47,380 bases of DNA from Candidatus Hydrogenedentota bacterium (lineage in GTDB: Bacteria > Hydrogenedentota > Hydrogenedentia > Hydrogenedentales > CAITNO01): contig JAKJCY010000013.1 of the NCBI GenBank assembly GCA_022706235.1, positions 1-47,380 of the forward strand, written 5' to 3'. A program made the translations under genes and the position numbers. Below the pieces are notes generated by a model. The model was not told where the DNA came from. It saw only the letters and a program-made list of their open reading frames with translations, and ran no database searches. Below, in pieces: positions 1 to 47,380 of this stretch (positions are counted from its first letter, which is position 1; the number at the start of each line of letters is the position of its first letter).

Positions 1-1
1 A

Positions 2-190
2 CTTTCCGATAGGCCGTCCGGAGGCCTGGCATCAGAAGACACGAAAGATGGTAATGATATGGCTGCCGGAAACGAAGCGCCGCGGTGTGGTGTGTTTTCC
101 TGTGAAGGTAATAGGAAAGGCCTGGGAGACTGGCTGCTAATAGGCGTGTGTTTTGCCGCCTTGCTTGTCAGCTACAAGTTCATTCCCTAA
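2..190 (+). CDS. C-terminal end of a protein with a terminal membrane helix (partial)
   Basis: An open frame enters from the left edge and stops at the TAA at 188-190. Its 62 residues are hydrophilic at first, then carry two cysteines (CGVFSC), then a hydrophobic stretch GDWLLIGVCFAALLVSYKFIP that ends at the stop. A cysteine-bearing linker followed by a terminal helix resembles either a C-terminal membrane anchor or a sorting signal of an exported protein. The frame overlaps the last four bases of the convergent propeller gene. The upstream part lies outside the window, so the function cannot be told. It could be a chance frame, but the hydrophobic end speaks for a real gene. Confidence 0.5.
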   Translation, partial: LSDRPSGGLASEDTKDGNDMAAGNEAPRCGVFSCEGNRKGLGDWLLIGVCFAALLVSYKFIP

Positions 191-1554
191 TTCTCGATAC
201 GATACAGATGCGTCTTTGTCCGTATAAAGAGCGCTTTCCCGTCAATCGCCGGGGAGGCGAGGCAGCCGTCGTCCAGTTCGTTGACCGCAAGTTTTTCAAA
301 AACGTGACCCGCTTTCAACACAGTGGTGCGCCCCTGTACACTACAAAAATACAGGCGGCCATCCGCATAAATGGGAGAGGCCATGTAGTTGCCGCCGATG
401 CGCTCGCTCCACACTTTGGCGCCCGTTTCCGCCTCCAGACAGGTGACGACACCGTCGTTGCTGACGATGTAGAGCAGTCCATCCAACACAATTGGCGACG
501 GCTCTTCGGGCACGAGACGACCTTCGAGTTTCCACGCCACATGACTCTCCGTGATGTCTCCCTGTCCGTCGGGGCGCAGAGCCCAGAGCGCTTTTGTCTC
601 GCCACGTCCGGTCGTGAGGAAAACAAGCCCATTCGCGTGAACCGGACTCATGGATGGCGAATACGCGCCATTTTGCGTCTTCCATACTTCCCGCCCCGTT
701 CTGGCCTCATAAGCAAAGGCGGCATAGGAGCCCGGACTGATCAGGAGCGGGACATCATTCACAACAACGACACAGGGCGTCGTGAAGGCCTTGCGAAAAT
801 CACCTTCGCGTACGGGTTGTCCCTGCTCATCAAGGTCTTTCCATGCCGTTGAACGGTCCGTTTTCCAGACCGTTTCCCCGGTATCTTTGTTCAACGCGGC
901 CAGATACTGTACATCGGCTCCATCAAAAGTCAACACAAGCAGGTTTTCGAAAATCACCGGGGACGAACCCGGGCCCCGATAATGACGACAGGGGAGGTCC
1001 GTACGTTTCCACAGCACTTCCCGCGTTTGTGAATCCAGGCAGGCCGTACCGTAGCTGCCAAAATGTACATAGATCCGTCCCGGCTCCGCTACGGGAGAAG
1101 GAGAAGCATAGGAGTTGACCATATTCCCCAAAGGCTCCGGAGCGTCTGCGTGAAAGATCTTTTCATTAAAGAGGATTTCCCCCGTATTTTTGTCCACGCA
1201 AAGCACGTAGAAGTCGTTCCCTTCTTTCGTTGCCGTGGTCAGCCAGAGATGGTCTCCCAGAATTACGGGTGTGGACCATCCCTGAAAGGGGATTTCCGTC
1301 TTCCAGAGGATATTATCCGTTTCACTCCATTGGAGCGGAAGGCCCCGTTCCTCTTCGGGTTCAACCGCGACGCCATCACCATGAGGCCCCCGAAATTGGG
1401 GCCATCCCTGAACTGGTTGTACGTTCGGGGCAGAGACATCCGCCCCAGCGGCAATGAAGGTGATGGCCCAAATCCCCAGGCACGCCCGGGTGAAGAACGT
1501 TGCTCTTGCGCGTAAACCTGCCGCACATCCATTGAAAGAAAACATGCTTTTCAT
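187..1554 (-). CDS. Secreted PQQ-like beta-propeller repeat protein
   Basis: This 455-residue protein has repeated blades of the PQQ/BamB type, each giving a pattern like 'LYIVSNDGVVTCLEAETGAKVWS' in shortened or varied form (for example CVDKNTGEILF, ALNKDTGETVWK, YEARTGREVWK). The N-terminus is basic and then hydrophobic (ACLGIWAITFIAAGADVSA), which looks like a signal peptide, so it probably acts in the periplasm or outside the cell. The phrase GWPQFRGPHGDGV right after the signal is typical of planctomycete and related propeller proteins. An AAGGGG-type SD lies before the ATG at 1554. Such proteins are usually binding scaffolds; the beta-propeller fold says nothing firm on substrate, and no quinoprotein dehydrogenase function is implied. 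Confidence 0.85.
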   Translation of the reverse strand: MKSMFSFNGCAAGLRARATFFTRACLGIWAITFIAAGADVSAPNVQPVQGWPQFRGPHGDGVAVEPEEERGLPLQWSETDNILWKTEIPFQGWSTPVILGDHLWLTTATKEGNDFYVLCVDKNTGEILFNEKIFHADAPEPLGNMVNSYASPSPVAEPGRIYVHFGSYGTACLDSQTREVLWKRTDLPCRHYRGPGSSPVIFENLLVLTFDGADVQYLAALNKDTGETVWKTDRSTAWKDLDEQGQPVREGDFRKAFTTPCVVVVNDVPLLISPGSYAAFAYEARTGREVWKTQNGAYSPSMSPVHANGLVFLTTGRGETKALWALRPDGQGDITESHVAWKLEGRLVPEEPSPIVLDGLLYIVSNDGVVTCLEAETGAKVWSERIGGNYMASPIYADGRLYFCSVQGRTTVLKAGHVFEKLAVNELDDGCLASPAIDGKALFIRTKTHLYRIEN

Positions 1555-1612
1555 TATTGACTTCCCCTTTTGATAAGGATGTTTATAATGGGGATAAAAT
1601 AACCATGCCTCA

Positions 1613-3040
1613 CTAAAAGGTCATTTGCTTGCCGTAACATCCATCACACCCATCCCAGCAATAAGTACACAGGTTTTCTTTGGGGAGCCCGATAGCCTTC
1701 ACCAGGTCTTCCAGCCGCTGATATTTCAGCGTGCTTAGGAAAAGCCGCTGCCTTATGCGGTCCACCATGGCGGCGTATTTGTCCGAGTCAGGATTCGCAT
1801 ATTCATGAAGGTCATTGTCATTTCCGCCCTCCAGTTCACGCAACGTGCGGCGACCGGCCAAATCCTGTTCTGTTTTAGTCCGGGAAAAATTCAGATACTT
1901 GCATTTGTGAATCAGGGGCGGGCAGGCGGGGCGCATATGAACCTCCCTGGCGCCGGTTTCGTACAAACGGCGGATCGTATCGGCCAGCTGGGTGCCCCGG
2001 ACGATGGAATCATCACAGAACAACAGGCGCTTGTTCTGTACCAGGTCGGGAACGGGAATCAATTTCATGTGGGCGACAAGTTTTCTTGTTTCCGGGTCCG
2101 GCGGCATGAAACTACGCGGCCAGGTGGGCGTATACTTGGTAAAGGGGCGGGCATAGGGGATACCCCGGTAATTGGCGTACCCGATGGCGTGTCCGGTACC
2201 GGAATCGGGAATGCCGCCGACGACATCCGCTTCCACGTCATCTTTCGCGGCAATCGCCGCACCACACCGGTACCGTGCGGCTTCCACATTGATGCCTTCA
2301 TAACTGGAGGCGGGAAAACCGTAGTAGACCCAAAGGAAGGTGCATATCTGAAGAAAATCATTGGGCGCTTTTCTTTGTTCAACGCCTTCCGGTGTCAAGA
2401 GTACGATTTCACCGGGACCAAGGTACCTCTCCACTTCATAATTCAGGTTGGGAAGCGCGGCTGTCTCAAAGGTAGCTGCAACAGCGGATTCTTTCTGTCC
2501 CACAACTATTGGAGTGCGCCCGAATTTGTCCCGCGCCGCATAGATCCCATCCTGGGTCAGCAGCAACATGGAACACGAACCCTCAATCCGCTCCTGGGCA
2601 TTGCAGATGCCGTCTTCAAACGTTCCCCCCTCATTAATGAGCGTAGCAACCAGTTCGGTGGGATTGATGCCCAGGCTGCTCATTTCGGAAAAGTGGGTGA
2701 CGCGCCTTCGGAAAGCATCCCGGGTCAATTCGTCCAAGTTATTGATCAGCCCCACTGTCACAATGGCATAGGTACCCAAGTGGGAACAAATGATAAGGGG
2801 CTGGGACTCGTTGTCGCTAATCACACCTATGCCGCTGTTGCCGTGCATTTCCAAGATATCCTGTTCAAATTTGGAACGGAACTGGGCATTGGAAATGTCG
2901 TGGATATGGCGGTGGAATTCTTTATTGTCAATTGCGGCCAGGCCGCCGCGGCAGGTGCCCAGGTGGGAATGATAATCGGTTCCATAAAACAGGTCGTGAA
3001 TACATTCTTTATCGGACACTACACCGAAAAATCCACCCAT
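1613..3040 (-). CDS. Amidophosphoribosyltransferase-like (PurF family) protein lacking the catalytic cysteine
   Basis: The 475-residue protein has the two PurF domains: an N-terminal class-II glutamine amidotransferase (Ntn) domain and a C-terminal phosphoribosyltransferase domain. The PRPP-binding loop is clear at residues 343-350 (DDSIVRGT). The N-terminus reads MGGFFGVVS; true PurF and other class-II amidotransferases have Cys at position 2 as the nucleophile, and here it is Gly (GGT). The start is well fixed by GAGAGGAG six bases upstream of the ATG at 3040, so no hidden Cys start is likely. The C-terminus has C458, C461, C465 and C468, a possible metal or Fe-S site. It may be an ammonia-using transferase or a regulator. 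It is not linked to other pur genes here. The family call is firm; the reaction is not. Confidence 0.85.
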   Translation of the reverse strand: MGGFFGVVSDKECIHDLFYGTDYHSHLGTCRGGLAAIDNKEFHRHIHDISNAQFRSKFEQDILEMHGNSGIGVISDNESQPLIICSHLGTYAIVTVGLINNLDELTRDAFRRRVTHFSEMSSLGINPTELVATLINEGGTFEDGICNAQERIEGSCSMLLLTQDGIYAARDKFGRTPIVVGQKESAVAATFETAALPNLNYEVERYLGPGEIVLLTPEGVEQRKAPNDFLQICTFLWVYYGFPASSYEGINVEAARYRCGAAIAAKDDVEADVVGGIPDSGTGHAIGYANYRGIPYARPFTKYTPTWPRSFMPPDPETRKLVAHMKLIPVPDLVQNKRLLFCDDSIVRGTQLADTIRRLYETGAREVHMRPACPPLIHKCKYLNFSRTKTEQDLAGRRTLRELEGGNDNDLHEYANPDSDKYAAMVDRIRQRLFLSTLKYQRLEDLVKAIGLPKENLCTYCWDGCDGCYGKQMTF

Positions 3041-3229
3041 GGAATACTCCTCTCACAGGAACGTTTTTACCCGGAAGTCTATCCCTGAAACCGCTTGTAT
3101 ACTACCGGAATCAGGAGGTCCGGCACAAGGAAGGGAACCGGAAAGCCCCGGAAACAGTACGGGATTACTGAAAGATATAACTGTAACTACCGCTTTCGCC
3201 GGGGCACCTGCGGTCAAGTAACATCGTGA

Positions 3230-4399
3230 CTACAGGGGAAGAACCCCCGCACCCGCCGCCGGCGCGGAAATATATACTTCACCCCGAATCCCCGTCTTTT
3301 GCTGATAGTTTTCCAGCAATTTCGCGCAAAAATAATCCACGTCCTCCCTGCGGACCAGATTCACCGTACACCCGCCGAAACCGGCACCGGTCATGCGCGC
3401 TCCGTAACACGCCGACAACGACCGGGCAATATGCGTAAGGATGTCGAGTTCCCCGCTGGTAACTTCATAATCGATGCGCAGGCTTTCATCGGAAGCGTTC
3501 ATGAGCGCCCCGAGTTGCACGGCATCGCCAGCACGCATGGCCTCGGTCGCGGCCAGGGTTCGGTCGTTTTCCGTAATGACATGCCGGGCACGCCTGAATG
3601 AAACATCTTCCAGATACTCTTGAACAGCGTTCAGGTCTTCCATGGTATAGTCGCGCAATTTGCGTCCCTCTTTTCCTCGCAGCGACCTGAGCGTTTCCAC
3701 AGCCTGCCCGCATTCCTGTACCCGCTCGTTATATTTGGAAGAAGTAAGCCCACGCGGACAGGCGGTATTGGCAATGACAAACAAGGCGTCTTCGAAAGAC
3801 ACCGGCACACGTTCATAGGCATAACTGCGGCAGTCCAGAAAGAGGGCATGATTGACGCGCCCGCATCTAGAAATGAACTGGTCCATAATGCCGGTACTTA
3901 GCCCTAGAAAATGGTTTTCCACGCGCTGTCCGAGACGCGCCGCTTCCGTGTCCTCCAAGTGAAAATCACCGGCCTGCTCAAAAAAGACCAAGGCCGCCAT
4001 TTCCAGCGCCGCGGAACTGCTCAAACCGCATCCCACCGGCACATCCCCCATAATCAGCATATCCGCACCGGATACGGGTTTCCCCAGTTTGAATAATTCA
4101 TCCGCGACGCCCACGATATAGTCTGTCCAGGGCTCTTCCGGGTTACGAACACGGTTGGAACTATCCGCCTCAGCATTTCGGTCCAGGTTTTCCGCCCGCA
4201 GGGAAAGCACGGTGTCCGTCCTGGGACGACCCAGAATGAGCGTATCGTGTTCAATCGCCATAGGCAGGACGTACCCGTCGTTGTAATCCGTATGCTCTCC
4301 GATAATATTGACCCGTCCCGGCGCCCGCGCCGCCCATACGGGTATGGTTTCAAAATGACGTTGAAAGGCTTTTACAGCCACGGCGATATCACTACTCAT
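3230..4399 (-). CDS. galK: Galactokinase
   Basis: The 389-residue protein phosphorylates galactose with ATP to galactose-1-phosphate, the entry step of the Leloir pathway in the cytoplasm. The galactokinase signature is present (GRVNIIGEHTDYNDG, residues 28-42), followed by the GHMP ATP-binding loop VPVGCGLSSSAALEMA, the catalytic region STGIMDQF, and the C-terminal GHMP motif ARMTGAGFGGCTVNLV. The length matches bacterial GalK. No galT or galE lies beside it; the nearest upstream genes are a frameshifted dehydrogenase and a MazG-like hydrolase on the same strand, 109 bases away. The SD is weak (GGAAG). Confidence 0.95.
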   Translation of the reverse strand: MSSDIAVAVKAFQRHFETIPVWAARAPGRVNIIGEHTDYNDGYVLPMAIEHDTLILGRPRTDTVLSLRAENLDRNAEADSSNRVRNPEEPWTDYIVGVADELFKLGKPVSGADMLIMGDVPVGCGLSSSAALEMAALVFFEQAGDFHLEDTEAARLGQRVENHFLGLSTGIMDQFISRCGRVNHALFLDCRSYAYERVPVSFEDALFVIANTACPRGLTSSKYNERVQECGQAVETLRSLRGKEGRKLRDYTMEDLNAVQEYLEDVSFRRARHVITENDRTLAATEAMRAGDAVQLGALMNASDESLRIDYEVTSGELDILTHIARSLSACYGARMTGAGFGGCTVNLVRREDVDYFCAKLLENYQQKTGIRGEVYISAPAAGAGVLPL

Positions 4400-4508
4400 A
4401 AAGTGCTTCCATTCTTCTGCCGGTCGTTACACCGGGTTTGCATGCAGGACACAACCGCCGCCCTGGTTTCGCTGTCCTTCACCTTGGCGGCGAGAATCAC
4501 GACTCTAC

Positions 4509-5266
4509 TCAAATGGAGAAGCCGCCATCACAAGGGATAACGGCACCCGTCACATAACCGGAGGCATCAGAGGCCAGGTACAATGCCAGGCCGACAATCT
4601 CATCAGGCAGGGCATGTCGCCCTAGAGGGGTTTTATTCACATAGTGCTCATGGAGTTCCGGTGTTTCCAGAAGCACACGGGAAAAACGCGTTTCCGTTAA
4701 TCCAGGGCAGATGCAGTTACAGCGCACGCTGGACCCGCCCAGCTCGCGGGCAATGACTTTTGTCATCATAATCACCGAGGCCTTGGTCATGGCGTACAGG
4801 CCCATCATCGGCGAGGGGCTTAGTCCCTCTATAGAAGCGATATTAATAATGGAACCGCCCCCTGTTGAACCATCATGCGCGCCCCATACTGTCCTGTCAA
4901 AAAATATCCCTTAACGTTGACTTCAAAGGTCTTGTCGAAGGCTGACTCCTCCGCCGCGATGAAGGGGCCAAAATACGGGTTGGTTGCTGCGTTATTGACA
5001 AGAATGTCAAGTTTTCCAAACTTCTTCCCGATCCTGTTGAAAAGGACATCCACCTCGTTGGCCTTTGCGGTATGGCAAGCCATTCCTACTACATTACCGC
5101 CCTCACCCTGAATTGCGGCGACAGTATCCTCTATCGCGGACTGTTTGCGTGCGGCAATAATGACCGTGGCGCCTTGTTCGGCAAAGCCCCGCGCGATAGC
5201 CGCACCGATGCCCCGACTTCCACCGGTTATCAAGGCGATCTTGTTTTCGAGCGTGGACGGTGTCAT
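4509..5266 (-). pseudogene. Short-chain dehydrogenase/reductase (SDR), frameshifted
   Basis: Two consecutive frames make up one classical SDR of about 252 residues. The first (5266 to 4829) holds the NAD(P)-binding TGGSRGIGAAIA and the NNAA motif; the second (up to 4509) holds the catalytic YAMTK and the C-terminal CPGLTETRF and YVTGAVIPCDGGFSI. The frames are joined if one base is added to the run of five C at 4858-4862 (five G on the coding strand); this restores the expected strand G-G-G-S-I-I-N-I-A-S-I-E-G before the active site. So this is either a recent single-base deletion, a slippage site or a sequencing error. The protein would be a cytoplasmic oxidoreductase of unknown substrate. 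It starts 15 bases after the MazG-like gene and likely shares its transcript. Confidence 0.85.
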
Positions 5267-5281
5267 AGGTGGGGATTCCCT

Positions 5282-5701
5282 TTATAAGGTTTTCTTTTCA
5301 CGGGCTTTTTCATCGGCCCAGGCATCCATCGCTTCTTGCGGGGTCTGCGCCCGCTCCGTGGCAAACACATGCCTGTGGCGCCGCATCATTTTTTCATAGG
5401 CCCGGTTCAGTGCGGATGCCAGGGCAAAACGCCCTTCCTCTTCCGCGGCGGCCATGCAGGCGAGCAGGGTGAACAGGCAGTCTCCAAACTCCTCTTCCGC
5501 GAGCCGGTTATCACCCGAAGCAAGCGCCTCAACAAGTTCCCCCGCCTCATCCACAGCGAATCCCGCAAAATCATTGGAGCTATGTGCTTTGTCCCAGGGA
5601 CACCCCTCAGGGGATCTTAAAAAACGTGCCAGTCCCGCCAAGGCGTCAAACCATCCGGATTCGGTATCCGGAGGATACTGTTGTTCCGGCGAATATTTCA
5701 T
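5282..5701 (-). CDS. MazG-family nucleoside triphosphate pyrophosphohydrolase
   Basis: This 139-residue protein is a single MazG domain. It has the family entry motif GCPWDKAHS (residues 33-41), then the metal-binding pair E52-x2-E55 (DEAGE) and E71-x2-D74 (EFGD), and the C-terminal KMMRRHRHVF. MazG enzymes hydrolyse NTPs or dNTPs to monophosphates and pyrophosphate, cleaning the nucleotide pool. E. coli MazG has two such domains; this is the short single-domain form. A clean SD (AAGGA, six bases from the ATG) supports the start. It is the first gene of a likely unit with the SDR and perhaps galK. Confidence 0.88.
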   Translation of the reverse strand: MKYSPEQQYPPDTESGWFDALAGLARFLRSPEGCPWDKAHSSNDFAGFAVDEAGELVEALASGDNRLAEEEFGDCLFTLLACMAAAEEEGRFALASALNRAYEKMMRRHRHVFATERAQTPQEAMDAWADEKAREKKTL

Positions 5702-5953
5702 ACTGGATCCTTCTTTTAATGGCGATTGCTACAAAGAGGTGTTCCCGCTCTCCTTAGACAAAACAACCTGCAATCAGACAACCCTGCACATAATCCCCAA
5801 TACCGGCATGCCGGTTCAAATTTATATCATTTGTCAATAGTCCCCTGAGCCGAAGAGAAAGCGTACAACCAGAGCATGAAGATTCTTGCATGAACCGATA
5901 TCACCCTTATCTTCTGGTCAGTTGTCCCCTGCAGTATTTTCTCCCTTCCGAAC

Positions 5954-6865
5954 TCAGGGTGCTGTTATCAACCCGCGAATGGCTGACAACCGTTTCTCGC
6001 CAATGCCCGGAACCCGGTCTAAATCGTCCACACTCGAGAATGTCTGACGCGTGCGTTCGGCGATGATAGCCTCCGCCAACGCGGGACCGATTCCCGGTAA
6101 TGTCTGTAATTCCGAAGAGGAGGCCCGGTTCACATTAATCAATCCGGCTCCAGGAGCGGCAATTCCGGGCGGTGCAGATGCGGTATTTTCCGGTTGATAG
6201 TTTCGGGATTGACTTTCATCCTGTGCAGGAGCGGCGGCGGACGTAAGCCCGTACCGTTTCAAATAGGCGGGCGGGTTCAGCAGTACGTCCGTGGCAGATC
6301 TGCGAAGGCTTGCCTTTATCCCCTGACTGACATGGACAGGCTTTTCCGGAATGGTCAATGTGGTTTCATCTATAAGCGGCGCCGTAAGGAATATCTCCGA
6401 TAAATCAGCGGATTCGGTGGCGCCCCCGGCAAGGACAATCAAATCGGCAACACGGGTGGAGTCCGGAACCAGATATAAGCCGGGATTTTTCACCGCGCCC
6501 ATGGCGGCAACACCAATGGTTATGGGAGAAATAGCCTCTTGCACCACCGGTTGTTGTTCGCGCATGACTGTCCCCTCCGGCATAGTCGTTACAGTTGCTT
6601 CCGAGGGGGAAGCGTAAGAATGCTGTTCTTGAAGAGCGACCGAAGGATAGAAAGCATGGACCGTTTCCATCTGCCTTGCGTCTTCCTGGGGAGATGACGG
6701 CACTACAGGAGGCGTGGACGCCTCCTCAACAAGAAAAGGGTCACCGGATAAGTTCTTCGACCGCCCGTAAAAATACATGGTTATCGAACCGGTCAACACG
6801 GCAATCACAATCGCGAGCAACAGCCATTGTTCTTGTGTTGTCAGGAACCTGTTGGGGGCAAACAT
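5954..6865 (-). CDS. ComEA-like helix-hairpin-helix protein with SLBB domain
   Basis: The 303-residue protein has one N-terminal membrane helix (about residues 14-33), a proline/serine/glutamate-rich linker, a SLBB-like domain (about 115-180, with GVAAMGAVKNPGLYLVPDST and DLIVLAGGATESADL) and two C-terminal helix-hairpin-helix motifs (LQTLPGIGPALAEAIIAER and VDDLDRVPGIGEKRLSAI). This order is that of ComEA, the membrane-anchored double-strand DNA receptor of natural transformation. No comEC or pilus genes are visible near it, so uptake competence is only inferred. It is divergent from citrate synthase across a 567-base gap. Confidence 0.85.
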   Translation of the reverse strand: MFAPNRFLTTQEQWLLLAIVIAVLTGSITMYFYGRSKNLSGDPFLVEEASTPPVVPSSPQEDARQMETVHAFYPSVALQEQHSYASPSEATVTTMPEGTVMREQQPVVQEAISPITIGVAAMGAVKNPGLYLVPDSTRVADLIVLAGGATESADLSEIFLTAPLIDETTLTIPEKPVHVSQGIKASLRRSATDVLLNPPAYLKRYGLTSAAAPAQDESQSRNYQPENTASAPPGIAAPGAGLINVNRASSSELQTLPGIGPALAEAIIAERTRQTFSSVDDLDRVPGIGEKRLSAIRGLITAP

Positions 6866-7432
6866 CGCTTTTTATACTCCGGCATTTTCCTTTTGACCCA
6901 TACTGTAAATAATTTACGATTACACTTTCAAACGGGACGAAATGGAACAAGCCATCTCCTACATAGCAACGCACGGCGTAATAAATTGCCCGCCCCTGGT
7001 CATGGTATTAATTCACACGTCCCATAGGGACAAGATTTATCCTTGATTACCGGGACTGATACCCGGTTCCGTTCCGTCTGCGTCTGTCCGCACTTTCGGG
7101 TTTATTGAGGCCTGCTTTTCAGAATATATCCGAACACCCACTGTATCATTATACTATATATGCTACCCGCAAAAATTGCTTTGCGAACTGGGTCTTTGGT
7201 ATAGTTGGCATGCTTTATTTTCCCTACAGACCCGCACGCGCCTTCCAGATGTGTCCTGTCGACTGCCGTGGATGTTCCTTCCGATCGAGACAGCCTGATC
7301 AGTAAAAATTGCCTTGAACATCATGGAAGAACATCCTTAAATAGTTGAAACGGTTAAGGAACGAGTCCATTGCTGGGAATGCGCCTTCTGAACCCATGCT
7401 GACGTAACAAAAATAAAACAGGAGTGATGTAA
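6866..7432. other. Intergenic region between divergent comEA-like and gltA genes
   Basis: No convincing gene is seen in these 567 bases; the short frames present lack good starts. It must hold the promoters of the two divergent genes. One imperfect hairpin can be read at 7049-7067 (ACCGGG, seven-base loop, CCCGGT). An AT-rich stretch lies around 7145-7165. I could not assign promoter boxes with confidence. Confidence 0.5.
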
Positions 7433-8713
7433 ATGGATAAAGCAAAATTTCTTGTGAGTGGTAAGGAATATGAATTTCCGCTGTTGAACGGCACGGAAAA
7501 TGAAGTGGCCGTTGATATACGTAAACTCAGGGAGTCAACGGGACTTATTACGTATGACCCTGGTTATGGCAATACGGGCTCCTGCCGCAGTGCTATCACC
7601 TTTATTGACGGAGACAACGGAATTCTTCGCTATCGCGGTTACCCCATTGAAGAGTTAGCCGGACAAATCCGCTTCTCCGCCGCCGCGTATTTGATGGTCT
7701 ACGGACGGCTGCCCTCGGAATCTGAATTTCTTGAGTGGCGCAAGCAATTGACGTTGAACAGTTTTGTCCATGCGAGCCAGGTTAACTTTTTTGATAATTA
7801 CAGCGCCCTGGCCCATCCCATGAATATTCTGAGTTCCATGGTGTCGTCCATGTCCGCGTTTTATCCTTACGATGCCGAGGACGAAAGCGATATCGACCTG
7901 CATATACGCAGACTCATCGGCCAGGTCAAAACGATTGCCGCATTTTCTTACCGGAAATCGGTAGGCCTGCCGTATATTTATCCCCGTACGGATCACAGTT
8001 ACGCGGCGAATTTCCTGCGGATGATGTTCGCAACACCCGCCGAAGAATATGTCGTACCCAAAGTCATGGAAAACGCTTTGGATATGCTGCTGATCCTGCA
8101 CATGGACCATGAACAGAATTGTAGTACCTCGACGGTGCGTATGGTCGCCAGTTCCATGTCCAACATTTATGCGTCCGTATCCGCCGGCATCAGCGCGCTC
8201 TGGGGCCGGTTGCACGGAGGTGCCAATGAGGCGGTGCTTAATATGCTCCAGCGGATTTCAGAAGACGGTGGTAACGTTTCCAAATATGTCGAATTAGCCA
8301 AGAAAAAAGATGATCCTTTCCGGCTTATGGGATTCGGTCACCGGGTCTACAAAAATTTCGATCCTCGCTCCCGGATTCTTAAAAAGGCGGTGGACGATGT
8401 GTTCAACGAAATGGGAATTCATGATCCCCTCCTTGGCGTTGCCCGGGAGCTGGAAGACGTGGCGCTGAAAGACGATTTTTTCATCCAACGCAAGTTGTAT
8501 CCCAATGTTGATTTCTACAGCGGCATCCTTTACCGTGCCTTGGGCATCCCCACCGAGATGTTTACCGTGCTTTTCGCCATAGGACGCATGCCGGGCTGGA
8601 TAGCGCACTGGCTTGAGATGCGTGCCGATCCCGACCTAAGAATTCAAAGGCCACGGCAGATTTATATCGGTGAAACAAAGCGCCATTATGAAAAGAACGA
8701 CACTTTCCTATAA
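7433..8713 (+). CDS. gltA: Citrate synthase
   Basis: The 426-residue protein condenses acetyl-CoA and oxaloacetate to citrate, entering the TCA cycle. The catalytic triad is in place: H261 (RLHGGANEAV), H303 (GFGHRVYK) and D360 (PNVDFYSG), with spacing nearly equal to E. coli GltA (264, 305, 362). The N-terminal region with LRYRGYPIEELA and the C-terminal arginine motif RIQRPRQIYIG match the type II (hexameric) Gram-negative form in length. An AGGAG SD at 7420-7424 precedes the ATG. Transcription probably starts in the long upstream gap. Confidence 0.97.
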   Translation: MDKAKFLVSGKEYEFPLLNGTENEVAVDIRKLRESTGLITYDPGYGNTGSCRSAITFIDGDNGILRYRGYPIEELAGQIRFSAAAYLMVYGRLPSESEFLEWRKQLTLNSFVHASQVNFFDNYSALAHPMNILSSMVSSMSAFYPYDAEDESDIDLHIRRLIGQVKTIAAFSYRKSVGLPYIYPRTDHSYAANFLRMMFATPAEEYVVPKVMENALDMLLILHMDHEQNCSTSTVRMVASSMSNIYASVSAGISALWGRLHGGANEAVLNMLQRISEDGGNVSKYVELAKKKDDPFRLMGFGHRVYKNFDPRSRILKKAVDDVFNEMGIHDPLLGVARELEDVALKDDFFIQRKLYPNVDFYSGILYRALGIPTEMFTVLFAIGRMPGWIAHWLEMRADPDLRIQRPRQIYIGETKRHYEKNDTFL

Positions 8714-8758
8714 TCTTCTTGTTAAATGATCTGCACTGAAGGGGTCTAAGGAACCGCC

Positions 8759-10252
8759 ATGACTATGAGCAACGCAGCCATACGATGCCGCATCGCGCCT
8801 TCGCCGTCAGGATTCCTGCATATCGGCACGGCGAAGACAGCCCTGTACAACTGGCTCTTCGCACGAAGCCAGGGCGGCACCTTTATTTTACGCTTGGAAG
8901 ACACCGATGCCGACCGCACGGAAGAACAGTACGTGGAGGCGATGTGCGAGGGTATCAAGTGGCTGGGCATTGACTGGGACGAAGGGCCGCAGTTCGGCGA
9001 TGAACCCGCCAAAGGCGCTTTCGGTCCTTACAGGCAGTCCGAACGCCGCCATTTGTACAGACAAGAAGCCGCGCGCCTGCTTGCCGAAGGAAAAGCGTAT
9101 AAGTGCTTTTGTTCCAAAGAAGAACTCGACGCCCAGCGCGATCTGGCAGCGCGTGAAAAACGCCCGCCGAGATATTCAGGCAAATGCAGGAACTTGACGC
9201 AGGAAGAAATCGCCGCCAAAGGGGATGCCCCGTATGCCATTCGTTTCCGCGTACCCGAAGGCGAAACCGTCGTGGATGATATTATCCAGGGCGCCGTACG
9301 GTTCAACAACAAAGAATACGACGATTTCATTATTGTCAAACCCAACGGCGATGCGGTGTTTCATCTTGCGGTAGTGGTGGATGACGGCCTGATGAAAATT
9401 TCACACGTAATTCGCGGAGATGACCATCTTACGAATGCGGGGCGACATGTGATGCTGTTTAATGCGCTAGGCTATCCGCTGCCCCAGTTCGCTCATACTC
9501 CGCTGGTTCATGACGAGCAGGGGAAGAAGTTCAGCAAACGCCTTCACGGCGCGAACATCCTCGACTGGCGTGCGGACGGCTACCTGCCCGAAACAATGAT
9601 TAATTATATCGCCCTTTTGGGCTGGACGTCCGAAGAAGAGGGCCGTGAGTTTTTTTCCCTGGACGACCTGAAGCGGCTTTTTACTCTGAAAAGGCTGACG
9701 AAATCCCCGGCTCGTTTTGACCGCAAGAAACTGGACTGGCTTAATGGTCAGCATATCCGGATGTTAACCCCGGAGCAGTTATGCGACCGCGTGCTTCCCA
9801 TCATGCAGGCCCATGGCCTTCAGGTGGCGGACCGCTCCAGGGAGTGGCTTGTTTCCATTGTGGCGATATGCCAGGAAAAAATACCGACACTGAATCATAT
9901 CATTCCCTTTACCGATTTTTTCTTCCGTCAAGTTACGGCGTATGACGAGAAAGGACGCCAGAAATATTTTCAGAAACCTGAATCGCGTTTTTGGCTGCAA
10001 ACGTCACTTTCCGCTCTCCAGTCAGCGGATACCTGGTGTCACGATGCTCTGAAAGCCTCCTATGAGCGCGCCGCCACGGATCACGACATCAAGATCGGCA
10101 TGCTGGTGAATACCACCCGACTGGCCCTTACCGGCAAAACCGTGGGCCCCGGGTTATACGAATTAACGGAATTACTGGGCCGGGACGAGGTCTTGGCCCG
10201 CATGAAAGATGCCTTGAATTTTGTGGAAACCTCAGGAGAATTTCCGACATGA
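8759..10252 (+). CDS. gltX: Glutamyl-tRNA synthetase
   Basis: The 497-residue class I synthetase attaches glutamate to tRNA(Glu). The HIGH-type motif is PSGFLHIGTAKTALYNWL near the N-terminus, and the KMSKS-type motif is KKFSKRLHG. A zinc-knuckle remnant with CFC and a later Cys (KCFCSKEE ... SGKCRNL) is seen, as in zinc-binding GluRS forms. The C-terminal anticodon-binding helical part is complete. An AAGGAA SD lies five bases before the ATG. Its stop overlaps the start of the ROK kinase gene, so the two are probably translated together. Confidence 0.96.
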   Translation: MTMSNAAIRCRIAPSPSGFLHIGTAKTALYNWLFARSQGGTFILRLEDTDADRTEEQYVEAMCEGIKWLGIDWDEGPQFGDEPAKGAFGPYRQSERRHLYRQEAARLLAEGKAYKCFCSKEELDAQRDLAAREKRPPRYSGKCRNLTQEEIAAKGDAPYAIRFRVPEGETVVDDIIQGAVRFNNKEYDDFIIVKPNGDAVFHLAVVVDDGLMKISHVIRGDDHLTNAGRHVMLFNALGYPLPQFAHTPLVHDEQGKKFSKRLHGANILDWRADGYLPETMINYIALLGWTSEEEGREFFSLDDLKRLFTLKRLTKSPARFDRKKLDWLNGQHIRMLTPEQLCDRVLPIMQAHGLQVADRSREWLVSIVAICQEKIPTLNHIIPFTDFFFRQVTAYDEKGRQKYFQKPESRFWLQTSLSALQSADTWCHDALKASYERAATDHDIKIGMLVNTTRLALTGKTVGPGLYELTELLGRDEVLARMKDALNFVETSGEFPT

Positions 10253-11223
10253 ACAAGGTCATTATCGGAGTGGATTTGGGCGGCACAAATATTAAAACCG
10301 CCATTGTTGGCGAAGACAAAAAGATTATCGCCAAAAGTTCCCAGCCGACGGGGGAGGATACCGGCCCGGAAGCCGTCATGAACCTCATGGCACAATGTAT
10401 TTCTGACTTGATACGTGACAATGGTCTGGAGATGTCCCAAGTGTTGGCGGCGGGATTTGGCGCACCCGGTCCCATGAATTGGCAGACCGGCATCGTATTC
10501 AGTCCGCCCAACTTAAAAGGGTGGAAAGATGTTCCCCTTGCTGAGGAGATGCAAAAACGTTTAGGCATACCATGTTACGTGGATAATGACGCCAATGTGG
10601 CCTGTTATGGCGAGTATTGGCTCGGTGCAGGACAGGGTGCGGATAGTATTGTCGTGTTTACACTCGGTACCGGCGTGGGAGGCGGAATTGTCGTTTTCGG
10701 AAAACTCTTGCGCGGCATTGACGGAACCGCTGCGGAACTGGGACATCTCACCGTTCAGCGGGACGGCCGTCTTTGCGGTTGTGGCGCCCGTGGATGCCTC
10801 GAAGCCTATGCGTCCGTAACCGGCATGATACGCACTGCGGAGGAAGGATGGGACAAAGCGGAAACCAAGTTAAAACAGATGTGCAAGGGAGATCCGAAGG
10901 CGCTGAGAGGCAAGTTAATTTATGACGCAGCAGTCGAAGGCGACGCTTATGCTTTACATGTGTTTCACGAGACGGCGGTCTGGCTTGGATTGGGCGCCGC
11001 AAGCATGATTAATGCGCTCAATCCGGAACGGTTAATCTTCTGCGGGGGCATGAGTAATGCAGGCGACCTGCTCTTTTCCACCGTCCGCGAAACCGTAATG
11101 GCAAACGCTTTTGAGGTACCCGCCAAAAGGTGCCAGATTTTACCCGCCGGGTTGGGAAATGATTCCGGTGTTATCGGTTGTGCGGGTTGCGCGCTTGACC
11201 GATATCTGCGGAAGGATGGTTAA
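10249..11223 (+). CDS. ROK-family sugar kinase (glucokinase-like)
   Basis: The 324-residue protein has the ASKHA phosphate loop GVDLGGTNIKTAIV at the N-terminus, the catalytic region CYVDNDANVACYGE, the adenosine-side GTGVGGGIV and the ROK zinc motif CGCGARGCLEAYAS. Members phosphorylate glucose, N-acetylmannosamine or other sugars; the ROK repressors have an added HTH, which is absent here, so it is an enzyme. Glucokinase is the best guess. Its ATG overlaps the gltX stop (ATGA at 10249-10252), and its SD (AGGAGA) lies inside gltX. It converges with the DUF6807-like gene, leaving only eight bases between stops. Confidence 0.92.
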   Translation: MNKVIIGVDLGGTNIKTAIVGEDKKIIAKSSQPTGEDTGPEAVMNLMAQCISDLIRDNGLEMSQVLAAGFGAPGPMNWQTGIVFSPPNLKGWKDVPLAEEMQKRLGIPCYVDNDANVACYGEYWLGAGQGADSIVVFTLGTGVGGGIVVFGKLLRGIDGTAAELGHLTVQRDGRLCGCGARGCLEAYASVTGMIRTAEEGWDKAETKLKQMCKGDPKALRGKLIYDAAVEGDAYALHVFHETAVWLGLGAASMINALNPERLIFCGGMSNAGDLLFSTVRETVMANAFEVPAKRCQILPAGLGNDSGVIGCAGCALDRYLRKDG

Positions 11224-11231
11224 TTCGGCAA

Positions 11232-12176
11232 TTATTGCGGTACAGATATGTTTTCCATTTCCGTCGCATAGCGGGTGAAGCACTCCCCGATGCCCGCGCT
11301 AACCGTGTCACCGGAGTGAACAGCGACAAGGTACCGCAACGTCACCGTTTCGCCTGCTTTGAGTTCCACATGAGAATCGTTTTGTGGCCAATACAGGGGA
11401 GTCGGAGAGAAGAAACCGTAGTCACGCGTGAACCACATGACGGGATACAGGGGGTTAGATGGATGCTGAAAGATGGCCAACCCCTCGGTAATTCCGTTTC
11501 GTTCGCCGTAAAAGTCGCACCAGGGAGATACCTTGCCGAATGTACCGTTTTCCCCTGTATCACCTTGAGCGTTAACCAGGGTACCACCCGATAGGACGCT
11601 TAGCTCCGGTACCATGCGCGCCGCGAAAAGGGAGTGATTGGTGCGGTCGATGCGCAAGTCTACAACCGGGGTGATCCTGATTTCGAACTCTATCAGTCGC
11701 AGCGTTTCAGACGGCGCGGAAATCTGGATTCGGCGCGAGTCGCGCGCTACCGGCGCCTCTCCCGGCTTACGCCATTCACACGCATTCTCCAGAACCACCC
11801 GAGCCCCTTCGGACTCCACAATGCGCAACGATGTGGAACAAATCTGACCCTTGTCCAGGGATTCCTGCCAGTAATTTCCCCCGTTCACACGGTCACATCC
11901 AAAAAACAAAGAATGATGGTGCGGATAGGGGTCACTAGACTCCGTCGTGACTGAAGCATCGCTCACGGGGCCATTCACTGGGAAAAAATATGGGTATTTC
12001 TGCGACGGAGCCGTTTTGTAACTGGTAAAGAGTTTGGCTCCTACATACACGTTGATGGCATTTTCGGATGCCACGGCGCTTACGCCTGGTGCCCCATACA
12101 AGTCTTGAGCCACAAGTGTTACCAAGGAAAGAGCCGATAACAATATCGACACGGTTCTGATGTATGGCGATGTCAT
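11232..12176 (-). CDS. Secreted DUF6807 (PmoA-like) family protein
   Basis: The 314-residue protein has a signal peptide (hydrophobic stretch ending near LYGA, about residue 29) and the family landmarks: DPYPHHHSLFFGCDRVNGGNYW, GTLVNAQGDTGENGTFGK, and GLAIFQHPSNPLYPVMWFTRDYGFF, each only partly quoted here in meaning. This family is common in Planctomycetes and Bacteroidetes beside sugar-degrading genes, and is named PmoA-like without a proven methane link. The reaction is unknown to me. An AAGGAAT SD supports the start. It is divergent from the sugar isomerase-like gene. Confidence 0.75.
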   Translation of the reverse strand: MTSPYIRTVSILLSALSLVTLVAQDLYGAPGVSAVASENAINVYVGAKLFTSYKTAPSQKYPYFFPVNGPVSDASVTTESSDPYPHHHSLFFGCDRVNGGNYWQESLDKGQICSTSLRIVESEGARVVLENACEWRKPGEAPVARDSRRIQISAPSETLRLIEFEIRITPVVDLRIDRTNHSLFAARMVPELSVLSGGTLVNAQGDTGENGTFGKVSPWCDFYGERNGITEGLAIFQHPSNPLYPVMWFTRDYGFFSPTPLYWPQNDSHVELKAGETVTLRYLVAVHSGDTVSAGIGECFTRYATEMENISVPQ

Positions 12177-12644
12177 GCGGTGTATTCCTTATTATGCAAG
12201 TATTGCTTGATTTGTATCAGGCTTGGATGCTATTTTGATTGATAAACAGTGCTCGAGGAGGCATAATCACACTCCTGCGGAGGCTAAGAACATTTAATAG
12301 TATGCGATTGCGCTTCCATGGGATAACCTTTGCTCGCACCGTGTAAGATATACTCAAGGATGCAGCGTCAAATTTCTCCTGTAACGTTGCGGGTTGGAAC
12401 AAATTAAAGTAAACGGCATTTCAGGTAACAAATAATTTTCCGGATCCATACGCTTACCGTGTAAACTTATTGTATATGCTTCGCACGGTTCTCCGCAATC
12501 TGTGCGGAAATGATTTGTTTACGCGGGTATACCGCTTTTATTCTTGTATTTGGTTCTCTATAAAATATCGAAAACGGGCGCCGTACTATCGTGACATGGT
12601 CGTACTCCCGAACCTGTCGCGAACTGTAGAAAGGAATGCCTCGC
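12177..12644. other. Intergenic region between divergent DUF6807-like and isomerase-like genes
   Basis: These 468 bases hold no gene I can support. The region is AT-richer than the genes on both sides and should contain the promoters of both. No clear hairpin, riboswitch or repeat was recognised. Confidence 0.5.
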
Positions 12645-13412
12645 ATGATGTCCTATCCCTATGCGTTACAGCTCTATTCCGTTCGTGATTACCTGGAGGA
12701 AAACACGGCGGAGGGCCTTGATCTTGTCAAGGAGGCAGGCTACAGTTATGTCGAAACTGCCGGAGATTATCATCTCACCGCCTTTAAACTGCGCAACCTG
12801 CTGGACGCCTCGGGACTTGTCCCTGTAGGCATGCATGTCTCTTATGAACAAGCGGTTTGCCACCCCGACCAGATTATTGAGCAAGCCCACACCCTGATGA
12901 CGCCCCACGTGGTCATTGCCTGGCTGGGTGCGGAAAGATGTCCGGATCGGGAGGCATGGCTTGAGGCGGCCGAATCGATGGACGATGCGGGCGCGCTTTT
13001 AGAAAAAGAAGGCTTGACCCTGTGCTACCATAACCATGCGCATGAGTTTAAACATTTTGGGGATGAAACTATCTTCGATCTTATTTTCAACAATAGCGAT
13101 CCGGACAACCTGAAAATAGAATTGGACATGGGTTGGGCATCGATAGCGAATGCAGACATTTATGCTATACTCAACCGCCACAGGAACCGCATCCCTTTGG
13201 TTCATGTGAAGGATTGCATTCTTCCGGATGCGGGAAAACCGGCCGTTATAACGGAACTGGGAAGAGGCATGCTGAACTGGCAATCTTTATTGCCTGCAGC
13301 CCGTGACGCCGGCACGCGGTGGTTCATCGTCGAACAGGACGATGCCGAAGTCAACACCATGGAAAGTGCCGGCGCAAATGCGCGTTTCATGCGCCATTTC
13401 AATCAACCATAA
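12645..13412 (+). CDS. Sugar phosphate isomerase/epimerase-like TIM-barrel protein
   Basis: The protein (255 residues from this start) belongs to the xylose isomerase-like/AP endonuclease 2 TIM-barrel family. It opens with YALQLYSVRDYLEEN and has the metal-site strands LCYHNHAHEFKHFG, IELDMGWASIAN, PLVHVKDC and WFIVEQDD, giving the usual Glu/His/Asp ligands of this fold. Such proteins isomerise or epimerise sugars, inositols or related ketoses. The start was set at 12645 because AAAGGA at 12629-12635 is nine bases from it; the in-frame ATG at 12636 would sit on the SD. No signal peptide, so cytoplasmic. It leads a run of plus-strand genes. Confidence 0.85.
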   Translation: MMSYPYALQLYSVRDYLEENTAEGLDLVKEAGYSYVETAGDYHLTAFKLRNLLDASGLVPVGMHVSYEQAVCHPDQIIEQAHTLMTPHVVIAWLGAERCPDREAWLEAAESMDDAGALLEKEGLTLCYHNHAHEFKHFGDETIFDLIFNNSDPDNLKIELDMGWASIANADIYAILNRHRNRIPLVHVKDCILPDAGKPAVITELGRGMLNWQSLLPAARDAGTRWFIVEQDDAEVNTMESAGANARFMRHFNQP

Positions 13413-13439
13413 GCTATACTAACCATTGACGGAGATAAG

Positions 13440-14363
13440 GTGACGGATAGACCCATGAACGCAGTCGCTATTTACAGGCATGGCAATTTTCCCTTGGTGG
13501 GTATTATCCTGTGTATTGTCTTGTCAGGATGCGTGCAGAGCGCCTTCCTGCGAGGAAAGGTGGAAGACATAAGCGGCGAAGAACTGCCGGGAGTGGTGGT
13601 GCGCGTTTCCGGAAGGGACTCGGAGGGCCTTTCCAATGCGAACGGACGCTATGCCTTTCGATCGGTATCCGGTGCGCTGGAGGTGGTCTTCCTGAAAACA
13701 GGCTATACCTCCGTCCATAAAGAGGTAAACGTACCCTCCCTGGGAATACTCGACGTGGATGATGTGCAACTATGGCCGTTACCGGCGGGAGAGGGCGTTT
13801 TTGCCTTTCAAAACAACCAATACACCCAGACCGACCATCCTCGCGTAAACCGGTACAGAATTGAAGACGGAGGCATAGCCTACGGCACGCCGGTAGACCC
13901 CGCTTTGGTCTTCGATTATGTAGACTCTGAAACAGTACCGGGGGTCAATCAACCGCATTTATATTCCCACAAATTGCCCGCATATGATGCCCGGTTACAC
14001 AAACTCCGTCAAGTCAAGGGAACGCTGGCACAGTCCGCCACGGATGAGAAAAAAAACAAGTCTAAAAAAGACGGTGCCTATAATGAGGAAGTTTGGATTC
14101 CTGAGGAGTCCATCCCCTTACTATCGCATCCCGTGGATGAACCGGAACACCTGCTGCTTGAACTGCGCCCGGTACGTTCCCTCGCTCCTGGGATTTACGC
14201 CATTCACTGGGGATCTCTGGAAGGCTATGAAGGGATTGACCACCGCGCGTTTTTGTTTGCCTTGCAGGAAAACACTCCTGAAGAAGATCCGGCTCCCGAG
14301 GGAGAACCGGAGGATCAAGGCCAGGATAACGCACAGGAAAATGACTCCAAGAAAAAGAAATGA
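13440..14363 (+). CDS. Lipoprotein with carboxypeptidase-regulatory-like domain
   Basis: The 307-residue protein begins at a GTG with GGAG five bases before it. A hydrophobic stretch ends in the lipobox LSGC (C31), so it is probably a lipoprotein. Residues 36-100 form a carboxypeptidase-regulatory-like (CarboxypepD_reg) beta-sandwich: LRGKVEDISGEELPGVVVRV, then NGRYAFRSVSGALEV and FLKTGYTSV. The rest is not recognised, and the tail is highly charged (acidic, ending in KKKK). The gene sits 27 bases after the isomerase-like gene and 77 before the MaoC-like gene, in the same direction. Function unknown; the domain suggests extracytoplasmic binding. Confidence 0.75.
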   Translation: MTDRPMNAVAIYRHGNFPLVGIILCIVLSGCVQSAFLRGKVEDISGEELPGVVVRVSGRDSEGLSNANGRYAFRSVSGALEVVFLKTGYTSVHKEVNVPSLGILDVDDVQLWPLPAGEGVFAFQNNQYTQTDHPRVNRYRIEDGGIAYGTPVDPALVFDYVDSETVPGVNQPHLYSHKLPAYDARLHKLRQVKGTLAQSATDEKKNKSKKDGAYNEEVWIPEESIPLLSHPVDEPEHLLLELRPVRSLAPGIYAIHWGSLEGYEGIDHRAFLFALQENTPEEDPAPEGEPEDQGQDNAQENDSKKKK

Positions 14364-14440
14364 CAACAACGGGACAACGCAATTGTTGTTCTGTGCCATG
14401 TGCCGTGTAGACGCCTGAAATGAAAAGGAGAACCTTAAAA

Positions 14441-15334
14441 ATGTCAACCACACTGGAATTCAAGGAAAAGCCATCCCTGTTGGGAGCCTATGTCAATATT
14501 TTTACCCCGGGCCGTACCAAATACGCCGGAATCGACAAGCTGCCCCGCACGGAGGCATTTTGGAATGGCGCCCGGGAAACACCCGAAAAAATTCAGTCCT
14601 ATCGTGAGGCCTGTGGATTTGGAAATGACGGACAATTACCAATACTGTATCCTCATATCTTCACCTCTGCCATGCACATCCATGCCCTTGCCGCCAAATC
14701 TTTCCCCCTCTCCGCACTGGGTGCAGTGCACTCCCGTAACCATATCCTGCAGCGAAGACCAATTTCCGAAAGCGAACCGGTGGACTTGAAGTGCTCTTTT
14801 GGCCAAGCGCGGGTGCTCAAGGCCGGGTTGGAAGTGGATGTTGTAACCAGGGTGCTTGCTGCCGGTGAGTGCGTGTGGGAAAGTATCAGTTCTTATTTGT
14901 TCAGAGGCAACCACTATGGTGAATTAGGCACGCCCCATCCCTCGGGAATCTTCGAGGAACTGGGCGAACCCACCATCGCGGCCCAGTGGCATGTGCCCCC
15001 CGATATGGGCCGCCGCTATGCACGTATTACCGGAGACTACAACCCGATCCACATATCGCGCATTCTCGCCAAGGCTTTCGGGTTCAAGCGCGATATCATT
15101 CACGGAATGTGGTCGCTTGCCAAATGTCTTGCCCATCTACAGGAATTGAATTATGAGCAAGGGTTGCGGCTTGACGTCGCCTTCAAGGGCCCCGTATTCA
15201 TGGACAGCGACTCTTCTATGAAAGGTCACGAAATTGCCGGGGGCTTCCGCTTTGACCTGTATTGCGGTAAAAATCCACGCCCATCCATTGTAGCCACCAT
15301 TCAGGCGGTCGACAAGACAGTAACGTTGGTGTAG
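14441..15334 (+). CDS. MaoC-like acyl dehydratase (hot-dog fold)
   Basis: The 297-residue protein carries the hydratase-2 signature in its second half: RRYARITGDYNPIHISRILA followed by KAFGFKRDIIHGMWSLAK, with the catalytic Asp/His pair (DYNPIH). The first half looks like a second, degenerate hot-dog domain, as in double hot-dog MaoC enzymes. Such enzymes hydrate trans-2-enoyl-thioesters or related substrates. The start was set at 14441 since AAGGAG at 14425-14430 fits it; an upstream in-frame ATG at 14420 overlaps that SD. The next gene, 72 bases on, encodes an AOX-like di-iron protein. Confidence 0.85.
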   Translation: MSTTLEFKEKPSLLGAYVNIFTPGRTKYAGIDKLPRTEAFWNGARETPEKIQSYREACGFGNDGQLPILYPHIFTSAMHIHALAAKSFPLSALGAVHSRNHILQRRPISESEPVDLKCSFGQARVLKAGLEVDVVTRVLAAGECVWESISSYLFRGNHYGELGTPHPSGIFEELGEPTIAAQWHVPPDMGRRYARITGDYNPIHISRILAKAFGFKRDIIHGMWSLAKCLAHLQELNYEQGLRLDVAFKGPVFMDSDSSMKGHEIAGGFRFDLYCGKNPRPSIVATIQAVDKTVTLV

Positions 15335-15406
15335 TACCTGGTCCAGTTAGCAGGCGGGCCGGCCACAAAGCGGATTCGTTACCGGCCGTAATGAAGGGAA
15401 AATACT

Positions 15407-16105
15407 ATGGCACAATTCGAATATACGATGGGAAAAGACGTGGACCTCCGGGCGGAATGGGAAAAGACGCTGGACGACCCGGGTCTGCGCTCCAACGGCA
15501 TATTAAGAACCATGTACGCGGCTATGGATTTAATTTATGGAAAAAATCGCGAGTTGGAAAAGTTTATGGTGATTGAACTCCTGGCTCGCTATCCCTATTG
15601 GGCGTGGGAAACAGGTTCCTATCTGCGCCTTTCTCGTCAATATACAAAGACACGTTTCCCGGATAAAGTGGATTCGGACCTGGCCTGGCATCACATTGAA
15701 ATGGGGCGCCGTTCACAGGACAACGAGCAATGGCACTTGTTTATCCTGGACGAATTAATGCGCCAACGGGGCATCAAACGCAAGTTCATCAAGCATTTCC
15801 TGTTGCCGCGCCTGCTGGCCTGGTCCTATTATTACCTTACCCGCCTGATGTACCGGATCAAGCCGGAATTATCGTTTGACATGAATGCCCGCTTTGAAAG
15901 CCACGCTGAGCACGAATATGCCAAAGCGGTTGTGGATCATCCGCAATGGGAAGAAGAGAAAATTGATTCCTCCTATTTCGAATTCTATCCCCGTATGGAC
16001 ACCATGGCCGACCTGTTCCGGCGTATCAGTCTGGATGAGCGTGACCACAAGCATGAATCCTGGGAGGAATACGAGCGGATAACTGGCCGCGCATTTACTC
16101 CCTGA
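15407..16105 (+). CDS. Alternative-oxidase-like di-iron carboxylate protein
   Basis: I read this 232-residue protein as a relative of the alternative oxidase (AOX) group. All six ligand positions can be matched: E57 (VIELLARYP), E107 and H110 (DNEQWHLF), E164 (RFESHAEHEY) and E211 with H214 (LDERDHKH). The spacing follows the four-helix di-iron bundle of AOX, and a hydrophobic helix (residues 131-149, FLLPRLLAWSYYYLTRLMY) could sit on one face of the membrane. AOX oxidises quinol with oxygen; related proteins hydroxylate quinones. Neither is proven here, and the pairing with a MaoC-like gene is not the usual AOX setting. The start has AAGGGA just upstream. Confidence 0.65.
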   Translation: MAQFEYTMGKDVDLRAEWEKTLDDPGLRSNGILRTMYAAMDLIYGKNRELEKFMVIELLARYPYWAWETGSYLRLSRQYTKTRFPDKVDSDLAWHHIEMGRRSQDNEQWHLFILDELMRQRGIKRKFIKHFLLPRLLAWSYYYLTRLMYRIKPELSFDMNARFESHAEHEYAKAVVDHPQWEEEKIDSSYFEFYPRMDTMADLFRRISLDERDHKHESWEEYERITGRAFTP

Positions 16106-16202
16106 TAGTCCCGATGACAGCATCAAGCGGCGCATTTATTGTCGCCGATACGAGTACCGTCCTGTTTTTTACATGTTTTCCCTTCTCTACAGGGAGTAAA
16201 GG

Positions 16203-17219
16203 ATGGACGCCATGCGTAGAAGAACGTTTATTTCCCTTGGGGGAGCGGGGCTGGTTGCCGCCGCCGAGGCCTCAGACAGTGCCAATTCCAGCCAAAGTAA
16301 CCCTGAAGGCACAAGCAGCTCTATAAAAAATGTCGCCATCATTACCCTGGTGCAGTTGCAAAGCGAGGGGAAAAATACCGCACCGGTGGACCGTATGCCC
16401 TCATTTTTCGAACAAGCCGCCGGTTTGGGCGCGGACCTTGTTGTATTTCCCGAATACGTGCTTGGCGATACCATTGACACAGGACATGAGAACGCCCGTC
16501 GTTTTTTTGATCTGGCGCGGACCTATCACATCAATGCCATTACCGGTTGTGTAGAAGCCTTCGGCGAAAAGTATGCCACCTCGGCCTGGGTCGTCAATCG
16601 CGACGGCATCCTGCTGGGGCGTTACTTGAAATGCCATCCGGCCGCCGGGCCGGCGCCGCACTGGTGGCCGCCCATCGAAGGCCATGATCGCGAAGCGCGC
16701 GGCATTCTTGGAAACCAATTCAAAGTGTTTCATCTCGATTTTGGGCCCATCGGTATTCTTCAATGTTACGATGGTTACTTTCCCGAGGCCTGGGGATGCA
16801 CTTCCTACAGCGGAGCGGAAATTATTCTGTGGATTAACGGCCGTCAAGGCATGGTGGAAGATTCCCACTGTATCTGCGCCGCCCAATCCTATGGCTGCGT
16901 GGTAGGCGCCAATATTACGGATGGTTGCAACACCGGTTTTGCCGGTTCCAATTGCATCACGCCGCTGGACTACACGGAAGGCAGGGAAGAGGCGCGCCTG
17001 TATCCCCGGATCAAGCAGCGGGGCGATGCTGCCGTAACAGCGTCCATAGACCTTGGTATGCTGCGTACCCGGCGCAAACACCTGCGCACCATGCACCAGC
17101 GCCGCCCCGAACTCTACGGCTTGCTTACCCAAGATATCAAGATGTGGCAGGATTATCCGGACATTCCCTGGGAATATCCCGAATGCGCGGACCTGGTCAA
17201 CCGTTCGCAGTTAACTTGA
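16203..17219 (+). CDS. Carbon-nitrogen hydrolase (nitrilase superfamily) with Tat signal
   Basis: The 338-residue protein has the nitrilase-fold catalytic triad E84 (FPEYVLGD), K143 (GRYLKCHP) and C188 (ILQCYDGYFPEAW). These enzymes cleave nitriles, amides or N-carbamoyl compounds. The N-terminus has a twin-arginine motif RRRTFISLGGAGL, followed by a small-residue stretch, which predicts export by the Tat path; most family members are cytoplasmic. The gene is in line with the AOX-like gene (97 bases upstream) but has its own SD-like AGGGAG. The substrate is not known. Confidence 0.85.
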   Translation: MDAMRRRTFISLGGAGLVAAAEASDSANSSQSNPEGTSSSIKNVAIITLVQLQSEGKNTAPVDRMPSFFEQAAGLGADLVVFPEYVLGDTIDTGHENARRFFDLARTYHINAITGCVEAFGEKYATSAWVVNRDGILLGRYLKCHPAAGPAPHWWPPIEGHDREARGILGNQFKVFHLDFGPIGILQCYDGYFPEAWGCTSYSGAEIILWINGRQGMVEDSHCICAAQSYGCVVGANITDGCNTGFAGSNCITPLDYTEGREEARLYPRIKQRGDAAVTASIDLGMLRTRRKHLRTMHQRRPELYGLLTQDIKMWQDYPDIPWEYPECADLVNRSQLT

Positions 17220-17433
17220 AAAAGGAATTATTTCCAGCAGTCATTCCACACTCTCTTACCTTTTGGACCCTATCCTGCCTATATGCCATTGAATCAACGA
17301 TGATTCTGCCGGCAATGCGAGCCTCGCCTTTTCTGTCTATCGCGATTTTGTGTGAACATTACTTGCACAGACGCCATGCGGTACGTGTAAGATGACAGGC
17401 TGTGGTCCAATTCAACCCAAGGAAAGGTTTATC

Positions 17434-18951
17434 ATGATTCCCAAACAATATTCTTGCATCTTGCTGACGCTGGCTGTAGTGATTCCTGTGTGGAGCCAGG
17501 AGCCAGCATCGCCCTTCCCCGCAGAAGACAAGGCACAACTGTTCGTGGACCAGGTGCTGGTGCGGGAGACGCAAGGCATCAGTTTTACGCTCCATCCCGC
17601 GCGGGAACATCCGGAGAATCCCCTCGTCAAGGCGGACCAGCCGTGGGAAGGGTGGCGCCTGGAACTTTACGGCAATGTCATCCACGATGAGGAAGACGGC
17701 CTCTTTAAAATGTGGTATCTCGGTGAGGAAACCGAGACGTTCCCCAATTATGCCGTCTATTATGCCCTGAGCAAGGATGGCGTCCACTGGGAGAAACCCC
17801 TGGTTGGCACCGTTCAGACGGACAAATATCCGAGCCACAATGTGGTTGCGGCGGAAATCATCCTGCCGTCGGTGATCAAGGATAACAAGGACCCGGATCC
17901 GGAAAAGCGCTACAAAATGATCGGCTGGGACCAGAAACGCCACGGGTATCACACCTGGGTATCCCCCGACGGACTGCATTGGAATCCCTTCAGCCAGGAA
18001 CCGCTCTGCCGGGGCGGTGATGTGATCACCGGCTACTACGACGAACAGCGCAGCCTGTATGTAGCCTTTCCCAAGATCAACCATGTGGTGCGAGGCCATG
18101 ACCGCCGCGTGTTCTGGCTGATTACAAGTCCCGATTTCCAGACCTGGAGCGAGCCGGAACTGGTGATCACGCCCGACCTGCGCGATGACGCCTCCTCCCT
18201 GGCGCGCATCGAAGAGGCACGGCCGATCCTGGATGTCCCGGATGCCCCGGAATTGATGCGTACCGAGTTTTACGGGGTGGGCGCCTACCCTGCAGAGTCG
18301 TGCACGCTGGCATTTCCGTGGATGCTGACCATTAACAATGAGGCGCGTTACGGCAATCAGGAGGGGCCGGGGGAACTGCAGCTCGCCGTGTCACGGGACC
18401 TGCGTCACTGGGAACGGCCGTTCCGCACGCCTTGCCTGAACCGGGGAAAACCGGGCGAATGGGACGGCGGTTTCTTCGTTTGCCAGTCACGGGCATTACC
18501 CGTCGGCGATGAAGTCTGGTTGTACTACAGCGCTTCCACCTACACTCACGGGACCCCGTGCCTCTACCGTGCCGAAAACACGGGAAGACATACGACCCAT
18601 ACCAGTTCCATCGGCCTGGCCATCTGGCAGCGGGACCGCTTTGTCAGCGCAGACGCTTCCTCGGACGGCGGCACCCTGACCTCCGTGCCTGTGACCTTTA
18701 CCGGCAGCCGCCTCGAACTGAATGCGCGGGTGCGGGAAGGGGGGAGTATTGTTGTAAGTTTGCTGGATGCGGCGGGAAAAGAACTGCCAGGATTTGAGAC
18801 CTCAGAACCTATTACGGGAGACAACCTGCGTCATGAAGTGCATTGGCAGGGATCACCGGACCTCGCCGCGCTTGTGGGCAAACCCGTGATGCTGCGCTTT
18901 ACCATGAAGAGCGCGGAACTGTTTTCCTTTGCCTTCAGAAAGCAGCCATGA
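17434..18951 (+). CDS. Secreted five-bladed beta-propeller glycosidase-like protein
   Basis: The 505-residue protein begins with a signal peptide (IPKQYSCILLTLAVVIPVWSQ). The body has propeller-like repeats such as FKMWYLG, YYALSKDGVHWEKP, YHTWVSPDGLHW and LQLAVSRDLRHWERP, as in the GH32/43/62 type superfamily and its uncharacterised relatives. A beta-sandwich-like tail follows (about residues 410-500). The catalytic acids cannot be assigned, so the enzyme activity is unproven. The start was chosen at 17434, with AAGGAAAGG upstream. A factor-independent terminator lies 34 bases after the stop. Confidence 0.75.
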   Translation: MIPKQYSCILLTLAVVIPVWSQEPASPFPAEDKAQLFVDQVLVRETQGISFTLHPAREHPENPLVKADQPWEGWRLELYGNVIHDEEDGLFKMWYLGEETETFPNYAVYYALSKDGVHWEKPLVGTVQTDKYPSHNVVAAEIILPSVIKDNKDPDPEKRYKMIGWDQKRHGYHTWVSPDGLHWNPFSQEPLCRGGDVITGYYDEQRSLYVAFPKINHVVRGHDRRVFWLITSPDFQTWSEPELVITPDLRDDASSLARIEEARPILDVPDAPELMRTEFYGVGAYPAESCTLAFPWMLTINNEARYGNQEGPGELQLAVSRDLRHWERPFRTPCLNRGKPGEWDGGFFVCQSRALPVGDEVWLYYSASTYTHGTPCLYRAENTGRHTTHTSSIGLAIWQRDRFVSADASSDGGTLTSVPVTFTGSRLELNARVREGGSIVVSLLDAAGKELPGFETSEPITGDNLRHEVHWQGSPDLAALVGKPVMLRFTMKSAELFSFAFRKQP

Positions 18952-18980
18952 CGATGTGCCGCGACACTATTGGGTTTCAG
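18948..18980 (+). repeat. Direct repeat, copy 1 (33 bp)
   Basis: It begins at the last codons of the propeller gene and reads ATGACGATGTGCCG then a diverged middle and GGTTTCAG-like end. It is identical at 27 of 33 positions to copy 2 at 19173-19205, which contains the start of the next gene. The pair flanks a small element with a terminator and a long inverted repeat. Confidence 0.75.
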
Positions 18981-18984
18981 AGCG

Positions 18985-19006
18985 GCGGGAACTGTCCCGC
19001 TTTTTT
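18985..19006 (+). terminator. Factor-independent terminator after the propeller gene
   Basis: A GC-rich stem GCGGGA, loop ACTG and stem TCCCGC are followed directly by six T (19001-19006). This is the classical form for plus-strand termination, 34 bases past the stop at 18951. Confidence 0.75.
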
Positions 19007-19026
19007 CGGTCTTGTCCAATAGGCCC

Positions 19027-19117
19027 GCAAAAAAATTGGGACAGCCTCCGACGCGGTTCAGGATTAGCTACAGCACTCATGGGTTGCACGTGCGCCGGAG
19101 GCAGTCCCAGTTTTTTG
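19027..19117. repeat. Long inverted repeat (possible small non-autonomous element)
   Basis: The left arm (19027-19054) and right arm (19092-19117) pair almost fully: GCAAAAAA, TTGGGAC, GCCTCCG and CGC recur in reverse complement, with three or four mismatches or gaps. The loop is about 37 bases. The structure has the form of a small stem-loop element and lies between the two 33-bp direct repeats. A second small hairpin (GCGGGC, AGA, GCCCGC at 19144-19158) follows. Confidence 0.65.
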
Positions 19118-19172
19118 CTCAAGTGTTGTTGTTTTTGTTGGTTGCGGGCAGAGCCCGCATTAGAAAGAAATA

Positions 19173-19205
19173 ATGACGATGTGCCGAAAAAATAGTTGGT
19201 TTCAG
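19173..19205 (+). repeat. Direct repeat, copy 2 (33 bp)
   Basis: It matches copy 1 at 18948-18980 at 27 of 33 positions; the first 14 bases and the last eight are identical. It spans the assigned start codon and first codons of the glycoside hydrolase-like gene. Confidence 0.75.
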
Positions 19206-21116
19206 GGTAATTTTAATACTGTCCGACCACATCCACGCGCGTCCTTGGTAATCCCGGAGACGGTGTGCTGTGTTGCGGTATTGTTCTTGTTGCCACTCTT
19301 TGTCGCGACAGGGGAAGAAGTATATGCCGGTAAACCTTATGAAGGCGACGATATCTTCGCGGATACCTGGGTGGCAACAGACGGCGCGGGGCGCACCCAG
19401 CCGGATGCTGCCGAGACAGGGCCGCCCAGGCCCGGCAAACAGGTAGGCATTTTTTACTGGACCTGGCATATTCCCCGGGACGGCGGGCCGAATGACAATA
19501 CCAAAATCATTGCCGCCGTAGGGGACGGTGTCGAAATAGACTGGCCGAACAACGGCGCGCCCCATCACTGGGGCGAGCCCGAACTCGGGTACTACCGGAT
19601 GACCGATCCTTTCGTGATACGAAAACACGCGAGCATGCTGGCCGATGCGGGTATTGACGCTATCTTTTTCGATACGACCAATCCGCCACACACTTGGAAA
19701 AATGAATATGAGGCCCTGTGCCGCGAATACGAGGCCATGCGCAAGGTCGGCGTACGTACCCCCGCCATCGGGTTCATTACCCCTTTCTGGGACCCCACCG
19801 AGGTTATAAACCGGCTCTGGCCGGACCTGTATAAACCCGGACTATGGAAGGACCTGTGGTTCCAGTGGGACGGCAAACCGTTGCTGCTGGCCAATCCCCA
19901 GTTTATAACGGACCCGGAAATGCAAGCCTTTTTCACCCTGCGCCGCCCCATGCCGGATTACTGGATGGGTCCCGACGGACCCGACCAGTGGAGCTGGCTC
20001 GAAGTATATCCCCAGCACGTGTTCCGGAACAGCAGGGGAGAGGCCGAGCAGATGAGCGTGGGGGTCGCGCAGAACGCGCTGCCGGATACGCCCGGACCCG
20101 CGCCAATGAGCCATCGGGACGGCGCCATGGGCCGCAGCTGGCACGATGGCGGAAAGGACTCCCGCGACGGGGCGGTGAACCTGGGCCTGAATTTTGATGA
20201 GCAATGGCGCCACGCCCTCGAAGTCAATCCGTCGTTTGTCTTCGTGACCGGTTGGAACGAGTGGGTGGCGGGCCGCTACACCGAATGGAGCAACTACACC
20301 GACGAAACCAGTTATTACAGGGGCGGGCTGTTTGTGGACCAGTACACCCAGGAATACAGCCGTGATTGTGAACCCATGCGCGGCGGCCACACGGACAACT
20401 ACTACTACCAGCTGGCCGCCTGGGTGCGCAGGTTCAAGGGGGTTAGGCCGCGCCCTCAGGCAACAGGGCCCAGCGCCATTACCGTAGATGGTCAATTCGA
20501 CGAGTGGGCGGCTGTGGTTCCGGAATATCGGGACACTATCGGCGATGTTCTGCACCGTGACCATCTTGGCTACGGCAATACTTCCTATCGTAATGACACG
20601 GGACGCAACGACTTCATCATCAGCAAGGCGGCTTACGATAAGGACAGCCTTTACTTCTTTGTGCAGACCTATGCGCCCATTACGCCAAGTTCTGACCCCT
20701 ACTGGATGCTCTTGCTTATAGACAGCGATTTGGACGCCGGGACCGGCTGGCTGGGCTATGACTTCGTTATCAATCTTGAGGTGGAAGGGGAGTCCGCTCC
20801 CGTGGCACGTATACCCGACGGAGGCGGTTGCCGCGCCCTGTTGAATGCGTTGCCCTGCGCCCCGCGAACAACGGTAAAGCAATGGCAGGATGGGCACTGG
20901 ATAACCGTGGGCAGCGGCCGATACCGGGTAAACGGCAATGGTATGGAACTCACCCTGCCCCGAGAGACGGTGGGACAGAACCAGGCTTCTCCCTGTTTTG
21001 ATTTTCACTGGGCGGATAACATTCAGGGATTTACCGATGTATCGGAACTCGGTGTCAATGGCGACAGCGCTCCGAACCGACGCTGGAACTACCGGTACTC
21101 CGTGGCGATGTTATAG
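19173..21116 (+). CDS. Secreted glycoside hydrolase-like protein with C-terminal carbohydrate-binding-type domain
   Basis: The 647-residue protein has a predicted signal peptide late in its N-terminus (about residues 29-48, VCCVAVLFLLPLFVATG). The central part (about 85-430) is a TIM-barrel resembling the GH99/GH71 group, with VGIFYWTWH, MLADAGIDAIFFDTTN, GKPLLLANPQ and FVFVTGWNEWVAGRY. A C-terminal domain (from ITVDGQFDEWAAV) has the opening of CBM9-like or DOMON-like modules. It probably acts on polysaccharides outside the cell. The start lies within repeat copy 2 and lacks a strong SD, so the true start may be further in. Confidence 0.75.
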   Translation: MTMCRKNSWFQGNFNTVRPHPRASLVIPETVCCVAVLFLLPLFVATGEEVYAGKPYEGDDIFADTWVATDGAGRTQPDAAETGPPRPGKQVGIFYWTWHIPRDGGPNDNTKIIAAVGDGVEIDWPNNGAPHHWGEPELGYYRMTDPFVIRKHASMLADAGIDAIFFDTTNPPHTWKNEYEALCREYEAMRKVGVRTPAIGFITPFWDPTEVINRLWPDLYKPGLWKDLWFQWDGKPLLLANPQFITDPEMQAFFTLRRPMPDYWMGPDGPDQWSWLEVYPQHVFRNSRGEAEQMSVGVAQNALPDTPGPAPMSHRDGAMGRSWHDGGKDSRDGAVNLGLNFDEQWRHALEVNPSFVFVTGWNEWVAGRYTEWSNYTDETSYYRGGLFVDQYTQEYSRDCEPMRGGHTDNYYYQLAAWVRRFKGVRPRPQATGPSAITVDGQFDEWAAVVPEYRDTIGDVLHRDHLGYGNTSYRNDTGRNDFIISKAAYDKDSLYFFVQTYAPITPSSDPYWMLLLIDSDLDAGTGWLGYDFVINLEVEGESAPVARIPDGGGCRALLNALPCAPRTTVKQWQDGHWITVGSGRYRVNGNGMELTLPRETVGQNQASPCFDFHWADNIQGFTDVSELGVNGDSAPNRRWNYRYSVAML

Positions 21117-21594
21117 CCATATTCTCCCATAAAGGCAAAGAAGTTTTTCTGCGCATGCGAGATGCAGGGGGCGCTGATAGCGGGCTGTTGGCGGTATTCT
21201 ATACGTCCCATAGGCCCCGTACATCCTATAAAAGTTCCAAGCCATCGCCAAAATCAGGAAATGAAACGGGAAAGTAAGACGTGGCATGGAACTTTACGGT
21301 ATTTTCGCCGATCGCCCGCCTGGGATGAGACACATTCTCATGAGTCCGTTGACTTACCCGAAATGCGTCAAATTTTTGGAAGCAAAAAGGTGAGGTTAAG
21401 GTTTTTCGCAGGACTTCTTCAACAGCAATCCCACCTTGATAGACAATATTCTTTATTTCATAAAGAACCAGTTGCGCGCGCTACTTGTGGACGGTCACGT
21501 GCAAAAAAAGCGTTGCAGAAATACTGTAGATTAGTTATAATACTTTTAAATCTATGGTAAATACTATTGCTTTTAAAAACAAGGAGGAGGGATC
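21117..21594. other. Upstream region of the giant SUMF1-domain gene
   Basis: These 478 bases hold no supportable gene; one 132-codon frame has no SD and no recognisable domain. Its 3' end becomes AT-rich and includes the promoter candidate at 21513-21541 and a strong SD at 21581-21587. Confidence 0.5.
21513..21541 (+). promoter_or_regulatory. Putative sigma-70 promoter of the giant SUMF1-domain gene
   Basis: A -35-like TTGCAG (21513-21518), a 17-base spacer and a perfect -10 TATAAT (21536-21541) are seen. Transcription would start near 21548, giving a leader of about 47 bases, with the SD AAGGAGG seven bases from the ATG at 21595. The -35 box matches the consensus only in part. Confidence 0.6.
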
Positions 21595-24500
21595 ATGCTA
21601 TTCAAAGTTTTCGTGAGTGCGATCGGGGTGTGTCTTGCTTTCAATGCGGTTGCGGTAACGGGCATCGGTACTTCTTCAACAACACCGCTGGAGACGATGT
21701 CGCCTTCGCTGCAATCCGTGTTGGCGGTCACGGAGAAGCGCCTTTCAGCGACTTTCAGCGAAGCGATGCTTACGCCGGATAGTACAACCCCGGGCAATTA
21801 CATTGTGTCAGGCCTGGGCGTAGGCACGCTGGTTCCCTCACCGACAAGCGTGTCAGGCGGCCCGGCGGTTTTCACGCTCGATTGGGCCTCCGGTGAGATG
21901 CGTGATGGCGTTTCCCTCACGCTCACGGTATCGGGCATGCAGGACGCCGTGGGCAATCCTATTAACTCCGCAGCGAATAATGCGTCCTGTGCGGGCAGGG
22001 GCGCGGCGCCGGTATTCAGCGACCTGATGGTGATGCCGCCCAAGGCGGGGTTGGGCGAGAAAGTTACGATTACCTTTGCCGTATCTGAAACGCTTCAGTC
22101 CGATCCGGAAGTAACTATAAACGGTCATCCGGCCACCGCGCCCTACGGCAAGGCGGAAACTTACCTGTATGAATATGAAGTACAGGAAGACGACCCCTTG
22201 GGCATGGCGGTGATTCATATTTCCAGTGCGGACCTGGCGGGTAACGTGGGAACGTTAAACAACACCAGCGCGCTGGAAATTCTGGAAGAATCGGAAGACC
22301 TGCCGCTGTGGGGCTGGCCGTTTGCAGCAGCGCTGTTGCTGGTACTGGGTTTGGTGTTACTGTGGCGGCGACGGTTTGGCGGTGTTGGGGTATGGACGGG
22401 ATGGACTGGAAGGACGGGAGAAACTGCCGGATCAACCGCCGCCAAGTCCCCCTTTGAAGGGGGTGGCGCGAAGCGCCGGAGGATGTTCTTCTTGTTTGTT
22501 GCGTTGATTCTGGCGTGCTCCTGGGCTTTCGCTCAGACCCCTACCGTCTCCAACGTCACCATGACCCAATCGCCCAACGCGACGTCCACGCAAGTGGACA
22601 TCTACTATGACCTCGATGCGCCGAACGGTCCCTGCGCCATTACCGTGTCCCTGTCCAAGGATGGCGGCGCGGACGGCTTTATGCATCCCGTCACGTCGGT
22701 CGTTGGTGATCTTTCCGGCGTAACCACAGGCACCGGCTACCACATCGTGTGGGATATCCGCGCCGACTATCTCGAGGAAGACCTGCCGAACGCGCAGGTG
22801 CTGATTACGGCGGATGATGGGGTTGTAATACCTGAAGTGGCATCCTTCACAATCAACAACGACGCGGTCACGACCGCAGACCCGGTGGTGACGCTGGACA
22901 ACACCGCGATGAACAGCCCGACGGAATATATGGCCAGCGAGGAAAGCGATTTCAGAGGCGCGACCTGGCAGCCCTATGACACGGCGCCCACCTTCACGCT
23001 TTCTTCGGTCGAAGGCGGCATGAAGACGGTGTACTTCAAGCTGCGCAATGCGGCGGGTGAATCGGCGCCTGTCAGTGACACTATAATTCTGGTTGAGGAG
23101 CGGACAATATTGCTTCCCGGGGATGTGCCGCTCGAATTGGTGTGGATGCCTTCGGGCAGTTATCAGATGGGACGGTATCCGGGCGAAGCGGAGAGTTCTG
23201 ATATTGAAGACCCGCAGCATCCTGTGACGCTGGCGTACGGGTTCTGGATGGGCAAGTACGAGTTGACGCAGCAGCAATGGCTGGCGGTGCGCGGTTCGTG
23301 GCCGCAATTCGCGCCATCCGCTACCTACGGGATCGGCGACACCTATCCCGCCTATTTTGTTTCTTGGAATGATGCGAAGAATTTCATCACAACCCTGAAC
23401 GCGCATATTGTGAGCAGTGGCCAGGGACCGTTGGCACTGAGGCTGCCCAGTGAGGCGGAGTGGGAGTATTCTTGCCGTGCGAGCACACAGACGCGCTTCT
23501 ACTGGGGCGACGATCTGACCTACACAGAGATTGGGACCTATGCGTGGTGTTACAGCAACAACAGCCCGAGCGGCACCAAGCCCGTGGGCGGGAAACTGCC
23601 GAATGCCTTTGGTCTGCACGACATGAGCGGCAACGTGCAAGAATGGTGTGAAGACGATGTGCATTGGAGTTACACCGGGGCGCCCGCGGACGGGAGTGCG
23701 TGGATTGACTCCCCGCGGGCCGAGAGCCGGTTTTTCCGGGGCGGCGCTTACGGCTCTTCCAGCGGTTGCCGCTCGGCGGCTCGGTTAGCCGGCGTGGCGA
23801 GCGCTCGGGGTTATTTTATCGGGTTCAGGCTGGCTGCGGATCTCCCTCCGACGGTGACGGACTTTGCCATCAACGGGGGGGCGTCCACGACGGCGGATCC
23901 GGTGGTGACCCTGGATAATACGACCGACGACCGGGCAACGGAATTCATGGCGAGCGAAGCGAGCGATTTCAGCGGCGCAACCTGGCAGGCCTATGGCACA
24001 GCGCCTACCTTCACGCTCTCCTCCGCCGAAGGCGGCACGAAGACCGTGTATTTCAAGGTGCGCAATGCGGCGGGTGAATCGGCACCCATCAGCGACACCA
24101 TAAATCTGGTTGAAGAGCGGACCATCCTGCTTCCCGGCGAAGTACCGCTCGATCTGGTATGGGTGCCTTCGGGCACTTACCAGATGGGCCGCTATCCGGG
24201 CGAACTGGACGGCGCTTCGAATGAAGACCCGCAGCATCCGGTGACGCTGGCGTATGGCTTCTGGATGGGCAAGTACGAGATCACACAGCAACAGTGGCTG
24301 GCGGTGCGCGGTTCGTGGCCGCAATTCGCGCCATCCGCTACCTACGGGATTGGCGACACCTATCCCGCCTATTGGATTTCATGGAACGACGCGAAGGATT
24401 TCATCACGTCGCTGAACGCGCATATTGTAAGCAGCGGACAAGGACCATTGACGGTGCGTCTGCCCAGCGAGGCAGAGTGGGAGTATGCATGCCGGGCAGG

Positions 24501-27500
24501 AACGCAGACCCGCTTCTACTGGGGCGACGATTTGACCTATACAGCGATTGAGATGTACGCGTGGTACAACGGCAACAACAGCCCTATGGGCTGCAAGCCC
24601 GTGGGCAGCAAGATAGTGAATGCGTTTGGGTTGTATGACATGAGTGGCAACATGTGGGAGTGGTGCGATGACGACTACCACACGAGTTACACGGGCGCGC
24701 CGGCAGACGGGGGCGCTTGGATTAACTCCCCAAGGGCCTCGTACCGGACGATCAGGGGTGGCGCCTGGTGGTACGCGGCTAAGAATTGCCGCTCGGCTTT
24801 TCGTTACTATTACCTGCCGCACCTTCGAACCGACATGATCGGGTTCCGGCTGGCCGCATCTTTCAACGTAACTTCCTTTGCGATCAACAATGGCGCGACT
24901 ACAACGGCGGATCCCGTGGTGACGCTGAACAACACGTGCGTAGGGGGGCCGACGGAATACATGGCCAGCGAGTCGCCCGATTTCAGCGGAGCCAGCTGGC
25001 AACCCTACGATACGGCGCCGACCTTCACGCTTTCTTCCGCCGAAGGCGGCACGAAGACGGTGTACTTCAAGGTGCGCAATACTGGAGGCGAATCGGTGCC
25101 GGTCAGCGACACCATCGAGTTGACGGGGCAGACCATTACCCTGCCCGGCGATGTGCCCCTCGAACTGGTGTGGGTGCCTGGCGGGACCTTCATGATGGGC
25201 CGGTATCCGGGCGAGGCGGACAGCAGTGATAAAGAAGATCCACAGCATCCGGTAACGCTGGCGTATGGCTTCTGGATGGGTAAATACGAAATCACACAGC
25301 AGCAATGGTTCGCGGTACAAGGTGCCTGGCCGGGGTGGCCGCCGATGGCAGGAAATGGAGTGGGTGATACCTGTCCGGTGTACTTCCCTTCGTGGTATGC
25401 GGCCCAGGGTTTTGTTACGTCCCTGAATGCTCATATTGTCAGCAGCGGCCAGGGGCCGTTGACGGTACGGCTGCCCAGCGAGGCGGAGTGGGAGTATGCC
25501 TGCCGCGCGGGAACACAAACACGGTTCTATTGGGGCAACGATGCCGATTACACCCAGATTGGGGACTATGCCTGGTACAGTGGCAACAACAGCCCGATCG
25601 GTTGCAAGCCCGTGGGCGGAAAGCTGCCAAACGCTTTTGGTCTGTACGACATGAGCGGCAACGTGTACGAGTGGTGCGAAGATGACGGCCATTATGACTA
25701 CACCGGCGCGCCATCGGATGGCAGCGCGTGGGTGGATTCGCCTCGGGGCTTGTTCCGCGTGTACCGGGGCGGCGAGTGGAGCTACAACGCTTCGAGATGT
25801 CGATCGGCATATCGGTACACAATGGGTCCGGGTAATTCGAGCTATAACCTTGGGCTCCGTATTGCCGCGGTGCCGACCCAGGTCGTGTCTTTCGTCCTCA
25901 ATGGCGGCGCGGCCACGACGGCCGATCCGGTGGTGACGCTGGACAACACGGCGACAAACAGCCCGACGGAGTACATGGCAAGCGAGTCGCGGGATTTCAG
26001 CGGCGCAGTATGGGAGCCCTACGATGCGGCACCGGTCTTCACGCTTTCTTCGAGCGCAGGCGGCACGAAGACCGTCTATTTCAAGGTACGGAATGGGTTG
26101 GGGGAATCGGCTCCGGTGAGCGACACCATTGACCTCACGGGCCGGACCGTTACCCTTCCGGGGGATGTGCCGCTCGAGCTGGTATGGGTGCCCGGCGGGA
26201 CCTTCATGATGGGCCGCTATCCGGGCGAGGCGGACAGCGTCGCTGGAGAAGACCCGCAGCATCCTGTAACGCTGGCCTATGGCTTCTGGATGGGCAAGTA
26301 CGAGATCACCCAGCGGCAGTGGCTGGCCGTGCGCGGCGCGTGGCCGGACGAGTCCCCATCGTCTGGTGTCGGCAACACTTATCCCGCCTATAACATCTCC
26401 TGGGATGATGCGAAGGAGTTCATCACGGCCCTGAACGCGCACATTGCGGGCAGCGGCCAGGGACCGCTGACCGTGCGGCTGCCCAGCGAGGCCGAGTGGG
26501 AATACGCTTGCCGGGCGGGGACAACCACGCGCTTCTATTGGGGCGATGATCTGACCTACACAGAGATTGGGACTTATGCCTGGTACTTTGGCAACAACAG
26601 CCCGAGCGGGACCAAGCCCGTTGGCGGGAATCTGCCGAATACCTTTGGACTGTATGATATGAGCGGCAACGTGTACGAGTGGTGCGAAGACGACTACCAT
26701 TCGAGTTATACCGGCACTCCGGCGGATGGCAGCGCGTGGGTGGAGTCACCCCGGGCTGAGCACCGGATAGTCCGCGGCGGCTGCTGGATCGCCGACGCCA
26801 GGTGCGGCCGGTCGGCGTATAGGGACAGCCGCACACCGGACGCTCGGTACAGCGTCATCGGGTTCCGCTTGGCTGCAGTGCCGACCCAGGTCGTATCTTT
26901 CGCCATCAACGGCGGCGCGGCCACGACAACCGATCCGTTGGTGACGTTGGACAACACGGCAACGAACAGCCCGACGGAGTACATGGCGAGCGAGGCGGGC
27001 GATTTCAGCGGCGCAACCTGGCAGCCCTACGACACAGCGCCAACCTTCACGCTTTCTTCGAGCGAAGGCGGCACGAAAACGGTGTATTTCAAAGTACGCA
27101 ACGCGGGAGGGGAATCTGCGCCGGTGAGCGATGCCATCAACATTACGGAGCGGATCATTACGCTTCCGGACGAGGTGCCGCTCGAACTGGTTTGGGTGCC
27201 TTCGGGGAGTTACCAGATGGGCCGCTATCCGGGTGAGGCAGATAGCTCTGACATAGAAGATCCGCAACATCCGGTGACGCTGGCGTACGGGTTCTGGATG
27301 GGCAAGTGCGAGATCACCCAGCAGCAGTGGCTGGCGGTGCGCGGCTCGTGGCCGAGTATGGCACCGTCTGTTACCTGGGGGCTCGGAGACAGCTATCCCG
27401 CCTATTTCGTTTCATGGAATGATGCCAGAGACTTCATCACGACGTTGAATGCGCATATAGTGAGCAGCGGCCAAGGATCGCTGACGGTGCGGCTGCCCAG

Positions 27501-29163
27501 CGAGTCGGAGTGGGAGTATGCGTGCCGGGCCGGTACGCAGACGCGCTTCTACTGGGGCGACGATTTGACCTACACAGAGATTGGGACCTACGCGTGGTAC
27601 TCAGGCAACAACACACCGAGCGGCACCAAGCCTGTGGGCGGGAATCTGCCCAACATCTTTGGTCTCTATGACATGAGCGGCAACATATCAGAATGGTGCG
27701 AAGATGACGTGCATTGGAACTACATCGGAGCGCCGGCGGACGGGAGCGCGTGGATGGACTCGCCGCGGACTGATACCAGGGTATTCCGGGGCGGCAATTA
27801 CAGCAGCCTCAGTGGCTGCCGCTCGGCGTATCGGTCCGGCGGAATAGTGGGCGCTCGAGGGTACTTCCTCGGGTTCCGGGTGGCGGCTCTGCCGACCAAG
27901 GTGATGACTTTGGCCATTAACGGTGGTGCGGCCACGACGACCGACCTGCTGGTGACACTGAACAATACGGCGACGAACAGCCCGACGGAATATATGGCGA
28001 GCGAATCTTCGGATTTCAGCGGCGCAGCGTGGACCCCGTACAGCGTTGCGCCAAGTTTTACGCTGTCCTTCGGCGTCGGAGTCCGGACGGTGTACTTCAA
28101 GGTGCGCGGTGTGGATTGCCAGGAGTCCGAAGTCGCCAGTGACACGATCTTCGTACTGCCGGACACGGTGCCGGTGGGCACGGGGACCTTCACGATGGGA
28201 CGAACCGCGTCCGGCGATGACGCGACGTATGGTTCCGCCGACGAACTCCCGCAGCATGAGGTAACGCTGGGGGCTTACCAGATCGGGAAATATGAAGTGA
28301 CGAACAAAGAGTATTGCGATGTCTTGAATTGGGCAAAAGCGAAAGGGTATCTCTATGCGGATGTCGCCGGGACGCCTTGGACGGGTTTGAGCAGCATTTA
28401 CGCTGGTGGCACGACTGGCAGCCGCTACCTCGCCGTCAACGTCACTTCCACCACCTGCAACATCCTGTATTCGGGCGGCGTATTCAAGTCGAAGACCTGT
28501 GTGGGGTTGCCCGGCACGACGAGCTACGCCATGGACACGCACCCGATGGTTGAGTTGTCCTGGTGCGGCGCGGTAGCGTTCTGCAACTGGCTGAGCGAGT
28601 GGCAGAAGCTGACGCCCTGTTACGATATGAATTCGCCGGATTGGCCACTCGTGGTGGCGCCGCCGACACCGGGCGGCTATCGCTTGCCGACGGAAGCGGA
28701 GTGGGAACGGGCAGCGGCATGGGATGGGTCGAAGCATTGGGTCTACAGTTTTATCAGCGATACGCTGACCGGCAAGGACCGGGTGAACTACTGGGACTCC
28801 GCTCCAGATTATGTCAATCCGCTGGGCCTGACGACAGAGCCCTATACCTCGCCCGTGGGGTGGTTCAACGGTGTAAATGTGAGTCCGAACGGTAGCGTGG
28901 CCACAGTGGACAGTCCCAGCCCGGTCGGGGCGTACGACATGAGCGGCAATGTTTCGGAAATGTGCCACGACCGGTTTTCGAGCACCTACTACAGCGGTGG
29001 TTCCATGACGAATCCCACGGGGCCTGCTACAGGCACGAGCCGCGTCGTTCGGGGCGGCACCTACCCCGTCAATCGTGGCTATAGTCGTTCTGCGGACCGA
29101 ACGTCCAGCGGCCTGACGACCCCCAACAAAGGTCGCGGATTCCGCCTCACCAGGTCAGACTGA
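21595..29163 (+). CDS. Giant multi-domain protein with six SUMF1/FGE-type domains
   Basis: The single frame encodes 2522 residues. Residues 1-24 form a signal peptide. A bacterial Ig-like (SbsA/Big_5-like) domain follows (about 35-130), then a second beta domain, then a helix with basic end (LPLWGWPFAAALLLVLGLVL, RRR, about 236-261). At residue 297 a second signal-like sequence begins (MFFLFVALILACSWAFA), followed by a DIYYDLD Ig-like domain. From about residue 424 there are six units of 336-339 residues: each has a short beta module (TADPVVTLDNT ... VYFKVRN) and a SUMF1-type domain (VPLELVWVPSG, RLPSEAEWEYACRAG, FGLYDMSGNVYEWCEDD, GFRLAA). Five are very alike; the last is divergent. The conserved catalytic Cys pair of formylglycine-generating enzyme is not seen, so a binding or surface role is more likely. 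It is strongly initiated (AAGGAGG SD). Confidence 0.85.
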   Translation: MLFKVFVSAIGVCLAFNAVAVTGIGTSSTTPLETMSPSLQSVLAVTEKRLSATFSEAMLTPDSTTPGNYIVSGLGVGTLVPSPTSVSGGPAVFTLDWASGEMRDGVSLTLTVSGMQDAVGNPINSAANNASCAGRGAAPVFSDLMVMPPKAGLGEKVTITFAVSETLQSDPEVTINGHPATAPYGKAETYLYEYEVQEDDPLGMAVIHISSADLAGNVGTLNNTSALEILEESEDLPLWGWPFAAALLLVLGLVLLWRRRFGGVGVWTGWTGRTGETAGSTAAKSPFEGGGAKRRRMFFLFVALILACSWAFAQTPTVSNVTMTQSPNATSTQVDIYYDLDAPNGPCAITVSLSKDGGADGFMHPVTSVVGDLSGVTTGTGYHIVWDIRADYLEEDLPNAQVLITADDGVVIPEVASFTINNDAVTTADPVVTLDNTAMNSPTEYMASEESDFRGATWQPYDTAPTFTLSSVEGGMKTVYFKLRNAAGESAPVSDTIILVEERTILLPGDVPLELVWMPSGSYQMGRYPGEAESSDIEDPQHPVTLAYGFWMGKYELTQQQWLAVRGSWPQFAPSATYGIGDTYPAYFVSWNDAKNFITTLNAHIVSSGQGPLALRLPSEAEWEYSCRASTQTRFYWGDDLTYTEIGTYAWCYSNNSPSGTKPVGGKLPNAFGLHDMSGNVQEWCEDDVHWSYTGAPADGSAWIDSPRAESRFFRGGAYGSSSGCRSAARLAGVASARGYFIGFRLAADLPPTVTDFAINGGASTTADPVVTLDNTTDDRATEFMASEASDFSGATWQAYGTAPTFTLSSAEGGTKTVYFKVRNAAGESAPISDTINLVEERTILLPGEVPLDLVWVPSGTYQMGRYPGELDGASNEDPQHPVTLAYGFWMGKYEITQQQWLAVRGSWPQFAPSATYGIGDTYPAYWISWNDAKDFITSLNAHIVSSGQGPLTVRLPSEAEWEYACRAGTQTRFYWGDDLTYTAIEMYAWYNGNNSPMGCKPVGSKIVNAFGLYDMSGNMWEWCDDDYHTSYTGAPADGGAWINSPRASYRTIRGGAWWYAAKNCRSAFRYYYLPHLRTDMIGFRLAASFNVTSFAINNGATTTADPVVTLNNTCVGGPTEYMASESPDFSGASWQPYDTAPTFTLSSAEGGTKTVYFKVRNTGGESVPVSDTIELTGQTITLPGDVPLELVWVPGGTFMMGRYPGEADSSDKEDPQHPVTLAYGFWMGKYEITQQQWFAVQGAWPGWPPMAGNGVGDTCPVYFPSWYAAQGFVTSLNAHIVSSGQGPLTVRLPSEAEWEYACRAGTQTRFYWGNDADYTQIGDYAWYSGNNSPIGCKPVGGKLPNAFGLYDMSGNVYEWCEDDGHYDYTGAPSDGSAWVDSPRGLFRVYRGGEWSYNASRCRSAYRYTMGPGNSSYNLGLRIAAVPTQVVSFVLNGGAATTADPVVTLDNTATNSPTEYMASESRDFSGAVWEPYDAAPVFTLSSSAGGTKTVYFKVRNGLGESAPVSDTIDLTGRTVTLPGDVPLELVWVPGGTFMMGRYPGEADSVAGEDPQHPVTLAYGFWMGKYEITQRQWLAVRGAWPDESPSSGVGNTYPAYNISWDDAKEFITALNAHIAGSGQGPLTVRLPSEAEWEYACRAGTTTRFYWGDDLTYTEIGTYAWYFGNNSPSGTKPVGGNLPNTFGLYDMSGNVYEWCEDDYHSSYTGTPADGSAWVESPRAEHRIVRGGCWIADARCGRSAYRDSRTPDARYSVIGFRLAAVPTQVVSFAINGGAATTTDPLVTLDNTATNSPTEYMASEAGDFSGATWQPYDTAPTFTLSSSEGGTKTVYFKVRNAGGESAPVSDAINITERIITLPDEVPLELVWVPSGSYQMGRYPGEADSSDIEDPQHPVTLAYGFWMGKCEITQQQWLAVRGSWPSMAPSVTWGLGDSYPAYFVSWNDARDFITTLNAHIVSSGQGSLTVRLPSESEWEYACRAGTQTRFYWGDDLTYTEIGTYAWYSGNNTPSGTKPVGGNLPNIFGLYDMSGNISEWCEDDVHWNYIGAPADGSAWMDSPRTDTRVFRGGNYSSLSGCRSAYRSGGIVGARGYFLGFRVAALPTKVMTLAINGGAATTTDLLVTLNNTATNSPTEYMASESSDFSGAAWTPYSVAPSFTLSFGVGVRTVYFKVRGVDCQESEVASDTIFVLPDTVPVGTGTFTMGRTASGDDATYGSADELPQHEVTLGAYQIGKYEVTNKEYCDVLNWAKAKGYLYADVAGTPWTGLSSIYAGGTTGSRYLAVNVTSTTCNILYSGGVFKSKTCVGLPGTTSYAMDTHPMVELSWCGAVAFCNWLSEWQKLTPCYDMNSPDWPLVVAPPTPGGYRLPTEAEWERAAAWDGSKHWVYSFISDTLTGKDRVNYWDSAPDYVNPLGLTTEPYTSPVGWFNGVNVSPNGSVATVDSPSPVGAYDMSGNVSEMCHDRFSSTYYSGGSMTNPTGPATGTSRVVRGGTYPVNRGYSRSADRTSSGLTTPNKGRGFRLTRSD
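22447..22477. repeat. Palindromic repeat inside the giant reading frame
   Basis: Two adjacent hairpins lie in frame: CCCCC, TTTGAA, GGGGG at 22448-22463 and GGCGC, GAA, GCGCC at 22465-22477, then GGAGG and an ATG at 22483. This looks like an intergenic dispersed repeat rather than coding sequence. A partial copy of the first hairpin (TCCCCCTTTGAAGGG) is at 30280-30294, between genes. Confidence 0.75.
22864..29163 (+). repeat. Six tandem ~1.01-kb coding repeats (SUMF1 units)
   Basis: Matching codons of the ATTADPVVTL module occur at 22864, 23881, 24895, 25909, 26917 and 27928, giving periods of 1017, 1014, 1014, 1008 and 1011 bases. All are multiples of three, so the frame is kept. Units one to five are closely similar at the base level; the sixth shares the first module but has a divergent SUMF1 domain with extra insertions. 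Confidence 0.9.
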
Positions 29164-29240
29164 AGGCTGAAATTTTAAGGATGGAGGATGAAGGTTGAAA
29201 GATAAACGATCTTGGTGCGCGGTGCGTTCAAGACATTTTC

Positions 29241-29360
29241 CTGCTTCGAAAATTGGGACCCATTTTCATGGTTTCAGGGTGAGCCATCGGCTCATGGCAA
29301 CTGCTTCGAAAATTGGTACCCATTTTCGTGGTTTCCGGGTGAGCCAGAGGCTCATGGCAA
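29241..29360 (+). repeat. 60-bp tandem duplication
   Basis: Two copies of a 60-base unit (29241-29300 and 29301-29360) differ at only a few positions; both contain CTTCGAAAATTGG, CCCATTTTC and GGCTCATGGCAA. A third, degraded partial copy follows from 29361. It lies between the giant gene and the transposase element; the stretch 29164-29437 has no convincing gene. Confidence 0.85.
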
Positions 29361-29437
29361 CTGGTTCCCAAATTCTTGTCATTGCCCACAGGTCACGAGT
29401 GAGAAAGTATCAACACAAAAAGTGCCAGTTTGCTCTT

Positions 29438-29495
29438 CGAATCCCAAGGGGATTCTATAACAAAGCCCAGGGTTGCGGTACTCCGCTACCCTGGG
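29438..29495 (+). repeat. Left terminal inverted repeat of the transposase element
   Basis: Outer hairpin GAATCCC, AAG, GGGATTC (29439-29455), a short AT-rich link TATAACAAAG, then the 30-base palindrome at 29466-29495. Confidence 0.85.
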
Positions 29496-29616
29496 TTTGC
29501 GGCCCCCCCCTATGTGTTTACCCCAACGGGGTTGCGTCCGAATCCGCAGCTGCGATACGATTCTTTGCGGTAAGATATTGCCACATCACCCGCACTATCT
29601 TAAGAGGAGTATCACC

Positions 29617-30072
29617 ATGCCCCAATCGCTGACGGCGGTCTATCTTCACTTGGTATTTTCAACCAAAAATCGTGTCGCTTATCTCCGCGACACCCAAATA
29701 CGAGAGGAAATGCACGCCTATCTGGGCGGCGTTTCCAACAAACTCGGCGCACCCGCGTTGTTGATTGGCGGCACGGACGACCACGTTCATGCGCTCTGCC
29801 GTTTGGGACGCTCCATTACATTGGCCGATTGGGTGAAGGAACTCAAACGGGCGTCGAGCCTTTGGATAAAAAAACGCGCATCGGACCAACATGAGTTCGC
29901 GTGGCAATCGGGATACGGCATTTTTTCCGTGAGCGCATCCAATATTGAGTCCGTGGAAACATACATCGCCGATCAGGTTGAACATCACCGTAAACAGACC
30001 TTTCAAGAGGAATTCCGTTTGTTGTTGAAGAAGCACGGGATGACGTGGGATGAGCGGTACCTGTGGGAGTGA
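29617..30072 (+). CDS. IS200/REP-associated Y1 tyrosine transposase
   Basis: The 151-residue protein is a single Y1 transposase (HUH) domain. It has the family opening LTAVYLHLVFSTKNR, the metal-binding H56-V57-H58 (DDHVHALC) and the nucleophile Y116 (ETYIADQVEHHRK). The length is right for a complete enzyme of the IS200/RAYT group, which cuts and joins single-stranded DNA at hairpins. The start at 29617 has AGAGGAG at a proper distance; a longer frame upstream runs through the left palindrome and is not likely used. The gene is flanked by the hairpins that it presumably recognises. Confidence 0.92.
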   Translation: MPQSLTAVYLHLVFSTKNRVAYLRDTQIREEMHAYLGGVSNKLGAPALLIGGTDDHVHALCRLGRSITLADWVKELKRASSLWIKKRASDQHEFAWQSGYGIFSVSASNIESVETYIADQVEHHRKQTFQEEFRLLLKKHGMTWDERYLWE

Positions 30073-30115
30073 CGCAACCCCCTTGGGGTAGACAGGGTGG
30101 GGGTCACTCACGTCA

Positions 30116-30173
30116 CCCAGGGTAGCGGAGTACCGCAACCCTGGGCTTTGTTATAGGATCCCTTTGGGGTTCG
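30116..30173 (-). repeat. Right terminal inverted repeat of the transposase element
   Basis: Reverse-complement match of the left end: the 30-base palindrome at 30116-30145, then CTTTGTTATA and an outer hairpin with GGATCCC and GGGGTTC-like arms. Three of 58 positions differ from the left end. Confidence 0.85.
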
Positions 30174-30324
30174 TAACGCGCAAAATCACGCTTCGTTTTC
30201 ATGTACCCATCATCATGATGTGTGGGTAATGACAAGAAGGGAATTTAGGAACCGGAGCGTCGTGCCAAGGGCTTAAGAATCCCCCTTTGAAGGGACTTGT
30301 CAGTCGAAAACGCGCTCGCTGGCG

Positions 30325-33132
30325 TCAGTCCCTGTTTTTGCGTTTTTGGGTCGGGGCGGGGGCGAGCGGGGCGGTGAGCTGTTCGTAGCGTTGGAAGAGG
30401 TATTCCACCCGTTCCCGTTCGCTGGTGAATTTGGCGCGGCGGTAGCAGCGGTCCACGGCGCGGTCGAGGGCCTGGTGCGCCTTCAAGAGCGGCGCGGGCA
30501 TGTACAGCGGATCATAGAGGTCGGCCAGGGTGGAACCGTCGTCCAGATAGCCCTGGCGCACGTCCAACACCCCTTGCGCGCAGCCCTCCACCTGGGCACG
30601 CTGTTCATCCGTTGCCTCCATCGGCCACGGGAAGTTGTTGTAGACCAGCTTTGCCGAATAACGATACCGGGATTCAAGCCGTCCGCAAACCTGGCGCACC
30701 CATGCCATGTGCATGGCGCTGGTCAGGACGCCGAAGTGATAGGGGGTGGCGTTCGGACATAATTTTACGAGGTTACTGCAAATGACAGGTGGAGAAAGGT
30801 ATCCGAAAGGAATATACGGACGTCGCTCAGAACTGACTTCTGGAATTACAAGGAAATCACCATCCGGGAAGTTCTCCACATGGAAACGCCGTGGCGTTTC
30901 AGCCAGTTTTTGCGTGGGTTTACTCTTACTTGCTCTGCGGAGTGCCTGCACCGCATCAATGCGCTTCCTGCATTCCGGCAGATTGCGCAACTCATGTGCA
31001 GGCGCATCGCCCAACCACAGGCACCAGCGATGATAACCATGGAGGAATTCATGAGACCCTATCCAAGGTTGGAAGTACTTATCTGCGTTGGGTTCTTTTT
31101 GGAGGAATGCCTGCTTTTCTTCTTCGGTGAATAAGTAGTTGCCGCCGTCAATTGGTTTGTTTCCTATGCCTATTTCGGGAACATCACACAGGGGTTCAGA
31201 ACGATTGGTGATGGTAATATCGCCACCCTCTACAAGATACGGATTGATGTTGGCCACCAATATCGCAACAGGTTCTCCTTTGATATCCTCGTATTCAAAA
31301 ATCCGTTTTACAGGCATATCCTTTAATCCGAAGCCTATTATCACAACGTGAACATGGGCTTTCCCTTTGGCCTCACTTTGCCACGAAAAGGTTCTATGGG
31401 CAAAGTGGATTTTCGCTCCTGCGTTGAAAAGGGCCGACCATAGGACGCCGACCTGTTCCCCTTGGGAAATGGAGTTGGTGGAGACAAAAGCACAGCGTAT
31501 AGAGGTGTCTTTGATGTACCTGACGGATTTGAAATACCACAGGGTTACGTAGTCCAGCAATCCGTTCCCATCAACATCTCCCGCTATATGTTGCAAATCT
31601 TCTCGCTGCTCAGGTGTCTGGAACTTTGCGCCCACAAACGGCGGATTGCCCATGACATAGGAACATTCGCTTGCGGGGAGGAGGTCGTTCCAGTCCATGC
31701 GCAGGGCGTTGGCGCAGCGGATGTGGGGGCAGGCCTTGAGGGGGATGCGCTGGAAGAGATTGCCGGTTTTGAGGCTGAGTTCGACGTTCATCTGGTGGTC
31801 GGTGAGCCAGAGGGCGGTTTCGGCGATGCGGGCGGGCCATTCGCCGATTTCGATGCCGTAGAACTGGTTGACGTCAATGCGGGCGGCGCGGCCTTCCGCG
31901 CCGAGATCGAGTTCCTCGCCGTGCTGTTCGAAGTCGTAGAGTTCATCGAGAATCTGATGTTCGAGGCGGCGCAGTTCGCGGTAGGCGATGACGAGGAAGT
32001 TGCCGCAGCCGCAGGCGGGGTCGAGAAAGCGGAGTTGGGTCAGTTTTTCGCGGAAGGCCTTGAGCCGGGCGTCGCGGTTGCCCTTGCGCGTGTCTTTTTT
32101 GATCTGGTCGAACTCGGCGTGGAGTTCGTCGAGGAAGAGGGGCCGGATCAGTTTCAGGATGTCCCGTTCCGAGGTGTAATGAGCGCCAATCTGGCGGCGT
32201 TCCCGGTCGTCGAGGATGCCCTGGAAGAGGGAGCCGAAGATGGCGGGAGAAATGCGGGACCAGTCGAAGCGGCACGCGGCGAGGAGGCGGTTGCGCATGT
32301 CGCGGTTGAATCCGGCGGTGTGGATGGGGTCCTTGAAGAGGTCGCCGTTGATATAGGGGAACTCCGCGAGGTCTTCGTCCAGGTTCGTGATGCGCTGGTC
32401 CGGCGGGGTGTTGAGCACTTCGAAGAGGTGGTTCAGCTGGGCGCCGAGGTCGGAACCGTCTTCGCGGGTGCGGTTTTCGATGAAGAGGTCAAACTGGGAG
32501 GTTTCGAAGATGCCCGTGTCGTCGGCGAAGAGGCAGAAGAGGAGGCGCACAAGGAGTCGTTCGAGGGCCGCGCCCCGGTAGTTGCCCGCCTCGATGGCAT
32601 CGTGGAGTTCCGCCATGATCGCGGCGGCCTCGAGGTTGGCCGGGTCCTCCTCGCCGAAGCGGTGGGTCTGCTGGCCGATGAAGAAGGCGAAATGCTTGAT
32701 GTGCCGGTGCAGGTCTTGCAGGGGAAACTCGACCATGGCGTCCGCCTGGTCCTTGGCTTCGAGGTCGTAGAGGACCATGCGCGCGAAATCGGACACGACC
32801 ACGTAGCGGGGAATTTCGCTTTCCCGGTGCATGCTGGCGAGTTCGGTGATGTACTGGAAGGCCTGGGACTGGGCCTTGCCCAGGTCCTGTCCCGCACTCT
32901 TGTGTTCCGCCAGCAGTGTCCCCGGCCAGAAGAGATCAATCCGGTGATAGGTGTCCTTCAGGCTTTTGACCTTCTCCTCAAAGGCCGCCAGGAGCCGCCG
33001 TTTCTTGCCGAAGACGGTAAAGAATTCGTTCCAGAAGGTCTGGGCCTCCGCGCGTTCATCGCCGACACCGCGCCACTCCCGCGAAAACTGTATCGCGCGT
33101 TGCCGTATCTCGTTCCAGGATAAATTGGGCAT
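30325..33132 (-). CDS. MmeI-like single-chain restriction-modification enzyme (type IIL)
   Basis: The 935-residue protein has the domain order of MmeI (919 residues): an N-terminal nuclease with D66, E76 and K78 (IDLFWPG ... LLAEHKS, a PD-ExK site), a helical spacer, and an adenine methyltransferase with motif I LDPACGCGNFL (D371) and motif IV NPPFVG (N496). A target-recognition domain (about 640-800) and a C-terminal helical part follow. Such enzymes cut DNA about 20 bases from the site and methylate one strand, in one polypeptide. No separate endonuclease or specificity gene is near. The start at 33132 was chosen because GGGGAG lies nine bases before it; an upstream ATG (33174) lacks this. 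A recent insertion context is suggested by the repeats on both sides. Confidence 0.88.
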   Translation of the reverse strand: MPNLSWNEIRQRAIQFSREWRGVGDERAEAQTFWNEFFTVFGKKRRLLAAFEEKVKSLKDTYHRIDLFWPGTLLAEHKSAGQDLGKAQSQAFQYITELASMHRESEIPRYVVVSDFARMVLYDLEAKDQADAMVEFPLQDLHRHIKHFAFFIGQQTHRFGEEDPANLEAAAIMAELHDAIEAGNYRGAALERLLVRLLFCLFADDTGIFETSQFDLFIENRTREDGSDLGAQLNHLFEVLNTPPDQRITNLDEDLAEFPYINGDLFKDPIHTAGFNRDMRNRLLAACRFDWSRISPAIFGSLFQGILDDRERRQIGAHYTSERDILKLIRPLFLDELHAEFDQIKKDTRKGNRDARLKAFREKLTQLRFLDPACGCGNFLVIAYRELRRLEHQILDELYDFEQHGEELDLGAEGRAARIDVNQFYGIEIGEWPARIAETALWLTDHQMNVELSLKTGNLFQRIPLKACPHIRCANALRMDWNDLLPASECSYVMGNPPFVGAKFQTPEQREDLQHIAGDVDGNGLLDYVTLWYFKSVRYIKDTSIRCAFVSTNSISQGEQVGVLWSALFNAGAKIHFAHRTFSWQSEAKGKAHVHVVIIGFGLKDMPVKRIFEYEDIKGEPVAILVANINPYLVEGGDITITNRSEPLCDVPEIGIGNKPIDGGNYLFTEEEKQAFLQKEPNADKYFQPWIGSHEFLHGYHRWCLWLGDAPAHELRNLPECRKRIDAVQALRRASKSKPTQKLAETPRRFHVENFPDGDFLVIPEVSSERRPYIPFGYLSPPVICSNLVKLCPNATPYHFGVLTSAMHMAWVRQVCGRLESRYRYSAKLVYNNFPWPMEATDEQRAQVEGCAQGVLDVRQGYLDDGSTLADLYDPLYMPAPLLKAHQALDRAVDRCYRRAKFTSERERVEYLFQRYEQLTAPLAPAPTQKRKNRD

Positions 33133-33330
33133 GGTACTGCGCTCCCCGTTCTTGTAAGCGGGATTATACGCCAAGTAGTACTCGCGTTCCCAAGTCGCGC
33201 GGCGCAGGAAGGTCCTTTTTCGGGGCTTCTTTTTTTCCCGGTGAGCCGATTTTGAGCCATTTTATGCTAAGTTCAGTAATTGCAATGCTTTATTGCCGCA
33301 GGAAACACGAAAACACTGGTTGCGGAATGA

Positions 33331-33510
33331 TTTTTCCGGCGGAAAAATGGTTTTTCCGCTGGAAAAATGATTTAGCAGGGAGCAGATTGATTTTTCCGCT
33401 GGAAAAATGGTTTTGCAGGGAGCAGATTCGTTTTTCCGCTGGAAAAATGGTTTTGCGGGGAGCAGATTCATTTTCCCGCTGGAAAAATGGTTTTTCCGCT
33501 GGAAAAATGG
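33331..33510. repeat. Palindrome array in 20-bp register
   Basis: The 180 bases divide exactly into nine 20-base blocks. Six are palindromic (P), TTTTTCC, GCT or GGC, GGAAAAA then TGG or TGA, at 33331, 33351, 33391, 33431, 33471 and 33491. Three are spacers (S), near TTTTGCAGGGAGCAGATTCN, at 33371, 33411 and 33451. The order is P-P-S-P-S-P-S-P-P, itself symmetrical. It lies in the gap between the divergent MmeI-like gene (start 33132) and the rhamnosidase-like gene (start 33672). Spacers are alike, so it is not a CRISPR array. Repeated operator sites or a structured element are both possible. Confidence 0.9.
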
Positions 33511-33532
33511 CGTAGGAAAGGGAATACCCACT

Positions 33533-33548
33533 GTTTCCGCGCGGAAAC
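33533..33548. repeat. Perfect 16-bp palindrome beside the array
   Basis: GTTTCCGC followed by GCGGAAAC is an exact palindrome, close in sequence to the array blocks (TTTCCGC ... GGAAA) and 23 bases past the last one. It may be a diverged member. The remaining parts of the 539-base gap (33133-33330 and 33549-33671) hold no gene I can support. Confidence 0.75.
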
Positions 33549-33671
33549 GCCTTTGGCTGTCTTGTGCGTGGATGCTCCCGTGCGGGATGGGCAGTCCTCG
33601 CCGTAATAACCCGAAAAATAGAATGACGCGCCCGCTTTATGATAAAACAAGCCGGTAGAAAGGAGGCGCAC

Positions 33672-36098
33672 ATGATACACGCCTTAGCCGCAATGACGGT
33701 ATTGATTTGTTCCGGGGCAACCGCTCCGGTGTTTTCCACGGCGCGGCCGGTCTGGCTGGAAGGCCGCGAAACGGAGATGAATGTGTTCGCGGGGTTTCGG
33801 GGTGTTTTTGAGAACCCCGAGGCGTCTTCCGTACAGGTGCGCGTTGCCGCGGCGACCCTGTACCGCGTCTTTGTAAACGGGGCCTTCGTGGGCCATGGTC
33901 CGGCCCGGGGCCCGCATGGGTATTATCGCGTTGATGAATGGGATATCGCCCCGCAGTTGAAGGCGGGCGCAAACGTGGTGGCCCTTGAGGTGGCGGGGTA
34001 TAACGCGAACAGTTACTATGTGCTGGACCAGCCGTCGTTCGTGCAGGCGGAAGTGGTCGCCGACGGCGCGGTGCTTGCCGCTACCGGTGCCGGCGACCGG
34101 CCTTTTGAAGGCTTTCCCATCACCGCACGGGTGCAGAAGGTGCAGCGCTACAGTTTTCAGCGTCCCTTTATCGAGGTCTATGCGCTGAAACCCGGTTTTG
34201 ACGCGTGGCGTTCGCAAGAAAGTGTCCCCGTTCCCGCCGTAACGCTCGTTGAAACCGGGCCGAAACAGCTTCTGTCCCGGGGCGTTCCCCAGCCACGTTT
34301 TGAGGTGCAGCCGGTAGTGCGGCATCTTTCATCGGGCACGTTTGCGCAGGGGAATTTGGAACACCCGTTTCGCGACCGTAGCCTGGTGGAAATCAGTGAA
34401 AAACTGAAAGGCTATCCTGAGGGCGAACTGGACATTATTGTCTCGGACCTGCTTTGTACGCTGCATAACACCGCCCTTACGCCTGAGAATACGCCGCTAG
34501 ATGATGCTGCGACGTTCTCCATAAACACGGGTCAATTTCATGTAGTTGACCTGGGCACAAATCTGACCGGTTTCCTGAAATTAAACGTGGTCTGTGAGGA
34601 ACCGACCCGCCTGATAGCCACCTTTGATGAAACGGAAACGAAATCCGATGTGAACTGGCGGCGGCTGGGATGCGTCAACGCGCTGCTGTTTGACCTTGAA
34701 ACAGGGGAGTATGCGCTGGAGGCCTTCGAACCGCACACGATGCGGGTGGTTAAACTGATGGCCGTGTCCGGGAAGTGTACGGTGTCGGGCGCGGGGCTGC
34801 GGCGTTACGAACATCCCGGGGCGGTGCGCGCGGCATTTCAGTGCGCCGATGAGAAACTCAACCGTATTTTCGAGGCGGGACGCACCACCTTTGCCCAGAA
34901 TGCGGTGGACATTTTCATGGACTGCCCCCATCGCGAACGGGCCGGCTGGCTGTGCGATTCCTATTTTACCGCTCGGTCTGCCCTGGCCCTTACCGGAACG
35001 GTGGACGTGGAACATAATTTCATTCAGAACTTCCTGTTGCCCGACGGGTTCGCCCATCTACCCGAGGGCATGCTGCCCATGTGCTATCCGTCGGACCACT
35101 ATGACGGCGTATTTATCCCGAACTGGTCGCTGTGGTTCGTCATGGAACTGGGGGAATACGCCGCGCGCGGGGGGCGGGCGGACCTGATTGCCGCGGCGCG
35201 TCCCAAAATCGAAGCGCTCTTCAGGTATTTTGCGAAACTGGAAAACGAAGACGGGGTGCTGGAGAAACTGGAAAGTTGGGTTTTTGTCGAGTGGAGCGCC
35301 GCCAACAAGTTCGTGCAGGAAATCAACTACCCTTCCAATATGCTCTATGCCGGCGCCCTTGATACGGCGGCATCGCTTTTTAACGTTCCGGAATGGAAAG
35401 ACAAAGCGGTCGCCCTGCGAAAAACCATACGGGCCCAATCGTTGAAAGGTCCGTTCTTTGTGGACAACGCCAACCGGGTGGATGGCAAAGTGACACCCAC
35501 CGATAATATGACGGAGGTATGCCAGTACTTCGCCTTTTATTTCGGGGTTGCCACGCCGGAAACCGATGGGGAACTGTGGTGCATTTTGATGGACGAATTC
35601 GGGCCGCAACGTCAGGAAAAGGGCCTGTACAAGGAAGTCCATCCGGCCAATGCCTTTATCGGCAACATGCTGCGTTTCGAGCTGCTTTCCCGGGAAGGCC
35701 GGACGGACCAGACGCTCCGCGAGATGGGGGACTACCTGATGTACATGGTGGAACGCACCGGCACCCTCTGGGAGAACCAGCAGGACCATGCCAGCCTGAA
35801 CCATGGCTTTGCTTCCCATGCCGTGGTGACCCTGTACCGTGACGTCCTCGGCGCTCATGAAATCGATCTAGTTAATAAGCGCGTGACCGTCAGGCTGAAT
35901 CCCACAGCATTGCCGGCGTGTTCCGGAAAACTCCCCGTTGGGGACGACTTTATCAGCCTTGCCTGGCGACAGGATAGCGACACCGTGTCGCTATTTGCCG
36001 AAATGCCGGTAGGCTTCACCCTTCAGGTAGAGAATAATACCGGAAAGACGCTGAATCGTGTTGATACACCCGACGCGCTGGTCAGTGGCGAAAAGTAA
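33672..36098 (+). CDS. Secreted alpha-L-rhamnosidase-like protein (GH78-type)
   Basis: The 808-residue protein starts with a weak signal peptide (IHALAAMTVLICSGATAPVFS). An N-terminal beta-sandwich (VFVNGAFVGHGPARGPHGYY) matches the rhamnosidase N-terminal lectin-like domain, and the middle is an (alpha/alpha)6 barrel with the family motif DCPHRERAGWLCD at residues 417-429, where GH78 enzymes have DCPQRDERLGW. The C-terminal beta domain is present. It would release rhamnose from plant or bacterial polysaccharides. The motif differs somewhat from the canonical one, so the exact substrate is open. A strong SD (AAAGGAGG) fixes the start at 33672. Confidence 0.82.
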   Translation: MIHALAAMTVLICSGATAPVFSTARPVWLEGRETEMNVFAGFRGVFENPEASSVQVRVAAATLYRVFVNGAFVGHGPARGPHGYYRVDEWDIAPQLKAGANVVALEVAGYNANSYYVLDQPSFVQAEVVADGAVLAATGAGDRPFEGFPITARVQKVQRYSFQRPFIEVYALKPGFDAWRSQESVPVPAVTLVETGPKQLLSRGVPQPRFEVQPVVRHLSSGTFAQGNLEHPFRDRSLVEISEKLKGYPEGELDIIVSDLLCTLHNTALTPENTPLDDAATFSINTGQFHVVDLGTNLTGFLKLNVVCEEPTRLIATFDETETKSDVNWRRLGCVNALLFDLETGEYALEAFEPHTMRVVKLMAVSGKCTVSGAGLRRYEHPGAVRAAFQCADEKLNRIFEAGRTTFAQNAVDIFMDCPHRERAGWLCDSYFTARSALALTGTVDVEHNFIQNFLLPDGFAHLPEGMLPMCYPSDHYDGVFIPNWSLWFVMELGEYAARGGRADLIAAARPKIEALFRYFAKLENEDGVLEKLESWVFVEWSAANKFVQEINYPSNMLYAGALDTAASLFNVPEWKDKAVALRKTIRAQSLKGPFFVDNANRVDGKVTPTDNMTEVCQYFAFYFGVATPETDGELWCILMDEFGPQRQEKGLYKEVHPANAFIGNMLRFELLSREGRTDQTLREMGDYLMYMVERTGTLWENQQDHASLNHGFASHAVVTLYRDVLGAHEIDLVNKRVTVRLNPTALPACSGKLPVGDDFISLAWRQDSDTVSLFAEMPVGFTLQVENNTGKTLNRVDTPDALVSGEK

Positions 36099-36163
36099 CG
36101 TATCGTTTATTAGTAGTTTATCGGACTGTAACTGCGAGAAAAAACAAGAAGTTGAATCCGAAT

Positions 36164-36369
36164 AGCCCGAAGGGCTTACATATCAAAGCCCAGGGTTGCG
36201 GTACTCCGCTACCCTGGGTGAATGTTCCGCAATCTCCATACTTTACCCTGAAAGGGTTGCGTAAGTCTGCGTTACACAACCCTTTCAGGGTAGGGGGTGA
36301 TTGTTACGCCGGTTCCCAGGGTAGCGGAGTACCGCAACCCTGGGCTTTGTTGTTCGATCCTTTCAGGAT
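36164..36369. mobile_element. Non-autonomous relative of the Y1-transposase element
   Basis: The 206-base element has the same palindromes as the 29.4-30.2 kb element, at 36189-36218 and 36315-36344 (opposite orientations), but no transposase gene. Outer hairpins are AGCCC, GAA, GGGCT (36164-36176) and ATCCT, TTC, AGGAT (36357-36369). Inner hairpins are ACCCT, GAA, AGGGT (36245-36257) and ACCCT, TTC, AGGGT (36279-36291). Each half thus has three hairpins in mirror order. It is probably moved by the transposase in trans, or is a relic. Confidence 0.85.
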
Positions 36370-36428
36370 AAAGAACACGCCTAAAGTATTACGAAAACAA
36401 CTTCAACAAAGAACATGCCGACTGGGTT

Positions 36429-36443
36429 GCGGGCAACGCCCGC
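36429..36443. repeat. Short hairpin
   Basis: GCGGGC, AAC, GCCCGC. A near-identical hairpin (loop AGA) is at 19144-19158; both are preceded by GGTT or GGGTT. The pair may be a dispersed family of tiny palindromes. Confidence 0.55.
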
Positions 36444-36534
36444 TTTGGTACCTTATCAGATCGTAGCCGTTATAGAAAAAGGAAGTCTAGTCAGAATCCA
36501 GAAGATTTCCGTAGATTGTACGTTAATTCACTGG

Positions 36535-36554
36535 ATTCCCGCTTTTGCGGGAAT
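36535..36554. repeat. Dispersed hairpin repeat (ATTCCCGC-type)
   Basis: ATTCCCGC, TTTT, GCGGGAAT, in the context CTGGATTCCCGC...GCGGGAATGAA. This form is a well-known class of dispersed intergenic hairpin in many bacteria. Apart from this and the short hairpin, 36370-36633 holds nothing I can assign. Confidence 0.7.
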
Positions 36555-36633
36555 GAAGGTGTGCGTCTGGTTTTTCTGTACGGTTTTGGGTTTCGGGTAA
36601 CCCCTGTGTTGGTAATAAAGGATTGTAATCTCA

Positions 36634-37905
36634 ATGAACCACCAGACAATCGCATTAATTGTGTTTATCGCCGCCTATGTGTTCTTTATTTTTTTGCCGC
36701 AACGGCGCAGCTTGGTCGCCATGGCAGCTGTCGCCGTGCTCCTTCTTTTCGGTGTTCTGGACCCCCTGGACGCTTTTATGCACGGTGTCAACTGGAATGT
36801 GATGGGCATTTTCGTGGGCATGCTGGTTCTGGCGGAAGCATTCATGGTGAGCCGATTTCCCGCCTACCTGGCGGAACGGATTGTCAATCATGCTCCCAAC
36901 ACGGCCTTCGCGATCCTCTTTATTTGTGCCATGACCAGTTTTCTTTCCGCATTTGTGGAGAACGTGGCGACGGTGCTGATCATTGCGCCAGTCGCCCTTT
37001 CGCTCGCGAAAAAACTCAACATCAATCCGGTCAACATGATGGTGGCCATCGCCATTTCGAGCAACCTGCAAGGATGCGCCACCTTAATCGGAGACCCGCC
37101 CAGCATGTTGCTGGGTGGTTTTGCCAAGATGACGTTCATGGACTTCTTTTTCTATCACGGAAAGCCAGGCATCTTTTTTGCCGTCCAACTGGGTGCAATC
37201 ACGTCGATCCTATACCTTTACTTTGTGTTTCGCCACCATAAAGAAAAAACAAAACTCATACTGGTGGAAACCGTACAATCCTGGGTGCCCACTGTGCTGC
37301 TTTCCCTGCTAATCCTGACCCTGGCCGTCTCCTCTTTCTTTGACAAGGGATTCAGTTTCCTTGCCGGCATGATTTGCATGGCCTTTGCGCTCGTCACCCT
37401 GCTGTGGCAACGGTCGAATCATAAGACCGGGATTATTGAGAATGTAAAAAAACTCGATTGGGACACCACCTTTTTCCTGATGGGTGTTTTCATCGTTGTG
37501 GAAAGCCTCACACAAACGGGCTGGATTATTAAAATATCCGATTTCCTGTCGAATCAGGTAGGCGACAATCTTTTCTTCGGTTATGCGCTTCTCATCATCA
37601 TGTCCGTTATTATTTCCGGGTTTGTGGATAATGTGCCCTACCTGGCCGCCATGTTGCCCGTGGCAATACAGATGTCGGAAAAGCTGCAGGTCAATCCGGC
37701 CCTCCTGATGTTCGGCCTCCTTATCGGCGCGAGCCTGGGAGGCAACCTGACCCCCATTGGCGCCTCCGCCAATATCGTGGCCTGCGGCATACTCAAAAAG
37801 GAAGGTCATATCGTTTCCTTTCCCCGGTTTATGAAAATATCCGTTCCGTTTACCATTGTTGCGGTCTTGCCCGCCGCCGCTTTGGTCTGGTTCATCTGGT
37901 CTTGA
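36634..37905 (+). CDS. Ion transporter/SLC13-ArsB-NhaD-type permease
   Basis: The 423-residue protein is highly hydrophobic with about eleven predicted helices and two inverted halves. The first half has FLSAFVENVATVLIIAPVAL and the GDPPSMLLGG loop; the second has SGFVDNVPYLAAMLPVA and GNLTPIGASANIVA. These match the ion-transporter superfamily with ArsB, NhaD and the divalent-anion SLC13 permeases, where the two loops bind Na+ and substrate. It acts in the inner membrane. The substrate (Na+/H+, arsenite or a dicarboxylate) cannot be told from sequence alone; NhaD/ArsB-like features are somewhat stronger than SLC13. A gene partner is not evident. Confidence 0.85.
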   Translation: MNHQTIALIVFIAAYVFFIFLPQRRSLVAMAAVAVLLLFGVLDPLDAFMHGVNWNVMGIFVGMLVLAEAFMVSRFPAYLAERIVNHAPNTAFAILFICAMTSFLSAFVENVATVLIIAPVALSLAKKLNINPVNMMVAIAISSNLQGCATLIGDPPSMLLGGFAKMTFMDFFFYHGKPGIFFAVQLGAITSILYLYFVFRHHKEKTKLILVETVQSWVPTVLLSLLILTLAVSSFFDKGFSFLAGMICMAFALVTLLWQRSNHKTGIIENVKKLDWDTTFFLMGVFIVVESLTQTGWIIKISDFLSNQVGDNLFFGYALLIIMSVIISGFVDNVPYLAAMLPVAIQMSEKLQVNPALLMFGLLIGASLGGNLTPIGASANIVACGILKKEGHIVSFPRFMKISVPFTIVAVLPAAALVWFIWS

Positions 37906-38017
37906 CAGAAAAGATTAAAAAGAATGCTGATAGTGCTCCGAATGAATAGTACAGATATGCAATTCCTGTAATCCGTGGTTTGTGCTGTCCCGTGTTTAAA
38001 CCGAAAGGGAACGGATA

Positions 38018-39148
38018 ATGACACCAACAAGAAAAACGTTGAGAATCGGCGTAATCATGGCCGGTGGTTCCGGTGAACGTTTCTGGCCGTTATCGCGGCG
38101 TAATCATCCCAAGCAATTGTTGACCCTTACCCATCCCGACAGAAGCATGTTGTCCCTTTCGGTCGGGCTGCTTGAAGCGGTTGTCGGCCGTGAACAGGTG
38201 CATATCATTACCGGCAAGCACCTGGTGGCGCCGATTCGCGAAGCGGAACCGTCTTTCCCGGCCGAAAACATTCTTGCCGAGCCGTGCAAACGTAACACAG
38301 CGGGCGCCCTGGCCTATACGGCAGCCTGGTTGATGGCGCGTCATGCCGACCGCAACCCGGATACCATCACTTTGGCCGTGACCACGGCGGACCACCGCAT
38401 CGGCGAACCCGAACGGTTCAGATTGATGGTCAACACCGCAATGGAAGCGGCGGAACAGCAGAACGCTCTGGTAACCTGTGGCATCACGCCGACCCGCCCC
38501 GAAACAGGTTTTGGATATGTGGAGGCCAGCAGGGAGGAGCCGGTTGCCGTGGGACCGGAGGGCGCTCCGCCGGTGTATAAAGTGCGGGCCTTTCACGAAA
38601 AACCGGACGCGGAGCGGGCGGCCCAATTCCTGGAAGGCGGTCGCCACTACTGGAACAGCGGCATGTTTTTCTGGAAGCTGTCCGTGTTTTTGCAGGAACT
38701 GCGCCGGGCAAACCAGCCCCTTGCCGATGCCGTTGATGCCATGACGGAAGCTTTGAAACGGAAGGATCCAGCGGGGGTAGAGCAGATTTTTGAGGGGATC
38801 GAAGGCATCAGCATTGACTATGCGCTGATGGAGAAAAGCCATAATGTGCTCATGGTCCGGGGGGACTTCCCCTGGGCGGACGTGGGCGCGTGGAACGCCC
38901 TGGCGTCCGTCGGGGAAGGGGATACGGCCGGAAACCACACTGTTGGCGACCCTGTTCTTGTGGAATGCGCCAATTGCGTCGTATACAACGCGGCGGGTAA
39001 AGACAAGATGGCGGTGGGGGTGGTCGGCATGGAAGACGCCATTGTGGTTGCCACTGACGATGCTGTGCTGGTGATGCCTCAATCCCGCGCCCAGGACGTG
39101 CGCGCTGTTGTTGAAGAACTCAAGCGCCGGAATGCGAAACAGTTGTAA
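38018..39148 (+). CDS. manC: Mannose-1-phosphate guanylyltransferase
   Basis: The 376-residue protein makes GDP-mannose from mannose-1-phosphate and GTP, for glycan and polysaccharide synthesis. The nucleotide loop is VIMAGGSGERFWPLSRRNHPK, shortened here as GGSGERFWPLSRRNHPKQLL; also FHEKP, HYWNSGMFFW, SIDYALMEKS and FPWADVGAWNAL. It has the short form of about 370 residues, without the mannose-6-phosphate isomerase half found in bifunctional AlgA/ManC proteins. It converges with the PHP hydrolase gene across 31 bases. Confidence 0.95.
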   Translation: MTPTRKTLRIGVIMAGGSGERFWPLSRRNHPKQLLTLTHPDRSMLSLSVGLLEAVVGREQVHIITGKHLVAPIREAEPSFPAENILAEPCKRNTAGALAYTAAWLMARHADRNPDTITLAVTTADHRIGEPERFRLMVNTAMEAAEQQNALVTCGITPTRPETGFGYVEASREEPVAVGPEGAPPVYKVRAFHEKPDAERAAQFLEGGRHYWNSGMFFWKLSVFLQELRRANQPLADAVDAMTEALKRKDPAGVEQIFEGIEGISIDYALMEKSHNVLMVRGDFPWADVGAWNALASVGEGDTAGNHTVGDPVLVECANCVVYNAAGKDKMAVGVVGMEDAIVVATDDAVLVMPQSRAQDVRAVVEELKRRNAKQL

Positions 39149-39179
39149 GGCGGGTTTCGCAATCACAATTACCTTCCCG

Positions 39180-40043
39180 TCAAGCGATGCGAAAAGGCTG
39201 TGTCCATGCCATGTCTGCCCCTCGGCCGTAGCATTCCACCCGCAGGTAGGACAGCGGAGCGACATCCGGTACTTCATAACACATTTCGGGACCATCCAGC
39301 GCGGCCAGAATCATGCCGTGATCCCGTATCACCCTGAAACACTGGGTATCTCGAGAAACAATACGTATCAAGTTGCCTTCCACGTGTATGGCATCGATAT
39401 GGACGCCTGTGGATACATAAAAATTTCCGGTGCGCAGGGCGGCGATCAGGGATTCCATCGAGAACTCTTCCGCAAAAACCATATTCCAGGTGATACAGGA
39501 ATCATAGGTTTCGTGGGTGTCGTCGTTCCCGAAGCCCCACACCTGCCTGCCTTTACTCAATAACATGTCCCACCGGTCGGTGGCAAGGGCGGCGCCTTCG
39601 GCGCGTTCCGACACCCCATTATATATTTCCAGGCCATGAAACCCTTGTAACCTGTTCAGTTCCGCCTGGGGCCAATGAGAATAATCTTCCTCCCAGTTGG
39701 GATGATTGACGATGATAAAGCCACCCCGGTCATTCACCGCATGAATCACAGATTGACGGTCGCCGTTATGGGGAAGCACCTCACGGCCCCCGACATACAG
39801 CAGATGCCCTCCGCCGGCAGTAATTTCATAGCCGGGGATGAGTGCCATGCCTCGGTGATTAAGAGCGTGAATATCTGTTACATGGTCATGGTCGCTCAGC
39901 ATAAGGAAGTGGTAGCCCAGCGCGGCGTACAGGTCCACCACTTGCTGTGGTGTCATAACACCATCGCTGTTGGTAGTGTGGGTATGGAGATTTCCCTTGT
40001 ATTGCCGGTGCGAATTCAACGCATATGGGGAGATCAGGGACAT
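39180..40043 (-). CDS. PHP-domain metallohydrolase (CehA/McbA-like)
   Basis: The 287-residue protein has PHP motif I NLHTHTTNSDG, motif II with LSDHDHVTD, and later His residues consistent with a two- or three-metal site (for example VNHPNWEEDY). These are typical of the CehA/McbA group of phosphoesterases or amidohydrolase-like enzymes. The true substrate is unknown. It is the last gene of a minus-strand unit with the ClC and a small protein; AAGGAATAAT lies just before its ATG, and the small protein's stop is within the SD region (3 bases between the genes). Confidence 0.85.
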   Translation of the reverse strand: MSLISPYALNSHRQYKGNLHTHTTNSDGVMTPQQVVDLYAALGYHFLMLSDHDHVTDIHALNHRGMALIPGYEITAGGGHLLYVGGREVLPHNGDRQSVIHAVNDRGGFIIVNHPNWEEDYSHWPQAELNRLQGFHGLEIYNGVSERAEGAALATDRWDMLLSKGRQVWGFGNDDTHETYDSCITWNMVFAEEFSMESLIAALRTGNFYVSTGVHIDAIHVEGNLIRIVSRDTQCFRVIRDHGMILAALDGPEMCYEVPDVAPLSYLRVECYGRGADMAWTQPFRIA

Positions 40044-40046
40044 ATA

Positions 40047-40268
40047 TTATTCCTTGTTCCAAAGGCCGACAAACTCCTCTTCCGCCGCGGGTTGAAGTTT
40101 TTCAGGACGATACAGCCGTTTAACAATCGGGTTCGGAATACGTTCCGTTTCTCCCGTTTCCGGAATGTGCGTCATTTGTCGAACGATGCTTCCACCGTCG
40201 TCACATTCATAGTAGGTCCATGCATCGCCCTTATCAGGCACGAATTGGGATGTCTTAAAGTATTTCAT
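40047..40268 (-). CDS. Small protein of unknown function (73 aa)
   Basis: The protein begins MKYFKTSQFVPDKGDAWTYY. It is polar, with ECDDGGSIVRQMTHIPETGE and RIPNPIVKRLYRPEKLQP, and ends in EEEFVGLWNKE. No signal peptide, membrane helix or known motif is seen. The start was set at 40268, with AAAGGA upstream; a longer frame would start at 40343 without SD and overlap the ClC gene. Its tight fit between the channel and the PHP hydrolase genes supports expression. Function unknown. Confidence 0.7.
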   Translation of the reverse strand: MKYFKTSQFVPDKGDAWTYYECDDGGSIVRQMTHIPETGETERIPNPIVKRLYRPEKLQPAAEEEFVGLWNKE

Positions 40269-40318
40269 CTCGTTTTTCCTTTGTTTAACCTGAAGAACAC
40301 TTCTTCGGCGGTACTTTT

Positions 40319-42343
40319 TTACTGCGTTTTTTCCGTGAGCCATTCCCGGATTTGAAGCGACTTCTCCTGCGTAGTCAGTAAAATCAGCTCATCACCGGGC
40401 TGGATCAGGGTGGAACCCCGGGGCACCACCGTCGCGGAACCTCGCCGTATCGCGCCCAGGATAGCCTCCTCAGGAAAATTCGCATTTCGGACACTAACAT
40501 TTGCAAGAACCGTCCCCGCAGGCACCGTGGCTGATTCCAGGGTCATGGCAGCCTTACGGGATAAGTTTTCATACGCCTCCGCCTGAGCCACCATCGCGTC
40601 GCTGCGCATGCGTGCCTGTACGCATGCCGTGATGACATCCTGTCGTTTCACAATGCCTATGACTTTTGTAGGATCAAGGGGATCGATCACCGGGATTCTG
40701 CCATAGCTGTGCACGCCGAACTGGGACAAGGCGGCACTGAGCGTTTGGTCGGGACGACATACCACCACGTTCTGGGTACAGATATCGCCGACGGTCAGCG
40801 ATTCCGCCTGTTTTTCCAGGACGGCGTTTTCCACATCCTTGGCAGTGACAATGCCTAAGAGGTTCATGGAGTCATCGACTACGACGAACCCGCTCCGGTG
40901 AGTGGCCCGCATTTTCTGGATAAGGTCGGAAATCCGCATGTCTGGAGGCACGCCGTCGATATCCCGGTCCATGGCCGCGCCCACGGTAACAGCGTCCATC
41001 AGGTTCACCTCAGGGGTGTCGGTAATGCGTATACCGCGTTGGGTAAGCTTTACAGTGTATATGGAATCTTTAGAGATGCGCTGGGAGATAAAGGTGCCCA
41101 TGACCGTGGCGCTCATAAGGGGTACAACAATATAGTAATTGTCCGTCATCTCGATTAACACCAGGATGGCAGTCATGGGGGCATGGGCCGCCGCGGAAAA
41201 TACCACCGCCATCCCCACCAAAGAATAGGCGCCCGGGCTGGAAACGACGCCGGGAAACAGGGTGTTCATCAAGGATCCGTAAGAACCTCCAAGCATGGCG
41301 CCGATAAACAACGACGGCAAAAAAACGCCGCCCGCACCCCCTGAACCCACAGTCAAGGCGGTGCCGACCATTTTCGCCAGGCAGAGAACAAGCAGAAACC
41401 ATCCCATGATTTGATTGTTTAGGGCCGCTTCTATGGTTTCGTATCCCGTGCCCATGATCTGGGGCGTCCACAAGGCGATAATTCCTACCAGCAGACCGCC
41501 CAGCGCGGGTTTCAGGCTTTCATGTACTTTAAGTTTTTCCGCGGCATATTCCACGGCATGCAGGCAATTGACGAAGGCATGGGCGGCCAGCGCGGCAAGG
41601 GCGCCCAGCCCGAGAAAGAAAAAAAGGTCCCAGGTGCTGGTAAGGCTGTAATTGGTGAGCAGGGGAAATTTTGGGTAATCGCCGACCCCCGACCACAGGC
41701 GCATAGTCATGGTGGCCGATGCGGAGCTGATAACTACCAGCCCGAAATTATGGGCCGTAAAACGGCGCACAATGACCTCCAGGGCGAACATGACCCCCGC
41801 CATGGGAGCATTAAAGGTGGCGGCAATACCACCGGCCGCGCCGCAGGCCACGGAAAGAATAACCATTCGGTCAGGAAGGCGCAGCCATTGGGCGATAGAC
41901 GAGCCCAGCGCGGAACCTATGTGGACAATGGGCCCTTCCCGGCCGGCCGAACCGCCGGAACCAATGGTAATGGCGGAAGCGACCATCTTAACCAGGGCGA
42001 CCCGCGGACGGATACGGCCACCCAGGCGCGCCACGGCGAGCATCACCTCCGGCACCCCGTGGCCCTTCGTCTCCGGGGCCAGATATTTGGTAATCAGGCC
42101 GACGATGAGCCCTCCCAGGGCGATAACCGGAATCGTCCAGGCAATGCCCGCCCAGGACTTAAAGGCGCCGCCGAGACATTCCTGAAACAAATATTGCATG
42201 AAGTCGATGGCGTAGCGCAGTCCCAACGCCGTAAATCCGGCCCCCATACCAATGACAACCGCGAGTAAAATGGGACCGGTAGTTTGAGAGATTTTCAACC
42301 GCTCGGAAATATGGTTTCTGCATGCAATATAGAAAGAATACAC
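40319..42343 (-). CDS. ClC-family chloride channel/antiporter with CBS and RCK-C domains
   Basis: The 674-residue protein has the ClC membrane core (about 1-430) with the three selectivity motifs: GHGVPE (for GSGIPE), GREGP (the gating Glu is kept) and GVFLPS (for GxFxP). Two CBS domains follow (about 450-570; MRATHRSGFVVVDDSMNLLG and FGVHSYGRIPVIDPLDP), then a TrkA-C/RCK-C domain at the end (ESATVPAGTVLANVSVRN ... PGDELILLT). The CBS and RCK-C parts point to control by nucleotides or ligands. It acts in the inner membrane as a chloride/proton exchanger or channel. The start is a GTG at 42343 with only a weak SD. Confidence 0.9.
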   Translation of the reverse strand: MYSFYIACRNHISERLKISQTTGPILLAVVIGMGAGFTALGLRYAIDFMQYLFQECLGGAFKSWAGIAWTIPVIALGGLIVGLITKYLAPETKGHGVPEVMLAVARLGGRIRPRVALVKMVASAITIGSGGSAGREGPIVHIGSALGSSIAQWLRLPDRMVILSVACGAAGGIAATFNAPMAGVMFALEVIVRRFTAHNFGLVVISSASATMTMRLWSGVGDYPKFPLLTNYSLTSTWDLFFFLGLGALAALAAHAFVNCLHAVEYAAEKLKVHESLKPALGGLLVGIIALWTPQIMGTGYETIEAALNNQIMGWFLLVLCLAKMVGTALTVGSGGAGGVFLPSLFIGAMLGGSYGSLMNTLFPGVVSSPGAYSLVGMAVVFSAAAHAPMTAILVLIEMTDNYYIVVPLMSATVMGTFISQRISKDSIYTVKLTQRGIRITDTPEVNLMDAVTVGAAMDRDIDGVPPDMRISDLIQKMRATHRSGFVVVDDSMNLLGIVTAKDVENAVLEKQAESLTVGDICTQNVVVCRPDQTLSAALSQFGVHSYGRIPVIDPLDPTKVIGIVKRQDVITACVQARMRSDAMVAQAEAYENLSRKAAMTLESATVPAGTVLANVSVRNANFPEEAILGAIRRGSATVVPRGSTLIQPGDELILLTTQEKSLQIREWLTEKTQ

Positions 42344-42624
42344 TGGAATTCCGTCCGCTAATAGTCAACTTGCCAAACAGGGGGATTCGCCACGGGCACG
42401 CGGTACTTCGCACCGTCGGGCAACGGGCGTTCATCGACGTTTCGCTGGCCGCCCAAAAGACATCATAAATAGGTTATACCTAAAGAACGCAGCAACCCCG
42501 TGATCCGTTCCCCTGCCCCCGATAGTATGGCGGCATCAAAGAAAGCGCAATGGCGGGGAAGGCCACGGCCTGTATTTTACCTGATGTTTGACTGCAGGAC
42601 AAATCCTGTCATTAAGTCTCTACG

Positions 42625-42667
42625 CTTCTTCCGGGACTTCGCCCGGAAGAAGAGGCGCCTTCGGCGC
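42625..42667. repeat. Two adjacent hairpins
   Basis: The first has perfect 11-base arms with a six-base loop; the second, two bases on, has five-base arms with a TTC loop. No T tract follows, so a terminator is less likely than a dispersed repeat. Confidence 0.75.
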
Positions 42668-42713
42668 AACAAAAATGTACCATCGTCTTTCATTACAAAC
42701 GACTCTAACCACT

Positions 42714-42788
42714 GTCATTCCGGTCTTTTCGCGGCCTGGCACCCTCTTCGATATACGTCCTTTTTCCACCGCGAAAAACCGGAATGAC
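42714..42788. repeat. Inverted repeat with GTCATTCCGG ends
   Basis: The arms (21 and 20 bases) pair with one gap, around a 34-base centre. The ends GTCATTCC and GGAATGAC are those of a well-known type of intergenic dispersed repeat. Confidence 0.7.
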
Positions 42789-43004
42789 GCGTTGTTTGTG
42801 GATTCTTGAACTGAACCAGAACATAACGCTCCTCTTGGCAACAAACAGAACTCATAATTAATTGTCAGCGAAATTGCCCTAAGCGCCTGTCTTAAACGAA
42901 AGTAAAACGCCGGCAGGGGGGTACAAGGGTAGGAGAATTTGATTAGCCTATCATGAAATATGGCATATTCATAGTCGTTAAGGAAATTGCCAGGAGACCC
43001 GAGC

Positions 43005-43985
43005 ATGAATGTGTTGAGCCAAATCACTCTGCAGTATGCACTCGACAATATTGTCGATTTAGTCGTCATCACGGATATGAAAAGCGTTATTCAATATGTA
43101 AACCCCGCTTTTTTGAAGATAACCGGCTTCACCGCCGAGGAAGTGCTGGGACAGAAGCCCAGTATACAAAAGTCCGTGCACACCACGGCGGAGACCTACC
43201 GCCAAATGTGGGAGGTCATTTTGGCCGGCGGCTGGTGGCGAGGAGAACTTATAAATCAGAAAAAGTCGGGGGAATTATGGCATTCCAATCTCTCCATTTC
43301 CCAAATTCGGGATGACCAGGGTACTCCTTTCGCCTACATTGGCATTTCCCGGGATATTACGGAAATGAAGCGGCTCGAACAGCAGATTTTCGACATGGGA
43401 ATCGAAGCCATTTACATGCTGGCGATGGCCGCAGAAGCCAAGGACAATGTTACCGGGAGCCATTTGCAGCGTGTTCGTTTTTATTCCGAAGCAATTGCGC
43501 GTGAACTGGGACTAAGTGAGCAAGAAGCGGTTGAAATCGGGTATTCAAGCATGATGCACGATGTGGGCAAACTTCACATTCCGGACGCCATCCTTCAAAA
43601 GACAGGAAAACTGACGCCCGAGGAGTGGAATGAGATGAAAAAGCATCCGGAAAAAGGAGCCGCCATTTTGGGTGAAAAATCCTTCTTCCAAACCGCCCGC
43701 GATATCGCCGCCTGCCACCATGAGCATTGGGATGGCTCGGGATATCCCGCAGGTAAACGAGGCACTCAAATTCCCTTGAGTTCCCGAATTGTCGCGGTGG
43801 CGGATGTATTCGATGCACTTACATCATCCCGCTCATATAAAAATGCCTGGCCAGGGGAAGTGGCACGTGCTAAGATATCAGAAGGAAAAGGACGCCATTT
43901 CGATCCAAAAGTCGTGGAGGCTTTTGACCAGTTGTACAAGCGGAACGTCATCAATGACATCATGCGACAGTACCCTATCGAGTAA
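43005..43985 (+). CDS. PAS and HD-GYP domain signalling protein
   Basis: The 326-residue protein has an N-terminal PAS domain (about 15-125, with DLVVITDMKSVIQYVNPAF, ITGFTAEEVLGQ and the PAC-type GISRDITEMKRLE) and a C-terminal HD-GYP domain (about 140-320). HD-GYP motifs are intact: H185-D186 (MMHDVGKLHIPD), HHEHWDGSGYP at 238-248, and ALTSSRSYK. HD-GYP enzymes hydrolyse cyclic di-GMP; the intact HD and GYP residues speak for activity. No signal peptide, so it is cytoplasmic, and the PAS domain may sense redox or ligand. The start was set at 43005, as AGGAG sits eight bases before it. Confidence 0.93.
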   Translation: MNVLSQITLQYALDNIVDLVVITDMKSVIQYVNPAFLKITGFTAEEVLGQKPSIQKSVHTTAETYRQMWEVILAGGWWRGELINQKKSGELWHSNLSISQIRDDQGTPFAYIGISRDITEMKRLEQQIFDMGIEAIYMLAMAAEAKDNVTGSHLQRVRFYSEAIARELGLSEQEAVEIGYSSMMHDVGKLHIPDAILQKTGKLTPEEWNEMKKHPEKGAAILGEKSFFQTARDIAACHHEHWDGSGYPAGKRGTQIPLSSRIVAVADVFDALTSSRSYKNAWPGEVARAKISEGKGRHFDPKVVEAFDQLYKRNVINDIMRQYPIE

Positions 43986-44170
43986 AACAAGGTTTCGGAA
44001 AACTTTATACCCTTTACCTTGGTATTTTTAATTATAGAAACCTGTTTTACGTGCAGTGAGTCTGAAAGTCGTATATAGTTGTTCCCACTGCCGGAGTTTC
44101 AATCCAAATAACCCTGTTTTATGGAAGACAGGGCCCGGCCCCAATGATTCAATCTCTCAGGAGAAAAACA

Positions 44171-45958
44171 ATGCCTTTAAAACGCCAGTTACGCCCGTAC
44201 GGCATGGTCACGGTCGCAATACTGTTAGCCACTGCCTGTTGTTTTCCCTTTTCCATCGTCTGGAGTCAAACGGCGACGGGAACAGATGCTTCTCAACCTG
44301 TGGAGGTCACAGCCCCCGACGAAACAACGGTCCCCGCTTCAGAACCGATGCCGGAGTCTTATGAAGCCGCCAATCCGGCTCCGGATACCTTGACCGCATT
44401 GCGCTACTTTCCCGAACAGGCGCAGGCCGCTGTCGGCATTCCGTCCGCCGCAGGCCTCATGGACCGTATAGTTCCCTTTGCACAACTCTTTCTGCCGGGT
44501 ATGAATCTTGTTGAAGAGATTGAATTGGTCGCCTCCGACCTCGCGGTGGATATGGAGGTTCCCAATGAAGGCGGCCTTGTCGGGGTTCTTGCCGCCATGG
44601 GCTTGGACAGCCACGCGGGTATGGCCCTCTTTCTCAACCTGGAGGACGTGGTAAAAACCTATGCGGAAGCCCTGTCACAGAACACGGTGCCTGATACCGC
44701 CGTCCTAGCTAAGATCAAAGCCTTGCTGGTCATCCCGGTAAACGACCGTGTGAAAGCGGAAGCATCACTGATGAAACTCCTTGGAGAGCTGCTGTCCGGC
44801 AGTGAACTTATACAAACCGATGTGGAAGGTATCACCATCAAAGAGTATGCCGGCATGGGCGGTTATTTTGTCAATGACACGGTGCTGGCCCTCGGCAATG
44901 ATATGGACCTCCTGGCTGCCGCGGCAAAGCGCACAGACGTACCAGCACAATTTCAATATGGTTCCACCGTTTGCCCGCCGGATGATGTCCATGAAACTGT
45001 TGTCCTGGTTTGCGGGGACAGGATTCTCCCCTTTATTGACCTGTTCAAGGAACCCATAGTGTCGCTTGAACCTTCCATGCAGGTTCTTGTTAAAGCACAA
45101 GTGGAGCGGCTTCAAAAAATCTATCAGGATGCCACCGCCAAGGAGCCTTTGATCATTACGGCAAAGGTTGATGAAAAGTTACTTGAAATCAAATCCAAGC
45201 TGAACACGGCCGTTTATCCCGGTATTATGGATTACCTGGGAACGGCCACTCCGCTGCACTGGGCGCAAAGACTCCCCGACAGAACCTTGACCTTTTTGAG
45301 TTTTAATTTTACCGAAGAATTTAAAAACCAGTTGTCCAAGGACTATGTCAATTACCTTCCGGAAGAAGTTCGCAATAGTCCCGGGGCCTCCCAGGGAATC
45401 ATGTATGCCACGAATGCCCTGCAATTACTCGGGGGCGAATTCACCATCGGGGTCGCCAAGGCGCTGGCTGTGGGGTATCCGGGAATTTATTTGATCGCCG
45501 AATTGGCCGATACCGAAGGTGCTGAAATCTTCCTGCAAATGGCGCCTCAATCCGACTACGAAACCCCTTATCGCGATATTCAAATCAAAGAAATTCAGGC
45601 CCCCCTTCCGATTCCCATTTATTTTGCCGTCGTGGAAAACGCCCTGATTATTTCCAATGATGTCGAAGGAATACGCGGTATAGTTGACCTGTCCAAAGAT
45701 GCCAAAACAAGCGGGCTGTTCGAAACTTTGTCACCTCCGATTCCAGTGACCATGCCGCTGTACCAAGCTTTTATGGTGAAGCTAAACCTGTACTCAGATG
45801 TTATCTCCCCCTTGGCGGCGATTATGGGCCAGTCTCTACCCGGTGATCTCACCCCGATCATGGATACGGTAGCCGGCCTTTTTGAAAATATCCAGATACG
45901 TAACGGCATGGAGAACACCTGGTCGGTCTGGAGTCTTGGCGCATCGCGCAAACCGTAA
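44171..45958 (+). CDS. Exported protein of unknown function (DUF3352-like pattern)
   Basis: The 595-residue protein begins with a signal peptide (basic n-region, then MVTVAILLATACCFPFSIVWSQ in two pieces) after an AGGAG SD. The mature part has repeated mixed alpha/beta segments such as LTALRYFPEQAQAAVGIPS, VVLVCGDRILPFID and LLGGEFTIGVAKAL, a layout like DUF3352 proteins, which have two similar halves starting with a 'xYxPxxA' phrase. No catalytic motif is recognised. It probably acts outside the cytoplasm. Low certainty for the family name; the gene itself is sound. Confidence 0.75.
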   Translation: MPLKRQLRPYGMVTVAILLATACCFPFSIVWSQTATGTDASQPVEVTAPDETTVPASEPMPESYEAANPAPDTLTALRYFPEQAQAAVGIPSAAGLMDRIVPFAQLFLPGMNLVEEIELVASDLAVDMEVPNEGGLVGVLAAMGLDSHAGMALFLNLEDVVKTYAEALSQNTVPDTAVLAKIKALLVIPVNDRVKAEASLMKLLGELLSGSELIQTDVEGITIKEYAGMGGYFVNDTVLALGNDMDLLAAAAKRTDVPAQFQYGSTVCPPDDVHETVVLVCGDRILPFIDLFKEPIVSLEPSMQVLVKAQVERLQKIYQDATAKEPLIITAKVDEKLLEIKSKLNTAVYPGIMDYLGTATPLHWAQRLPDRTLTFLSFNFTEEFKNQLSKDYVNYLPEEVRNSPGASQGIMYATNALQLLGGEFTIGVAKALAVGYPGIYLIAELADTEGAEIFLQMAPQSDYETPYRDIQIKEIQAPLPIPIYFAVVENALIISNDVEGIRGIVDLSKDAKTSGLFETLSPPIPVTMPLYQAFMVKLNLYSDVISPLAAIMGQSLPGDLTPIMDTVAGLFENIQIRNGMENTWSVWSLGASRKP

Positions 45959-46038
45959 ACTCGATAAGATATATTCCCTGAATCACAGGCACCATGAGAC
46001 TAAAATAAATAAATGAACAACCGTTGAGGAGAATGGCA

Positions 46039-46893
46039 ATGAATCACCTTTTGTATGCGATTGCAGTCCTTTCCGCCCTCGGATTTGGACAGGCCATGGC
46101 CGAAGAAAATCCGGATGCCGGTATGAATATTCTGCTGCTGACCAAGTCTTCCGGGTTCGAGCATAGTGTTATTAAACAGAATGCTTCCGGAACCAGCCAT
46201 GTCGAACGTATTCTCACCCCGATTGCGAAAGAAATGGGGGCAACCCTGGAATGTACGAAAGACGCCAGTAAAATTAACGCTGACTCACTCAAGAAGTATG
46301 ATGTTGTTATATTCTACACTTCGGGAGAACTGACCGAAACCGGCGAGGACGGTCATCCGGCCATGCCCGCTGGAGGGATGGACGACCTTCTGGCGTGGAT
46401 ACAGGCGGGTGGTGGGTTTCTGGGCTTTCACGCCGCAACGGATTCCTGCAGGACCGGTAACGGTCCGACGCCCTACATCAAGATGATTGGAGGCGAGTTT
46501 GTCACGCACGGCGCCCAGTTTGAAGGGGTTATAAAAAAAGTTGATGGCGAACATCCTGCCATCGTTTCATTGCCTGAACGATGGCCACTGCAGGACGAAT
46601 GGTACCTTTTCCGTAATTTGGACAAGGAAAACATGCATGTCCTTGCTTTGCTGGAAATCGGTAACGAGCGGAACAAACAAGACAAGTATAACATTCCGGA
46701 TTATCCCATGGTGTGGTGCAAGGGGTACGGCGAAGGCCGTATCCTTTACAATGGCATGGGGCATCGCGAAGATGTCTGGGAACACGCTATTTTCAAGGCT
46801 CTGGTCAAAGAACACCTGCTATGGGTGAGCGGCGAAGGACCAGTAAACGCCGCCCCCAACTATACCGAGACCGTTCCTGACACACTGCCCTGA
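46039..46893 (+). CDS. Secreted ThuA-like domain protein
   Basis: The 284-residue protein has a clear signal peptide (NHLLYAIAVLSALGFGQAMA) and a class-I amidotransferase-like fold of the ThuA type: MNILLLTKSSGFEHS, VVIFYTSGELTETG, LAWIQAGGGFLGFHAATDS and GRILYNGMGHRED. ThuA proteins occur with sugar-use genes and many secreted ones in planctomycete-like genomes; the role is not established. The start at 46039 has GAGGAG seven bases before it. Its stop is about 100 bases from the convergent gene. Confidence 0.85.
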   Translation: MNHLLYAIAVLSALGFGQAMAEENPDAGMNILLLTKSSGFEHSVIKQNASGTSHVERILTPIAKEMGATLECTKDASKINADSLKKYDVVIFYTSGELTETGEDGHPAMPAGGMDDLLAWIQAGGGFLGFHAATDSCRTGNGPTPYIKMIGGEFVTHGAQFEGVIKKVDGEHPAIVSLPERWPLQDEWYLFRNLDKENMHVLALLEIGNERNKQDKYNIPDYPMVWCKGYGEGRILYNGMGHREDVWEHAIFKALVKEHLLWVSGEGPVNAAPNYTETVPDTLP

Positions 46894-46992
46894 ACCTTTT
46901 ACAGTAATGCATACAAGGAAGGTCACGTCCCTGTACGTTCAGGGGGAGGACAAGGTGGACTTTGGTTATGCTGATACGCCTTCCCGCCGGGA

Positions 46993-47380
46993 TTACATCA
47001 ATGAAGAGGAACCGTTAAAGGGGAAATCCATACGGATGTCCGAAGTTATCTCTTCCAGCAGTTCCGGATCGACAAGGTCCAGCGGAGTGAGCGGTCCCGT
47101 TTGTTCAATCCGCCCGGTCAAATACTGGTGCGCGAGATAAACGGGAAGACATGCCGTTGCCGCCGCCCCGTCCACAAACATCATGGCGCGAGATTCCAGA
47201 CGGTCTCCCCGCAGTGCGGTAACCAGAAGCAGCGCTTCCGGGCCGATCCCGGTCGCAATGGCGTTTTCCGTATCCCGCATGTTGATACGTCGCATCAAGG
47301 CAAGAATGGCGCGATATACCCAATCACATCGCTGGGGCTGTACCACCCGTACGACATCCAGCAGCCACAGGGGCAACTCT
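46993..47380 (-). CDS. C-terminal part of a saccharopine dehydrogenase-like protein (partial)
   Basis: The frame stays open to the window edge, and ends at TAA (46993-46995). The C-terminal part (about 129 residues) has FVDGAAATACLPVYLAHQYL and TGRIEQTGPLTPLDLVDPEL, similar in plan to the end of saccharopine-dehydrogenase/reductase-like proteins, where a glycine/alanine helix is followed by a 'LLxGxI...GVxPPE' phrase. The N-terminal NAD(P)-binding part lies outside the window, so the family call is tentative. Confidence 0.4.
   Translation of the reverse strand, partial: ELPLWLLDVVRVVQPQRCDWVYRAILALMRRINMRDTENAIATGIGPEALLLVTALRGDRLESRAMMFVDGAAATACLPVYLAHQYLTGRIEQTGPLTPLDLVDPELLEEITSDIRMDFPFNGSSSLM

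Follow-up and report, generated by a model that had tools for sequence, protein, structure and literature searches.

A 20-bp palindrome ladder as the probable core of an interspersed intergenic repeat family

The array of palindromes at 33331–33510 in the window, that is, the whole stretch of 47,380 nucleotides that was analysed, is probably the core of an interspersed repeat family. The family would have spread by insertion or recombination, and its near-identical units would form a ladder, either of sites bound by a dimeric protein or of hairpins. As judged from the sequence comparisons, the class is best read as a lineage-restricted modular repeat of the general kind of BOX, STAR and REP, with a helically phased palindromic core. 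The 20-bp step appears to matter, as the preliminary description of this DNA had proposed, because it is kept across the arrays although the unit sequence changes.

In the case of the window locus (C44), nine blocks follow one another in exact 20-bp steps, and the order described earlier, P-P-S-P-S-P-S-P-P, was borne out. The same palindrome, TTTTTCC-N3-GGAAAAA, had been reported six times; five of the P blocks match it exactly, while the block at 33471 has one mismatch and the loop of the first block is GGC, not GCT. The three S blocks are related in sequence and near-identical to one another. The palindrome was matched seven times in the window at up to two mismatches, namely by the six array copies and one site at 42761, whereas 100 dinucleotide-preserving shuffles of the window gave a mean of 0.36 and a largest count of 3. 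The symmetrical block order amounts to about 3.7 repeats of a 40-bp P-S composite, the outermost blocks on either side being P. The related perfect 16-bp palindrome reported at 33533 is also present, and the array lies, as described, in the gap between a restriction-modification gene on the minus strand and a rhamnosidase-like gene on the plus strand. The features of the locus are as follows.

21146..33229, no strand: stretch adjoining the left block, without counterpart in contig C79 of G002, where about 1 kb of other sequence stands instead
30325..33132, minus strand: Type IIG restriction-modification gene (MmeI domains, by domain matches; ATG start at 33132 read from the sequence)
33206..33330, plus strand: left block of the element (homology to C505 starts at 33206; six-copy alignment)
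33291..33307, no strand: worn palindrome (11/14 arm positions), 40 bp ahead of P1 and keeping the 20-bp register
33331..33347, no strand: palindrome P1, loop GGC (exact match)
33351..33367, no strand: palindrome P2 (exact match)
33371..33390, plus strand: S block 1, non-palindromic (block comparison)
33391..33407, no strand: palindrome P3 (exact match)
33411..33430, plus strand: S block 2 (block comparison)
33431..33447, no strand: palindrome P4 (exact match)
33451..33470, plus strand: S block 3 (block comparison)
33471..33487, no strand: palindrome P5, one mismatch (TTTTCCC; pattern match)
33491..33507, no strand: palindrome P6 (exact match)
33508..33587, plus strand: right block, common to C44, C505 and the orthologous C79
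33533..33548, no strand: outlying perfect 16-bp palindrome GTTTCCGCGCGGAAAC, about two units past P6 and within about 2 bp of the register
33672..36098, plus strand: alpha-L-rhamnosidase-like gene (PF17389, by domain match), with a Shine-Dalgarno-like AGGAGG at its start

The window genome (G000) is a draft of 5.03 Mb in 545 contigs, and all genomes used were draft, multi-contig assemblies. The preliminary description had suggested a search of genomes for arrays with a 20-bp step, and this search yielded further copies, but within a narrow range. The exact palindrome was found at three loci of G000 (C44, C227 and C505), with homology reaching beyond the array: 33206–33519 of the window is 82% identical to C505, and 33260–33518 is 74% identical to C227. 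In the sister species G002, a congener, array matches were found at four loci (C242, C79, C146 and C956). Contig C242 is 99.6% identical to C505 over 1175 bp and, binned in G002, carries the G000 unit type, unlike other aligned stretches of the two genomes, which differ by about 8–14%; this near-identity possibly reflects mis-binning or very recent sharing or transfer. C242 and C505 were counted as one array, and six distinct arrays were thus compared (C44, C505, C227, C79, C146 and C956). A third species, G003, holds only a remnant of the element. In the pattern search of 68 genomes of the order, including G000, arrays were present only in G000 and G002, and besides the G003 remnant none was found in the other 65.

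A sequence-only model (R1) of 112 positions, made of the last 72 bases of the left block and two units, scored the seven full loci at 89.8–97.7 bits and the G003 remnant at 24 bits. It was searched in the 17 of the 68 order genomes that belong to the family, with 150 first-look candidates scored per genome, and the others were covered by pattern alone. Several lesser matches were not counted as arrays: weak R1 matches (E 0.0096–0.1) in G004, G006, G008, G011 and at C484 of G002, lone exact palindromes in G004, G017, G023, G034 and G035, BLAST matches of 23–26 bp in G001 and G008, and single matches at the 3-mismatch limit in G008 and G028, the letters of which hold no repeated unit. A relaxed three-unit pattern matched 38 stretches among the genome contigs, and only L094 and L110 are this palindrome-ladder element; the remaining stretches, judged by eye and five of them closely, are other 20–21 bp T/A-tract repeats or chance matches, their spacing being selected by the pattern itself. 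T-tract/A-tract arrays with a 20-bp step were also observed elsewhere (L102, L122, L092, L113, L125 and L111; Chitinophagaceae, Bacteroidetes, Sphingobacteriales, Tannerella and a Methanimicrococcus), and the units of L102 agree at the tract edges but differ from one another in their centres. At E 0.01, the array was matched in none of 72,556 plasmid records and none of 50,697 phage records, and a phage or plasmid origin was rejected on this ground. In viral contigs, the stricter pattern gave no match and the relaxed three-unit pattern gave one, without a long array. A protein search with the chance open reading frame through the array of the window returned no homologue, and no report of this 20-bp palindrome-ladder family was found in the literature, as judged from the titles listed.

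The copies share a modular plan over an element length of about 300–380 bp. The left block is present in all six distinct arrays and ends in TGCGGAA-YGA; just before the first palindrome it ends in TTGCGGAATGA in C44 and in TGCGGAACGA in the other five. Subsequently come the units, always in exact 20-bp steps: nine in C44, C505, C79 and C956, and eight in C227 and C146. Compared with the right block of C44, the match of C505 was equalled by 3 of 200 shuffles and that of the orthologous C79 by none of 200. The right block of the G003 remnant matches C505 (0/200 shuffles) but not C44 directly (168/200), and in three of the six arrays (C227, C146 and C956) a right block is not clear.

Three unit types were distinguished by consensus: TTTTTCC-GCT-GGAAAAATGR in C44, C505 and C227, TTTTTCA-CGC-TGGAAAATGR in C79, and TTTTCCA-CGC-TGRAAAAYCA in C146 and most of C956. 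Relative to C44, the C79 unit has gained one base in the centre and lost one in the A tract, and the step is still 20. The consensus of arm pair 7 was changed on both sides, from C-G to A-T. Arm pair 5 went from T-A to C-G in four of the eight C146 units and is mismatched in the consensus of C79, C146 and C956. All seven arm pairs are intact in 18 of the 52 units (5/9 in C44, 4/9 in C505, 4/8 in C227, 1/9 in C79, 4/8 in C146 and 0/9 in C956), and at least five of the seven in 44; the other eight units are the S blocks.

The likeness of the units across loci was compared with that of their flanks, leaving out the S blocks (8 of the 52 units). Among C44, C505 and C227, the P units are 0.86–0.90 alike and the left flanks 0.69–0.70. 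C44 and C79 are the same locus, with identities of 0.93 over the first 300 bases of the gene and 0.78 over the DNA that separates the gene from the element. The P units of these two, in register, are 0.68 alike, whereas those of C44 are 0.90 like C505 and 0.89 like C227, with the left flanks of C44 being 0.69–0.70 identical to those of all three. C79 units are 0.76–0.77 like those of C146 and C956, the flanks being 0.49, and C146 and C956 have values of 0.86 for units and 0.82 for flanks. In most, but not all, of the compared pairs, P units from different loci of one genome resemble each other more closely than their flanks do, and this suggests that units may be homogenised, or held alike, across loci within one genome. 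When gaps were allowed, the C44 and C79 arrays were 0.75 identical, near the value of 0.78 for the intergenic DNA next to the element; thus, the change is one of kind, with the same unit shift, more than one of rate.

Unit number may also turn over. A partial protein from another Hydrogenedentes MAG (P0123) reads through an array with C146-like flanks, and it fits the C146 locus best with exactly two whole units removed, when 52 of 56 residues agree; removal of none, one or three units gives 43, 44 and 38, respectively. Judged from this one peptide, the core copy number would differ between MAGs by two units, with eight in C146 and six fitting P0123.

The loci were compared with those of relatives. 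Since the MmeI gene lies inside the stretch 21146–33229, which is absent at this locus in G002, the restriction gene is not a fixed partner of the array. Orthologues of the rhamnosidase are present in 13 of 17 family genomes, and the upstream sequence was read in six. The array precedes the gene in both G000 and G002, where hemL is located elsewhere, and in G003, G001, G013 and G008 the gene directly follows a hemL-like gene, with no array between; the hemL-like open reading frames were listed for G003 and G001 and read from the upstream sequence for G013 and G008. In the case of the HGD-D dehydratase, the array is upstream in G000 (C227) and absent in G003 and G002, the only further congeners with this gene; G001 is without it. 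This is not a clean empty site because the gap in the relatives is filled by a different inverted repeat, AAAGGAC...GTCCTTT (L152, L153), and the membrane-protein paralogue differs. Similarly, yggS has the array in G002 and none in G003 or G001; in G000 it sits at a contig end, its upstream unassembled. In C956, the reading frame of a PAP2 phosphatase enters the array and stops inside it. Of its first 219 residues, 218 are identical to those of the nearest database protein (P0001), after which array-coded residues stand in place of the normal tail of P0001, the unoccupied site being known as this protein alone. The junction would have arisen recently, by insertion or by a rearrangement at the array, and TTTCTC unit variants, present in C956 and in no other array, speak against a mis-join with another copy. 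Taken together, some sites look recently or secondarily occupied.

Other sequences were observed near the copies. Within the stretch absent from C79, a 2522-aa open reading frame (21595–29163) gave six formylglycine-generating-enzyme (sulfatase-modifying factor) domain matches. An IS200-like Y1 transposase gene (Y1_Tnp, 29617–30072) lies about 3.3 kb from the array; it is flanked by 88-nt inverted repeats of its own (29409–29496 and 30115–30202), different from the array palindromes, and preceded by a pair of 60-bp repeats with a GAGCC..GGCTC palindrome (29241–29360). Sequence similar to the Y1 region was seen by eye to the right of the C505/C242 array (L052, about 1140–1250). Moreover, another dispersed intergenic sequence, also identified by eye, is common to two G002 loci, one of them beside the C146 array (L153, about 1380–1500; L054, about 5190–5310).

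Two other classes were rejected, as they had been in the preliminary description. The array is not a CRISPR, as the S blocks are near-identical and there are no unique spacers, nor is it a row of terminators, as the two terminator-like sites in 33050–33750 lie outside it and shuffles give 1.3. On either strand, all six arrays fold better as RNA than their shuffles (60 in each case; z -4.2 to -11.3), and the 183-nt array of C44 reaches an MFE of -87.9 (z -9.6). These values are consistent with a transcribed structural RNA, in which the strand with TGG spacers would be predicted to fold into a long rod and be processed or stabilise a transcript. However, any row of palindromes folds well, no Rfam family was matched at gathering score in the window, and the better-folding strand differs between copies, being the element strand in C44, C505, C227 and C79 and the opposite strand in C146 and C956. 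C227, whose block order is P-P-P-S-P-S-P-P, neither keeps the symmetry of the C44 array nor forms one rod; on this account whole-array symmetry was dropped as a selected feature, and a structural RNA was judged very unlikely. A plain minisatellite of local extent, neither part of an element nor under selection, would agree with the 40-bp higher-order repeat, with the two-unit length difference between MAGs and with the similar divergence of array and neighbouring DNA between C44 and C79. It was nevertheless considered highly improbable and is largely refuted by the shared left block, which recurs with related units at unrelated loci; moreover, indels in the unit leave the period at 20. Plasmid iterons and ParR-bound centromeres make use of ladders whose sites are spaced by about two helix turns, and a replication or partition site of this kind might be read into the array. 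Such a site seems extremely improbable, as there are several separate copies per genome, no match among the plasmid and phage records, and no rep or par family among the scanned neighbour proteins.

The promoter-linked operator array proposed earlier calls for closer weighing. A dimeric regulator or nucleoid protein would bind each palindrome on one helix face and control the adjoining promoters, and 17-bp dyads at about two turns, the step kept through unit changes with the dyad largely kept, and P units more alike than flanks in most pairs all favour it. All six distinct arrays lie in front of one gene or more, at distances of up to about 420 bp from the start, but an intergenic site will often have a gene start on one side by chance alone. 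Two arrays lie between divergent genes (C44, C79), three between codirectional genes (C227, C146, C956), one by a contig end (C505) and none between convergent genes, and six arrays are too few to show a promoter preference. In a simple wedge model, the bend exceeds that of base shuffles in all six (0/100 shuffles each), but it is not unusual against shuffles keeping the A and T tracts (9–17/100); intrinsic curvature was accordingly dropped as a distinguishing feature, and neither folding nor bending decides function. No sigma-70-type promoter was matched in 33050–33750, against 0.5 in shuffles, other promoter types being outside the model. The proposal was further weakened by the HGD-D and rhamnosidase orthologues examined without an array, by the absence of MmeI from the locus in the sister species, and by the C956 array, which truncates a coding sequence. 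According to the preliminary description, many copies at intergenic sites unrelated to promoters would point to a mere dispersed repeat, and dispersed copies at unrelated intergenic sites are largely what was found: the genes beside them (MmeI, rhamnosidase, HGD-D dehydratase, a fibronectin-type open reading frame, yggS, a glycosyltransferase and PAP2) are unrelated, without an evident common pathway, regulon or adjoining regulator. Operator function was therefore considered unlikely. Quite unlikely, too, is that all arrays of one genome form the recognition ladder of a single sequence-specific protein (a nucleoid protein, a regulator or a Y1-type transposase) whose preference shifted between the sister species, with the outcome that units took on a new sequence throughout the genome, the 20-bp, two-turn step and the dyad plan being retained. 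Against it, the gapped identity of C44 and C79 (0.75) is near that of their neighbouring DNA (0.78), and the C146 and C956 units are hardly closer than their flanks. If true, it would be the bacterial equivalent of satellite or centromere drive, and 20-bp T-tract/A-tract ladders of similar appearance stand in other phyla.

Under the preferred reading, an interspersed repeat family with the array as its core, copies would spread as non-autonomous DNA, possibly where the palindromes give rise to single-strand or template-switch events. Slippage and gene conversion would account for the gain, loss and homogenisation of units, something reading the dyad at the two-turn step would keep the spacing and most of the symmetry, and effects on adjoining genes would be incidental and locus-dependent. 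Three and four loci per genome is a low copy number for a mobile repeat and counts against spread. Moreover, neither a target duplication nor a fixed right end was found for the element copies, and no transposase could be tied to the element. The unit type differs between the sister species at several loci, and if this holds in complete genomes, it would be a small testable case of bacterial concerted evolution and an entry point to the origin of intergenic repeats in a phylum that has been little studied.

Among known systems, BOX and STAR elements come closest in the way the repeat would work. Operator, iteron and ParR-centromere ladders are alike in having dyad sites about every two turns and unlike in that the copies here are dispersed, share no evident regulon and adjoin no rep or par gene among the neighbours scanned. 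The BOX elements of streptococci are described as one 5' module, a variable number of tandem core modules and one 3' module, with predicted stem-loops and with reading frames, open on either strand, that may lengthen coding sequences or make them up (PMC3049150). Likened by this description, the present element agrees in its left module, tandem core, stem-loop potential and open frames extending coding sequences, and it differs in its core unit, a 20-bp palindrome, in its phylum, in having 3–4 loci per genome and in a right module that is clear in some copies only.

STAR elements of Staphylococcus are described as direct repeats interspersed in intergenic DNA, at locations that vary from species to species and in copy numbers that grow and shrink; their 14-bp GC-rich units are separated by at least 40 bp, and loci keep distinct sequences (PMC3532100). 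To the extent of that account, the interspersed intergenic repeats and their variable locations and copy number are shared, whereas the units here are palindromes that follow one another with no spacer and tend to resemble each other from locus to locus within a genome. REP, BIME and REPIN sequences, grouped with RAYT transposases, are short extragenic palindromes in clusters (PMC3733652). The clustering is similar, and a Y1 transposase gene is near, but with its own inverted flanks. However, the copy number is low (three and four loci), the palindromes stand head-to-tail in a fixed register, and neither GTAG nor CGTC lies directly at the P feet. The P palindromes are followed by TGG, TGA or similar; by eye, GTAG occurs a few bases 3' in the S blocks of C505 (3/3) and C227 (2/2) but not of C44 (0/3), where it occurs once after the last P. 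Thus, the bacterial interspersed repeats compared here are either palindromes or tandem units, whereas the present element combines both in a strict two-turn register.
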